Shown here in pieces: positions 1 to 64,000 of a stretch of 64,000 nt of DNA. Numbering within the stretch: position 1 is the first letter of the stretch; every line of letters starts with the position of its first letter. Where the stretch lies: NCBI GenBank assembly GCA_033239525.1, contig BSYO01000022.1, positions 9,319,947-9,383,946 of the forward strand. Direction: 5' to 3'. This DNA is from Nepenthes gracilis. Lineage: Eukaryota > Streptophyta > Magnoliopsida > Caryophyllales > Nepenthaceae. The position numbers and the translations under genes are program-made. The notes beneath the pieces are model-generated. The model saw only the letters and a list, made by a program, of their open reading frames with translations. It ran no database searches and was not told the DNA's origin.

Positions 1-960
1 GGCTGGTCTACTACGTAAGTAAAATGTTGACCGCCCCGAAACCCGATACTCACGTGCGGAAAAGTTGGCCCTTGCGCCGATATATTCTCGCACGGCTAAG
101 GTCGTATTTCGGTGCCCATCGAATAGTGGTCCTTACCGACAATCATTGAAAACCATCCTCCGAAACCCGATGTTTCAGAAGATTGGTCAAATGGGCCATC
201 GAATCAAGCGAGTTCGACATCGGAGTTCGGCCCGAACCCGCCATAAAGGCACAAAGGCCGGGTGACTTCCTTTGTCGAGACCACGACCCACTCTCGATGA
301 ACGGCCGCGAGAGGATGAAGAACAACTGGCGTAGGAATCCCGAGAATGGGTACTCCACGTGACGGATCGCCTATGGACGCGGCAATGGGCGCGGGAGTTG
401 TTCTCCGCAACTCCCGACGGGTTTGAGATAAAATACTCACTCAAACTCGACTTTCCAAATAACCAACAATGTTCCTGAAAGTACGAAGCCACTGTTGGGC
501 CCATTGAGATTAGCCCGGAGTGCTCCGCCGTAAAGTCATGGCGGTTTCATGACTCCGAGCTCATCGTCAACCGATTAACGGTGGCCGTGAGCAAACAACC
601 CGCTCTTGGCCAAGTACTTGGCTAAGGCAAGAGAAATGATTCGAGGTTTGAAAGACTAAACCTTATTCACATCCCGCGTCTTGAAAATCGGAAGGCGGAC
701 CTCACTGCCAAGGCCGCCAAAAACCCGTAAATGACTCGAGGACATGCGGGGAGGTCCTAGGCGCTCCCAAAGATTGAAAAGCGGAGGCAATGCAGATTTC
801 CGGCAAGGAAAATCGGATGACACCTTACCTCGCTTACTTGGCGGGCGCTCACTTCCGAGGACGCCGAAAAAAATAAACGGGTCAAAAGACAATGGGTGGT
901 ATATCAGGCGGACTGTACGGTCAGACCGTGGGTACTCAACTCATACCTCCGCCGCCTAAC
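1..960 (+). pseudogene. Tat-1 pol: RNase H end and second (archaeal-like) RNase H
   Basis: The first 75 bases read LVYYVSKMLT and match the same peptide in Tat-2 at about 58718, which is the C-terminal part of the usual Ty3 RNase H. From about 405 to 600 the frames give PDGFEIKYSLKLDF and then DSELIVN. These are the core and a catalytic-Asp segment of the second RNase H typical of Tat elements. Several frame changes are needed to follow the homology, and the TNN-AEYE segment clear in Tat-2 is blurred here. It is a decayed enzyme domain in sense orientation with the 3' LTR. Confidence rests on side-by-side likeness to Tat-2 rather than on any intact frame. Confidence 0.75.
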
Positions 961-999
961 TCCCGAGGAGGCGGACTACGTACTAAGCGAGGTCCACCT

Positions 1000-2010
1000 C
1001 GGGATCTCGCGATCTCATATAGGCGGAAAAACTTGGCCTTCAAGGTCATGAGGTAGGGCTACTCGCCCTCAATGAAAAGGACGCGCTGAATTTGTAAAGA
1101 AATGTGAAAGCTGCTTCCACTTCACGCACCTTCACCACCAACTCATCCAAGAGACTTAAAATCGCTACAAGCAAGCACCGTGGCCCTTCGCAAGAATGGG
1201 GCTCGATATTCTCGGCCTTTTCCGCAATGGGCAACGAAAATTCATCATAGCGGGCATCGACTACTTCACCAAGTGGGTCGAGGCGGCCCCGCCAAGATCA
1301 CGTAACACAATGCTCGAATTCCTTCGCCAAAGCATTGCCTCAGATTCGGCATCCGGAGGTCGTGATAACCGACAACGGGACCCACCCTGGGAAACGCTTC
1401 ACCCAGTATTGCGCCACCTTGGTATTAGGTGGTCCACACTTCGGTGGCATACCCCGTGCCAACGGACAGTGGAGGTCACGAACCGCACGCCCTCCACGGG
1501 TTAAAAACTAAGTTGGAGGACGGGGCTCATGGGTCGATGAGCTCCCTTCCGTCCTGCCTGGGTCTTATCGAACGACCCGAAGGAACCAACGCGCGAGACC
1601 CCTGCAGCCTCCTCGTTGGATCGCTCAGTAATTCCAGCGAGATCGGGCTTAAGTCTAAGAGTGGAGTCCTTCGACCCACCGGAAAACTCCCAAAATTCAG
1701 AGCACTTAGACTTGTTGGAGGAAGCCCGCGACGACGCTGAAGTCGGACAAGTGAGCTTACCAACAACGGGTTGCCGGTACTACAATAAGAAAGTAAAAGC
1801 CCGCACTTTGACGTTGGCACTGTCCTCGTCTGTGGCATCGAGGCCACAGCGAAGCTGGGCTGGCCGCAACAAACTCTCCCCAACCGGGAGGGACCTTTTT
1901 GGTCTCCGTCCCGAGGAACGGAGCGTACAAGCTTCGCAACCAGACGGAAAGTCGGTCCCACCTAACGTGGAACGCAAACCCACCTCGCGATACTTCCGGT
2001 AGAAAGCCAA
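1000..2010 (+). pseudogene. Tat-1 pol: integrase and C-terminal tail
   Basis: Integrase would insert the element cDNA into the host genome. About 1196-1290 reads MGLDILG and GIDYFTKWVEA, covering the first catalytic Asp. VITDNGT near 1360 covers the second, and ANGQ followed by VTNRT near 1455-1490 marks the third catalytic region. Further on, LDLLEEARDDAEV (about 1708-1745) and a GAYKL-NQ then TWNAN stretch (about 1925-1980) match the normal tail of Tat integrases. At least four frame switches occur, so no complete product exists. The Tat-2 integrase at 59540-60775 is the closest relative in the window. Confidence 0.82.
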
Positions 2011-2169
2011 GGTACGCGCTCTCCTACCTAGGTGCATTCATTCGCTTGCTTGTGTAAATATAAGAAAATAAGAGCTTTACTTAGCATGTAGATTCTTAGG
2101 TTCTATATGCATATCTCGTGTTTTGCCTTGCAGAGTTTCCTACCGACCTAGATCATTTCCTAAGTCGGG

Positions 2170-2400
2170 AGGGTCTTCACCCTCTTGTTAAACCTTGGTT
2201 ATCCAAGTGGCCCATTAGCGGTCTAAACCCGGTCATCCTAAGGCGGCCCAACAAATGGTCGTATTAAACCTTGGTCATCCAAGTGGCCCATTAGCGGTCT
2301 AAACCCGGTCATCCGGCGCTTAGCGGTCGTATTAAACCTTGAGTCATCCAAGTGGCCCATTAGCGGTCTAAAAACCTTAGGGGCAAGTTTGGCACACGCA
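2170..2400 (+). repeat. GGCCCA-type tandem block of Tat-1
   Basis: Repeats of roughly 36-48 bp with the shared core GTGGCCCATTAGCGGTC and CCTTGGTCATCC occur four to five times between the end of pol and the antisense ORF. Related blocks lie at the same place in Tat-2 (60960-61200) and, on the minus strand, in element B (12590-12800). Function is unknown; the fixed position argues against chance. Confidence 0.8.
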
Positions 2401-2939
2401 ACGACCTCTTTTCGGGAGCAAAGAACGTCGGGCCCGGCGACGGTCGAAGGGAGGAGCAATTTACTCCTCCAAACCGGGCAGACCCAAGTCTTCACTTGCA
2501 CGGCGCCATCCGGAATGATTCGCATAATCATCCCTCCTAAGGACCTCACTCCTTAGGCGATTAACCAAACCGGTTAACCTTTTCCGCCATCAACTTCTCT
2601 ACGAAAACGGCGCGACCATTCGCCACGAAACGCCCTTTCTCTAACGCCCCGACCGCCCAAGTCTTCACTGGGCGCTTCACTGTGCAAAGCCGAATGGCCT
2701 CAGGGGCTCAAGACCTAACTCCTTGAGCCCGGGTGTTAACTGCCAACCAAGTCGTTGGCCGACGCCTTCAACACGTATGGCATTAGCGGTAAAAACAAGA
2801 CACTTTTTGCCCAAAAAGACTTCACTTTATTGCTTGATCAATGTTTTGTACAAGACTACAATGTCCAAAAACGAAAGTAAGCTATACAAGGCTACGAGTG
2901 GTCGGTCCTCGGCCCGGATGTCGTGGGGCTCGCCGGCTA

Positions 2940-4760
2940 AATCCTCTCGCGTGTCGCGTTGTCATTGCGTTGGTTGATAAATTTTACCGGAAAGTTCGGA
3001 TCGATCAACCTCGCAACACGACGCCCAATGCCGATACCCTCCAACAGCCCGGGCTGTGGGGCGCCTCCAATCTCGTGGGGCCCGAGCCGGTGGCCACCAC
3101 TCTCAAAGGATGTAGCACGATCCGATAGTCGTTTGTTGCTTGCCTCGAGCTGCCCAACCAATTCCTTCTGCACCGGTGTTCTCTGCCTCCCGGTGGAACA
3201 CTGAGCCTCGTGACCAACCACCACGACTTCGAGGGCCACCACCTCTCACGACGGTCTCCCTTGGCGTTTGCTAGCTCCGCCTGCCGTGCGATCTCGGCCT
3301 CTTTTTCAGCAAATAAGGAGATCTCGCCGCTCCACTTCGTGCTACCGCGTAGGCCAATCGTTTCCCACTGCGCAACAAAGAACACAAAGTGGTTAGCAAT
3401 GATCACACGAAGATACGGAGAGACAAAGGCGTTAGCGGGATATATACCTCGTGCGGCTTCCTCGTAGGCCTTTGCCCTGGATGTGGGATGTGGGCCCGAC
3501 TCCGTGGACGCGTGGCACTCTCCGGCAAAGCCGGCGGCCCCGCCTCTTCGAGAACGCGTTGAATGAACGCGTCAAAGTCCTCCCGGCGGCAAGCTCCTCT
3601 CTTGCGGCCTCCGGTATAACAGAGCCGGAGCGGCGGCAGTTGAAGCCTCTTGCCCTTATTATCTTCGAGGTGGCCATCGAGACCCCCGCCTCGACGTCCT
3701 TATCTTGTAAACGCGAGCCCGGGAACGTCACGAGCCGGCTCCTCACCTGCTGAACCAAGCGGCGCCGGAGTCACCTTTATAGCCACCGGGCCAAGATAAC
3801 CCAAGATCCGCCGGATCTGCTCGGTGCGGTGTCTGCGGATCCACGGCAAGCTCCGGCAGCAATATAATCAAATGCGAAGACGACGATGAGGGCGTCTCCA
3901 TCGCCCTCTCGGGATCCTCCGCCTCTCTTGCGGATGATCATACCTTGGATTTTTCGGGTGCAACCTCACGACGGGAGGATGGGGCTTGTGAGTCGGTGAC
4001 GGCGGCCCCACTCCGCCTTCCCGATCTCCTCTGGAAACCGATGGTCCCTCGCGAACTCGGACTCATTGGCGCCTATGGCTTTCACCGGCCCATTCGTAGG
4101 CGCGCGCTCCTCCGCCGTCGGCGTACCAAAGCACGCTTCCTAGGCACCTCACCCCACTCGTTCCTAAGGGGCCACTTCTCCCGACCTTTACAAAAAAATA
4201 TCGGTCCTTCCAAAGTTTGAGGAATCATGAATAGCAGTGTTGATTTTAATCCCGGACCAGGGCGAGAGTGATATCCACTCCGCCCCGTGTTCACTTTAAA
4301 CAAAACCCTAATCCCTAGGCATTCCGAGCCTGGTTGTTGCGTGCAAAAATACGAGGGTACATATATACCCGACCGCGTTCGCATGAAGGCGGGCGATGGG
4401 CACTCCCAAAGCCCTCATGATCTGCCCGAACTCAGGCCGGGCAAATGGCAGACGGAGGCCACTCCTCGGGTGCGCCTCGTACACTGTAATGTGGCCTTCC
4501 GGCCGAGTAAAGGCCCTTTCGGTCGAATCCTAACTCTCCATGCCATCTCTTTAGGAATATTAAACTCCACGCACTGAGCCTTTACATCTCCCTCTCTCGG
4601 GACGGAAGGGAAATCCTGCTGAGGCCATTGTTCAAGAAAGATTCTCGAGTTTTTTTCTCTCTGTTGGCAAATTCCTTTGTCAAAAGCAAGGCAAAACAGA
4701 TGAAACCGGTTGAAGCTTTGAGGAAGGAGAGGGTGATCGTGGGCGTCGAGCACTCGAGTG
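2940..4760 (-). pseudogene. Tat-1 antisense ORF (Transposase_28-like), decayed
   Basis: On the strand opposite to gag-pol, about 4600-4420 reads EFNIPKEMAWRV, nearly the same as EFNIPKDIAWRV in Tat-2 (about 63310). About 4330-4190 reads VLFKVNTGRSGYHSRPGP. These resemble the family annotated as putative gypsy-type transposon protein (Pfam Transposase_28), which is known as an antisense ORF in Tat-type retroelements. The lower-coordinate part (about 3330-3240) is charged and coiled-coil-like, with EKEAEIARQAELANAKGD. At least three frames are needed, so it is broken. The role of this protein family is unknown; it is usually flanked by pol and the 3' LTR, as here. The family name is from memory and needs a profile search. 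Confidence 0.65.
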
Positions 4761-4914
4761 CCTCATTAATGCCCATCGTAACCGCCACGTGTCGCCTCCG
4801 TTTGGCTTTGTGTGCGGCGGATCAGCCCATTAAATGGCGGAGATCTCCGCCCAACCATAGGAGGACACGTGCCCAACTCGACGAACCGCCACCAATTGCC
4901 ATGAAGGACTCGCC

Positions 4915-5115
4915 GGCTTTGGCCCAAACCGTCAATGACTCTTGAGCTCCTGACCGACCCGTAGAGCTGGCCACGACTCTTGAGCTCAGAATTGACCAAA
5001 CGGTCAATGACTCTTGAGCTCCTAATTGGCCCGAACTGGCCAATGACTCTTGAGCCGGAATTGTCCCGAACGGCCTCTGATTCTTGAACTCCTAATTGGC
5101 GGTCTGAATTTAAAA
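4915..5115 (+). repeat. 3' tandem array of Tat-1
   Basis: The core AATGACTCTTGAGCTCC recurs about five times at spacings near 32-39 bp (about 4932, 4970, 5002, 5039 and 5075). It lies between the start of the antisense ORF and the LTR. Its monomer differs from the 46-bp monomer found at the same place in Tat-2, although both contain GGTCAA/TTGACC motifs. Confidence 0.75.
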
Positions 5116-5119
5116 GGTA

Positions 5120-6240
5120 CACTATCATGAACATACCGGAGGCCGTAATCACCACCAAGACGGGGCTAGTGATGGGTACGCCTCAACAGTGCCAAGGAAT
5201 GGTCAACGGAGGCCCACTCGGACGGTCAACGGCCTTACGGCCCACTAAAGGGCGAGCCCAAAGCGAGGAGGCCCAAAACGGTGCGGCGGCGCTGACCGTT
5301 CGGCGGCCAACTCCTTCGGCAGTCGGCGCCGCCATGTTGACCGTCGGCACTTTGCTCTTTTGGGGCCTCAAGAAACGCCCCGCATAAGAATGGCTGCTTG
5401 GCTCACTCGAAGCCCACAGTCCACTGATCTTCCGGCCAAAGAACAAGACAGGCGGATAACGCTCGGGCGGTCAACGAAGACGTTGACCGCAACGTTCTTC
5501 CCGCCAAGCCCAGAAGCACATTTCTCTGAAATGGGCCCATTACGCCCGGCCCATCACCCAACAAGCCAACTACGGCCTCCAAAATATCTTCCACGTTCCT
5601 TGCCCGCCAAGATACAAGAACGGGCCGCAACGGGAAAGGAAGGTGGTAAACTTGGAAAGTCATGGCGCGGACAAGGAAACAATCATTCCTTCAGGGAAAA
5701 TTGGCATCCGCCTCGGAAGGCAAGCCACCGAGAGCCGCCTTCCAAAGGAGGAGGATCCCTCTCTCACTTGGCCATAAAAGAAACCCTAGAGGCTTCTCCG
5801 TGCTAAAGGCCGAAAAACACGCAAAAAGGCATACGAAAACCCTACGGAAAAACCACTAAGTGTTCTCGACAAGGCTCTAACGGACCAGACCCTTGAGACA
5901 CCCAACGCAACCCAACCTCAAGGCAACAAAGGCCGAGCCCTCACGGACGCTTCCTCGCCTTCCCATCGCCCCGATACAAGAAAGACCTCACGTCTCTCTT
6001 ACATCGACTTCACACTCTGTCAACCTGTCTTGACTCTTTCTTCTTCTTCGTTTCTTATATTTGAGAGACCGACATCGACGGCAGGCGTCGGAGTGTTTTC
6101 GGTGGGTCGACCTCTCCAGCCGTGCACGCCGACCTCTTGTTCGCTTTAGTGGTGTGCGGGTGGTTCGCACTCGAGAACGGAGCCTGATCCATTTATTCAT
6201 TTATCTTATCAACTGACCGGATCGGATCCGTGACGCATCA
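5120..6240 (+). repeat. Tat-1 3' LTR (left edge approximate)
   Basis: The segment 6090-6195 (GCGTCGGAGTGTTTTCGGTG through TTTAGTGGTGTGCGGG) matches the 5' LTR of Tat-2 at about 55063-55140. Both LTRs end in GCATCA, at 6240 and 55219. An ATAAAAG sequence at 5774-5780, followed by AAACCCTAG, could be the TATA element. The left border is not marked by a clear TG and is placed after the tandem array. Downstream DNA turns abruptly AT-rich, which supports 6240 as the right border. Confidence 0.7.
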
Positions 6241-7833
6241 CACTTATATTAGACCGTACATTTTCACATGTATGTATTGGGTTGTCACTACCTTTGAATT
6301 TGTTATTGCATATTCTACCAAACTTTCATTTCCCAGATATTTATTATTGGAAATCTCTTTCCAGAAAAGACTTGGATGTAGTGACCACTCCTTTGGATAT
6401 TTTAATAAAATTTAATATATTCAAACGTCCTAATATATTTGACAAACTTAATAATTGTACCCAAAATAGCAAATAACAAAATATAGTAACTTTACATATA
6501 AAAAATAGAGTACATAGGTAGCCAAACTTGTAGGCCTAACCTGCATTTGACTTGAGTAAAGGTTACCGAAGATATGTATAATTCTTCATCAAGTTAGTTT
6601 TTAAATAATCAGAAATCAAATTTGGTGCTTAATTTGCATTTCTGTTTGAATTTGTATTCAAACTTAGATTTGAACTTGAACTTTAGATTCACCGATTTTG
6701 CCCACAAATGAGTTTTTACATGTCTCGTACATTTGATTTTAATTATATATTTTGATCCAAATTTTGAATTATCTGCTAATGGTGCTGCTCTGACTTCTGC
6801 ACGCGCGATTGGATCATTTGATTAGATTCTATCCCGCATCATGATTTGATCGGGCATTGGATTGGTTATTGGATTAGACAATGGATTGGATTTCTGATTC
6901 AATATACGAATTATATATATACACACACACACACACACGTCCCAAGATGATTGTTTTCTGATTTGATTTTTATTTTGAATTTGATAGATAATTTGAGTAC
7001 AAGATTACCATTAATTTTTAATATTATATTTTGTTTTAGATTTGATAATTAGATTTCTGATATTAACGATTTAGATTTATTCCTATTATCTTATTTGACA
7101 TTTATTCTCGGTTCCTTTTTCTGATTTATTGGAGACATTGGTTTACATATATGATACTTTTTGAGTTTTAAATTTATATTTTTCTATTTTATCATTTCAA
7201 AGTAGAAGGTTTGGATATTTTTACAGAAGTTAGATGTGATTTGGCACAGTATCGGATATTCTGGTGAATATCATATCTATATAGAACGATAGTAATTGGT
7301 GTATTTTGTTCCTTTCTGGATTGGGTTTATTATAGATTATATTTTGGATATTGGAGTCAGTCAAGTATAGGTCGTTGGTCAACATATTTAAAAATTTATG
7401 GATTTATCATATTACGTGGATGTGTTATTGTCATTATTTGATTATCTCACTCATGACAATTTAGAGTATGCCATGTTTGTACTATTTAAATAGTTGTCCG
7501 ATAATGTCCTATGATGGATTTTCTTTTAAGTCTATCTATTATTGTTATTTGGATAAGGAAAATTTTCAGTCTGTCTGTTATATCACACTTAATTTGAAAT
7601 TTATTTATCTATTAATTAGAATCTAATTATTTATTGAACTAACTTGCTTGATTCGTGTTCATGACATAATTACAAATAATTGTTGATCATCCCATCTTTT
7701 TACGTGTTGCCAAAGAAGTTCAATGTATTTAAACTTTTACAAGTATAATCTTTTTTAATATTTTTTACGAATTGTCTGTTCCTAACTGTTAATTAATTTA
7801 ATTTAAAAAATAATTATCACACACTATTAGAAT
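6241..7833. other. AT-rich intergenic spacer with (AC)n
   Basis: About 1.6 kb of strongly AT-rich DNA without a convincing reading frame. It holds a TA/AC microsatellite at about 6913-6939 and several loose GATTGGAT motifs at 6805-6895. I see no gene. Confidence 0.7.
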
Positions 7834-9391
7834 TGTTGCGTCCCGCGTTTTCGGTTGTCATACGGATGAGGGAGCCTTCGGATTCCTCGTCGTCCGGAGG
7901 TAATCGCGAGCGGGTCCGGTCTCTATCGCTTTGAACCCGAAATCTACACAACATAAAACACAAATAAGATGTCAGAGCTCAACGGAAGGCTATCCGCCGT
8001 TAATACTCTCACGTTCAAATCAGAAATCTTTTGTAATAAAGGGAAGAATGCATGCTTAAAATGCGAGAATGATGGGAGTGTGAGGGGGACATATTTGAAG
8101 GCTTAAGCTCCAAGAATGCGCCCACGGGGGGCGGCTTAGAGGTGAGCCCATGGAGGGCGGCTGGAGGGATGGCTTGGGGAGTGCCCGCAGAGGTTGACTT
8201 AGAGATGTCCTCGCTTAGGGGTACGCCCACGGAGGATGGTTTAGAAGTGCGCCCGGGGATGGCGGCTTGATAACATCCCCGCTTAGAGGCGCGCCTGCAA
8301 AGGGCAGCTTAGAGATGTCCCAACTTAGGAGTGCGCCCGCAGGGTGCGACTTAAAGGTGTGCCCATTGGAGGCGGCTTGAGGATGTCCTTGCTTGGGGGT
8401 GCGCCCGAGGTAGGTGGCTTAAAGATGTCCCCGCTTGAGGGTGCGACCCCAGAGGGTAGCTTAGAGGTGTGCTCGCGGAGGGACTCCGAGATTTGGCAAA
8501 GCGTGTTGGAACGATCGAACGTGGATCTTGTGCGGCGTCCATTTAGGTTGTATTGGCGGGCAGCTAATCATGGAACAGCCCGCGTGGACTTGACGGGTTG
8601 AACAGGACGACCTGACCATGGAAGACGTTAAACGACTTCCTCTGGGGAAGCCCTGTACTGCCATCTGCTAAAGGCTCTGATGCTGGGTGACTTTTCAAGG
8701 CACTCCATTCCTATTTTGCTTAAGGGAATTGAGTGCCATTTAATGGGCTTCCTCTGACTTCGCTAATGGCAGGCTAGGCAACACACTCTGAAGTCTCCAC
8801 GGCACTGGGTCCGGCCGAGAACTTCAAGTGGTCGTGGACGCCATCGATGGGCGGCTGGGAGCTTCCTATTGGTGTGATGTGAACGACGGCTAAGCTAAGA
8901 CAAGGATTCAACCCCGTCTTCCGTTTTGCTGAGAGGCTCTGGGCTCCATTTTAGGGAAAGCCTTACTGAATGCGCTAGTCGTCATAAGAGAGAGAATCCA
9001 GACTCTATTCTGGCTGGGAATACAGGGAGCACGAGGCGCCCTGCTAGGGGCTTTGCCCCCCCTGATTCAAGGAAGCAGTTGCTGTGGCCATGGAAGGTGA
9101 GCCTCGTACTCTACCTAGCACTGAATCGAGAGGAAATTACTGGATGCCATCGCCGAGAGAACCTCGTGCCCTGTTTCACCAAAAATGAGAGCGAAGGAGT
9201 TGGTCGTCATCGACAGCGAGGGTTCCACGTCCTGCTTGGCTCGCCATCAACTGGAAAGTGTAGGCCGTCGTTAAGGAGAGCTTCGCGCTCTGTTGAGGGG
9301 TGTATCTAGGCGCCATTGTTGAGGGAGCCTAGAGTTCTGCTGCTCAAAGAACAGAGGGCTGGGCGTTGTTCACTAGGCAAGCCAGAGAGCA
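7834..9391 (-). repeat. Element B LTR at low coordinates (3' LTR on the minus strand)
   Basis: This copy starts TGTTGCGTCCCGCG on the plus strand and ends near GAGAGCA. It aligns with 13705-15400 along its whole length, for example GAACGGGTCCGG, TGGGTGGCTTTTCGAGGCAC and the closing AGAGAACAGAGGG segments. It is shorter than its partner mainly because its internal minisatellite has fewer units. Many substitutions separate the two, so insertion was not recent. Confidence 0.75.
8100..8490. repeat. Minisatellite inside the element B 3' LTR
   Basis: About nine degenerate units near 40 bp, of the type GTGCGCCCGCGGAGGGCGGC followed by TTAGAGATGTCCCCGCTTGG. Unit spacing varies. The matching LTR carries a longer version at 13975-14490. 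Confidence 0.8.
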
Positions 9392-9830
9392 ACGAAAATG
9401 GGCTATTTTCGGGAAGGTTTTTCTACCCAAGGTTCCCCTCTTTCTCTCGTCTGTTGCCTCTCTCTTTATTGAGAGAAGATGTGAAAATTCTCCCGCCAAG
9501 GGGAGTTCGATTTTCCCGCCAAAATAAAATATTTCCCGCCTTGGCGAAACTTGTTCGACACGCTTCGAGTTTCAGGTCAGCCCGCGATACCGAACCCATC
9601 CCTAGTCCTATGCCAAGTGGCTTGAGATTTCAACCCTCGGTATGTAATGATGGGACGTTGTGTAGATCGTTATGCGTACTCATTTCCCGAACACCCTCTG
9701 AATTCCAACTCTGCTTGGCACTCCCGGTGTCTTGGAAACTTCTATTGGGGATCATGATGCCTGGATGACGGGACCCCTCACTTTTGGATTGAGAACTTTG
9801 ACACTGAGTGGAGGGCCGAGGGCCTTCTGA
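9392..9830. other. Element B 3' untranslated region with candidate polypurine tract
   Basis: Between the LTR and the tandem array. On the minus strand 9437-9453 reads GAGAGAAAGAGGGG, a possible polypurine tract that would prime plus-strand synthesis. It lies about 45 bp from the LTR edge I chose, so either that edge is too short or the tract is coincidental. CCCGCC motifs repeat at 9492-9545. Confidence 0.4.
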
Positions 9831-10830
9831 CAAGACGAAGGGACTAACATCTCCGTGCTAGCGAGAGGACGGCGGACGACCTCCTAACTGGACGGAGGAC
9901 TGAGGACCTCTGTACTGAGAAGTGGAGGCTGAAAGCCTTAAAGCTGGAGAGAAGAGGGCTGAGGGCCTCCTAACAGGATGGAGGGGTGAGAACCTCGGTG
10001 TTGAGAGCGCCTCGATGCTGGGGAGCGGAGGCTAGGAGCCTCGACGCTGGGGAGCGGAGGCTGTGAGCCTCGATGCTGGAGAGCGAGGCTAAGAGCCTCG
10101 ATGCTAGAGAGAGGAGGGCTGAGGACCTCCTAGTAGGACGGAGGGATGAACATCTCCGTGTTGGGAAGCGAAGGACTGAGAGCCTTGATGCTAGAGAGAG
10201 GGCTAGGGACCTCCTAGCAGGACAGAGAGATGAACATCTCCGTACTGGCGAGAGGAGGGCTGAGGACCTCCTGATTGGACGGGGGGCTGAGAACCTCCGT
10301 GTTGAGGAGCAGAGGCTGAGAGCCTCGATGCTGGAGAGAGGAAGGCCGAGGTCCTTTTGTCAGGACGAAGGAATAAACATCTCCGTGCTAGCGAGAGGAG
10401 GGCCAAGTGCCTCCTGGCTGGACGTAGGGCTGAGGACCTCCGTGCTCAGACCTCCGTGTTGAGGAGCGGAGGTTGAGAGCTTCGACGCCGGAGAGATGAG
10501 GGCTGAGGGTCTCCTGACAGGACGGAGGGATGAACATCTCCGTGCTAGCGAGAGGAGAGCCGACCTCCTCATGGATGGACAGAGGGCTGAGGACCTCCGT
10601 ACTGAGGAGCTGAGGCTGAGAGCCTTGACGCTGGAGAGAGGGTTGAGGGCCACTTGGCAGGACGAAGGGATGAACATCTCCGTGCTGGGAAGCGAAGGAC
10701 TGAGAGCCCCAACATTAGAGAGCTGAGGCTGAGAGCCTCAATGCTGCGAAGTGGAGGCTGAGAGCCTCGATGCTGCGAAGTGGAGGCTGAGCGCCTCAAC
10801 GCTGGAGAGAGGAGGACCGATGACCTCTGA
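9830..10830. repeat. Long complex tandem array of element B
   Basis: About 1 kb built from sub-units near 35 bp, with cores GATGAACATCTCCGTGCTAG, GGCTGAGAGCCTCGATGCTG and GGGCTGAGGACCTCC. They combine into higher-order units of roughly 85-155 bp: the GAACATCTCCGTG core recurs near 10147, 10231, 10374, 10530 and 10671. It occupies the slot between antisense ORF and 3' LTR that holds private arrays in Tat-1 and Tat-2. A long open frame across 10073-10462 is a by-product of the repeat and is not called as a gene. Confidence 0.85.
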
Positions 10831-11498
10831 GGGGCAAAGCTACTCTCACCTTTTGGTTGCATGCCAACATTGTGGCAGTGGGTCGCCAGGCCCATTCTGC
10901 AATTACTGAGGCGCTTTTAGGGTCAGGAGTGGGACAGCTGTCTCGACCTAGCACTGTTGGAGTCCAAAGCGAAATCTCTAGAGCTCTCGAGGGCCAATGC
11001 ATGGGCTATGAGTCTAATCTCATTACTCGACGGCGTGCTTTGGGAGAGCCTGTGACGGCTCACTAATCTATTGAACACGTGCGTTTGACTGAGTAAGAGA
11101 TAGGAGCCATGCTCGGCCTGAGTGGGGCCGCCCAAATCTGCCTCTGCTGGCAAAACACGGATGCTGCTGTGGTTGCCAGAACAGTATTGCATGAATTATC
11201 ATGGAATCCCTTTCTGACTCCACAGCATTGGAGGCCTCTCGAGGGCTGACATAATTGTCAAGCCTACGAAGGCCTGCAAGGCACCTTCACTGGTGCCTGC
11301 CTGAGAGAAGGTCTCAGTGGTATATCTTTGTCTATTTTAGTTGGGTGGCCATCATTTCGTGGCCGGGAGAGACTGACAGCTTTGCTGCTTTTGCACGTGA
11401 TTGCTTTTGGTCTTTACGTCTTTCCGCCGACTGGAACTCTGAGATTTGCTGACTGTTCATTTACTCTTACAGGTCCCTGAGGGTTCCTCCTTCCTTAA

Positions 11499-11891
11499 AT
11501 GGTGCACGCTTCACTTCTCGAATTTTTTCACCAAGTTAGGGAAGAGTCCAAGCAGGAGGTGGTGCAGTGCGTGGGAGCCAAAACTGCCGCGCTCAAGGAT
11601 GAGAACGAGCTGCTAAAAGAACGGGTCGTGCGGCTAACGCAGGAGAGCAAACAACTAAAGGAGCAAAACAGGCGGCTGGCAGAGGAAAGCGAACAATTGA
11701 GGGCGCAGAGCAGGTGGCTACCGAAGGAGGGCGAACGACTTATGGAGGAGACTGGGCAACTGAGGCAGGAGATTGAGCGACTGAGGGGATGGACCTCTAC
11801 CCTGGTGGATGATGTATCTCGCCTTATTGCTGTCCTTAGGCTACAACTCACTCCGGAAGAGATGCGCATTGCACTCAATGCCAGATTCTAG
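11499..11891 (+). CDS. Coiled-coil C-terminal part of the element B antisense ORF
   Basis: This open frame of 130 residues runs antisense to element B. It is almost wholly a predicted coiled coil: from about residue 35 it repeats a 14-residue (two-heptad, 42-bp) unit, as in LTQESKQLKEQNRR, LAEESEQLRAQSRW and LPKEGERLMEETGQ. It ends with LTPEEMRIALNARF. The antisense ORFs of Tat-1 and Tat-2 also end in charged coiled-coil segments, and the position relative to the tandem block and array is the same, so I infer it is their equivalent. The ATG follows TTTACTCTTACAG/GT, which resembles a 3' splice site, so this may be a last exon. The N-terminal half seen in Tat-2 was not found here. Function is unknown. 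Confidence 0.5.
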   Translation: MVHASLLEFFHQVREESKQEVVQCVGAKTAALKDENELLKERVVRLTQESKQLKEQNRRLAEESEQLRAQSRWLPKEGERLMEETGQLRQEIERLRGWTSTLVDDVSRLIAVLRLQLTPEEMRIALNARF

Positions 11892-12589
11892 GATAGTAAC
11901 CGCCTGTGACACCGAATTGTCTCCATTGCACTTTTGGGTGTTTTCGTGGGTATATTGCATCCAGGGAACGCCAGGATTCCCATCAGCTCCAGTTTGAGAG
12001 ACTTCCCGGGAGAGGCTGGACCGCCAAACTCGTAGGATCAGGATAGCCCTTGTATTTTTCGTTGTATAGTGTCGTGTTATAACGTCATTCATCTCTGACA
12101 AATGAAAAGCAACTATCTCTCCCTGCACCTGATGTCTTTGGCTGCATGATACAACTTTTGAATCTTTATTCATGTATTAGAGGCTAAGCTGTGAAACTAT
12201 TGTCGCCAAGACCCCAATCCGGCGCCTTCTTGCGCTATACTCGTCCTTCATTAGAGGATGTCATCGCATCTCGCGTGTTTAGTGGGAAGCTTGATCCAAT
12301 GAGGTGTACATCGTCGCAAGTCCCGTGGAGCTACACCAAGAGCCAACTGGGTTTTCAAGTCACAGCAACCGGACTCCAAGTCTAGGCCTTTGCACGGTAT
12401 CATGTCAATGCTTAGCCCTGCCCAGGGCGTCGTTGCTTTCGTGCGTACGGTCTTAGCCCACGACCGTCGTTAACTGATGGTGCTCTCTCCTTCGGGATAA
12501 AGTTGCCGCACGCATGCTAAAAAGCTCCCTAAGGTTTTGATGGCCGTTTTGTTGGAAACTCTAGGAGCTCCCAGGCCTAATACTTCGAC

Positions 12590-12800
12590 CACGTGGGCCG
12601 CTCGGTGCGGAACCGAGGTTTAGATACAACAGCGTATGGGCCACTCGATATGGGACCAATGTTAGATACGACCGCATATGGGCCGCTCGGTGTGGGACCA
12701 AGGTTTAGATATGACCGCGTATGGGCCACTCGGTGCAGGATCGAGGTTTAATTACAACCACTATGGGCCGCTTGATGCGGGACCGAGGTTTAGTCGTAGG
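12590..12800 (-). repeat. GGCCCA-type tandem block of element B
   Basis: Five degenerate units near 40 bp. On the plus strand each has TATGGGCCGCTCGGTG and GGGACCGAGGTTTAGAT; on the minus strand these become GGCCCATA and AACCTTGGTCC. They resemble the blocks of Tat-1 (2170-2400) and Tat-2 (60960-61200) and lie at the same place relative to the antisense ORF, in the orientation expected for a minus-strand element. Confidence 0.7.
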
Positions 12801-13299
12801 CGAGTGAAGACTCGCCTGATTTAGGGGCAGTCTAGGTCATATGATTTTATACAGTGTTATGCAGTCATTCATATGAACGGATAATACCACTACTCTATTA
12901 ATGGAAACGTGATTCAAGTAGGCAGTGCAATGCATGCAAGACTTACCTGGGTTCAGCGTGGAACTGTCGTAGGTGTTCGTCTGTGGGCGACATGCAACAC
13001 CCTCGGGACCTGTCTAAGGTTCTAAGCGCATGATCTGCATGTACCGCTTTGGAAGGTCATTGGGGCACTTCGTTAGGCACCTCGGCCTATGGCCCCTATG
13101 CTCCGAGGGATCTGATCTTTTGCCCAAACTAGCTAGGCAGCGCACGACAAATCCTCTGATAATGTTAGCTTTCTTTGGTCGCCAGGGGGTTGAGGGGCGA
13201 AGCCTCCAGCGCTACACTTGCAGGTAGGTGCTAATGGTCCAGGGAACGTGGGTCTAGAGTACCCGGTTGGATAGTGAATGCTTTACGCTCGAGGTCGAT

Positions 13300-13600
13300 C
13301 GTCCATCCGCATGGCTACCGGTAAAGGGGGTTGTCATCATGGGTGACCTTGCCTCCGGCTGATACAGTGGCTTGCACATGTGATGCTAATATCCCTTGAC
13401 CATCTTAGAGTTTAGAGGACGGAGTCCCCAAGCATGGCTAACCAAAGATGGGTCGTTGCGACGAATGACTTCGCTCTAGCCGAGGAAATAACTCGCGCTT
13501 GGGGTGTTAATCTTCTCTGTCCGTCCTAGAGCTAAGGAACAGAGCCCCCATGCATGGCTACCAAGTGAGGGATCGTCGCCATAAGAGGCTATGCTTCGAG
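13300..13600. repeat. Three degenerate GCATGGCTA repeats in the element B leader
   Basis: The core CCCCATGCATGGCTACC and variants lies near 13310, 13430 and 13548, each followed by a GGGATCGTCGCC-like stretch, giving a spacing near 120 bp. They sit just inside the putative primer binding site, in what would be the 5' leader. Confidence 0.45.
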
Positions 13601-13683
13601 TCATAGTGTTGGCTAAAACACGAGTGCAGTCCATCTTTGTGTAAGGGATTGAGTGTTGAGGGGAGAGGCTAGACTTTTTGTCG

Positions 13684-13703
13684 CGTTCCCACAGATAGTG
13701 CCA
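13684..13703 (-). promoter_or_regulatory. Candidate primer binding site of element B
   Basis: On the minus strand, directly after the LTR end CAACA and one T, the sequence is TGGCACTATCTGTGGGAACG. Its first bases agree with the 3' end of a plant tRNA (TGG plus GC.CC), as in Tat-2 at 55221. This site fixes the orientation of the element. Confidence 0.6.
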
Positions 13704-13704
13704 A

Positions 13705-15400
13705 TGTTGCATCCCGAGTTCTCGGTTGTCGTACGGATTATGGAGCCTTCAAATTCCTTGTTGTCCGAAGGTGATCGCGAACGGGTCCGGTTTCCGTCGC
13801 TGTGAATCTAAAACCTGTACAACACAAAGCACAAATAAAATGTCAGAGGTCAACGGGGGTTATCCCCCGTTGACACTCTGATACTCAAGTCAGATATCTT
13901 CTACAATAAACAGAGAAATACACGCTTAAAATGTGAGAATAAGGGGAGTATGAGAGGGACGTGTTTGGAGGCTTGAGCTCCATGAATACGCCGACGGAGG
14001 GCAACTTAAAGGTGCACCCGCGAGGGGCAGCTTGAGGATGTCCCTGCTTGAGGGTGCGCTCGTGGAGGGCAGCTTAGAGGTGCACCCACAGAGGGCGGTT
14101 TGGTGACGTCCCTGCTTTGGGGGCGCGCCCACGAAGGGCGGCTTAGAGATGTCCTCGCTTATGGGTGCACCCGCAGGGTGCGGCTTAGAGGTGCACCCGC
14201 GGGGCTACTTGAGGATGTCCTTCCTTGGGGGTGCGCCCGCGGAGAGCGGCTTAGAGATGTCCCCGCTTGGGGGTGCGCCCGCGGAAGGTGGCTTAGAGAT
14301 GTCCCCGCTAGGTACGCCCGTGAAGGACGGCTTAGAGCTATGCCCGCGGAGAGTGGCTTGGTGACATCCCCGCTTGGGGGTGTACCCGTGGAGGGTGGCT
14401 TAGAGGTGTACCCGCGGAGGGTGGCTTTGTGACGTCCCCGCTTGGGGGTGTGCCCACGGAGGGCGGCTTAAAGGTGCGCCCGCGGAGAGACTTGGAGATT
14501 TGTGAAGCGTGCTAGAACGATTGAACGTGGATCCTGTACGGCGTCCATCTAGGTTGTATCGGCGGGTAGCTAATCTTGGAAGAGCCTGTGTGGACTTGAT
14601 GGGTTGAACGGGACAGCCTGACCGTGGAAGATGCTAGACGGCTTCCTTTGGGGAAGCCCCATACTGCCATTTGCTAAAGGCTCTAATGCTGGGTGGCTTT
14701 TCGAGGCACTCCATTCTTATTCTGCTTAAGGGAATTGAGCGCCATTTAATGGGCTTCCTCTAGCTTCGCTAATGGCAAGCTTGGGAAGACACTCTAAAGT
14801 CTCCACAGCCCTGGGTCTGGTCGAGAACTTCGGGTGGTCGCAGACGCCATCGATGGGCAGCTGGGAGCTTCTTGTTGGAGTGATGTGAACGTCGGCTGAG
14901 CTAAGACAGGGATTCAACCCCATATTCCATTTTGCTGAGAGGCTCTGGGCTCCATTTTAGGGGAAGCCTTACTGAATGCGTCGGTCGCCATTAGAGAGAG
15001 AGAATCTAGGCTCTATTCTGGCTGGGAACACAGGGAGCACGAGGCACCCTGCTGGGGGCTTTGCCCTCCCTGATTTGAGGAAACAATTTTTGTGCGCCAT
15101 GGAGGGTGAGCCTCATGCTCTACCTAGCACTGAATCAAGAGGAAATTGCTGGACGACATCGCCGGGCGAACCCCGTGCCCTGTTTCACCAGAAACGAGAG
15201 CGGAGGAGTTGGTCATCATCAACAATGAGAGCTTCGTGTCCTGCTTGGCTCGCCATTAGCTGGAAAGTGCAGGCCACCGTTGAGAAGAGCTTCACGCTCT
15301 GTTGAGGGGTGTATCTGGGCGCCATCGTTGAGGGAGCCTCGAGCTCTATTGCACAGAGAACAGAGGGTTGGGTGTCGTTCACTAGGAAAGCCGGAGAGCA
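13705..15400 (-). repeat. Element B LTR at high coordinates (5' LTR on the minus strand)
   Basis: It starts TGTTGCATCCCGAG on the plus strand and follows 7834-9391 base for base with scattered changes to GAGAGCA at 15400, where AT-rich unique DNA begins. It is about 140 bp longer than its partner, mostly from the minisatellite at 13975-14490. Confidence 0.75.
13975..14490. repeat. Minisatellite inside the element B 5' LTR
   Basis: About twelve degenerate units near 40 bp of the same family as 8100-8490, with cores GGTGCGCCCGCGGAG and GATGTCCCCGCTTGGG. The higher unit number in this LTR shows copy-number change after insertion, or unequal copying at insertion. Confidence 0.8.
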
Positions 15401-16440
15401 AGGTAATAATATTTACCCATGATGCAACTCCTAAATCTTTAAGTTTTAATAATAATAAGGTAGATTTGCAATTGATTTTAAGGAATAGAGGAGATTACTT
15501 GCCTGATATGCGATGATGAATACTCCAGCAGCTTCAAACAGTAACGATGGACAACGGCGACACCAAATAACAACCACGGCAACAGCTACTCTTTCTCAGG
15601 CGACAACGGCGGCTACAACGACAATGACAACAATGGTGCTGCTCAACAAAACAGAAAAGAGAAGAGGAAGAGAGAGATAGTGAGAAGGGCGCCGAAGGAA
15701 CAAATGGGGAAGATGACTGTTTGTTATTTCCTCCCCAGACAAAGCCACAGCCGTTGAATGCAAATGTATCCAATGGCTACATGTGCTTCCTTCTTTTCGA
15801 AAAAAAAAAACCTTGTTTTTTAAATTTTATTCGCAGCCGTCCGATGCGTTTTCCATCCAATGACTAAAATTGCCTCCGTGTTTTTTTAAAACGTTTCCTT
15901 TTTTTTTAAATAATAAAAACGGGGGCCGTTAGATGAGCGTCGTAAGCGCCGTAACGCCGAAGTTTGGTGTAGGGTTAGCCATTGTATGTATACCAATGGT
16001 TGCTGATATTGTTTGGTGGAAGCAGTTGTACAAGTGGAGCTCGCAGCATGTTATACCATCTCATGTCGTCGTGATAACATACGACCTGAGTTCTATAAAA
16101 AACGTGGACATGGAGAAAAAGCATTAGCAGTGAGCAACAAACACACGGACAGCAAGCTGTTGTGGCCTTCTTATAAACAAACACACAGACGTTAATATTC
16201 TTGTAAACATCAAACACACAAAAGTCATATAATTAGAAAAAAACACACTTCTTGTGTGCAATGAGCAGTAAAATAGTAAAAAGTGAGCAGTTCCTCTAAG
16301 AAGTGAACAAATGTACCCACTTTTTGTGTTTAATTTTGTTCAAACAACCTTTGGGTCTTATTGTAACCATCTATCCTACACAATATTTCACATCTTTAAT
16401 TACTCCATCGACAATTTGTTCTGAGACATTCACCGCAATT
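15401..16440. other. Spacer without a supported gene
   Basis: AT-rich ends flank a CAA/ACA-rich patch at 15536-15660 whose minus frame is Cys/Ser-rich low complexity. A GCCGTTAGAT motif lies at 15926-15936 and a related GCCGTCCGATG at 15836-15846, a pattern often seen in plant intergenic repeats. Nothing here is convincing as coding. Confidence 0.6.
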
Positions 16441-18061
16441 AAAGCCTCCCGGCTCATCCCTTCTTCGAAGCCGAGGTAACAAAAATTGGTCCACAATTTT
16501 ATTAAGTCCAATAGTAATCTCTTTCATCTTTTTTCTCCCATCTGAAGAATATCCCATTTGGATATGATTTTACATGAAATTGTCAGTTAACTTCCCCAAC
16601 TATGTACACAAATTATCCGCGGTGTTTTGAATTTCAAGTGTCAAAATAATTTCATTATAACATTTTGTGTTTCAAGTCCACCTAACCATTCCATAATGCT
16701 CAGGAATAGCAATCATGCAATAGAGATTGAAAACTATGAAAGAATACACAATATTCTGATAGTTTGACATTTTCTGCAAGTACAGTCCGCTATTTTGGTT
16801 GATGCATCAAAAATAACTTTAATCTCATTTATCAGTTGCATGAAATAAATTATGACATGAAGGTGATCTTCACTCAAAATAATACGCTAACCCTGTACCT
16901 CAAGTAACTATTTCTGAACTACCTTAAACACGATTAGAGTATAACCTCTTGAAACTTAAATCATAAAGGGATAATAACTCATAATAATATCAGAAACTTT
17001 TTGCCTACATGAAAAATTAGCTATCAATTCTTTATATTTTTTCTTATCAAACACCCTACCGAAATTATAGAAAAAGTCTCATATTTAAATCATATTTTAG
17101 ATGCGACTTTAAGCCACTTTTTAGGCTTTCTAATAGTTCAGTGTTCTATATGTACAAAATAAAGATATTTCTCATGCAGTACGAAGCCTACTTGTAATGC
17201 ATACTATACATACCTTCTAGCCATAAGCAGGCATACAAGCATTCTTCATTAGAAATCATTGTTACCCATACAGCTTCCAAGTCTATATCATCATCAAATC
17301 TATGCATGCATCTAATAAGTTCATGAAGCAATTCACAACGAAAATTCAAGTGCTTGGTAGCATTTTATAAAATACACCACGTATACAAGTCTTGAAAACT
17401 ACAGGACATTAGCAAATAATTTGCTTTAACCATTTTGGTAACTTGATTAGTAAAAATAGTCATAGATCTTTGTCCACCATATCATCTCAAAAATTTCTCA
17501 AACAATCATTCAAAATATTTTGCTATCTCATCATGTAACAATGAAACTCCAAATACGAGCATCAGTCTATCATGGCTAAATCTAATGAAAGTACCGAAAA
17601 CTTCAAACATTTGTTTATTCCATATGTTGCGTCGAACGTAACATCTCCAAAGGTCACATGATCAGGAATCATTTCTACATCAGCTCAGAAGATGTTAGTT
17701 ATCAACTCATTTGTATCAAGCTATATAGTATTTAAAAATTGTCCCTTTTTTTTTAATTTTTAGTTATGAAAGCATCTTAATATGACCTCCGACTCACAAC
17801 ACTACATAGTCCGCTGTCTCTTAGCTTGAATATGGCATTTTTGATCTTCTACCATATATTCAATGCTTCTCCTACCACTAGCCTTTATAACCATTAGTTT
17901 ATGTGTATCACAAGGTCTCAAACCAGCATCTTGGACTATCTCAATAACATAACCTTGTACATTTGAAACCTCTCTTTGAGATCTTAATATATGTATTGTT
18001 TCAAGAGGCTCCAGTTTATGATTATACTTCCCCATAAAATTTTTAATAGCAATAGCCATAC
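16440..18061 (-). pseudogene. FAR1/MULE-type transposase pseudogene, main part
   Basis: FAR1/FHY3-type proteins descend from Mutator-like transposases and have a WRKY-GCM1 zinc-finger DNA-binding domain, a MULE transposase core and a SWIM finger. At 18059-17802 the minus strand reads KYNHKLEPLETIHILRSQRE and ends RRSIEYMVEDQKCH and QAKRQRTM, matching the end of the FAR1 domain and the linker. At about 17690-17630 it reads FGDVTFDATYGINK, the family motif with the first catalytic Asp. About 17580-17420 gives VFGVSLLHDEIAKYFE and MTIFTNQVTKMVKANYL, covering the second Asp region, where the usual TDQ has become TNQ. Stops and frameshifts are frequent below 17800. The 5' end was separated from this part by insertion of element C and continues at 22056. 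Below about 17150 homology is too weak to follow. Confidence 0.72.
18057..18061. repeat. Target-site duplication of element C (left copy)
   Basis: CATAC directly precedes the left LTR and is repeated after the right LTR at 22056-22060. Removing the element and one copy joins the FAR1 frame across the gap. Confidence 0.9.
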
Positions 18062-18608
18062 TATTACGTACTCATCCATACACCTTTCAAAGCTGGATGA
18101 CAATCTTCGCACAAGTAATTGAACTTAATATGATGGATTTTATTTTCTATTTTTATTTCCTTTGGCTGTTTCCCCCGTTTCCCCTCATGTTTGTTTTCTA
18201 TTTTGGGTTTTCGGTTAGGTTCTAACCACAATTGATTAGACTCTCACTATAAATATAACAGCCCACTTGGTTACAAGGAAGAAGGATATTTTTTGCCACT
18301 GTCTACTCACACACTCTCTCTCTGTCTCTTCTCTCGGCGCCCTTCCCCTTCCTTCTTGATCTCTCCCTCAAATGGCTGTCTCTCTCTCTGTTTCCTTTCC
18401 TCTCTCTCTTCTGCCTTTCCTTGATTCCTCTCTCTTTGCACATCAGCTCTCTACATCTCAGCCCCTTAGTACCATTACTCCGAGGTCTACTATAGCTCCT
18501 CGGTCGTTCCCCTTTTTTTTCTCTGATTTCTCTCTGCTGGACTCCCCTTGCCGCAGCAAACATCCCTTGCGCCTGCGATTACCCGACAACACCATGGAGC
18601 ATGCATCA
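18062..18608 (+). repeat. Element C 5' LTR
   Basis: 547 bp, matching 21493-22055 throughout, for example TTTCCCCCGTTTCCCCTCAT and TTTTGGGTTTTCGGTTAGGT. A CT-rich leader follows the TATA sequence. The ATG used by the internal frame (18594) lies inside the last 15 bp of this LTR; in the other LTR the same site is CCATGTTGCAC, so that frame is not kept there. Confidence 0.88.
18248..18255 (+). promoter_or_regulatory. TATA box of the element C 5' LTR
   Basis: TATAAATA lies about 50 bp upstream of a CT-rich tract and is kept as TATAAATG at 21679-21686 in the other LTR. This is the expected place for the LTR core promoter and fixes the plus-strand orientation. Confidence 0.6.
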
Positions 18609-19382
18609 TTAGGTGCTCTCATTGAGACGAAAGCGAAGGAGATCGAAGAACGTGCACTTGACGCACTCGAAGAAGCCGTCGCTGAGCTTGCCAACGCAAT
18701 AAAGGACCTCCGACGGGCTACCGACAAATTTGGAGCCACCATGTCCACCGCGGTTTCAACAACAGCACATATCCGATCGTCCTGCACCGAAATCAGCTCG
18801 TCCATCACCGAGTTCAGCCAATCGCTCCACCGAATCGAGCACAACACTCAACGGTCAGTGACCTCACATTCTGTGGCTTCTTCTACTAATGCTTCACATC
18901 TTCACTTTTTCCAATCTGTAATTCCTTCTCTCATTGGGTCAGCACAACCACATGTAACTCAAATCACTGTTCCTATTTCCCCTACAAAACAAATTCGGCA
19001 CTCCTGTACCAATCGCATCGACCGCTTCACCTTGCCGACAGCAAATTCCTCTTTATTTTCCACTTCACCATCGTTCGTGGCTTCCACCTCTGAAACCTTA
19101 CCCCAACATGCTCTGACCAAACCATTACCATCGCAAACTCCTTTTTTCCCCATTTTACCTCAACAATCCCCATTTACTCAGATATCCACTAATTCCTCCT
19201 TAGCTCTGCTCAGTAAACTCTCTCTTCCAAGCCTACTATTCCAGATCCCATGCTTGATAACGGAGACAGATGACTCTGTCCAGATAATGGCACAACTTGC
19301 CTCTATTACGTCTCCATCTACACTTCACCACATTTTGGCTTCCCAACCAGAACTCCATTCCTCTTCTACGGGACAAAATTGA
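18594..19382 (+). CDS. Gag-like start ORF of element C (unrecognised)
   Basis: The frame is open from 18372, but the first plausible element ATG is at 18594, at the LTR edge, giving 262 residues. Residues 1 to about 50 are an acidic/basic helix likely to form a coiled coil (KAKEIEERALDALEEAVAEL). The rest is rich in Ser, Thr and Pro, with no zinc knuckle, membrane segment or catalytic motif. Plant Ty3/gypsy gags often begin with such a helix, so by position it may be a truncated gag. I do not recognise the protein and would not exclude a frame that is open by chance. The stop at 19380 is followed by sequence with stops in all three frames for about 300 bp. Confidence 0.4.
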   Translation: MEHASLGALIETKAKEIEERALDALEEAVAELANAIKDLRRATDKFGATMSTAVSTTAHIRSSCTEISSSITEFSQSLHRIEHNTQRSVTSHSVASSTNASHLHFFQSVIPSLIGSAQPHVTQITVPISPTKQIRHSCTNRIDRFTLPTANSSLFSTSPSFVASTSETLPQHALTKPLPSQTPFFPILPQQSPFTQISTNSSLALLSKLSLPSLLFQIPCLITETDDSVQIMAQLASITSPSTLHHILASQPELHSSSTGQN

Positions 19383-19689
19383 TTAGCGTGTTTCCATCAC
19401 TTCTTCATCAATGAAGGACCAACCTAGTTGCAAAATGCTTTGTCTAGAAGGAAGAGGAAGTGTCCTGGCTGAATCGACAAATGGTGCAGCTAACCTCCAA
19501 CCATCCTTCGTTGCTATGTGGCAGTTAGCCTTCGTTGCTGAGCATTATTTGTTGCGTTGTTGAAGCTGCCAATATGTTACAGGTGTTTGCATGTTTGATA
19601 CGGATGTTTATGAAGTAATGCAATTGTCACCAATTAAAAGCTAATGCTCTCCATCTTCGGTGGCTTTGAGTAGAAGACACGGTGAAAAT

Positions 19690-20874
19690 GAAAAATTTCC
19701 TTTCAGTTAGCCATTCGGGAATGCCAACTGCCTTTATACTGATGAGAAACTTCAAGAGTCAAAGGAAATTGATGATTTCCAAGGTGCGCTTCCTCCTAAC
19801 AAAGAACTGTTGCTAAAGTCTGTTAACCCACCGGCTTCGAGGCTTGCAAAGCACCTATGCGATCTGTATGGTGCCTGTGACTTTCATTATGGGCATGTCC
19901 AGAGTATGATATCAAGTGCCTTGAAGCATTATACCGAGCCCAGAGGATGCCAGTTAGGCAGGGCAGCTTCAGGGCAGATCCACATTAGTTTTCCTCATGC
20001 ACACCAGTATGGCTTCCAAGGTATTTCTGGTGATGGACAAGTATCCAATTCTCATACATTCTCACGTGATCTAGCAGCGGAAATACAGGATGTTTGGCCT
20101 ATTCCAAGAAAGGTTGATGTTATGAAATCAAAGATTGAGAATGGGCCGAATGTTGTCCAATTAGTTTCATCTGCCAATTCTTCTTGTGACCTTTCCTTTG
20201 GCTTTGAGATGACCATAAAAATCCCAAGTGTTAGGAAGGGGAAGGCTGAATCCTAGAGTCTGAAAATCTTACCTGATGATTTGGACATCTCCGGGCATCA
20301 ATTTCAAGAGTCAAGAGAGTTACCCGATGATAAGGAAGCTAAGAAGCGAATGTTCAAAAAGTGAAAGAGGACTCACAGTTCTGAAGGGGTTGGGTTGGTT
20401 AGAGAAGACAGTGAGTGGGGTGAAATGCACTCTCTTCCGGATCGTGATATAGGGCCATCCTATCTGAAAGTAGTAACTTCCCGAAATGGGCAATTTGGAA
20501 GAGTTATGGGGACCAAGGGGTTGTCAGGATCAGCTGGTCTTTTCACTATCGAAAGCAGCGATAGTTGGAAGGATGATTGCGTTGGAACTATGTCCAGCTC
20601 TCGATCCCTTCCTGCTTCTACTTATCTGGAACGCACTAAAATCATCTTGGGGTATGGAGCTCTGGGTGCTAGTGTTGGCACCGATCTGTCTTCTGTTGCA
20701 CTAGGGAATGGCAAGGATAGGACAGGCATGAAATGGGACATAGATCAACGGAGGAGCAAGTATATGGTCATGAGGAAGCTACATGCCAATGCAAAGTCAA
20801 TTCTTGATCAAAGTGAGTTCAGTTGGAATGACATGACGGTTCTATCACTGCCAAAGATAATATGTAGAATTTAG
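19690..20874 (+). pseudogene. Upstream part of the host-like sequence in element C
   Basis: Two long frames (19810-20256 and 20395-20874) in the same phase, joined by short stops at 20254 and 20362, read as hydrophilic protein with no retroelement motif. Examples are PPASRLAKHLCDLYGACDFH, EIQDVWPIPRKVDVMKSKIE and DQRRSKYMVMRKLHANAKS. Shortly after 20850 the likely frame shifts by one and leads into the YTH segment. I do not know this protein. Since it runs into the YTH domain with little interruption, I infer it is the N-terminal region of the same captured transcript. Absence of obvious introns would fit an mRNA origin but cannot be proved here. Confidence 0.5.
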
Positions 20875-21050
20875 AGTATATATTCACTGCAGTAACTCAA
20901 AAGCAAGATATGTGGAATTTGGATGATCCAGAGAGCTCCAGCTATAGAGCAACCAAAGATATTGACCCTTCTACAGCTGAAGAGCCACGATTTGGTGAAA
21001 GTTTGATAGAGAGTTCATGTGCTGTTCAAAAGATGAAAAAAATCAGTACA

Positions 21051-21299
21051 AGAAACTTCATTATTAAGAGCTTGAATCATCATAATATACAACTATCAAT
21101 TGAAAAGGGTAATTGGGCTACTCAAGTCATGAACAAACCAATCCTGGAAGAAGCCTTTGATAATTCTGATAGAGTAATTCTCGTATTTAGTGCCAACATG
21201 ACTGGTTTCTTCCAAAGCTATGCCCAAATGATGTCTTCTGTTGGCTGTAGATGGGGCAATGTTTGGAGTCAAGGAACTGGTGGAAATTCTGAATTTGGG
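21051..21299 (+). pseudogene. Truncated YTH domain (plant DC-type) inside element C
   Basis: YTH domains bind N6-methyladenosine in RNA. The frame beginning at 20910 reads NFIIKSLNHHNIQLSIEKG, WATQVMNKPILEEAF, VILVFSANMTGFFQ and AQMMSSVG, matching the first half of the YTH domain in its DC-type plant form (At4g11970-like rather than ECT/DF-type). The two tryptophans that line the m6A pocket in this family appear kept (codons at 21114 and about 21264). The domain stops after QGTGGN at about 21290: the second half, with the conserved VKW and ISRDGQE-type motifs, is missing. The following residues instead lead to a chromodomain-like tail. A working m6A reader is therefore unlikely. The upstream part of the same source gene is probably 19690-20874. 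Confidence 0.75.
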
Positions 21300-21492
21300 G
21301 TGGTGTTGGCATGGGTGCTGGTGCGGAATTGTGATGGTACCAGCACACTGTTTAGCACCTCATTGTTTGGGCTTGAATATGTCACTATGGGTTGGACTGG
21401 TTGGGCTCGAGAGGCCACTTTGGAAGCCGTTGCTAAATCTCATCCGTCCCTTCTCTTGATCAACCTTGAGGACAAGGTTATGGGAACGACAA
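21300..21492 (+). pseudogene. Chromodomain-like pol end of element C
   Basis: After the YTH segment the frame reads WTGWAREATLEAVA and LLLINLEDKVMG, resembling the W..P..EATWE and NLEDKV ending of chromovirus pol proteins. It lies directly before the 3' LTR, where that ending belongs. The purine-rich stretch at 21466-21492 (GAGGACAAGGTTATGGGAACG) may include the polypurine tract. This is the main clue to the class of the parent element; it is short and should be tested by profile search. Confidence 0.5.
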
Positions 21493-21731
21493 TATTACGT
21501 ACTCGTCCATACACCCTCCAAAGCTGGACGACAATCTTCGGCACAGTAATTGAACCTAATGTGACGGATTTCATTTTCTGTTTTTATTTCCTTTGGCTGT
21601 TTCCCCCGTTTCCCCTCATGCTTATTTTCTATTTTGGGTTTTCGGTTAGGTTCTAACAATAATTGGTTAGACTCTCACTATAAATGTAACAACCCATTTG
21701 GCTATAAGGAAGAAGGATATTTTTTGCCACT

Positions 21732-21777
<46 letters not shown>

Positions 21778-22055
21778 CTCTCGGCGCCCTTCCCCTTCCT
21801 TCTCGATCTCTCCCTTAGACGGATGTCTCTCTCTCTGTTTCCCTTCCCCTCTCTCTTCTGCCTTTCCATGATTCCTCTCTCTCTGCACCTCGGCTCTCTG
21901 CATCTCGGCCCCTTAGCACCATTACTTCGAGGTCTACTATAGCACCTTGGTCGTTCCCCTTCTTTCTCTCTAATTTCCCTCCGCTGGACTCCCCTAGCCG
22001 CAGTAAACGTCCCTTGCGCCTGCGATTACCCGACAACGCCATGTTGCACACATCA
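21493..22055 (+). repeat. Element C 3' LTR
   Basis: 563 bp, paired with 18062-18608. It contains a pure CT microsatellite at about 21735-21772, expanded relative to the other LTR, which accounts for most of the length difference. Confidence 0.88.
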
Positions 22056-22300
22056 CATACTCTCCCTTATTAATACATATTCTATCTTAGCAAGACAATT
22101 ACATCTAGTTTCTCACTGTAGTTATTTTTTGTCCCCTCTTTTACCTTGTTGGCGTTTGCCTTCTCTAGAAACGAAAATATTTGGAATATTTCCACATCGC
22201 CTTTTTTAGATTTTCTTATGAACTTTTTTCTTACGTTCGTTTTCTAATGCATCCAATTATTCATTGGATATAAATGAGCAATTAATTTTCCTTTATTCAT
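22056..22300 (-). pseudogene. FAR1/MULE-type pseudogene, 5' part beyond element C
   Basis: Reading the minus strand through 22056-22060 and on to 18056 (element C removed) keeps one frame: CLAKIEYVLIRES then MAIAIKNFMGKYNHKL. Together they form the C-terminal half of a FAR1 DNA-binding domain, with the NHKL zinc-ligand end. Farther 5', about 22215-22150 reads RKSKKGDVEIFQ in another frame, resembling the basic start of the same domain. This part carries at least one frameshift. It confirms that 18062-22055 is an insertion. Confidence 0.62.
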
Positions 22301-24140
22301 GAGCAATTCATTTCCACATTGAAATAAATAAGAACACTACCATCATATACACAGAAATATTATACCGGTACAAGTATTATAGCTTACACATAATATTAGA
22401 AATAAAATAGAATCCTTTTACATTTCTGAGAAATAATTCGACTATGAATATCAGTCCAGTTTGCTCTTTCAACTAGAATACTATGAGCTATGAATAACAA
22501 TCAAAACAACAGTCCAATTTGCAATGAGACACCATAAACACTAGACAACGATTTTACATTTAAAAAAAAATGTGTGAAGCAAAATATCATGTTATAAAAT
22601 CTAAGCAAAATTTCGGATTAATTCGATTCGTCTTACATTTGACCTCCATTCACCGAGTTTGAATCTTGCACACCACTAAAATGAACAATAGGTCAAAATA
22701 GCTAAATCTCCTAGCGAAGATAAACGAAAGCAAGAGAGGGAGAGAGCGAGTTGATCGGTCAGCCTTGTCGAGAATGTATTGCTTCCTATTCACAGAGAGG
22801 GTGAGGGAAGCTTTCAAAAAGCTCCTGAACGACTTTGGAAAACCGAATAGGTCTCCGGGAATTTGAGGCCCTTTTGGTGGGATCGGCAAAAAGAGGAAGA
22901 GATGATGAACCTCGAAACAAAGAGCTTTCGTTAATTACCATTGTCAACGATTCGTCTTTTTGTGTATCGAGCTTACCTCGGTTGAAGTTTGAGTAAGCTT
23001 GTGAGATTGTAATTACCTTGAATGAAAATTCTAGGGTTTACTTAAAGGATAACGATCTTCCTCGGTTGGAAGATGTAATCGAGGCGGCCTTCCTTTTACA
23101 AAGCAGGATTGCTTCCTTCACGGCGGTTACCTTCCTTTTGTGTATTTTATCGTTGGAGAGCTCCAATTGGTAGGGGATTGAAAAAATCTGGCGCCTTTTT
23201 TATGGGAATGGCGTTGATTTTGTCAATGTCCTTTTCGGGTGCTGGCTAAGATCATGGAAGGTGCTAAAAGAGCCGTTGTTGGTCGTCTGGGCGGACGTGG
23301 GCTCAAAAATCCGGTCAACGCTCGAGTTGACCATCCGATGTGAGTTGTTCAGATTTCGGCCGCCTTGGGCATCTCGTTTAGGCCTGTGTCTTTGTTGATT
23401 TTGATTTTTGATCCTCGACTGCCCCATATTTATTTCGCTATACCCATCAAAATCTAAGCAAAATTTCGATTAATGTCTGTTAAAGACGCAAAATAGCTAA
23501 ATGTGCGAGAGAAATTTCGAAGCCACATATATTATTTCTCAAAATCGAAGCAAAATCAGAATCGGCAAATAGAGTTTTCGAAACAACAATTACCTCAACG
23601 ATTCGTCAGGAGAGGACCGTAAGCGAAACCGAGAGCGAGACCGAAAGCAGGTCAGTGAGACGAACGAACCATTGAGAGCTGGAGGAGGCTCCGATGAGAA
23701 GGAACGAAGAAATGGACAAAAAACGAATGAGATTTTTGTTCAGATCCGCAGATCGTTGATTTTGATTTCGAAGGAAAACTGATATTACTTCTTCAAACCA
23801 AATAAAAAGCTTGTGCAAACCCTACTCCCATTTCCCCCTCGCAACTCTCCCTCTCTCCTCCATCGCCATTAGCCTGCCCTCTGCTCTTCAGATCCCTCTA
23901 CGCTCCCCCTCTGCTCTCTCTCTCCCTTGTTCTCTCTCGCCTTCCGGATCTGTTTTCTCAAATATAAATGGCTAAATATTGGCCGTTGATTTATAAAAAA
24001 TTAGACGGCCAGATTTTAAAATAGTATTTAATTTGAGCCGTTGAATTAACATTAAAAATAAACGGCCCGCGAAGCAATTGCGAAGCAGGATCCCCTGGGC
24101 CCAGCTGACTCGCCCCCCTGCGTAGCTTCCCTTCTCCTTC
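22301..24140. other. Spacer upstream of the F-box gene
   Basis: No gene is supported. Short diverged direct repeats start AAATCTAAGCAAAATTTCG at about 22597 and 23449 and share downstream motifs such as CAACGATTCGTC (22947 and 23597). GCCGTTGA and ACGGCC motifs occur at 23973-24066. The minus-strand frames here are low-complexity and lack recognisable domains. Confidence 0.5.
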
Positions 24141-24150
24141 ATATTATATA
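24141..24150 (+). promoter_or_regulatory. Possible TATA element of the F-box gene
   Basis: ATATTATATA lies about 300 bp before the start codon and is followed by a CT-rich leader (24175-24290, CTCTCTCC and TCTCTCTTCGTC runs) typical of plant 5' untranslated regions. Placement is by position and composition only. Confidence 0.35.
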
Positions 24151-24439
24151 CAAACATAATAGCAACGCCTGACTCTCTCCTGTAACTTCTCTCTGCACGG
24201 CCGCTTCCTCCATCTCTCTCTTCGTCTGTCATCAGCACCCACCCTTTTTCTCCTCACTGTCATCCCAATTGTTCTCTCTGCGTGATGCTCCGCCTCCGAT
24301 AAGATCTGGCCACCTGCCAGCCGTGGGAGATCGACGATCTTGTAGAGTTTCCTATCACGGTCTCCACTAATTAGGGTTTCTGATCGAGCGGATTCATAAA
24401 GCTCTCTGTCTATTTCTTTGTCGGTTTCTGTCAGCTTCC

Positions 24440-25644
24440 ATGACTTCTCTCCGCCCAGATCCGACTAAAAAATACACCCAGAGCCCTACACGAACTACTC
24501 CGCTGAAGGAAGCGACAGCGTCGACCATTTCGATCGGCTGCCGGACTCTTTGCTTCTGCTCATTTTCAACAAGATAGGAGACGTAAAAGCCCTAGGTCGA
24601 TGCTGTGTTGTTTCCAGACGGTTTATTGCTTTGGTCCCGCAGGTCGAAAACGTCATCGTACGGGTCGATTGTGTGATTTCCGATGATGAATCTTCCTCGG
24701 CATCTTCCTCCGCCGATAAGTCCCACTCTCCCTTCGTTAATCTTTTACGCGTCGTTTTTGGCAACATCTTCAAGCCTCTTCAGGCTTTGGGCCTGTTTCT
24801 CAGCTCGAAAAGATCGGGGTGTGGGCCTGGAATCGTCCCATCTTCATCGGCTTTGTCTGTGAGAAATGGCGTGGACGATGAAGAAGCGGAGCAGGGAGAT
24901 GTTACCCACCATTCCCCAACTCAGGTGCTGAGGAATTTTAATGAAATTCGCTTATTGAAGATCGAGCTTCCTAGTGGTGAATTAGGGATAGATGATGGGG
25001 TTTTGCTGAAATGGAGGGCTGATTTTGGGTCTACTCTTGACAATTGTGTGATTCTTGGCGCTTCATCAGTTGTTTATTCAGAAAAACCGACCTCAATTCA
25101 CGAAAATAGTGATGTAAATTCCATTATTGGTGATGCTAATGCCGTTGCAGATGATAACGGGAGCATACCCGAGTCCTTTTACACCAATGGGGGTCTGAAA
25201 TTGAGAGTAGTTTGGACTATTAGCTCCTTGATCGCTGCGTCTGCGAGGCATTACTTGCTGCAGCCGATTATAGCTGAGCACGAGACGTTGGATTCCCTTG
25301 TTTTGACTGATGCAGATGGACAGGGAGTGCTGTGTATGAATAGGGATCAATTGGAGGAGCTGAGGGTAAAGCCCTTGTCAGCTTCGTCGGCTTCAAAGAG
25401 AACCCTGGTGCCTGCTTTGAATATGAGGCTTTGGTATGCGCCTCACTTGGAGTTGCCTGACGGTGTCCTTCTGAAGGGGGCAACCTTGGTGGCAATTCGA
25501 CCTATTGAACAGTCTGGAATGGCAGCTAAGAAGGATATTTCGGATTTATCCTGGGTATCATCAGCATTTGAGGGGCCATATGGCACTGCAACAAAGATGC
25601 TGTTGAAGAGACGGACTTATTGCCTTGAGATGAACTCATTTTAG
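24440..25644 (+). CDS. AUF1: AUF1-like F-box protein (apparent frameshift near the 5' end)
   Basis: F-box proteins are the substrate-binding part of SCF ubiquitin ligases. AUF1 and its sister are auxin-induced members that affect root growth and hormone response. From about 24523 the frame reads DHFDRLPDSLLLLIFNKIGD and ALGRCCVVSRRF, a clear F-box. It continues with THHSPTQVLRNF, IELPSGELGIDDGVLLKWRA, VWTISSLIAASARHYLLQPI, MNRDQLEELRVKPLSASSAS, NMRLWYAPHLELPDG and the terminal KMLLKRRTYCLEMNSF. These are the conserved blocks of the intronless AUF1 family at about normal length. The frame has no ATG of its own: a TAA at 24466 precedes it. The ATG at 24440 is one base out of phase, and an AAAAAA run at 24467-24472 lies between them. 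An A-run length error would reconcile the two; otherwise the allele is broken. Element D lies 540 bp downstream. Confidence 0.85.
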
Positions 25645-26181
25645 AAGCGGTTTTGCATAGGTAAAGGAATTTTTATCCATCATTGCTTATTTGCTAGTAG
25701 TGTTTCCGGAAGATAAGTTCGCTTTCCTATTCTGGCTTTATTTTGCTGTATTTGTTATGTTCTCATTGAGCAGTTTTGTGGTTGGATTGCATTAGCATAT
25801 GTATCATGAATGACATATATATGCTGTATATTACTTCATCAATCTGTTCCTCATCAAATTTAACTTGCAATGCATTTTGTGCTAGGAGGTTCATGATTGT
25901 GTTTCTCTACTTTGAATTTCGATAGCACTGCTACAGGTTAGAAGTGTATCCTTGCTTCTTAGCATTCATATCTCTTATCGGGTTGGAATTCAGCTTTTGG
26001 GTACCATTACTTGGTTTTTTAGTCCACTGTGTTCCTCTAGGATCTGCGGGATTTGTACAACTACCTCATTTTGCTGTGAAGTGTAATTGAGACTAATTAA
26101 TTGAGATTATGGAGAGGACCTTTCTTATTATGGGAAGATGGAGCTAGGAGAAATGGGTGAGAGTGAAACTTCTGTAATACT
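25645..26181 (+). other. 3' flank or untranslated region of the F-box gene
   Basis: AT-rich plant sequence after the stop codon. A 5' splice-site-like ATAG/GTAAAG lies at 25657-25666, so a 3' untranslated intron is possible; TTGTTTTTCAG at 32607-32617 would be a distant acceptor beyond element D. No reading frame is supported. Confidence 0.4.
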
Positions 26182-26186
26182 TATGA
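26182..26186. repeat. Target-site duplication of element D (left copy)
   Basis: TATGA directly before the left LTR is repeated at 32119-32123 directly after the right LTR. Confidence 0.9.
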
Positions 26187-26905
26187 TGTTATAGCTATTT
26201 CCGTGGAAGAAAAGAAGAAGAAACAAAAGAGAAGAACAGCAAAGAGGTAAGGCGAAAATGAGTACAGAAGAAGTGGCAATAGGAAGGAAAAGTAATGATA
26301 ATGAAGGGACACAGCTCAGTGAAGGAGAAAGGCACAACGGCAGTGGAGGGATGTGGTAGCTGGAGGACCGTGGAAAAATGGAGGAGGCAAGGCTGCGTAT
26401 CAGCCCTTGGATGCTTAATGATCTTCATCGCCCAATTGGCACACTCTTAGGCATGGACCAGGAGAAAGAAAATAATTGGATCCAGCTCAGCAAAATTCTA
26501 CCTTTGCCCAGTCACATGAAGCTCAGATGGTGTGAGAGGCACGTGATCAGCAACAAAACCAATTCTAGCACAGTCAGCAACTGAATATGGAACAGTGAGC
26601 ATCTTCTTGATAGTAGGGAGTATCTTCTTTGCTAGAATCCTATTAATAGATCACCAAGCAGTTAGGAGCTGTATTTAGAATTTATCTATAAACAGGCTAA
26701 TGTAAGTAGTGAAGGATAGCAAATGAAATTACTTCATTGAGTTGGTTTGCTTTGGAGACTTGTTCATACTCAAATTAGAACAACTTTTGTTTCCTTCCAT
26801 TTTTATCTTCCTTTCCATAGTTTCGTTTAAGTTGGAAGTTTCCAACTCTAGTTTATCATCCTGAAAAATAAGAAGAAAGAAAAGAAAAGGGGTATCGCCA
26901 TAACA
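26187..26905 (+). repeat. Element D 5' LTR
   Basis: It starts TGTTATAGCTATTTCC and ends GCCATAACA. Shared blocks with 31401-32118 include AATGAGTACAGAAGAA, AATGAAGGGACACA and TTAATGATCTTCA. The primer binding site follows within three bases. Confidence 0.92.
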
Positions 26906-26907
26906 AG

Positions 26908-26920
26908 TGGTATTAGATCC
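26908..26920 (+). promoter_or_regulatory. Primer binding site of element D
   Basis: TGGTATTAGATCC differs little from TGGTATCAGAGCC, the site complementary to the 3' end of initiator tRNA-Met that most plant LTR retrotransposons use. Confidence 0.85.
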
Positions 26921-27059
26921 CATTTGTTGGCCAAGGGAACTTGCCTCAATCAACGCATATAATCAGTCTTCGCAACTAACATACAGATGGGGGCTTGGAT
27001 CAACATATTAATCAATGCTTGGATGGTTAGGACTAGCTCAACTATTAGCGTTTGAAGTG

Positions 27060-27990
27060 GTTGGAAAATTTTATGAATGGCCTCACCAAATAGATGTGTC
27101 TATTGTTAGAAATTTACCGACGTAGTCCAGCAGGACAGTCGCCAAGGAAACATCCATCGATAGAATGGGAAGAAAAACCAACGATGTCGCCAAGGATACA
27201 ATTCACACCAGGACGTGAAGAGGAGCTATGGACGTACGGGCATCAGAATGTGAGGAATATATATATATTTTTTTTTCATTCTGAAGGAGATAATCATAAA
27301 TGGGGGATTTTCAAGGCAAGACAATACTTCCAATGCTATTAGACACCCGAGAATCAAAAAATATTGATAGCTTTGTTTTACAAGGAAGGGGAAGTAATAA
27401 TATGATTCTAGGATGCTCATGCAATTGGAGGATTTGATGAGTGGGAAGGTTCCTCGTACCCTACTCACATGGTTTGGGAGTATCGCCTATGACAATCTAA
27501 TGGAACAACTTCAAAAGCTCCGTCATGGCTCGACCATGGCCATGTATAAAACTCAATTTGAAGCTATTTCTAACCGAGGGATGTATTGGCTGTGACAAAG
27601 CTAAGCGGCTTTGTAGTGGGACTTCAGGATGAGATTCGGTTTCCAGTAAAGCTTCTTGGATCAATCAGCCTTCTCTAAACATTCAATATAGCAAGGATCC
27701 TAGAGGAATTTATCATAAGTTTGAGGAGATCTCATAAAGGTCAGATATCATACTCTGGAGGAACTAGTCATCATTTCCCACCTGGGGCAACGAGCTTACA
27801 TCTAGCTGTGACCAAACCAAAAATAACTGTTCATCGCATTTCTCCAGCTGAAATGAGGGAAAGAAGGGAAAAATGATTGTGTTGCAATTGTGACAAAAAA
27901 CGGAAACTGTGACATAAATGTTTTATCCCTAAACTTCTTGTTGTACAAGTGACGGAAACAAAGGATCCAAAGGAACTTGATCTTGATCAG
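27060..27990 (+). pseudogene. Element D gag remnant
   Basis: Broken frames include WFGSIAYDNLMEQLQKLRHG and TMAMYKTQFEAISNR (27471-27577), which match the capsid region of plant gypsy gags (F..L..LRQ.GT...Y...FE....R). Stops at 27594 and beyond break the frame. No complete zinc knuckle could be read near 27870-27920. Confidence 0.65.
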
Positions 27991-28049
27991 ACTACCATTA
28001 ATCATTAGCTGCATGAAGCTGAGGGTCCAGAAGCCTAGTTAGTTGAGAT

Positions 28050-28340
28050 TTCAATGCATTCAATTATGGGCACTTCCCACTTCAAAACCATGTGTATTAT
28101 AGGGAAGGTCAATGGAGTAAGCAAGGTGATTTTAACGGACTCTGGAAGCACTCATAACTTCTTAGATGTGGGATTGGTTGAGAAGTTTATGTGGAGAAGA
28201 CTGGAACCAACCAACATTCAAGTACAGATTACTAATAGAGATATTATATAGGGCGAAGAAACATACCTAGGTGTGAAACTTCAGTTTCAAGGTAATCATT
28301 TCTTGACTGGTTTTTTATCCCTAACACTAGGAGGTTGTGA
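28050..28340 (+). pseudogene. Element D aspartic protease remnant
   Basis: VILTDSGSTHNFLDVGLVEK at about 28125-28185 contains the DSGSTHNF active-site form found in several plant Ty3/gypsy lineages. The flap and C-terminal part follow as FQGNHFLTGFLSLTLGGCDA and then AILGV, with a stop after ITNRDII. Confidence 0.8.
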
Positions 28341-28399
28341 TGCGATTTTAGGGGTATAGTGGTTAGCCACATTTGGACATTTAGTGGGGTTTCCTCACC

Positions 28400-29570
28400 C
28401 TTCATATGAAATTTAATCATTGGGGGAAGGAGGTGTCCCTTTGTGGATTAAAATTGGCTGAAGATACCATAGTTGAGGGGAGCACTTGGCATAAAATTCT
28501 TGGTCTGGAAAACAAAGGGATGATACTCATGCTCCTGAATGATCTGAAACCGAATGATTGTGAGGATTCATTTGGTGAAGTGAAGGATTTATTGCATCAA
28601 TTTGAAAAGGTATTTAAAGAGCCCAAAGGGCTGCCTTTTATTTGAGAACATGAATATCAAATCGTTCTAAAAAATGACTCGAAACCTATCAATGTACTAC
28701 CTTATCATTATCCTTATGATCAGAAAAGTGTGACTGAGAAATTGGTAGAGCAGTTACTTAAAGTAGGGCTCATAAGGCATTGCTAGAGTCCTTATCCCTC
28801 CCTGGTGTTAATGATGAGGAAAGCCAATGCAAGTTAGCAGATATGTGTAGATTATCGGGTTCTTACCCATGAAACCGTTAAGAATAAGTATCTGATGACG
28901 GTAATAGATAAACTACTAGACAAACTATATAGGCCTACTATTTTCTCTAAGTTAAATTTAAGATCTAGCTATCACCAGATCAAAATAAAGAAGTTGGAAA
29001 TTCATAAAACAATATTTAGAACTCATGAGTGACATGATGAGTTTTTAGTTATATCATTTGGGCTAACTGATGTTCCTGCAACATTTCAAGGGCTACTGAA
29101 CAAAATTTTCAAAAATTTCCTTTGAAAATTTGTTTGGTAGATATGTTGATCCATAACCCCGACTGTGAAGCCCGCGAGAGCCACCTAAGATAGGTATTAC
29201 ATAGAGTCGAGGTCCACAAGCTCTATGCCAAATTCAGCAATTGTAGGTTTTTGTGTAGAGAAATTGAATACTTGGGGCCAGCTCATATCAGAAGGAGTGA
29301 AAGTTGATCCTACTAAGATTTTAGCCATAATGGAATGGACACTTCCATGTATGATTAAGCCCTTAAGGGAATTCATAGGCCTTATCTGTTATTACTGGAA
29401 GTTCATTAAAGGTTACGGACTCATTGCTGCCCCCCTTACTGCCATCTTGAAGAAAAATTCTTTTGTATGGACAAAGGAGGCTGAGGAAACCTTCCAAAGG
29501 ATAAAAAGGGCCGTGTCAGAACCCCCTATGCCAGCTCTACCATATTCTACAAAAATTCATTGTAGAATGT
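28400..29570 (+). pseudogene. Element D reverse transcriptase remnant
   Basis: Readable blocks are FEKVFKEPKGLPF, EHEYQIVLKNDSKPINVLPY, KLVEQLLKVGLIR, YLMTVIDKLLDKL, FSKLNLRSSYHQIKI and [18 protein letters not shown]. After about 29125 the expected F/YxDD box is missing or destroyed, and the connection domain resumes as EGVKVDPTKI, FIGLICYYWKFIKGYGLIAA and FVWTKEAEETFQRIK. Many stops show long neutral decay. Confidence 0.85.
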
Positions 29571-29930
29571 GATGCGTGGGGGGAGGAATAGGGGCTGTTT
29601 TAATGCTGAACCATCGGCTAATAGTATATTTTAGCCAAGCCTTAAAGGGGAAAACCTTAGCCCTGTCCATCTATGAAAAGGAATTGTTGTCCTTGGTTAT
29701 GACCATCAAAAAATGGAGACCATATTTGATGGATAGGCATTCATACTGAAGGCTTATTAACAGAACGTTGAGTTCCTTGTGGAACAAAAGGTGGGAGCTT
29801 AATTTCAACAAAAATGGTTGTATAAGCTTTTGGGCTAGGACTTCATTATTGTGTACAAGAAGGGTAGAGAGATTAAGGTTTTGGATACATGGTCCAAAAA
29901 GGCTGACCAACCAACACTTGTGATGTTGTC
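29560..29930 (+). pseudogene. Element D RNase H remnant
   Basis: VYFSQALKGKTLALSIYEKE and LLSLVMTIKKWRPYL (29621-29735) match the Ty3 RNase H block S.AL......Y.KE..A. Near 29850 VYKKGRE and LDTWSKK match the usual end (VYKKG..N..ADALSR). Confidence 0.75.
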
Positions 29931-30129
29931 ATTTCCCAATCCAAAATGGCTTGAAGAGGTCAAGGCCACTTATGGAACAGACTCATCCCTCAAGGAGATT
30001 ATCCAATAGATTCATGAAAGTAATACATCTGCAAATTCTTATTCTTTTCAAAATGGGATTCTTCTAAAAAGGGGAGGATTGTAATTGGAAACAATTTGAC
30101 CCTCAAAAAATATATATATATATATAGTT

Positions 30130-31150
30130 ATGGATTGGATTCATCGTAGCCCAATGGGAGGACATTTAAGTTATCACAAAACCTTAAGCTGTGCCTAGGG
30201 AAAATTCCATTGGGAGGGCATGCAGGAGGATTTAAAAGGGTTTATTTGGGAGTGTCAAATATGCTAGCAAACCAAAAGTAACCCTACCAAGCCATGTGGC
30301 CGCCTCCAACCATTACTCATTCTTGAACACCCTTGATCTGATTTATCAGTGGATTTTATTTGAAGGTTTACCCACTTATGGTTAAACAGTATTTTGGTGG
30401 TTATTAATATACTCTCAAAATATGTTTATTTTGTGCCCCTAATGAACCCATGTATAATTACAAAAATTGCAAGTCTATTCCTTAACAATATAGTGAGACT
30501 ACATGGGAATCCCTGAACTATTAATAGTGACAAAGACCCTATTTTTACTAACTCCTTTAGGAAGGAATTGTTTGAATTGTACGGACGAAACTTGCCTATA
30601 GTATTGCTTACCACCCTCAATTGGATGGTCAATCTGAAATTGTGAATAAGGGCTTAGAATAGTATTTGAGGTATTATGTTGATGATAAACCAAAATCTTG
30701 ATAGAAGTGGTTAACTATGGTTGAATGGTGGTATAATTCCAATCAGCACTTCTCAACTGGGGTGACCCCCTTTGAGGCGGTTTATGGAGTTTCCTTATCC
30801 AGATTTACACAATATATTAAGGAAACCATGACAAATGCAGCATTTAAAGAGGAGCTTAAGAGCTGAGATCAAATCTTAGCCTTATTAAAGGAAAATTTAT
30901 CCAAAGCTCAGGCTCAAATAAAGATGCAGGATGATAAATACAAATTTGAAAGATGATTCCAAATCGGAAATTATGTCTACCTCTTCCTGCAACCATATTA
31001 GCAAAAATCGGTGCCTTTTAGAAGAAACTTAAAGCTTGCACTAAGATTTTTTGGCCCTTACAAAGTGTTAGAAAAAAATAGAATTTTTGCTTACAATTGG
31101 AGCTTTCACAGACCACGAGGATACATCCCGTTTTTCACGTTTATGCCCTG
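30130..31150 (+). pseudogene. Element D integrase remnant
   Basis: WEGMQEDLKGFIWECQIC near 30205-30260 is the end of the zinc-binding region. LSVDFI, ILVVINILSKYVYFVPL and ASLFLNNIVRLHGNP trace the catalytic core up to NSDKDPIFTN, the second Asp region (usually SDRDP.F). The third segment and the C-terminal GPYKVLEK (31048-31070) are also visible. Multiple stops are present. Confidence 0.75.
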
Positions 31151-31189
31151 CAAAAGCAAATTAGAGAAAGGGAAGAAGCAATTCAAACT

Positions 31190-31330
31190 TTACAGCCAGT
31201 GGACACCGAAGTAGAGATTGTACTGGAACTCAAACGAATTATGGGCAGAAGAGTCTGGAAAATAGGTTAAACAGAGGCTAAAGTGGTCCTTGTTAAATGG
31301 ATCGATGCATCAAATGAAAACAATACCTGT
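31190..31330 (+). pseudogene. Element D chromodomain-like end
   Basis: TEVEIVLELKRIMGRR followed, after one stop, by EAKVVLVKWIDASNENNT resembles the chromovirus C-terminal chromodomain (P..IL..R...... VLV.W...P...ATWE). The aromatic cage cannot be judged. This assigns the element to chromoviruses. Confidence 0.55.
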
Positions 31331-31384
31331 CAACCCCTACACCCACTAAAGATGTGCAATCCTCATCTTGGGGACAATGTGCTC

Positions 31385-31400
31385 TAAAAGATGGGGAATT
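31385..31400 (+). promoter_or_regulatory. Polypurine tract region of element D
   Basis: AAAAGATGGGGAATTT directly abuts the 3' LTR start TGTTGTAGC. This is the normal place and composition for priming plus-strand DNA. Confidence 0.75.
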
Positions 31401-32118
31401 TGTTGTAGCAACTGCCATTGAAGAAGAGAAGAAGAAAGAGAGAAGAAGAACAAAAAGGAGGTAAGGCAAATAAATGAGTACAGAAGAAATGGCGGTAGGA
31501 AGGGAAAACAATGACAATGAAGGGACACAACTCAGTAAAGGTGAAAGATGCAGTGTCAGTGGAGAGACGTGGCAGCTGGAGGACCGTAGAAAAATGGAGG
31601 TGTGGCCGCATATTAGCCCTTGGATTGTTAATGATCTTCACCATCCAATTGTCACACTCTAAGGCACAGACCAGGAGAAAGAAAAAATCAGGATCCGGCT
31701 CAGCAAAATTCAACATTTGCCCAATCACGTGAAGCTCAGATTGTGTGAGATGCGTGCGATCAGCAGAAAACCAATTCCAGCATAGTCAGCAACCAAATAT
31801 GAGGGGGGGAGCATCTTCTTGTTAGAAGTGAGTATCTTCTTTATTGGAATTCTGTTAATAGATCAGCATGCAGTTATGATTTGTATTTAGAATTTATCTA
31901 TAAATTGGGTGATGTAAGTAGTGAAGGATAGAAAATGAAATTCTCTCTTTTGAGTTGTTTTGTTTTGGAGACCTTTTTCTTCTTGAATTGGACCAACTTT
32001 CTGTTTCCTTCCATTTTTATCTTCCTTTCACTGTTTCGATTAAGCAAGAAGTTTCCAGCTCTGGCTTATCAACCTGAAAAGCAAGAAGCAAGAATAGAAA
32101 AGGGGTATCACCGTAACA
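31401..32118 (+). repeat. Element D 3' LTR
   Basis: Paired with 26187-26905, from TGTTGTAGCAACTGCC to ACCGTAACA, and followed by TATGA. The two LTRs differ about once in every six or seven bases in the stretch compared by eye (26240-26460 against 31460-31680). Confidence 0.92.
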
Positions 32119-32668
32119 TATGAAAATCATCCTATAGGACATGTGGGTGCTTTTTTTTTTCTCTAGGTGTAGTAGAGTATTTTCTCTGTTTCATGTGATG
32201 CATAAATGTCTACTGATTGGATTCAGCGCTAACAGTGGCTTGATGGCACCCTATTGCTTCCTTCTTTCTTCATGGCTTTCTGTATATGTAACACACTCAG
32301 TTATGTCGATGGACACCAATTGCCTTTTCTCCCTTATGTGCTTTTGTTTACCTAACATGTTGCTTAATGTTCTCTCATAGCTGTGTTAATGATGTATGGT
32401 TATCAAGTCTGGCACTCTCTTCAACCTAGCCAGTGGGATGATTTCTACTTTCCTTTTTAATTGCAGTCTCTACAGCATGGCCTTTTCATTATGTATTCTT
32501 TTGCATTCCATATTATCATTTATGGATTTAATTCTGTACCTGCTGTTCAGATGTAAATTATAGTCGTGCAAATGCCTGTCTTTTATTCATTTTAATTTCC
32601 ATGGATTGTTTTTCAGAACTGTGATTGTGTCAAAGTAAAAGGGGGGATTCAGGCTGTTCCATTATTAG

Positions 32669-32824
32669 CATGATACCGAGGATGGCAAATACAATTTTGG
32701 TCGACCGGTAGCTTCTATCAGATCCATTGCAATGCCCCCATCAAACAAGCTTCTGGCTATGGCAGAAGGGATAAAGCTTGGCTATGCACACGGGTGGGTG
32801 AAATGTGCATGCTGCTTCTTTTGA
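32669..32824 (+). other. Conserved-looking short peptide segment, unrecognised
   Basis: This frame has no ATG at its start. It reads DTEDGKYNFGRPVASIRSIA, then MPPSNKLLAMAEGIKLGYAH and GW, and stops at 32822. Its composition looks like real protein rather than AT-rich noise, and it follows a splice-acceptor-like TTGTTTTTCAG at 32607-32617. It could be an exon of a neighbouring gene or a gene relic. I do not know the protein. Confidence 0.3.
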
Positions 32825-32909
32825 TTTGATCAGGCGTTTGCTGCTTGTAAGAGAGGACACTAGGCAACTTAGGTGGAATTCATTGACACTTATGGTTGTC
32901 TAAATAATC

Positions 32910-33340
32910 ATCTATAACAGTTGTGAATATTTATAGGTCTTGAGGACGTTCTCGTTATGCCCCCCCCCCTCTGCTGCCTCTGTCTAATCACGGCATGAAA
33001 TGATAAGCCACTTCTTTCAGGTAGATGCCCTTTTCTAGGTCTGACACCCCTCCCTCCGCAGCTTGGAAAGCTCCATTTCAGAGCTTTTTGCATCGTCTAT
33101 GATCTCCTGCAGATCATCTTCCAGCGCCAAAGTCCTCTTCCACCAAACCATAAATCCACTCCACGAGTTCTCTATGTCACCCAGGAAAACTGTTCAGAGT
33201 CGGAATCCAATCTAACACATTGCAGCCACCCAACTGATGAAGTTGGATAGCCAAAAATAGGCGTAGAGCAGGATGCAGTAGCATGGATTAGAGAGCCACT
33301 AGGTGAAGGCCCCTTGCAGGGAACCTTTTCTTTCCCCTCT
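32910..33340. other. GC-richer patch with a poly-C run
   Basis: A run of ten C lies at 32961-32970. On the minus strand, 33165-33055 reads LALEDDLQEIIDDAKSSEME in one frame, coiled-coil-like, with no start and an early stop. It may be a relic of a gene; the evidence is thin. Confidence 0.25.
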
Positions 33341-36300
33341 AGATCTTCGTAGTTAGTATCTGTTGGTATTTGAAATCGTTTGAGTTGGGTAAAGATGAGT
33401 CAGAGTATTATTTTATTTTTAAATTTTTTTTAAAAAAATAGATAAAATTATGATTTAATAATATATAAGGTAATTATTTAAATAAATAATGTCCCTTAAA
33501 CATATTTTAAAAATAATATCTACATTAATGCTTTAAACGTAAAAATCCAGGTTTTGGCGTACTACTGGGGCCAAAGTTCATGTGATCCACCTGCCAAATT
33601 GTGGTTCATGGCTCAAAATACCCAGTATCAAGCAGTGCTTTATTATTGAGAAGCAATGTCCCAAGAAATTTTAGTATTTTTTTTATTAGTAAATATATAA
33701 TATAATATAATATGATATAATAAAAAAATCATCAATTACACAGTTACCCATGACTGCTGTTTTCACAGCTCATGTCTTTGGCTGTCGAAGCCTCTGAGTC
33801 TGGTAGTACGGTGCAGTCATGTCTCGCAAACTGCAGCAAATTTTGAATGCTGCCTGTCACGAGAATTGGCTCACTATTATCCTCATATAAAAATTAAAAT
33901 TTAAAAATATTATATTAAAATATATAATTATTTCTCATTACTTTAAAAATAATTTCTACATTTACAAGAATAATAAAATATAATATTTAGAAGGATCGTA
34001 TCAGAATCTCTATTAGGCTGTAGTCTCTAAGTTATACAACTTAATAAAGCTAGAAATATACTATCATTTGTCCGGTCAATTTATCAGTGATTAGAAAATT
34101 TATTTATAAAATTTTGTTTTTTAGAATTTATCAGTGTGGAGAAGTCAAAACCCTTTGAGAGAATTTTATATTTTTTTGAATTTTTGATATTTTTTATTCA
34201 TGACACGCAAACATTTAATTTGAACATGTTAACTATCAGAAGTCTATTGATGGTAAGGATATTGGAGTTTCAACACTATTGAATAAGTTTATTCAAAGAT
34301 TCTAATTTTATCGTAACTGTGCAAATTTAAAAGATTATTTATATAATTATGAATATGATGTTAGTCACCTAAAATCTAATACAATTAAAATAATCAGCCA
34401 TTAAGTTGAGTTTTCTTCTATTATAGATCATCATTTGATGACTCACATCTCATGTAGTTTCCCTCTAAAGCAATTAATTTCTAAGTTTTTCCTTTATTAA
34501 TGTGATTATGTGTTATTTAGTCTTGTATTATTTATTCACTGTATATATTTTTGTTCTTCCTCTTGGTATTAAGTAGGTCTAAATGATAGTTCTTCAATGG
34601 GTTATTGGATCAACATCAAAGGACAAAAATAATGACATTGTAGGACAAAATCAACTGCATAGATGAGACAAAAGTAGATTGAGAGGGTGCATCGCCATTA
34701 AGCGCACACATGGATAAGCACAATGAAACAGAGGAATCGACAGATAACTCAACTTTCAACTGTTAATCATAGGACATTAGACCCAAAATCAACACATACT
34801 ACTTTGTCAAATCCAATTTCAATGACTCAACAAATTCAGAACCAAAACACAAAAATTAATGTATATACTGACATTATATGGGCATTGCATTTACTTGATG
34901 GTCTTGGGCTTTTGCATCCTGCTGCTCCAAAATCGTCGACCTGTATCCAACCTTCTTCGTCAACATCACAGTATCGTTGCCCTATGATTCAAACATGGAA
35001 GGGTCAAGGTGTAACGTTCGGCCTTATGTAACAAGAACACTGGTGGATATATTAAATGGCAAGGCCATCGGATGATAGCATGACAAACACTGCTGCTAGC
35101 CAGTGATGGATACTTAAATGTAAAATCCAGATATACATATTATTTGCAATTCCTAAAGGGAGGACAAAAAGAAGCAATTGCACAAGCAGATAAAATAAGT
35201 TGCACAAGTGATGGGAATTTCAAGAAACAAAACTAGTCAAGAAGTGGGGAAATCTGACGTTGATGTATCACACAATCTGTTCACGTCACGCGGTAGTTTA
35301 TAAATCAACTGTTTTGGATTTTTCTTCTTTGAAGTTACGACTCTGAAACCAAACAAATTGAAAAAGAAAACAAGGTAATATAAACATATTTACCATCATC
35401 TATCATTCTAACGTGAACATTTCTTGTACTATCAACAATTCTTATCCACTGGCTAACAAAGTCTAATTTTAATATATGCTTAAGCATTCATAATCATGCT
35501 TGACTATGAATCTATGATGGTCAAACTTTCTTTAATTTTAGCCAACATATATATATATATATATATATATGATAGAAAAAATTACAAATTTAAATGATAT
35601 ATGTGACAATAAAGAGATGCTGAAAGATTAAGTACTTCCGAATAAAAAATAAATGATATGACTTTTATCCTGTTTAACAATAAAACATCATGAAAAACTC
35701 ATCTCCATTTTTCAAATGTGTTTACACTGTTCTTTTCTCAGAGAGTGGAGATATGGGGAGTACATCGCACGTAAGCCCTCTTCATCCATAATTAACTCTT
35801 CTTAAGGTCATGCTACCACAAGGTCTATGATGATGACCAATTAATTAAATATTGAATCACTCTAATATAAGTCATACATTCAATGGACATGTCATTTAGT
35901 GATCTACTCAATTTTGATACTAAGTTTCACTCAAGTAAAAGATTAGAGTGGTACAAGAGATTGGTGCTCGATGGACTTACAAGGGGGCACTAATATGTTA
36001 ATCATGCCCCAATTCAAGTGGGTTCATTGAAACAATTTTATTTGTAACATTCGAACGCCAACTGCTAACATTTGAATGCCAATCTCCAACATTCGAATGT
36101 TAATAGCCAATGTTCGATACTAATTGCCGCTATTTGAACGCTAGGCTTGTTTTTAAGTAGTTTTGCTTTGTTTTGGAGTGTATATGAGTTTATTTAAAAC
36201 AGTTTAAATGCTGAATTGAGAGAGAAAGAAGAAAGGGAGGAGATTTAGTTAATTTTTTGGCATTTAATCATGTTTATATTTTTATTATCTAAATTATACT

Positions 36301-38588
36301 ATTCTAGCCATTGTTGGAATATTTGTCAATGATTTTTTTTTTTATTGCTATCTTATTATTCATTACAAAATTTGCTAAATTTTTTGTAAATCTAAAGATG
36401 AATTTGAGGATTTTATTGTCAATTTTGTGTGATAATTTTTTAGATTGACCGTTTTCAATAAAATGAGATGCCAAAGGCAGCCTGAGGCTTAGTGGTAAAC
36501 TTTGCCTGGAATAACCCTACTAAATATTTGGGCCAAGCCTATTCATATCCTTTTATCGAGCCTAAACTAGTCCCATATGAGAAATAGGTTTAGACCTAGC
36601 AAAACCTAAAAAGATGAATGAGTGTATGGAGCATAGTAGTAAAGTTAAATGATATTTCAAAACGCATAAAAAATTAATGATGCTAGATGTGCTAAAATTT
36701 AGTGCTATATAAAATGATGAGCTTAGTCAGAAAAATTTACTATTGAATATGTTAACATATTACTCGTGATAAAAAGTGATTAAATATTAACCAACTAATT
36801 ATAAATATGTGATTATCTAAAAAACTCTTCAAATTTATAACTTTATAATATAAATCAGAACCTTTTGTTCATTCCAAGTGGAAAACCTTAAATGAACTCA
36901 TTCTACACATTGGAACTTTGATCTCCTTGCCTTTGACAGAAATATGAAGGATGACATGCTAGGATTAAGATTTTCAGATTGATGGTTGAGAGAAAATGAA
37001 TGGTGAACTGAACGAACTATGGGAAATGAAATATTTCTCTAGAGTAGGATACTCTCTCAAGTATGGTCCTCCGAGTATTTCAGTAAAATGGTATTTGCTT
37101 CTTTTAGAGAAGTTGAGGGTAGTTAAAAGTACAACAGTTTAAATAGGTAGCGGGAAGAGCTGTCTTCTGCTAGAACGGACATCGTGCGGAAGTGGAACGA
37201 TAGTTCTCGACCAGTTTGTTGCTCAACCATCCTGTTGAGTCGACAACACCAAGAACACTTAATTCACAACTACGCTCGAGTAAGCCATCATGCGGTAGTC
37301 ATTCAGAACCTCTCTGCCAAAACAGTGCTCGAGTGAACAGACACACAGACATCAGCAACCCACGTTCGGACAATCCATGCTCAAGCAAACTGGCTCGCAC
37401 AGATGACAAATTTCAACCTGAACACCTGGTTGGAACTCCTTCGTGGTGTTTTGTCCAAGGGAAGAAATGGTATCAACTTTTGGAGAAGTCCAGAAACGAA
37501 AGTCTGATTTAATCAAACTTTTCCGAATCAGAAAGTCAAGGGTGATGGACATCGGCGATGTCTTGAAGAACTTCAGCAAGTTTTTAGCCGTTGATCCTTC
37601 TGTGCTTGTTTCTGTTTGAGCTTATGGAAAATTTAATATTCCCTTCATGCCGTGATTGTTATTCTTAGATAATAAGGGAATCCTCTTTTGTGTCTTATTT
37701 TTTGTTTTGCCAACAAAGCAACCAATCAGATCAAACTTTTCTGAATCAATCGGCGATGTCTTGAAGAACTTTAGCAAGTTTTTAGCCGTTTTCTGTGCTT
37801 GTTTCTGTTTGATTAGATAATCTTTTTATTTCTTATTTCAACCAACCAATCAGATCATAACATCGAAATTCTTTAAAATATCTCTTCCTCTTTAGAGTTT
37901 TCTACAAAATAAAATAACAATAGCATGAAATAAAAAACTCATCCTGCTGGGAGGCCCCCTCAATGCATCTTTACTTGCTGCCTCAACATCAGAAATATCA
38001 AAGACGAGAGAGAGCAATCATCTCTTCAGCAAGTTGCCAAAGCTACCTTCTCCAAAATTCCATTAATTGTAAAGCAGATATAAAAACACTTCTTCCAAAA
38101 ATGGGCAATGAAATTGTTAAACATGCTCCCAAAATTAAGCATAGCTTGTTAGATAAACTTAAATGCTAAATCATTTTATTAGTAGAGACATCTTCAGTTT
38201 TAATATTCAACCGTATCCTAGAGAGCTTCCAAGGTAACTCTAATTTTCAGATTTAGTGGATTCTAAATATTGTTCTTTTATCACGTTTGTTAACCAATGC
38301 TTTGAAGATTAATTTCAGTATTTTCTCCCACTTTAATTTCCTCTCAAAATCTCATGTCTCCATTTCAAGCAGTATCACAGTTAACCACAAAATGAAACTA
38401 TGGCAAAGTAAATTTCTAGTTCATGCAGTCATATCCCAAGTAAAATGGTTTATCTTGCTCTAAAAGAAGTCATATGTAATTCTCTCAGAGTACTGAAAGA
38501 CGGGTGCTACCCAAGAGGAACCGATAACTGGTCTTTGAATCCTCCCTCATTTGTGATCTCTTTATCCTAGTTCTACCGAAGAACGATA
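33341..38588. other. AT-rich intergenic stretch with small repeats
   Basis: More than 5 kb without a supported gene. It includes an (AT)n tract at 35546-35570 and four degenerate CATTCGAACGCCAA-type units at about 36046-36142. A tandem duplication near 217 bp spans 37511-37854 (core CGGCGATGTCTTGAAGAACT at both 37553 and 37747). Short frames at 34723-35031 and 37216-37512 have no recognisable domain. Confidence 0.55.
37511..37854. repeat. Tandem duplication, unit about 217 bp
   Basis: Both copies hold ATCAAACTTTTCYGAATCA, CGGCGATGTCTTGAAGAACT, AGCAAGTTTTTAGCCGTT and TGTGCTTGTTTCTGTTTGA. The second copy is shortened by internal deletion. Confidence 0.65.
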
Positions 38589-39855
38589 TGTTGGGATTCG
38601 ATACCTGGATTCACACACAACTAGGTCGCAGCGGAAAAATCCGAACCCCTCGTCAACCATCAACCACTAATAATGTAAACACAAAGAATATAAGAATGTA
38701 CAACGATTTTTAACATGAAAAATCCTTCTAAACAAAAAAAAAATTATGGACAAATTCCGAAAAAATATCATTATATAAAATCGATTACAAAAATCTCCAA
38801 AACAAAATATCAACAACCCATCCGAGATAGAATAAGAAAAATGATTTCCAGAGTAAGGAAACTCTCTTTTCCTCTTCTTCTCTCTATTTTTCTTCTCTCC
38901 TTTCCCTCACTGGTGGTGTTATCTACTCACTGATTTTACAAGTGTGGTGGTGAACTACGAACGATGAGAACTCCCTTCCCTACTTTATTTCTGTTCCACT
39001 CCGCCCTCCGTTCCGCACGCGATTCACCACACATCGTTCACACACATTGTCTTAGGAAGTGCCTGGTGCACTTTATAACAACGCCTGACCAATAACCCAC
39101 CTGCTCACGTGCCCTGATATTGTAGAAAATTTATCATGCCAGATTTATCGTTTTGTATATTTTTATCAGTTCCCGTGCTTTCTCACAGGCGGCGCATACC
39201 CTACAACTCAACCTGCTTTGCACAAATGACACATGTCTTGCTCTGTACAGACGGCGCATGATTTGCAGGTCAGCTATTCGCTTTGCCAGGTTGTGTGCCA
39301 GCTCTAAAGGTCAACTATACACTACTTCGGCCTTTGGGCATCACCACTCCGACAATGCACCACTCCGGCCGTTGATCCACTTCTGTCGTGATCCACTCTG
39401 GCACCCAGAGTCACTCCGGTAAATTCACTTCAGTGAATTTGTCACTCCAATATTTGCCCATTCTAGCAAATCGATCACTCTAGCAAATTCACCACTCCAG
39501 CATTTGCCATTCCGGCAAATGCCACTTCGGCAAAGTGCCACTAGATTAATTGCCCACTCCGAGAAATGCCACTCTGGCCTCTAGGAGATAACCATTCCGA
39601 GATTTGCCCACTTTGACAAATTAGTCACTCTAACAAATGCTCACTCCGTTTTGACATTTGCCCACTCTGGCAAATTGGTCACTCCGACAAATACCATTCC
39701 GGCATTTGTCACTTTGAGATTTGTTTACTCCAGTCTTTTGCTGCAGTCAATTTGCAGCACTCCGAATTTCACACAAACCTTACACAATCTTCCAATGACA
39801 TACCCATTTATTAAACTACCCACAAAAAAGTGATCAAATCCAATATGATAAACCC
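38589..39855. repeat. LTR-like repeat E, copy 1
   Basis: It starts TGTTGGGATTCGATACC and matches 43749-44872 over about 1.2 kb: ATTCACACACAACT, GTCAACCATCA, TTTTTAACATGAAAA, CACAAGTGTGGTGGTGAA, and AACTACCCACAAAAAAGTGA at the far end. The TG start and TGTTGGGA form suggest an LTR. No matching target duplication was found, so it may be one LTR of a large decayed element or an independent solo copy. Confidence 0.6.
39410..39735. repeat. Degenerate CACTCCGGCAAATT tandem block in repeat E copy 1
   Basis: Units of roughly 20-40 bp built from CACTCCGGCAAAT, TTTGCCCACTCC and GGTCACTCC follow one another about a dozen times. Copy 2 carries a different, shorter version at about 44380-44760. Confidence 0.65.
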
Positions 39856-40879
39856 AATAATTTGCTAAAACTCCATTTTGGTGAAGCACTAACTCGGAAA
39901 TCTCTTCACAAAGACTGGATTGTTGCCAGATCCATTGCATAATACTTGCTGGGATTCTAGTACATAATCATGGGTTTTTCGTACTGGATTTTGTGCATTT
40001 ATCAGTTAGAGTGCAAAGTAATATCTACAGCCTGAAAAAGGCAAATAACATGAAATAAAAATTTAAAGAAGAGAGTGAGAAAATCAATTAAATGGACGTG
40101 AAGAGGAGAGACAGTACATTGGTTGATTGCTTAATTTTCACCTGCTTTGTAGCATATATATCATAACAAAACGCTACCGAGCCTACCAGGTTACTTAACT
40201 GAGCAATTCCCGCTGTCAGCCAGCCGAGCAACATGAAGGAGTGGGCAACTGCCCAGTAGTGTAGAAGTATTCCATTTGATCCTTCAAGAGTAAGGCACCT
40301 AAGAGAATGTTCTAGGCAACGTCTTAGATACAATTATATGAGATTTTCTAGTTCAGTGTTCAAAATTTTTAAATATTTGTATAAATCCTTTTATTAAAGT
40401 CAAAATTGAGTTTATCATGACAAAATAGAGGATACTAGGATTGATGTAATCAAGACACTATAATGATGACAAGTAGTTTCCGATTTAAATAAAGTGGAAG
40501 ACTTAGATACACTACCAGATTGGTTGAGATGGTGACTTCCAAGTAGAGAGTCTTTTTCACATTAATTTTAAATTAATTTTGAGGAGGGCTTGTTTGAACT
40601 TCTTCTCTTATAAAATCGAAATGCCCACCTCCGTTTTCTATGCCACACTGGTAGCTAGCACAAAAACATTTTTATAAGGTGGGTAGCTTGAGAATTGCCT
40701 TCATAAAAACTCAACCCTATCTCATTTTTGACTGTTTTATCTAAACCTAACATATAGTCAAACTTTTTCATACTTTATGTGAATATTATCAACTAGATCT
40801 TGATTTTTTTGAGTTTATTTTCAAAATACTTTATCTTATATCACACTAAATTTTTAGAGCCTCTCCTTTTTGGACAATG

Positions 40880-42000
40880 TTTCAAGATTTTTTTTTCATA
40901 TTCTAATTCATCTACTTTTTTAAAAGAACTTTATTTGTTCATATAGTCACTATACTATCATGATACAATTCATTAAATATCTTTTAAAGTCATTTAATTT
41001 ATTTTTTAATTTAGAGTCTGATCAATTAGAATTGTCAAACTCCTTATCATGACCTTAAGTAGGCTCATCATTGCTTTTAATAAGAGACACAAAGGCCATA
41101 TAGGTAGAATTCTTTCTAGAGTGGAAAGCCTCACTTTTAGTCTTCTCACCGTCCTCATTAGAAACAATAATATATAAGGCTTTATCATTATTATATTTGA
41201 AAGTTAAGACATTTAAATCTAATGTATCTGAACTCTAAATATTAGTGGCATTAAATACCTTTGAATTTTTTGTCATTGAACTTATTTTCTTTTTCTCTAT
41301 TTTTCTGTAATTTGATAAGGTGTTAAACTTTTCATAAGATTTTCTAAAAATTTTAAAATTTTTTTAAAATTATTTTGTAAAGAAAGTAATTTTCTCATCT
41401 TCTATAAACTTATTTCCCAAATTATCACAAGACTTTTCTTTTATAAATCTTAAGGTAATAAATTTATCATTTTTCTTTTGTTGGAGAGACAATTTATAAG
41501 TTTAAAGAAATTCAAATAACTCTTTAATTTTTATCTAATTAAAATCCTTACTTTCCTCAATAGTGACTATCAGCCAAACTTGCCCTAGTGATGACTTCAA
41601 ATCTTTTTAAACAATTATCTTTTTAATAATTTTTATTCTAGGTTGAAGGAAAAACTAACCATGTTATTTGGTTTGGTATAAAACTCACTAAATATTTCGT
41701 CATTTTTATTCTTAATTATTCATATCTAGTGGTTAACGTTCATAATTTTTAATTTTTAACCATTTTAATCCTTTCATGTGTAGTATATAAAATATCCAAC
41801 ACTTCATTAATAATTTCACATATTGATACTTGTCAAAACTCATCAGATGAGATTGTTATAAAAATGATATGAATACCCTTATTATTTCAATTATTATAGT
41901 TAATTTCATCACTTGACCATGAGCCCTAGTCTTTAGGTGAGGCAATCCCATTTTCAACCTTGATGAAAGGAGTCCATCTTCTATCCACACATAACCAAAT
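40880..42000 (-). pseudogene. Ty1/copia gag remnant (element F)
   Basis: Minus-strand frames read TPFIKVENGIASPKD, EIINEVLDILYTTHERIKMV and LTTRYE, then IKDLSK-type and SNEDGEKTKSEAFHSRKNST segments. They follow the plant copia gag pattern (W.IVENG..., NNKAL..I...IS..EF..I..CE.A.E.WDIL..THEG...VK..KL..L...FE). A decayed primer binding site lies just upstream at 42133-42144. Numerous stops make it a relic. The 3' continuation below 40880 is coiled-coil-like and fades out. Confidence 0.72.
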
Positions 42001-42132
42001 GTGCTGTCCAACAATTATAAGAAGGTTGTCATCTAAGCCTTCTAATAGGTATAGTTATTTTTGTTAAAATACAACATAATAGATAAGGAATGATTCATAT
42101 TCATTTAGACAAGAGGGAACGATCGAGGTAGA

Positions 42133-42144
42133 CTCTAATACTAA
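42133..42144 (-). promoter_or_regulatory. Decayed primer binding site of element F
   Basis: On the minus strand TTAGTATTAGAG is a mutated form of TTGGTATCAGAG, the initiator tRNA-Met site. It lies upstream of the minus-strand copia gag. The AT-rich DNA at 42150-42660 would then be its LTR. Confidence 0.5.
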
Positions 42145-43748
42145 TTGAAAAAAATTAGATAATCTTAGTAATTATAGTTTTAATCTTATACACTGCGAAA
42201 GATAATTTTATAAATATTTAATATATATAAAGAATATTTGTCTCTAAGTATTATGAATATAAAACGTAAATTATACTCATTTAATATCACTAATATGCGC
42301 AATATAAAGTGTAAAAAAATAAATTAACATGGAATATAATGACGAGGAAAAAAATTTAAAAATCAAATAATTCTTAAGTAAAATATTCAAAATTTCTCAA
42401 ATCAGTCATAAAAGATTTACTATAAAAAAAAAATTAACTTATAGAACAAGTAGTATAAATATACTAATATTTAACCAATTTACTTTTGACATATAAATCC
42501 TATTAAAGAATTCATTGAATTTGCCTCATAGTAATAGAATTGGACACCTTCCGATTTTTTTTTAAACAACACTTGAATACCTCAAAAATAATCAATATTT
42601 TTGAAAACTTTAGTATTCAAGCTACAAACAAAACTCCGAAGGCCTAAAGGTTTAAAATAGATGTTTAGTAGTGGTTAAATGAATCGCACAAAAAAAAACT
42701 TTGTCATTTGGATCATAACTTAAGGAAAATGTTTTCTCTACTTCTCCTCACTTCTTTAGCTCTCATTTTATTCTTTTTCAGATGGATGACAACTAGATCA
42801 ATGGAAAAAGTTTATTTATAAATGAAACTGAAAATTAAGACAAAAATACATAACTATAGATTCTACATATTGACGTTTGAATACTAATTTAAATACTCGC
42901 CTGAATACCCTAATGTATGCACATGATTCATTGGCACATGTGAGCAACCCATTTTGTTAAATTGAGCATATATGTAATCCAATGGCGGACAAGCGCAGTC
43001 CTTTCCATTATTGGCACAAATGCATGACCTATTCTATTATTTTGATAAAGCTGTACATGAAAATGAACCTTAGTATTCAAATGTTATTGAATACCAAATA
43101 TTTTTGAGTATTCGGTCCTTTTCAACTTTAATGTTGAATTTCAATTGATAAATAAAAAGACTTATATACAACTCCATTGGATAAAATTTTGTCATAAAAA
43201 TAATTTAATAAAATAGATCAAACAGAAACCAACACTGACTTGAATAGCCATTGGTTACTAAAAGGTAACCAACCTCTTCCATCCCCTATATGTACCCGAT
43301 TAAACATATTTTGGAAGGTTTCCCAGATCAAGAGTTTGACAATTTTGAGGCAAAGTAGATTTTGAGAACACATTCTTCAAACTTTGACAAAAAATCAGTA
43401 ATTCAACTACGACGTTAAGGTATTTTTACAAATTTGTGAATGTGTTATATATAATATGTATTATTTATAGTATGTTCCATTATTATCTAGTTTTTAAGTG
43501 TCTCGTAGTTTTTTTGGGAGTTTAAACTAGCTAGACTGACCCCCTATAGTGATCTCTATCACTTATGAATTGATTTTATCAATTAGAGACCAATTATCAA
43601 TCAGTTAAAAACGGTATATCACAAATTATAAAATTTGAGTTTTTTTACATTTATTTTTGTAAGTTTTTGTATTTTCACACTTACCTTATAATCACTAAAT
43701 CTGATGTAAGAGACCAGCTTTCTTAATGGTTTCCATGAACACTAACTC

Positions 43749-44872
43749 TTGGGATTCGACACTCGAATTCACACACAATTGAGCATAGCGAAAAAACCCA
43801 AACCACCCTGTCAACCATCAGTTATCAATTTAGTAGGCACAAAAAATAAATAATGTATAATGATTTTTAACTAGGAAAACCCTTCTCAATCAAAGAAAAA
43901 AAATTACGGAACAAACTCTGAAACAAATTCTAATATGTAAAATTGGTTACAAAAATCTCGAGATAGAATACTAACAACCTACCCGAAACAGAATAAGAAA
44001 AATAATTTTCAGAGTAAGAAAATTCTCATTCTCTCTTTTTCTCTATGTTTGTCTTTCTCTCATTACTCTAACTAGTTGTACTTTTTGCTCACTAATTTCA
44101 CAAGTGTGGTAGTGAATGGCAACCAACAATGGCTCCCTTCCGCACTCGGCTCTGCTCCAATCCACCCTTTGTTCTACACACAGTTGACCCACACGTTCAC
44201 TCACACTTTCTTCTGAAGTGTCTGGTACTCCTTATAATGACACCGACTCCAAATCTCATCTGCTCACCTAGCCTGATCTTGCAAATAATTTGTTATACCA
44301 ATTTTGTCATTTTTTGCGCCTTCACAAGTTTTCGTATTTTTTCAAATGGCGCATCTCTGTAAATACAGGTGACTAACTCTAAAAGTCAACTGCTTGTTCT
44401 GAAAGCCTGCTACCTACTCCTCAAAGCCTGGTGCCCACTCTGCAAAGTCATCTACCAACTTTGCCCGGTCAACTACTCCGAACTAGCGCTTTCTGGTCAC
44501 TCTTTTACATTAGCGTCCCATCTCAGCTTAGCTAGCCAGCCTCCCTGATCGGCCTCTTCTCTCCACCGGCCAACCTCTTTAGTTGGCTTCTTACTGCCCG
44601 GCCATCCTCTTGTAGACCTGCTCGGCTCCACCAATGGCCTTGCTTGACTTTACCCTTGGCCCTGCCGGTTCTGCCATTGGCCATGCCCAACTCTTCCCTT
44701 AGCCCTACCGGCAATTTTTGCTCCGACATTTGCCCACTCCGATAAATTGGTCACTCTGGTCATTTGCTACAACCAATTCACAGCATTCCGAATTTTGTAC
44801 AAGCCCTATATAATCTTCCGAAAAAGCTTCCGTTTGTTGAACTACCCAAAGAAAAGTGACCAAACACAACAC
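43749..44872. repeat. LTR-like repeat E, copy 2
   Basis: Partner of 38589-39855, starting TTGGGATTCGACACTCG (the first TG is lost). It ends near AACTACCCAAAGAAAAGTGA and CAAACACAACA. The interval between the two copies includes the copia remnant F, so this may be a nested arrangement. Confidence 0.6.
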
Positions 44873-46059
44873 TAACACCTTTCTCCATTATACCAAGTCA
44901 GATTCCCATATTTGATGGGGAATATTATGATTAGTGAAGTTCTCAAATTAAGACCATCTTCATCTTGCAAGGTCTGTGCAATGTGACCGAAAAATAATTT
45001 GAAGAAAGCCTCAATGGGAAAGCAGCTCGTTATTAACCGATGAAATGGAGAAGGTTTACAAAATGAATATGAAAGTGAATGATACACTAACTTGTATGTC
45101 ACTTAGTTTTCGTGTCTCATAGTTTTGTGCTTCCTTGGGAGTTTAAACTAGCTAGACCAACTCTCTAGACTCATCCTCCACAACTTATAAATTGATTATA
45201 TCAATGGGAGATCAATGATCAATTGCCAATCAATAAAAAAAAAGATATATTATAAATTAAAAAACATTCTAAGTCCTTTTAATTTCTAATAGCAAAATTC
45301 TGAAGTATTTCTCATTTCTACTTCCAAGTTTCAATATGTTCACAAACATTCATAATGACGTAGGAGATAATGTTTGAGAATACTCATCCAATAAAAGAAA
45401 TTATAGTTTGAATAGTATGCTTAGAGAAACATGCATCCAACATAGTGTCAAATATATTTGCATCCTCATCTTGGTTAATGAATTATGAGGTTAAGCATTT
45501 AAGAAAGCTTGACGTGGAGACTACAGACAACTTTCTTACATATGGAATTTGAATAGAAAATTTACATTCATCACCTAGAAATTTGTTATAAAGGAAAGAA
45601 GAAATATGTCTTTGAGAAAGTACTCTTATGATTTAGAGGTCTACCAGACGGTAGCACAAACCTACTTAATTCCTTTATGGTTTATTATAGATAATTCTGT
45701 TAGTTAATTTGTAAAGTTGGATGATGGTTTCCCATGTTAGTGTTGTTTCAGGTTGCTGCTAAGAATTTTTCGAAGTCAGCATGTTGAAACTTTGTTAGAA
45801 GGTGAATCTGTGGATTCACATTATTTGTGCTGATCTGGAAGGAGAGAACTATTTATATGCAACATTATTATTTCCAAATTGTCGCATTATTTGTTGGAGT
45901 TCTTCATTGTGGCCTACGCTTTCTTTATAAGGCAGTGTAAATGCGCTATTAAGAAACTTCTCTGACCCTGATGTGAAGTGTTAGTTTGGAAAAAGATGTA
46001 TGTTGAGAAGTAACATATCTCAGATAAGTTTTTTTGAATCGTCCAAACTGTTAACCATG

Positions 46060-46560
46060 TCTAAAATTGTGAATATAAAAAGGAGAGTTTCTGATAGAAT
46101 TATCATAAGTTCTCTACAATGGTTTTAATATACTCTTGTATAAATTTAAGAAATTAAGGATCTTTCTAAACCAGCAAAGCATGAGTTGGTTGGCTCACTC
46201 GAAGCTCAGGAGCAAAGGGTGAGAAAATACAACCACCTAAGATGCTCATGATTAAAACTAGATTGAGAAATTCAGATTCTCATAGGATAAGACCACAGTA
46301 GGATCGAAAGAAAGCTTTTCTCAAAAAAGTAATTCTTTCAATAACTGTAGTAGACAACATGGAAATCATAATCAGAATAAAGGCACAGGTAGAGGCAAAG
46401 AAGTAAGAGGATTTCATTATCAGTAATATAACCTAATAATTTCAATGATGATTGTTCCAGTTGCAAAAAGGCTAGTCATGAGTTTAAAGATTGTTTTTTC
46501 AAGTAGACAAGGTACAAATAACCATTCAGAATGTAGTTGCTGGAACAAAGAGAAAAGGGA
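46060..46560 (+). pseudogene. Ty1/copia gag remnant (element G) with zinc knuckle
   Basis: About 46085-46220 reads VSDRIIISSLQWF and then KHELVGSLEAQEQRV, matching the gag end block (ES.DL....ELIGSLQAHEQR). At 46459-46500 the frame reads CSSCKKASHEFKDC, an intact CX2CX4HX4C zinc knuckle, which in copia gag binds the RNA genome. Frames between these blocks are broken. Fainter gag-like sequence may begin near 45380. No protease or pol could be followed downstream. Confidence 0.68.
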
Positions 46561-49500
46561 AACTAAAGAGAAAAAATTAAGCAAACTTTACCACAAAAAG
46601 AGATGCAGATAGACTGTTTTACTCACTGTAACCACAGAAGAGGTAGCTGCACCTTGTATTCTCTTTGTTCTCATGGACTATCTCAAGAAAGCTCCTACTC
46701 TCTGTCTTCTACTAGGGCTACTATGAATTTCGTCCTTGTAATGTCATTATAAATCCTACATTCTCTTTTATTACCATAAATCAATGTTAAGATCTCTGTT
46801 AAATATGCTGGTATTTAGCCAACCATGCATAGTCTAATATTTAGGTATATAAAGGTTATATTTAGATAAAAAAAAATATAAATGCAATGAAAAAAATATT
46901 TTTGGCATTTTTTTCTTTACTTTCAATGTCTCCATCCAAACATATAACATTTGGTTATAATGCCTTCACTTGTCTCATTTATGAACACATTGTCATCTAC
47001 CTTACATATTCAATTGCAAACAGTTTTCCAAAAAGGTATCATATTAATATTTTTTTTTTTAGTAAAGAATCTTCCTTTCAACTCTCTATTATCTACTGTA
47101 AAAGTTTGAAGCTAGTTCAGTAGTCATGATTCCTCTCGTTGGGATTATAGATCATTTAAGAATGGCATAGGAACCCAATTACAATATCTCATGTCATCTT
47201 TATCAACTATGTTAATCTCATGCAAATAGCATTTAGCTTGCTCACCATCTACTTAATAAATGTAATTTTATTGTAAGTTAATGCTACTGTCTAAGGAAAA
47301 TTGACTTTAAGTTTAAATTGTATTCTGAAAGCGAACTTCTATAACTTAACATGCTTTTTAAATTTAAATGTCTACTTGAAGCTTGTACCGAACAAAAACT
47401 CACATCTTACTTTATGCTGGGCTATAGGAGTAACTTTTTTAGATGTATAAGTACTCTTCAGTTAAAGTATAATGATTCCATGTAGAAATTATAAACTCAA
47501 TTCATCCCAGAAGCTTTAATTAGACTCACAGATGATGAGTTAATGGCCAGCATATAGATTCTTGTGTGAGTCCTATTTACTACTATTTTGGGGTAATAGT
47601 TAACGATTAATAAATATATAAACCACCATTTAATACATTTAAAACATAGTATCGACTTTCTACAAATCCATTATCTACAAAACATTTACGCCACCAAAAA
47701 TGCAAAATCACCTTTTGAAATTGTACCATAATTTTATTTTAAGAAAACTTGTCGATAAATTTTTTTATATATGTTTAGGCCGCAGTGTCTCCTTATAGAA
47801 AGGAATGTGCTGGGAATAAAATAAATAAAACCTAGGAATAAAATTAGGTAGGTAAAAATTGAGAATATATAATTCCTTCTTTAATTAGCTGGGATGATAG
47901 ATATTCTTACTTTATTCAATTTTTTAGTATGGATGAACAAAAATGACTTGTTACACACACACATATATGTTAAATGTCGGACTGAATTCTTATTCAAGCA
48001 ATATTTATTTTTGATTTAAGCAATATGTATTATTTACATTTTTAAGTATTATGTTTTCAAATAGCTATTTTTGTATGTATATATGTAACATATAAATCGT
48101 GTTTTGGGAATATATAGCCATTGAACTAAAGAAAACAAAGATGATTATGGAGGCAGCATAGAAGTGGGAAGAAAAAGGGAGTTCAGAGAAACTTCATCTT
48201 TTATAGAGATGAATGAACTTACTTCTCTAATCTTAACAATATAGTTTAATATATATATTTTTTTGGTAAGTAATATAGTTTAAAATAAATTATTGTAATT
48301 TAAATTTTTTAATTAAAATAATTAAAATTAAGTATTTAAAAATAATTAAAGTATAATTATTTATTTAAAAATAAATAACTGAATTATAGAAAATAAAAGT
48401 CTACATATATTTAATATATAGAGCCCCCCTCAATCCTCAAAAAATGTGAAGCATTAGAAGCATTAAAAACAAAAAAAAAAACAAAAAAGAGATGAGAGTA
48501 TATGAGAATAATGAGGGAGAAAGGCTTGGTCAAAACCACGCCACCAACTGGCTTGATCCGTCCAACACAATACTAATATGATATGGTCAAAGTATATGAT
48601 TATTTTGAATAGACATTGTTTAATTTGGCCCGATTAAATTAAAGAGTTAGGCTTGATCACGGATGAAAGTGTTTATCTCAATCTGTTGGGACCCAAACTG
48701 ATTACTTAAACCATAAAAAATCAATCAACAATATACAATAATTAAGTAATAATTATAAATCATAAAACACATATAATTTTATGTAAAAAACTCTTTAAAA
48801 TGATAAAAAAAATCATAAGATGATTCATCCAAAATATATCTATTTACTATGTAATAAGTCAAGTTATACAAACCACCAAATATATAGTCACAACATATTG
48901 TCACAAATAAGCTCGAATAGTAAAAAATATTAAACAAAAGAAAAAAATAAAATTTATATAACGTTCTTCTTAATTTTAAAAATAGCGTACCCATGGTCAA
49001 CGAATATTGAAACACAATTTAAAATTTAACCGAATACTTAAATTTTTCTCTTCCTTATTTTTTCTTTCTCTCTCAAAATCAACGCTCTTTGAATTTGAAA
49101 ATTATAAATGATTAACCCTAAAATATGCTGACACATATTTATATTGCAAATCAATGTTTAAGCTCCTGTTGAGTGTGCCTCAGGCTCAAGTGTCACTGGA
49201 TTCGGCGCCTTGAGCACGCGCCCATTGTTTTCGATTCTTTGGGCACTCCTCAAATACTCTTTCTTTAAAATTAGTGCTCATGTGCTGATTGTGTATGTGT
49301 ATCAGTAAAGTACCTATATGTCTTCATTTATATTACCAAATGGCACGTTAAATAAATATAAATTTATATAGGAGTAACTCATAACCCAATATAATCTATC
49401 TTGGATTTTCATTTTTTTTGTACAAAGTAATTCAAATAATTTAGATGAATTGCAAGTTTTTAAGAAAATCATCTCACTAAATCAAATTTTTATTTGCATA

Positions 49501-50538
49501 ATTGTTTGTATAATTATTAATCTTTTAAATTTTTAGGCATTTTTATAACAAATATTATGTTTTTTGTATTTTTATGATTTTAGTTGTTTTTCTTATTTAA
49601 ATAGAAATTTTTTAAAGGCAAAACACTTGAAAATTAACATAGATAGTCTGAGCTGGCCCTATTTTGATTATAAATGAGCACAATTATATATATTTTTTAT
49701 CTAGAATAATTAAACGCCTAATATGACGTGATCTCACTTAACTGTTACAATTTCCTTTTGAAGTCAGCCCAAATTCTTTTTTTGATCTGGTATGGAGGAA
49801 GACTGAGGCAAAAGTAGCAAATTGCCTAAAAATGAGTAGGATGATTTATTCATATAGAAACCGAAAATAAATAAAATCATGGAAGTAGGTGGATTTAGCT
49901 ATTTTCAATAAAGTGTCAATGTCTATTACAATGATACAATGTGCTACCACAAAAAATACAACTAAATATATAATTTTTTTTATTTTTCTAGGAATTAGAT
50001 TTCAAAAGGAAGAGATACTACCTTCAATCATAACACATAATCACATAAAGAATCAACAATCATTAAACACATTAATCCCTAATACGCCAAACTTATAATT
50101 TTGGTCTCTAAAGTCTACAAAGCTAAGAAACTCGGCTTAGTCTTCCTAATTAACATATAACATCTTATTATATTTGAGATATATTAAAAAAAAATTTCTT
50201 TGTACTTCATACAAGTTGTAAGAATTAATAATTATTGTATAATCAAATGACATAAGTTACCCCAATAATGATGTACTTTTTTATGTTACCAGTAAAGTAA
50301 AAATTTCCTAGTATTCTAACACGTCGATCCAAAAGCAATGCAAATACCTTAACGAGCATCATAAACTGGAGAAACGTTTGTACAATAGAAGGCATAGACC
50401 AAGCAGGCAAATAAGCATGACCTAGAGAAGGAAATGACTATTAAAATTAATAATGCAAGGAAGCCAAACTTTCAAGCTAAAAGCAAGTAGTCGTAACACT
50501 TACCAAGATGGAGACGGAGTTATCTTAAATGTGAAAGT
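46561..50538. other. AT-rich intergenic stretch
   Basis: About 4 kb with no supported gene. At 48682 a TGTTGGGACCCAAAC start followed by AATTTTATGTAAAAAACTC resembles the beginning of repeat E and may be another LTR relic. Short frames here are AT-driven and lack domains. Confidence 0.55.
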
Positions 50539-51969
50539 TCAGTTCTTTTCTTTCCCCTTCTTGTCTCCGTCGTCAAAACACAGCTGCAAACCAGCTGGGA
50601 AATGCTGCTGGTGGTGGTTGTGGTGGTTCTCCACAGGTGGTGATGACGAAGAAACCGCTGCTGCTCCAAAGAAGAACGGTACGCTCGATCCGTCTAGTGA
50701 AGAAAACCTCTGGAGGTGAGGAAACAAAGACGGTAAATTGGACTGAAGGGTCCCCCTATTGAAACTAGCAACGCCGGTAGGAGAGACTGCAAAGTTGAGG
50801 CTGTAATCATTCCCGGCCGCTGGGCTGGGCAACGGCGCAAGGTGGTCCGGCACAAAAAGCTTGTGGTCCGGCACGAAAGGAAAATGCTGCAGCTCCGGAT
50901 ACAGATCTCTTGCCACTCCGAATGGTGAAACTGCCACCGTTTGAGGGATAGAATTCTCCAGCAGGGTTTGCCCAGAAAACCCAGATGATGAGTGATTAGC
51001 TCTAGAAGGGGAAGAACTTATGAGACCCCAGTTGAAGTACTCCATAGGCATCGGGGACAATTGCCAATGTCTTTCCGTCTTATACGCCTCGCCGCCACCA
51101 TGATGGACCAACGGAATCGAGCTAACTGAGCTACTGTCGACATTGCTGATGCCCGCGGTTAAGAGCTGAGTGAAAGAGGAGCCGTGAGACAAAGGGTTCA
51201 CATTCTGCTGTTGATTGCGGACAATCTTGGACTCGTCTCTCTCCTTTTCTTTAGCAGCTCGACCCCTTGCCCGTTCGTGGGCCTTCACCCGAATCTCCGA
51301 CCGGGAAAGAGAAAACCCAGACCCTTTGCTGGTCTCCGAGGTGCTACTGCAAGCTGATTTAGACAAGGAGCAATGGTGTTGCTGGTTCTGGGAGAAAGAA
51401 GGGTCATCCTCCAATTCTGCCTCAGCTGCTTCTAGTCCTGGCTCTATAGCACAGATGCTCAGCCTACCGTCGTCCCTCGGCTGCCTCGGAGCGTCGCTAA
51501 ATGAGCTGTTTAGAGACGGCAGCTCAGATATAGAATCTGAAGCGGCATTAATCAGCCACTCCAGCGCCTTACTAGGCTGATCGTAGCCTAATCTGTCCTG
51601 AAGATCATAAAACTGAATAGCTGTGGTGACGGAGAGGCGAACGCGGCGGTCTCTCGGCCCCTTCGCCGTCCACACCTTGCTGTGTCGGTCCTTTCCTCCT
51701 GTTGCTCGAGAAACCCTAATTATTCTTGACGAATGTTGCCATCCCCAAACGTGGTTGAGGCTACTGCCATCCAGTTCCCCCACACCTATGCCGCCCCCTC
51801 CACCCCCAGCAGCACCGCCGCCACTGTTGGTTCTTCGAATTTTCGCATCCGTTTCAGCTGGGTTTTGCTGGTGGCCACTGCGCTTCAAACCTATCTTGCT
51901 AGAATCAATTTTACCGTTACCGACCTTTGAGAATTTGCGAGCTTGGGATTCAATTTCGTCCACCTTCAT
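50539..51969 (-). CDS. TCP2: CIN-type TCP transcription factor, TCP2/TCP24-like
   Basis: This complete single-exon frame encodes 476 residues. TCP proteins are nuclear DNA-binding regulators; the CIN class limits cell division and shapes leaf margins. Residues about 93-151 form the TCP basic helix-loop-helix domain ([20 protein letters not shown], then [20 protein letters not shown]). Residues about 219-243 ([20 protein letters not shown]) are the Arg-rich R domain, which among CIN members is kept in TCP2 and TCP24. A Gly-rich stretch lies at 50-64. The C-terminal half is Ser/Pro/His-rich and contains the miR319 target. The stop is TGA at 50539. The ATG at 51969 gives the usual short N-terminus; a four-codon upstream ORF overlaps it. 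No damage is visible, so this is the best-supported host gene in the window. TCP24 is the alternative name. Confidence 0.93.
50738..50757 (-). promoter_or_regulatory. miR319 target site in the TCP coding region
   Basis: The plus strand reads TTGGACTGAAGGGTCCCCCT, so the mRNA has AGGGGGACCCTTCAGTCCAA at about codons 405-411. This is the canonical miR319 site of CIN-type TCP genes. It predicts cleavage of the transcript by miR319. Confidence 0.92.
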
Positions 51970-51980
51970 ACCACTTTCAT
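51966..51980 (-). promoter_or_regulatory. Four-codon upstream ORF overlapping the TCP start
   Basis: On the minus strand ATG AAA GTG GTA TGA begins 11 bases before the main ATG and its stop overlaps that ATG (ATGA). If this part is transcribed, ribosomes that start at the first ATG end exactly at the main start, so it could modulate translation. It could equally be an incidental, weak ATG. Confidence 0.5.
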
Positions 51981-52440
51981 GCCGAATTCACGAGAACTGT
52001 GGACCAGCCAACTTTATTTCAAACCAAATGAATAGAAAGCCCAGTGAAAAATAGACAGAGACACGTGACAGTATTTCTTTTTTTTTTTTTTCTTTTGTTG
52101 GAACCAGAATTCAGAAGGGTAATAGAGTAGTGCAGGAGACGAGGCAGCTGCGATATTGACGATGGTGTTTCAGACTACTGTGGCTCTTTGTATGGTTGGA
52201 GAAAGACTCTCTCTCCTCTTATTTCCAGGGGGCAAAAAACCGCCTTTTTTCGATTCAGAAATCAGGCCGGAAAATGTCAGCTAATGCTGCGGCTTTGCCT
52301 GCGTTTAAAGCTATTTTTGCTGCAATCATTTCAAAAGCAGAGCCTGAATTTGCTCAGAAACTCTCTCCAGCCTGCAAAAAAAAAAGAAGTGTCCTTTCTT
52401 TTTCAAAGGATTGAAAGAGATGGCGAGAGAAAGTTGTGTT

Positions 52441-52698
52441 AGCTAGGAGGAGAGAGTATCATCGCGAGAGAGGTGCAACAACAATGCTAATATTACTAAA
52501 ACAAGCTAACCTAAGCCATAGTTACGGTAGCTTAAGATCTGATTTCTTGGTTATTCAAATGCATATAAAACAAGCTAGGAAGAGAGAGTATCAACGCGAG
52601 AGAGGTGCAACTATGCGAATATTACTAAAACAAGCTAATCTAAGCCATAGTTATAGTAGCTTAAGATCTGATTTCTTGGTTATTCAAATGCATATAAA
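52441..52698. repeat. Tandem duplication (132 bp unit) upstream of the TCP gene
   Basis: Copies begin AGCTAGGAGGAGAGAGTATC (52441) and AGCTAGGAAGAGAGAGTATC (52573) and both end CTTGGTTATTCAAATGCATATAAA. They differ by a few substitutions and a small deletion. They lie about 470-730 bp upstream of the TCP start, within a likely promoter or leader region. Confidence 0.85.
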
Positions 52699-53798
52699 GC
52701 ACCTCAAACGATATAAAAAGTACTTATAATACTTGCACGAAGGCTAAAGAACAGCCTTGCATCTCTCTTTCTCTCTCTTTCTCTCTATCTCTCACGCACA
52801 CCGCCTTTCTAACCTCTGATCTGAACTCTTTCTGCTTCAGATTTAAGCCACCTTGAAACGGCCGTGATGAGTAAAAGCAGCTAAATGCCGCAGAAACTGC
52901 GTACTTGTGACCGATCTGTTGCCTCTTCAGAACTATGAATTTAAAATCACTGACAACCCTGAGCATTGCATGCATGACATTTTGCTCAGCTCTTCTATCC
53001 ATTTAGTCATCAATTCAGAGTTTGTTTGCAACTATCACAATACAGAACGCTACTCATCAAAGAAAAGAGAAAGAAATGATCAATTCTGATTAGTAATTAC
53101 AAGCTTATGGATCTGAACATTTCCCACTTTTTCCGCTCCTAGCTTCACAAATCAGTCCTGCTGAATTGGTTTCGAGAACAGTAGGGTTTGAACTATTGAA
53201 TTCGGAATTTGAGGAGAGAGAAATTCGAATTTCTGGATCAATGTTTGTGGGGGAGAGACAGGAGAGAGGCGGGGAAGGAGAAATTAATGAATCCTGGTAA
53301 GATGAGCTCGAGGATCAATGCCCTAAAGGCCTCCCCAATTCGGGCAACCACCGGGCTTATCGGGAAAGGACCGACACAACGCCGTTTCGCCGCTATAAAT
53401 ATCTGCTATGTTATGACTTTGCCCTTCATTCCTTTGCCTATCTACCATGATAGGTCACGAACAATCAATCAACCTACCTTTGTGTTATCAATTGGCACAT
53501 GTCACAGCAAATTTGATTTTTTATTTTGCCTAGATTTTTTTATAACTTAAAATTATAAAAATATAATATGTCTTTTTTTTTATATTTTTATATTTATACT
53601 TAATATTATATTTTTTATTTTTTTTAGCTAACCACAAATAATACTAAAAATATAAATACATGTCAATTAAAATCTGAAATATAATTTTTAAGATTATAAA
53701 AATAAAAATAATTTTAAACAGGAATATCTATCTCGGCTCTACACCAGCCACAAATACTAATACTGCATTTGTTTTTATACTATAAGGATGACAATTGT

Positions 53799-53975
53799 GT
53801 TGGGGTTTGATTTGAATACACATAATTGAATGTAGTAAAATAAAATTTGAACCCTCCATCAAACATCACCAATCAGACTTATAAATACAATTAATATAAT
53901 AATATATGATATTTTTAACGGGAAAAATATTTTTTAATAAAAAAATTATAAAATAAATTTTAAATAAATTAACTA
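53799..53975. repeat. Truncated start of a repeat E-like LTR
   Basis: GTGTTGGGGTTTGATTTGAATACACA, then CCTCCATCAAACATCACCAATCA and TTTTTAACGGGAAAAAT, matches the first 170 bp or so of repeat E (38589). It is cut short next to the Tat-2 LTR, suggesting Tat-2 inserted into it. Confidence 0.5.
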
Positions 53976-53984
53976 TTGATTTGT

Positions 53985-55219
53985 ATATTGTAAATGGGGG
54001 ATATTAATAGGTCAAGGCCTCCTGGTTGGCGGAGGGCACAATCCGGGCGATTAACGATGGCCTCGATAGGAAATGAGGGCCGAGGGCCTCCCGGGTGGCG
54101 AAGGGCCAAAAGCCTCTCGTGCCTCTGGATGGAAACAGGCCTCGGATTGTCAACGCCTCCCGGGAAGGAGGAGAGCTCTATGCCTCTGGATGGAGGACTA
54201 AGGGCCTCTGGATAGTAGGAGGGCCGGTCTCTCGTGGCGGGCCGAGGCCTCCCAAGGGCCCGGGGCGTTGGGGCCGAGAATCACTATAAAGAGCCAAGGC
54301 CTCTTGGATGAATAAAAGTCGAGGGTCTCACCATCAACTTGCTCATCATTGGGATCGGCCGCAATGGCTATGCCATTCTCCAAGCCTTATGGAACTTTTT
54401 GGCTCTTTTCTTAACCCTATACTTTCCATAATTCCAACCAGTAATGTGGGAAAAAGTCGACGGGCTTGACAAGACGGGCCAATTAGCCTTTATTGGACCC
54501 ATCATTGCACCCAATCGGTGGCCATCTTTCCAATTCCGGCATGTCCATGATGGGATGCCTTTCAACTTTGAGGATCTACTCGAAAGGAAGGTAGAAAATT
54601 TAGAAAGTCGCTACCCGCCAGATAAGGAAACGATCCCAACTAATTAGACAACACGTACCTTCCTCACAAGGAAAGCTACCTAAATATGGCAAAGAGAATC
54701 ACACCTTCCAACCAAGAAAGATCATCCAGCTGCCATTAAAAAGAGCTCTAGGGTCTTCGCTCAGGGCACGCGAACAACCACTCACACAACACCTCCTACT
54801 ACGCTCTCAACTATGCATCCCAGAATGATTCCATACTCTCTCTCTCTGTAAAGCATCCTAACTTGCTGAGAGAAAGAACACAAATCAAAGGCATATGGAT
54901 GCTCTTCCGATTGACAGACGCCTACTACCTTCACCCACCATCCAAATGCAAGAAACGGTACTGCCTCTCTTTCATCTGAAAATCTACGTACTCTTATACT
55001 CTTCCTCTCAATTCTTATTTTCAGTTACCTTTTCAGATTTTAAAGGTTATTTACTGACTTGAGCGTCGGAGTATTTTTAATGGGATAACTTTTCACCGAC
55101 ACACTGACCTCCTGTTTGTTTTAGTGGTGTGCAGGATTCAAATTCAGAGAACTGAGTCGGAACCAGACAAGCGAATCAGCCCGAATCTCTATTCAAAGTT
55201 TGGATCTAAGAATGCATCA
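53985..55219 (+). repeat. Tat-2 5' LTR (left edge approximate)
   Basis: The right end is fixed by GCATCA at 55219, followed by the primer binding site. The left edge is placed where AT-rich DNA gives way to GC-rich sequence; TGTAAATGGGGG near 53989 is a possible start. The first 330 bp contain loose GGCCTCCCGGGTGGCG and GCCTCTGGATGG repeats. The final 150 bp match the Tat-1 LTR end. Confidence 0.7.
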
Positions 55220-55220
55220 T

Positions 55221-55238
55221 TGGCACCGTTTGTGAAAA
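55221..55238 (+). promoter_or_regulatory. Candidate primer binding site of Tat-2
   Basis: TGGCACCGTTTGTGAAAA follows the LTR after one T. The first ten bases differ by one from TGGCGCCGTT, the start of the plant tRNA-Asp-type site. The same layout is seen in element B. Confidence 0.6.
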
Positions 55239-55303
55239 ATGCTTATAAAAAGCCAACCACAATTCCTCACAACGATCTCTTTTCACTGCCAGACTTATCT
55301 GCA

Positions 55304-56750
55304 ATGGTGAATACGAGAATCCAAGCTAGCGATCCTGCTAGAGACGCCACTTTTTTTGACCAGGACCATGCTGCTGGTACCCTGGTCAACGGGACGACAG
55401 GCAGGGCGCCTGCGCCTTTCTTTCAGTGATTGATAGAGTAAATACATACCAACAACCGTCTGCTCCAAATACTCTACTCTCGATAAGAGTAGCCACGGCA
55501 TGGGGCTCCGCCAGCAGCCATCCCTGCGCCGACTACCAGAAAAGGTGGCTCGAGGAAAAAGAAGCTGACCAGAAGGTCCGAGAGGCTGGCAAAAAATCCA
55601 ATCCCAGCCTCTTCACGTGCTCCAAGCCAGAACAGGCCTGAAGAGCACTCTGGGAGCACAACGCCAGGAGAAAGTCTGAAAAGAAAAAAGTTTTGATACT
55701 CTGGACAGAAAATGAAAACTCAGTACAGGAGCGAGCCTCTAGGACTGCCAGGTCCGCTAGAGGCAGTAACCGACTGGTTACTGGACCCTCCGGGGACAAA
55801 ATAGAGTTGAGGACTTACCTCAACTCTAAGATATCTGCAAACGCTGCTCGCGTAGATCCACTAGTGGATAAGATTTGGAACCACGTGTTCAAAGACGATG
55901 AGAACGCTGTTGACCTTGATAGATCTCCTTTCACAGCGGAGATCCTAAATCGTCTGCTACACACCAAATTCAAAATGTCTTCCCTTAACTCATACAATAG
56001 GAGTAGTGATCCAGTTGACCATTTGGATCACTTTCGCACCCATATGAGTTTACAAGGATTGAAAGACTCAGTAATGTGCTATTGCTTTCCTCTCACGCTA
56101 AAGAAAGATGCATGCATCTGGTTTCATCACCTCCCTTCAGACACTATTAGCAACTTCTGGGAGCTCATAGATCTCTTCCTGATTCAGTATGCCTCAAGCC
56201 GACAAGAAGAGAAGTAGCTGTGGCACCTCTCCCACATCAAACAGAAGTCAGGAGAGAACCCACGGAGGTTTCTAGATTGCTTTGTGGCAGAGGCAAGGCG
56301 GTTTTTTTGGATCACGGAAGAGATAAAATGGGCAGTTTTATCTCTACGCTGACTTACGGGATTTCTTCAAGCACCTGACCCATAAGAATCCTCAAACCTT
56401 CCAGGAGGTGGAATCGATCACCCGATTATGCAATGGTAGAGGAGGCCAACGAAGCAAAATGCCTAGAACGGGTAGATCAGCCTCGCTCATTCCCTGAAGA
56501 GGAAAAGAGGAAATGCAGCGGTGGTGATCACTCCAGCAGGAAGTAGTATAGAACTGGGCCGCCAAAATACAGAGATTACAGGCCCACCAGCTTTATGCCC
56601 CTAACAGACACACGCTCAAATGTTCTTATGTAGATCCGCGGGAAAAAATTTCTGAAGTGGCCAAAACCCTTGAAGAAGGACACCGAAAACCAGTCAAAGT
56701 ATTGTAATTTTCACCGCTCTGCCGGACATTCTACTAAAAATTGCAAGACC
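55304..56750 (+). pseudogene. Tat-2 gag pseudogene
   Basis: The likely start is ATG at 55304 (MVNTRIQASD), a common beginning of Tat gags. Stops occur at 55427, 55639 and 56215. The capsid region is clearest at 55990-56215: DPVDHLDHFRTHMSLQGLKD, AVMC-like VMCYCFPLTLKKDA and WFHHLPSDTISNFWELIDLF. Near 56702-56747 YCNFHRSAGHSTKNC is the CX2HX4HX4C zinc-binding motif usual at the gag-protease junction of these elements. Confidence 0.85.
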
Positions 56751-57380
56751 TTGCAGAGAGAGATTGAGGAGCTGATTCGAAGGGGTCACCTCACCAAGTT
56801 TGTCAAGGGCCTTGGGCAGAGTTTTGGAGCAACTAGCAGAGAAGGATAGGAGTCTTCTCCTCCCCAAAATTGGATTGCGGTAGGGGTGGTTAATATGGTC
56901 ACCACCCGACCTGCCAAAAACTTAACCGACGACAAGGAGCAACAGATTGGGAGGAAGAAGTTGCGCACGGCGGACAACACAATTAGCTTCAATGATGTTG
57001 ATTTGACCCATGTAATATCCCCCCATGCTAACCCCCTTGTTGTATTCACGCTCGTTTCAGACGGTGATATCGACTACCAATTGAAGTGAGTGTTTATTAA
57101 TAATGATAGTTTAAAGGACTTGCTTTACTTAGATGCATTCTTTAAATTAGGCTTAAAAAAGAACTAATTAAAACCTGCTGAGGGCCCACTGTATGGCTTT
57201 GACAACGAGCCAGTGCCCGTCCAAGGGACAATCCAACTTGAAGTCACTTTGGACACGTATCCAAAAACAGCAAGTCGAACGCTCACATTCTTGGTACTCA
57301 CCTGCCCTCTGTTTATAATGTTATACTAGGCAGACCGTAATTAATAGCGTTTGGGACAGTCACCTCGATTCCACACCTCA
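56750..57380 (+). pseudogene. Tat-2 aspartic protease pseudogene
   Basis: After RDI-like EIEELIRRGHLTKFVKG the frame reads ISFNDVDLTHVISPHANPL and VVFTLVSDGDIDY, then a stop, then VFINNDSLKDLLYLDAFFKL. The family's active site is VDNGSSADIL at that place; here it has become INNDSLKDLL, so the catalytic Asp-Gly context is lost. GTIQLEVTLDTYP and the LGRP-type end (about 57330) follow. Confidence 0.8.
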
Positions 57381-57382
57381 AG

Positions 57383-58500
57383 ATGAAGTTCCTAACACCT
57401 TACGGTGTAGAAGAGCTGTTAGGCGACCAAGTCACTGGGCGGACATATTACATGTCTCAAATTGCCCCTAGCGGCAGTACTAGAACAGTTGGAGAACTCG
57501 ATTATCAAGACGAGACAACCCTGCAACTAGTACAGTCCAACGAAGTCACAGATCTAGTCCCACTAAACCCGGAGGAACCAGAAAGGTGCGTACAGATTGG
57601 TGGCTCGCTTGTCAGAATACTGCGCGATGAATTGATCAGGTTCCTACGACGGAACGCTGATATTTTTGCATAGACTCCAGCAAACATGCTTGAGATTCTG
57701 GCTGAGGTGATGGTCCACAAGTTGGGACTTGATCCTGACCGAAAGCCCGTTAGGCAGAAGCGAAGGAACCACACCGTAGAAAAGTTGATCGCCATCCAGG
57801 AGGTAGTGAAGAAACTGCTGGACGTAGGATTTATTAGATAAGTCCACTACCCGGATTGGCTCTCTAACGTCGTCCTGGTGAAGAAAAGCAATGGAAAATG
57901 GTGGATGTATATCGATTTCACCGACGTGAATAAAGCCTGTCTAAAGGACAGCTTTCAATTGCCCAGGATCGACCTGCTGGTTGACTCGACAGCCGGACAT
58001 GAACTGTTAAGTTTCATGGATACCTATTTGGGTTACAATAAGATCCGGATGAGTCCAGAAGACGAGGAGCACACCTCGTTTATGATGGATTAGGGCAGCT
58101 ACTGCAACAAAGTGATGTCCTTCGGACTGAAAAACTCCGGAGCAACCTATCAATAACTGGTCAACAAGATATTTGAAAAATAGATTGGTCGCAACATGGA
58201 GGTCTACGTTGACAACATGCTCGTCAAGAGCAGGGTCACCGATGACCACATCCGCAACCTGGCAGAGTTGTTTGAGGTGCTCCGTAAGCATCACATGAAA
58301 CTAAACCCGACTAAGTGTGTCTTCGAGGTAATCTCTGGTAAATTCTTTGGTTTTATCATCTCCCAACGGGGGATTAAGGCAAACTCAAAGAAGATTAAGG
58401 CCCTCACAGACATGGCTCCCCCGCAGAGCGTGAAGGATGTCCAGCGATTGACTGATGGTTGGCAGCGTTGTCCTGCTTCCTCGTGAAGTTTGACGACAAA
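57383..58500 (+). pseudogene. Tat-2 reverse transcriptase pseudogene
   Basis: Blocks in order are ADIFA, VKKLLDVGFIR, WLSNVVLVKKSNGKWWMYID, FTDVNKACLKDSFQLPRIDL, SFMDTYLGYNKIRM, SFGLKNSGATYQ and EVYVDNMLVKS (58199-58231). The catalytic YVDD box is YVDN here (codon 58214), which should abolish polymerase activity. It continues as ELFEVLRKHHMKLNPTKCVF and KFFGFIISQRGI. Stops at 57671, 57839, 58091, 58156 and 58183 also break it. Confidence 0.9.
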
Positions 58501-58559
58501 TACCAACCCTTCTTTAAGGCCCTAAGGGGGACAAAATCTAACGGGTTTCAATAGACAGT

Positions 58560-59040
58560 AGACTGCCAGACAGCTTTCGATGAATTGAAGCGGTATTTGA
58601 CCAGCCCGCCATTTCTAGTGTCACCCAAGGGCAGAGAAGAGTTGTATCTTTACTTGGCGGTGTCGGAGGTATCCCTTAGTTTCGTCCTCATACGCCAAGA
58701 CTCCGACACTCGACAGCTAGTATACTACGTGAGTAAAATGTTGACCTGCCCAGAGACCCGTTACTCACGTGCAGAAAAGTTAGCCTTAGAACTTGTATTC
58801 TCTGCGCGGAAATTAAAGCTATACTTTCAGATGCACCGCGCAGTGGTCCTCACCGACCAACCTTTGAAAAATATACTCCATAAGCCTGACATTTCTGGAT
58901 AGCTGGTAAAATTGACTATCGAGTTGGGCGAGTTCGACATTGGATTTCGGCCCAGAGCTGTTATAAAAGGACAGGCTCTAGCCGACTTCATTTTTAAGAC
59001 CATGACCCCAATTTTCGAAGAACGGCCCGCAGAAAGCACA
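58560..59040 (+). pseudogene. Tat-2 RNase H (retroviral-type) pseudogene
   Basis: The frame from 58585 reads KGREELYLYLAVSEVSLSFV, LVYYVSKMLTCPETRYSRAE and KLKLYFQMHRAVVLTDQPLK, the standard Ty3 RNase H that follows RT. One stop precedes the tail IELGEFDIGFRPR and ALADFI, the tether to the second RNase H. Confidence 0.88.
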
Positions 59041-59059
59041 TTATAGCTTGACGAAGTTT

Positions 59060-59540
59060 CAGAATGGGTACTCCATGTAGACGGATCGTCTACGGACGCT
59101 GACAGTGGCACTGGAGTGGTCCTCACGACCCCAGACGGGTTTGAGATAAAGTATTCCCTCAGACTTGATTTTTCGGCAACCAACAACGTTGCCGAATACG
59201 AAACCCTGTTAGCCGGATTACGATTAGTAAAGGAGTGCTCTGCCAAGAGGTTGACGATCTATAGTGACTCCGAACTGATCGTTAACTAGGTTAACGGAGA
59301 TTTCAAGGTTGAGCAACCCTCACCTGGCTAAGTACTTGGCAAAGGTAAGGGAGGCCACCCAGGGTTTCGATAAACTAACCCTGGTTCATGTTCTCAAAAC
59401 TAAAAACTAGAAGGTAAACTAGTTTGTTAAAGCTGTTACAGCCAAAAATTCAGAACAGTACTCGAGGGATATGAGAGAGATTTTGAATGCTCCCAGCATA
59501 GAGAAGTAGGAGGCGATACAGATTTTCGAAGCGAAAAACT
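59060..59540 (+). pseudogene. Tat-2 second, archaeal-like RNase H pseudogene
   Basis: LHVDGSSTDADSGTGVVL, then DFSATNNVAEYETLLAGLRL and RLTIYSDSELIVN contain the catalytic Asp, Glu and Asp of the archaeal-type RNase H that marks the Tat lineage. A stop follows SELIVN at about 59287, and QVNGDF-like VNGDF continues. Confidence 0.88.
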
Positions 59541-60775
59541 GGATGACGCCCTACCTTAACTATCTGGCTGACGGATCATTACCAGAAGACGTAGAGAAGG
59601 CGAAGCAAATCAAAAAGACAGTCGGTTGGTATACTGTGGTTGATGGGCGGCTATATTGCAGTGGTTACTCAACCCCATACCTCCGATGCCTAACTCCCGA
59701 AGAGGCTGATTATGCCTTGGGTGAAGTACACCTCGAGATTTGCGAAGCACATGTTGATGAAAAAATTTAGCCTTCAAGATCATGCGGCAAGGTTACTACT
59801 GGCTCTCAATGAAAAAGGACGCGCTTGAATTTGTAAAAAAGTGTAAAAGCTGTCAACTTCACAGTAACCTTCACTGCCAGCCGTCCGTTGACTTGAAGGC
59901 ACTTCAGGCCCCTTGGCCCTTGCGCAATGGGGGCTTGATATTCTCGGCCCATTTTCCATTGCATGGAGCAAATGAAGTTCATCATCGTGGGTATCGACTA
60001 CTTTACGAAGTAGGTCGAGGCTATCCCGCTGGCAAAAATTACAGAGCACAACACTCTTGAATTCCTTCGCTAGAATATTATTTGTAGATTTGGCGTCCCA
60101 AAGGTCGTTGTGACCGACAACGAGACCCAATTCTTAGGAAAATGCTCCACCAAGTATTGTGCCAGCATTGGTATCAAATTGGTCCACACTTCAGTGGCAT
60201 ACTCCCAAGAGAATGGACAGGTAGAGGTCACAAATCGAACACTACTCCATGTGCTAAAGACCAAGCTGAAGTCGTAGAGGGCTCTTTTGTAGACGAGCAT
60301 CCCTCAATCCTCTGGTCTTATCGGACAACTCTAAAAGAACCAACATGCGAGACACCCTTTAGTCTCTGTTACGAGACTTAAGTGGTAATCCAGGTCGAAA
60401 TGGGGCTTCCAAGTCTTAGGGTGGAATCGTTTGACCCACAAAGTAACTCCTAAAAAATTAGAAACACCTAGACTTGTTAGAGGAAGCCCGCAACGCCGCC
60501 AGAATACGGATAGTGGCCTACCAACATTGAATTGCCCGATACTACAACAAAAAGGTAAACGCGCGACAATTCGATGTTGGGGACCTGGTCCTGCGAGGCG
60601 TCGAGGCCATAGGCAAGCTGGCCGGCCGCAGCAATCTCTTCCCTAATTGGGAAAAGCCTTTCCTAGTCTCCGCCGTCCTACAAAATAGAGCGTATAAGCT
60701 CTGAAACCGCGACAGGAAGTTTGTCCCACAAACGTGGAATGCGATCCACCTCAAACGCTACTTCCAATAACGGAC
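59540..60775 (+). pseudogene. Tat-2 integrase pseudogene
   Basis: MTPYLNYLADGSLPED and AKQIKKTVGWYTVVDGRLYC open the region. GYYWLSMKKDALEFVKKCKS and CQLHSNLHC hold the zinc-binding cysteines. In a second frame VVVTDNET (about 60108) keeps the middle Asp, and SQENGQVEVTNRTLL (about 60205-60250) keeps the third catalytic Glu. The C-terminal end reads FDVGDLVLRGVEAIGKLAGR and TWNAIHLKRYFQ (about 60735-60768). Frameshifts and stops break the product. Confidence 0.88.
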
Positions 60776-60959
60776 GCAGGTATGTACTTGCATTATTGAG
60801 TATACGCATTTGCCTGCTTGTTTCAATTTGTGAAAATAAGTGTTTCTTTATCTTACTGCCTTTCCCTTTTCTGTGTGCATATATATATATGTGTTTTCCT
60901 TACAGGCTTACCAGACCTAGACTGCCCCTAAGTCGAGAGGGTCTTTACCCTCTCATTAC

Positions 60960-61200
60960 TAAACCCTAGTCATTCAGGCGGCCCATAAGTGGTCAAATAT
61001 GAACCTCGGTCATTTGAGCGGCCCATTAGCGATTGTACTTAAACCCTGATCATCCAGGTGGCCCATGAATGGCCTAGTATGAACCTCGGTCATCCGAGTG
61101 GCCCATTAGTGGTCGTATTAAACCCTGGTCATCCATGCGGCCCATAGGTGGTCGAATCTAAACCTTGATCATCCGAGTGGCCCGTTAATAGTCAAAATCT
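60960..61200 (+). repeat. GGCCCA-type tandem block of Tat-2
   Basis: About six units near 38-40 bp with AACCTCGGTCATCCGAGTGG, GGCGGCCCATAAGTGGTC and variants. It corresponds in place and sequence to the blocks of Tat-1 and element B. Confidence 0.85.
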
Positions 61201-61599
61201 TAGGGGGTTAGCGCAGCACACGCAACGACCTCCTCCACAAGGAGATAACGTGATCAGTCAATGATGGTCGAAGGGAGAAAAATTCTTCTCCAACGCTGGC
61301 CCCCCAAGTTAACACTTGGACAGCGCCATCAGGATTTACTCACAAGCTGCCACTACTAGGCCGGCTAACACATACACAGCCGCCTACAAAAAAAACCTAC
61401 GAATTCCACTCCTTTGGCAGCAATGCGATGGCCATCAGCCAACTGAGTTGGCCGTCCAGTACAGCAAATATACAAGTACAAAGCAATAAAAAGAAATAGA
61501 CACAAAGTGGGAGACTTTTCATTTTATTGTTTTCAAACGTATTACATTATACTTAATACAAAGGGAAGACCAAAAATCGACAAAAGCCAAAGGAGGCGG

Positions 61600-63330
61600 C
61601 GGCTGACCGTCTTGCGGATCCCTCACGAGACTTTTGCCAGTCTGGGAGACCTATTTGACATATTAAGCAGGTCCACCGAAAAATTAGGGTCAATAAGCCG
61701 CACGATACGCCAACATATATTGACCCCTTCCCACATCCGTGACCACATCAGTTGCTCAATCTCGTGGGGGCGTATCCGGAGGCTCAGGCGGTTCTCTAGC
61801 TCCGTCAGCTGCCCTCCAAGTTCACTAAGATGCTTGGTGATCTGCTCATTCTCCTACCGTAGCCGGCATTCTCCTCTTTTGGACTAGCATTTTCGGCCTC
61901 TATATCGGCCAGAACAGTCTGCAAGGTGGTGGCATCCGACTGGTGCTCCACCCCCAAAGCCACCAGCTTTGCGTCCGACCAGGCGATCTCTACCTCCCTG
62001 TCAGAGATTACCTGGTCCCGCTGGTCAATTACCTTTGCAATAGCAGCCAGCACCTTCTCCTTTTGCACCAAAGAACAAAACAAATTAAAAATTCTAAAAG
62101 GAGAAGTTATGCAGAAAGTATCACAGAAAATTATACATCCTAGACTCTCCGTGCGGGCCTATCAGGTCTGGCCTCCAAGTCTGGCTCTAGCGGCGGCGGG
62201 TTGGAAGCAACGACCACATGAGCGGATCTAGCGGCAGCCTCCTCCAGGATGTCCTCTAGGAGCCCCTCATCAATGTCGTCCATAGCGGTAGTAGGTTCCC
62301 TAGCGACGGCCTCCACTGTAGCTGTTGGAGGATCAAGGTCAACCACCAATTGCTCAGCCGGCAGCTGCATGGCTAGTGAGCCGACGTACGGCTCCTGCGC
62401 CTCCGCCGGCGGCTCACGGGCTGGCTCTGAAAAAATCTCCGTCTGCACCGCTCGAAGAACCACCTACGGCGCAGGCTGCATCAGAATAACTCCTTCGTCC
62501 CTAATTTTTAGCGGATCCTCAAATGACTTCTCCATCCCCGTGGTGCTATCGGGACCGTTGCAAATCCCGGCAGCAATGTAGTCGGGCCCCGAAGACGATG
62601 AGGAGGGCGTCTCCACAACCATCCTTTTAGACCTTGGGCCAATGAAGTGTTCATTTGTTGGACGGGGACGGATGAGCAAGCCCCTGGACTCCTTCGGTCA
62701 CATCATAACAGCGAGCAGCGGTGCCTTAAACTTCTGAATAGGGGAAGGCAGTCTCCAGTTCACCTTCTTGGTCTCTATCCTAGAGACCAAGAAATCTCTC
62801 TTGAAGTCAGAAAGATGGACCTTGACCAATTTGGTCAACCACTCCAAGGACGTCGTCTCCGCCGCGAGATGGTGTCCCCCATATAAATCTCCCAAGACTG
62901 CTGACCCTTGCAATCCCCTACCACAAAGGCCACAATAGTGAGTCGTGGAACCCTTTTAGGCCAGATCTACTCTCCTCCCTGGTTTATCTTGAATAACCCC
63001 TTCACCATAGACATCGTCAACTGCCTAGAATGCTTACGGAGAAAGATAAAAAATGTGCAAATGTACCGTACAGCATTGGCGTGGACCTAAGAGACAGGAA
63101 CATGCAAAGTTTGGAGGATCGACTATAAGTCGTTCGAAAGAGAAAGACGGAGACCACTCCTTCGGTGGGCCTCATACACCGTTACATATCCCGCTGGTGG
63201 AGAAAAGGCTCTATCGTCCTTGTCTGGAACCCTCCACGCGATATCTTTGGGGATGTTGAACTCAATGTACAACTCTTTTACGTCGTTATCTCGGAGAACA
63301 AAAGAGATATTGGCAATAGAAGTTGAAGCC
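61600..63330 (-). pseudogene. Tat-2 antisense ORF (Transposase_28-like), decayed
   Basis: The minus strand starts at ATG 63330 with MASTSIANISFVLRDNDVKE, EFNIPKDIAWRV, FSPPAGYVTVYEAHRRSGLR and LSLS. The YEAH..SGLR..L block is the most typical sequence of the Transposase_28 (putative gypsy-type transposon) family. In shifting frames it continues with GLFKINQGG (about 62990). The lower-coordinate end is coiled-coil-like (KVLAAIAKVIDQRDQVISDR, then DIEAENASPKEENAGYG, 62060-61850). Stops occur from 63124 onward. It lies opposite to gag-pol between the GGCCCA block and the 3' array. Its role in the element is unknown. Confidence 0.75.
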
Positions 63331-63639
63331 ATATTCACAAAAGAATTAGGGTTTCTCTTTGGAATGAAAGAAGGTTGAAAACAAAGAAGCAAAAACAGAA
63401 GGCGTAGAAAATGCTAAGTATAGATGAGGGAAACTTAAACGGTAAGGTGTGAAATGCCTTAAACCTCCTCGAGAAGGCACACCATCATTCCTGCCACATG
63501 TCGCATTCCAAATGGGCCTCTTTTGAGCAAATTTTCTAACGCATTAATGGTTGGAATAGTGGTTCAACCATATGAAGACAAGTGTCCACTTTTAACCTGA
63601 CAGGCTGGTTAATGGCCACGCGTCACTCAGGGCTCATAG

Positions 63640-64000
63640 AAAGTTCTTTAAAATCTGGCCAAAGACGGTCAATAGATTCGATTAACTTTTTTCTCCGAAT
63701 CTGACCATAAACAGTCAACGGATTTGATCAATTTTCTTCTACAGATCTGACCAAAGACGATCAAAAGATCCGATTGACTTTCTTCTCCGGATCTGACCAG
63801 AGACGGTCAACAGATCCGGTCAACTTTCTTATCCGGATCTGACCATAGACGGTCAACAGATTCGGTCAACTTTCTTCTCCGGATCTGACCATAGACGGTC
63901 AACAGATTCGGTCAACTTTCTTCTGCGGATCTGACGATAGACGGTCAACAGATCCGGTCAATTTTCTTCTCCGAATCTGACCATAGACGGTCAACAGATC
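63640..64000 (+). repeat. 3' tandem array of Tat-2 (46-47 bp monomer)
   Basis: At least seven head-to-tail monomers of the type GATCTGACCATAGACGGTCA, ACAGATTCGGTCAACTTTCT, TCTCCG continue to the window edge. Divergence is lowest in the units from about 63780 onward, suggesting recent local amplification. TGACC and GGTCA within each unit form a small inverted pair. Confidence 0.93.

What the first reader, a model, noticed from the sequence alone, without database searches (positions are those of the whole stretch)
18062..22055. Retroelement that carries a truncated YTH-domain sequence in place of its pol core
Seen: LTR pair, TATA box, 5-bp target duplication, a gag-like start, a DC-type YTH first half with both pocket tryptophans, then a chromodomain-like pol end against the 3' LTR. 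Known: retrotransposons can capture host transcripts, and YTH proteins read m6A on RNA. Inferred: a chromovirus template switched into a host YTH mRNA and the chimera was later inserted here. Captured m6A-reader sequence in a plant retroelement would be unusual, and a family of such chimeras could be mobile.
Basis: partly seen in the sequence, partly recalled or inferred. Interest (0 to 1): 0.75.

Follow-up and report, generated by a model that had tools for sequence, protein, structure and literature searches.

The report
Retroelements carrying shuffled host gene pieces
In a pitcher-plant genome, a family of virus-like jumping elements seems to have lost its own enzymes and instead carries stitched-together pieces of ordinary plant genes, including half of an RNA-mark-reading (m6A reader) domain copied from a spliced messenger RNA; this is a rarely seen, multi-gene and multi-copy form of gene capture.

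Summary
Window 18062-22055 is an LTR retroelement with two 88-90% identical LTRs, a TATA box, a perfect 5-bp target duplication and a truncated DC-type YTH sequence. The genome is Nepenthes gracilis. The capture reading is largely right, and the element is one of many. The intact YTH gene (contig 9) is about 95% identical and has an 81-bp GT-AG intron that the element lacks exactly, so a spliced transcript was captured. Of 29 YTH matches in the genome, 11 are chimeras crossing the same 3' junction; 10 of these 11 lie between LTRs. Related LTR elements carry other host domains (CobW, H+-pyrophosphatase, glutamate-receptor-type ligand domain, ubiquitin hydrolase, Agenet, APD), and 5' and 3' parts are exchanged between families. 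The shared shell is LTR, a gag-like coil, a short pol-like end and LTR; no retroelement enzyme domain was found in 28 scanned pieces. Not shown: the chromovirus label, the trans-acting partner, expression, and any m6A-reading function (part of the YTH fold is missing in all 11, although 7 of 11 keep the piece open). Closest known: maize Bs1.

The parts
18057..18061 (.). Target-site duplication, left copy (CATAC)
18062..18608 (+). 5' LTR (starts TATT, where most relatives read TGTT; ends CATCA); TATAAAT at 18248
18594..18860 (+). gag-like coiled-coil-like start; its conserved ATG lies inside the LTR end (the frame is open from 18372); 150 of 150 scored places in the genome match (1236 first-look candidates, the rest not scored)
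   Evidence: frame 18372-19382; no Pfam family above cut-off
19720..20130 (+). DUF3741-protein (TRM/LONGIFOLIA-type, name recalled) host-gene piece, part 1; DUF3741 itself was above Pfam cut-off in sibling copy L040
   Evidence: C22:9339666-9340076; L040
20494..20697 (+). Second stretch similar to the same DUF3741-protein piece (P0025 residues 188-255)
   Evidence: C22:9340440-9340643
20719..20838 (+). Myb/SANT-like piece (PF12776; E=0.02 here, below cut-off; just above cut-off in siblings L040 and L042)
20929..21287 (+). Captured YTH piece, collinear with the parent gene on contig 9 (95.3% and 93.7% identity in its two exons); splice junction at 21161/21162; YTH profile 2-96 of 135
21289..21492 (+). 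pol-like 3' end (INLEDKV at 21459-21479) running to the 3' LTR
   Evidence: sequence; no Pfam family in end pieces of relatives
21493..22055 (+). 3' LTR; TATAAAT at 21679
22056..22060 (.). Target-site duplication, right copy (CATAC)

Best explanation
The locus is a decayed, non-autonomous LTR retroelement in Nepenthes gracilis. Its gag-pol interior has been replaced by pieces of at least three host genes (DUF3741-protein, Myb/SANT-like, DC-type YTH), the YTH piece certainly from a spliced transcript. Shown: LTRs, target duplications, precise intron loss, a shared junction in many copies, and mosaic exchange between related families. Inferred: element RNA was packaged with host mRNA in particles supplied by an autonomous relative; reverse transcriptase switched templates into and out of host mRNA and between element RNAs; and the chimeras were amplified in trans. 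The cargo is most likely passenger sequence, not a working m6A reader, because the later part of the YTH fold is missing in every copy and the B lineage has lost its start as well.
For: Intron: the parent exons on C9 are separated by GTAAG...TTGCAG (81 bp) and the element joins them to the base. Family: I assign 11 of 29 YTH matches to chimeras; all 11 end at or before profile position 96, against 120 in the parent's contig 9 match, and all 11 run across the same junction into the same pol-like end; 10 of the 11 lie in LTR pairs, L042 not. Insertion: best-fit 5-bp target duplications are exact in 10 of 14 delimited copies, 4 of 5 bases in three, 3 of 5 in one (the start of L056 was fitted). 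Other host domains above the Pfam cut-off in relatives: cobW, CobW_C, H_PPase, ANF_receptor, UCH, Agenet, APD1-4_M, ALG3, ParA/NUBPL, Myb_DNA-bind_3, DUF3741. cobW is unbroken by introns in the elements, while host genes are split. Sense: a scored coil lies 0-4.5 kb upstream on the same strand for 10 of 29 YTH, 23 of 101 P0025 and 3 of 10 cobW matches, and on the opposite strand for 0; stop-free frames of 120 aa or more are 57 on the LTR-sense strand and 7 on the other in 17 related interiors. Mosaicism: L044 and L047 carry about 890 nt of the L052/L053 type joined to B-type sequence; L042 is B-like 5' and A-like 3'.
Against: The parent's exon upstream of 20929 was not found within 8.4 kb. Direct parents of the DUF3741 and Myb pieces were not found; the best-scoring DUF3741-protein relative is 61% identical over 68% of the piece. 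11 of the 28 ORFs or pieces scanned matched no Pfam family at all, so part of each interior is unexplained. The cargo is not clearly neutral: pN/pS is 0.47 for two non-overlapping A-copy pairs (Fisher p=0.03), though only 1 of 6 pairs among these four copies is below 0.05 alone; pooled A 0.65 (five copies), pooled B 0.96, parent against copies 0.52 to 1.82. No transcript data were seen.
Confidence: 0.85

Rival explanations
1. Nested retroposition: LINE-type machinery made processed copies of host mRNAs that landed inside LTR elements, which then carried them along.
For: Intron loss is equally expected from processed pseudogenes.
Against: The YTH piece ends inside a coding exon and is followed by element-like sequence with no poly(A) run. 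Cargo and coil are on the same strand in every co-located case and never opposite. Several host pieces lie end to end in one element. I ran no systematic search for inner target duplications.
Confidence: 0.08
2. Read-through transduction: elements next to or inside genes produced joint, spliced transcripts that were then reverse transcribed, as proposed for Bs1.
For: Spliced read-through RNA would also lack introns. Sense orientation fits. A review describes the three Bs1 captures as transductions (PMC13317346, passages).
Against: Each of the three pieces would need its own insertion next to a different gene, followed by internal deletion. The cargo is internal, between the coil and the pol-like end, not outside an LTR. 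No element remnant was looked for near the parents beyond the contig 9 gene, where blastn of the element against about 13.5 kb gave no element match other than the captured exons (only window 19600-21492 was the query).
Confidence: 0.12
3. The cargo is selected: the element keeps a YTH-derived protein because it helps its RNA, for example by binding methylated element RNA.
For: The YTH piece has no indel and no stop in 7 of 11 copies. pN/pS is below 1 among A copies (0.47, p=0.03, two pairs of four copies). In the C26 copy the DUF3741, Myb and YTH pieces are in one frame interrupted by a single stop, and its YTH end is annotated as hypothetical protein Nepgr_025105.
Against: All 11 copies lack the later part of the YTH domain. 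The five A-type copies share I to N next to the first WATQ tryptophan and R to W further on. The B lineage lacks the start of the domain, and its pooled pN/pS is 0.96. In the window copy itself the upstream pieces are cut by stops and lie in another frame than YTH.
Confidence: 0.06

Closest known systems
Bs1 of maize
   Same: Low-copy LTR element with segments of three host genes (review PMC13317346, passages; low copy, PMC2774510, passages). That it lacks pol and that its pieces are spliced is recalled.
   Different: Bs1 is one element with one gene set. Here related families carry different sets, parts are exchanged between families, and 11 copies share the YTH junction.
LTR elements with captured genes in maize, rice and sorghum
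   Same: Gene pieces inside LTR elements: 425 elements from at least 189 captures in maize (PMC2774510, passages); 672 captured genes in rice and 1343 in sorghum (PMC3726574, passages).
   Different: The maize survey found no single LTR element with pieces of more than one standard nuclear gene under its conditions. Here, of 9 loci with a host domain above the Pfam cut-off, 5 (L040, L042, L052, L056, L057) hold domains of two or more genes.
LARD/TRIM non-autonomous LTR elements
   Same: LTRs and target duplications, no encoded enzymes found.
   Different: The interior holds host coding sequence with long sense frames, not non-coding DNA (definition recalled).
Pack-MULEs and Helitrons
   Same: Carry host gene pieces (named); several per element and shuffling are recalled.
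   Different: DNA transposons that copy genomic DNA, introns included (recalled); here the tested pieces lack introns and the carrier is an LTR element.
Plant DC-type YTH protein (parent; relatives in Hevea, Davidia, Populus)
   Same: About 95% identical to the contig 9 gene over the captured exons.
   Different: The element stops after profile position 96 and lacks the rest of the fold.

Membership tests
LTR retroelement | Paired direct LTRs with TG...CA ends | tested here: met
   Pair 18062-18608/21493-22055; TGTT...CA in 12 of 14 delimited copies, TGTG in one, TATT in the window copy
LTR retroelement | Short target-site duplication | tested here: met
   CATAC; 10 of 14 copies exact at best fit
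LTR retroelement | gag-pol with reverse transcriptase and integrase | tested here: not met
   No retroelement domain in 28 ORFs or pieces scanned with Pfam (stop-free sense pieces only): non-autonomous
Chromovirus (Ty3/gypsy with chromodomain) | Chromodomain at the pol end | tested here: not met
   0 of 4 end pieces of relatives matched any Pfam family at E<=5; only an LEDKV-type motif resemblance, 7 of 12 loci
Gene-transducing LTR element (Bs1 kind) | Host exons without introns inside the LTRs | tested here: met
   81-bp intron precisely absent; cobW continuous across a paralog's intron position. Not tested for the other pieces
[quoted passage not shown]
   36 of 140 probe matches have a scored coil upstream on the same strand, 0 on the opposite; frame bias 57 to 7. 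The Pfam scans covered sense frames only and are no test of this
Gene-transducing LTR element (Bs1 kind) | More than one host gene per element | tested here: met
   DUF3741 + Myb + YTH in L040; ALG3 + ParA/NUBPL and Myb + YTH at L042, where no LTR pair was found; ANF_receptor + UCH in L056
YTH m6A reader | Complete YTH fold with aromatic cage | tested here: not met
   Profile 2-96 of 135 only; two tryptophans present, cage role recalled

The most novel reading that the evidence does not exclude
One clan of LTR elements in Nepenthes works as a genome-wide exon-shuffling system. Its own genes have been replaced by cDNA pieces of many host genes, and recombination between element RNAs keeps producing new combinations of two to four genes that spread as multicopy families, some of them annotated as host genes. 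The gag-like coil has 1236 first-look candidates in the genome, 150 of 150 scored matched, and with only three cargo probes 24 of those 150 coils already have host-gene pieces downstream in sense (counted).
Probability: 0.5. Interest if true: 0.85.

Novelty: new variant of a known kind. Interest (0 to 1): 0.72.

Why it matters
Gene capture by LTR elements is known mainly from single captures; Bs1 is the textbook multi-gene case. A clan with many sibling chimeras, a near-identical intron-bearing parent and exchange between families makes the capture mechanism (template switching against read-through) testable by comparing junctions. It also bears on gene counts and 'novel genes' in the polyploid N. 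gracilis genome, because at least one element ORF (Nepgr_025105) sits in the annotation as a hypothetical protein.

Tried and rejected
Accessory m6A-reader role: weak but not excluded, see rivals. Tandem gene duplication or chance LTR pair: rejected by the target duplications and copies on other contigs. Chromodomain: not found. Homologs of the coil in the protein database: none at E<=0.001 among 233 candidates; since the genome holds at least 150 copies, this shows that predicted proteins do not include them, not that other species lack them. Upstream parent exon: not found within 8.4 kb. L043 proved to hold a different YTH gene (66.7% identity over 147 nt), not a chimera. The C3 CobW gene is not the parent (no blastn match). 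L012, L017 and L019 matched over the LTR only (probable solo LTRs). Genome paper of N. gracilis: not held under the identifier tried. No paper naming a YTH capture was in the 10 of 32 listed, and no Nepenthes gene-capture paper (listings; passages read in PMC12244726). Never answered: interior DNA search, PF12552, PF03030, PF03732, P0024 and pol-end DNA searches of the genome.
Full report
WHAT IS THERE. The window lies in a 752.5-Mb genome, at contig 22, 9319947-9383946. The best protein hit to its YTH frame is Nepenthes gracilis Nepgr_025105, on a contig whose length equals that of contig 26 here, so the source is N. gracilis. At 18062-22055 two LTRs (88-90% in blocks, K2P 0.116) bound a 2.9-kb interior, with CATAC duplicated outside. 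The interior holds, in order: a coiled-coil-like frame whose conserved ATG lies in the last bases of the LTR; a DUF3741-protein piece; a Myb/SANT-like piece; the first part of a DC-type YTH domain; and a short pol-like end. In the window the Myb match is below Pfam's cut-off (E=0.02) and DUF3741 is seen by similarity only; both are just above cut-off in the sibling L040 (DUF3741 25.1 against 24; Myb 24.2 against 23.6).

PROOF OF CAPTURE. An intact YTH gene on contig 9 matches window 20929-21161 at 95.3% and 21162-21287 at 93.7%, with an 81-bp GT-AG intron between. The element joins the two exons exactly. Its 3' break lies inside the second exon: the parent continues through NPWGRSF...KISRDCQ, like the Hevea and Davidia proteins, which the element lacks. 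One gap remains: the parent exon that should encode the residues just upstream of 20929 was not found in 8.4 kb.

THE FAMILY. Of 29 YTH matches in the genome, I assign 11 to chimeras: C22 (window), C36, C26, C40, C18, C29 (two), C3, C5, C2, C12. The other 18 are the contig 9 parent, matches that come in exon-like pairs (C21, C11 twice, C19, C1, C14, C8, C7), and a CPSF30-like exon on C39 (66.7% identity); apart from C9 and C39 I judged these from the table only. Four copies (window, L039, L040, L041) are collinear over the whole element at about 90%. L042 shares 18600-18859 and 20557-21511. Six (L044-L047, L049, L050) join 20784 directly to 21081 (lineage B). All 11 continue across the YTH/pol-like junction. 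At 12 positions one or both lineages are uniform and differ from the parent: changes private to A and others private to B, with one shared, fit sister lineages of one capture. LTR pairs were found in 10 of the 11; L042 had none. K2P of the paired repeats runs from 0.042 to 0.149 in 16 loci (the L052 value, 0.042, is from a 991-nt repeat of a tandem unit, longer than the LTR). At the recalled rate of 1.3e-8 per site per year the window copy would be about 4.5 million years old.

THE CLAN. LTR relatives without YTH carry other host domains above Pfam cut-offs: L053 cobW; L052 H_PPase, CobW_C and cobW; L056 ANF_receptor and UCH; L057 Agenet and APD1-4_M. L042, a YTH chimera with the coil but no LTR pair found, has ALG3 and ParA/NUBPL besides Myb and YTH. 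Below cut-off: V-ATPase_G in L056 and ThiF in L055. The one L054 ORF scanned had no match; in all, 11 of 28 ORFs or pieces had none. None of the 28 matched a retroelement family, but only stop-free sense pieces were scanned, so decayed pol remnants could be missed. The NPG- and SAAL1-like naming of the B cargo, HCF101 for the ParA/NUBPL piece, glutamate receptor for ANF_receptor, TRM/LONGIFOLIA for the DUF3741 protein, and the alpha/beta-hydrolase-like piece in L023 are recalled, not tested. The cobW piece is continuous in the elements (profile 14-177 at C16 and C32), but host genes are split (C3, C9, C18); a contig 9 paralog (72% over 60 aa) has an intron of about 0.9 kb at a point where the element is continuous.

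SHUFFLING. All interior-to-interior blastn matches printed are on one strand. L044 and L047 join about 890 nt of the L052/L053 type to B-type sequence; L042 has a B-like 5' part and an A-like 3' part. Eleven N. gracilis predicted proteins share stretches of the L040 DUF3741-protein frame; 5 of them bear the DUF3741 domain, and others bear AAA/Clp (P0022, P0024), NLP-GAF (P0027) or Myb/RRM (P0029) domains, while P0025 has DUF3741 and Sec16. I searched only P0025 back: 101 places, with the Sec16 fusion at three loci (C4, C9, C13). Some of the 101 are probably true DUF3741-protein or Sec16 genes. The coil search scored 150 of 1236 candidates and all 150 matched. With the three probes YTH, cobW and P0025, 24 distinct coils of those 150 have a cargo match 0-4.5 kb downstream on the same strand, and none on the opposite strand (counted; chance about 0.0004 per match). 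The window and its sibling copies are among these 24.

MECHANISM. Shown: retroposition through RNA (LTRs, duplications, intron loss), spread of chimeras, exchange between families. Inferred: co-packaging of host mRNA and element RNA, template switching, and supply of enzymes in trans. I did not see the partner. The longest coil frames (1251-1295 aa) are candidates but could not be read.

FUNCTION OF THE CARGO. All YTH pieces stop by profile position 96. The piece has no indel and no stop in 7 of 11 copies; L041, L047, L049 and L050 are broken. In the window the upstream pieces are cut by stops and lie in another frame than YTH; in the C26 copy all three pieces lie in one frame with a single stop. 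pN/pS is 0.96 (B, pooled) and 0.65 (A, pooled); parent against copies ranges from 0.52 to 1.82. Among four A copies two non-overlapping pairs give 0.47 with p=0.03, on 38 differences; one of the six possible pairs is below 0.05 alone. I read this as mostly passenger sequence, with weak evidence for past constraint.

LITERATURE. Bs1 is the named multi-gene case (PMC13317346, passages). Maize: 425 elements and at least 189 captures, and no element with more than one standard nuclear gene under the conditions used (PMC2774510, passages). Rice and sorghum counts: PMC3726574 (passages). [quoted passage not shown] Listings (15 of 44 shown; 10 of 32 shown) showed no report of this clan; the library holds open-licence papers only.

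Noticed in passing
window 18594-18608 and relatives: The conserved ATG of the gag-like coil lies inside the last 15 bases of the LTR, and in several copies the frame reads straight on past the LTR end, so LTR and protein start are coupled.
   Followed up: partly
L052 (C32:3626000-3635500): Three LTR copies spaced about 3.48 kb apart, two tandem units sharing a middle LTR, 96.7% identical to each other, carrying cobW and H+-pyrophosphatase pieces.
   Followed up: partly
C4:9117015-9118862, C9:5332186-5333951, C13:1937862-1942110: Three loci with a DUF3741-protein/Sec16 fusion; the C4 one has a scored coil 1.6 kb upstream in sense. LTRs were not looked for.
   Followed up: no
C33:590863, C34:7773736, C39:8893800: Coil matches in open frames of 1295, 1289 and 1251 aa, possible autonomous partners or much longer fusions.
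   Followed up: partly
L012, L017, L019 (C3:6384062, C34:8582615, C13:1904036): Matches to the LTR only, probable solo LTRs of the same family.
   Followed up: partly
L040 (C26) and P0001: The N. gracilis annotation holds an element ORF as hypothetical protein Nepgr_025105; P0020-P0029 may be further cases but, except P0025, were not located. This may inflate counts of new genes.
   Followed up: partly
window 24550-25644: A 364-aa plus-strand frame that looks like an F-box protein (recalled resemblance, not scanned), 2.5 kb downstream of the element.
   Followed up: no
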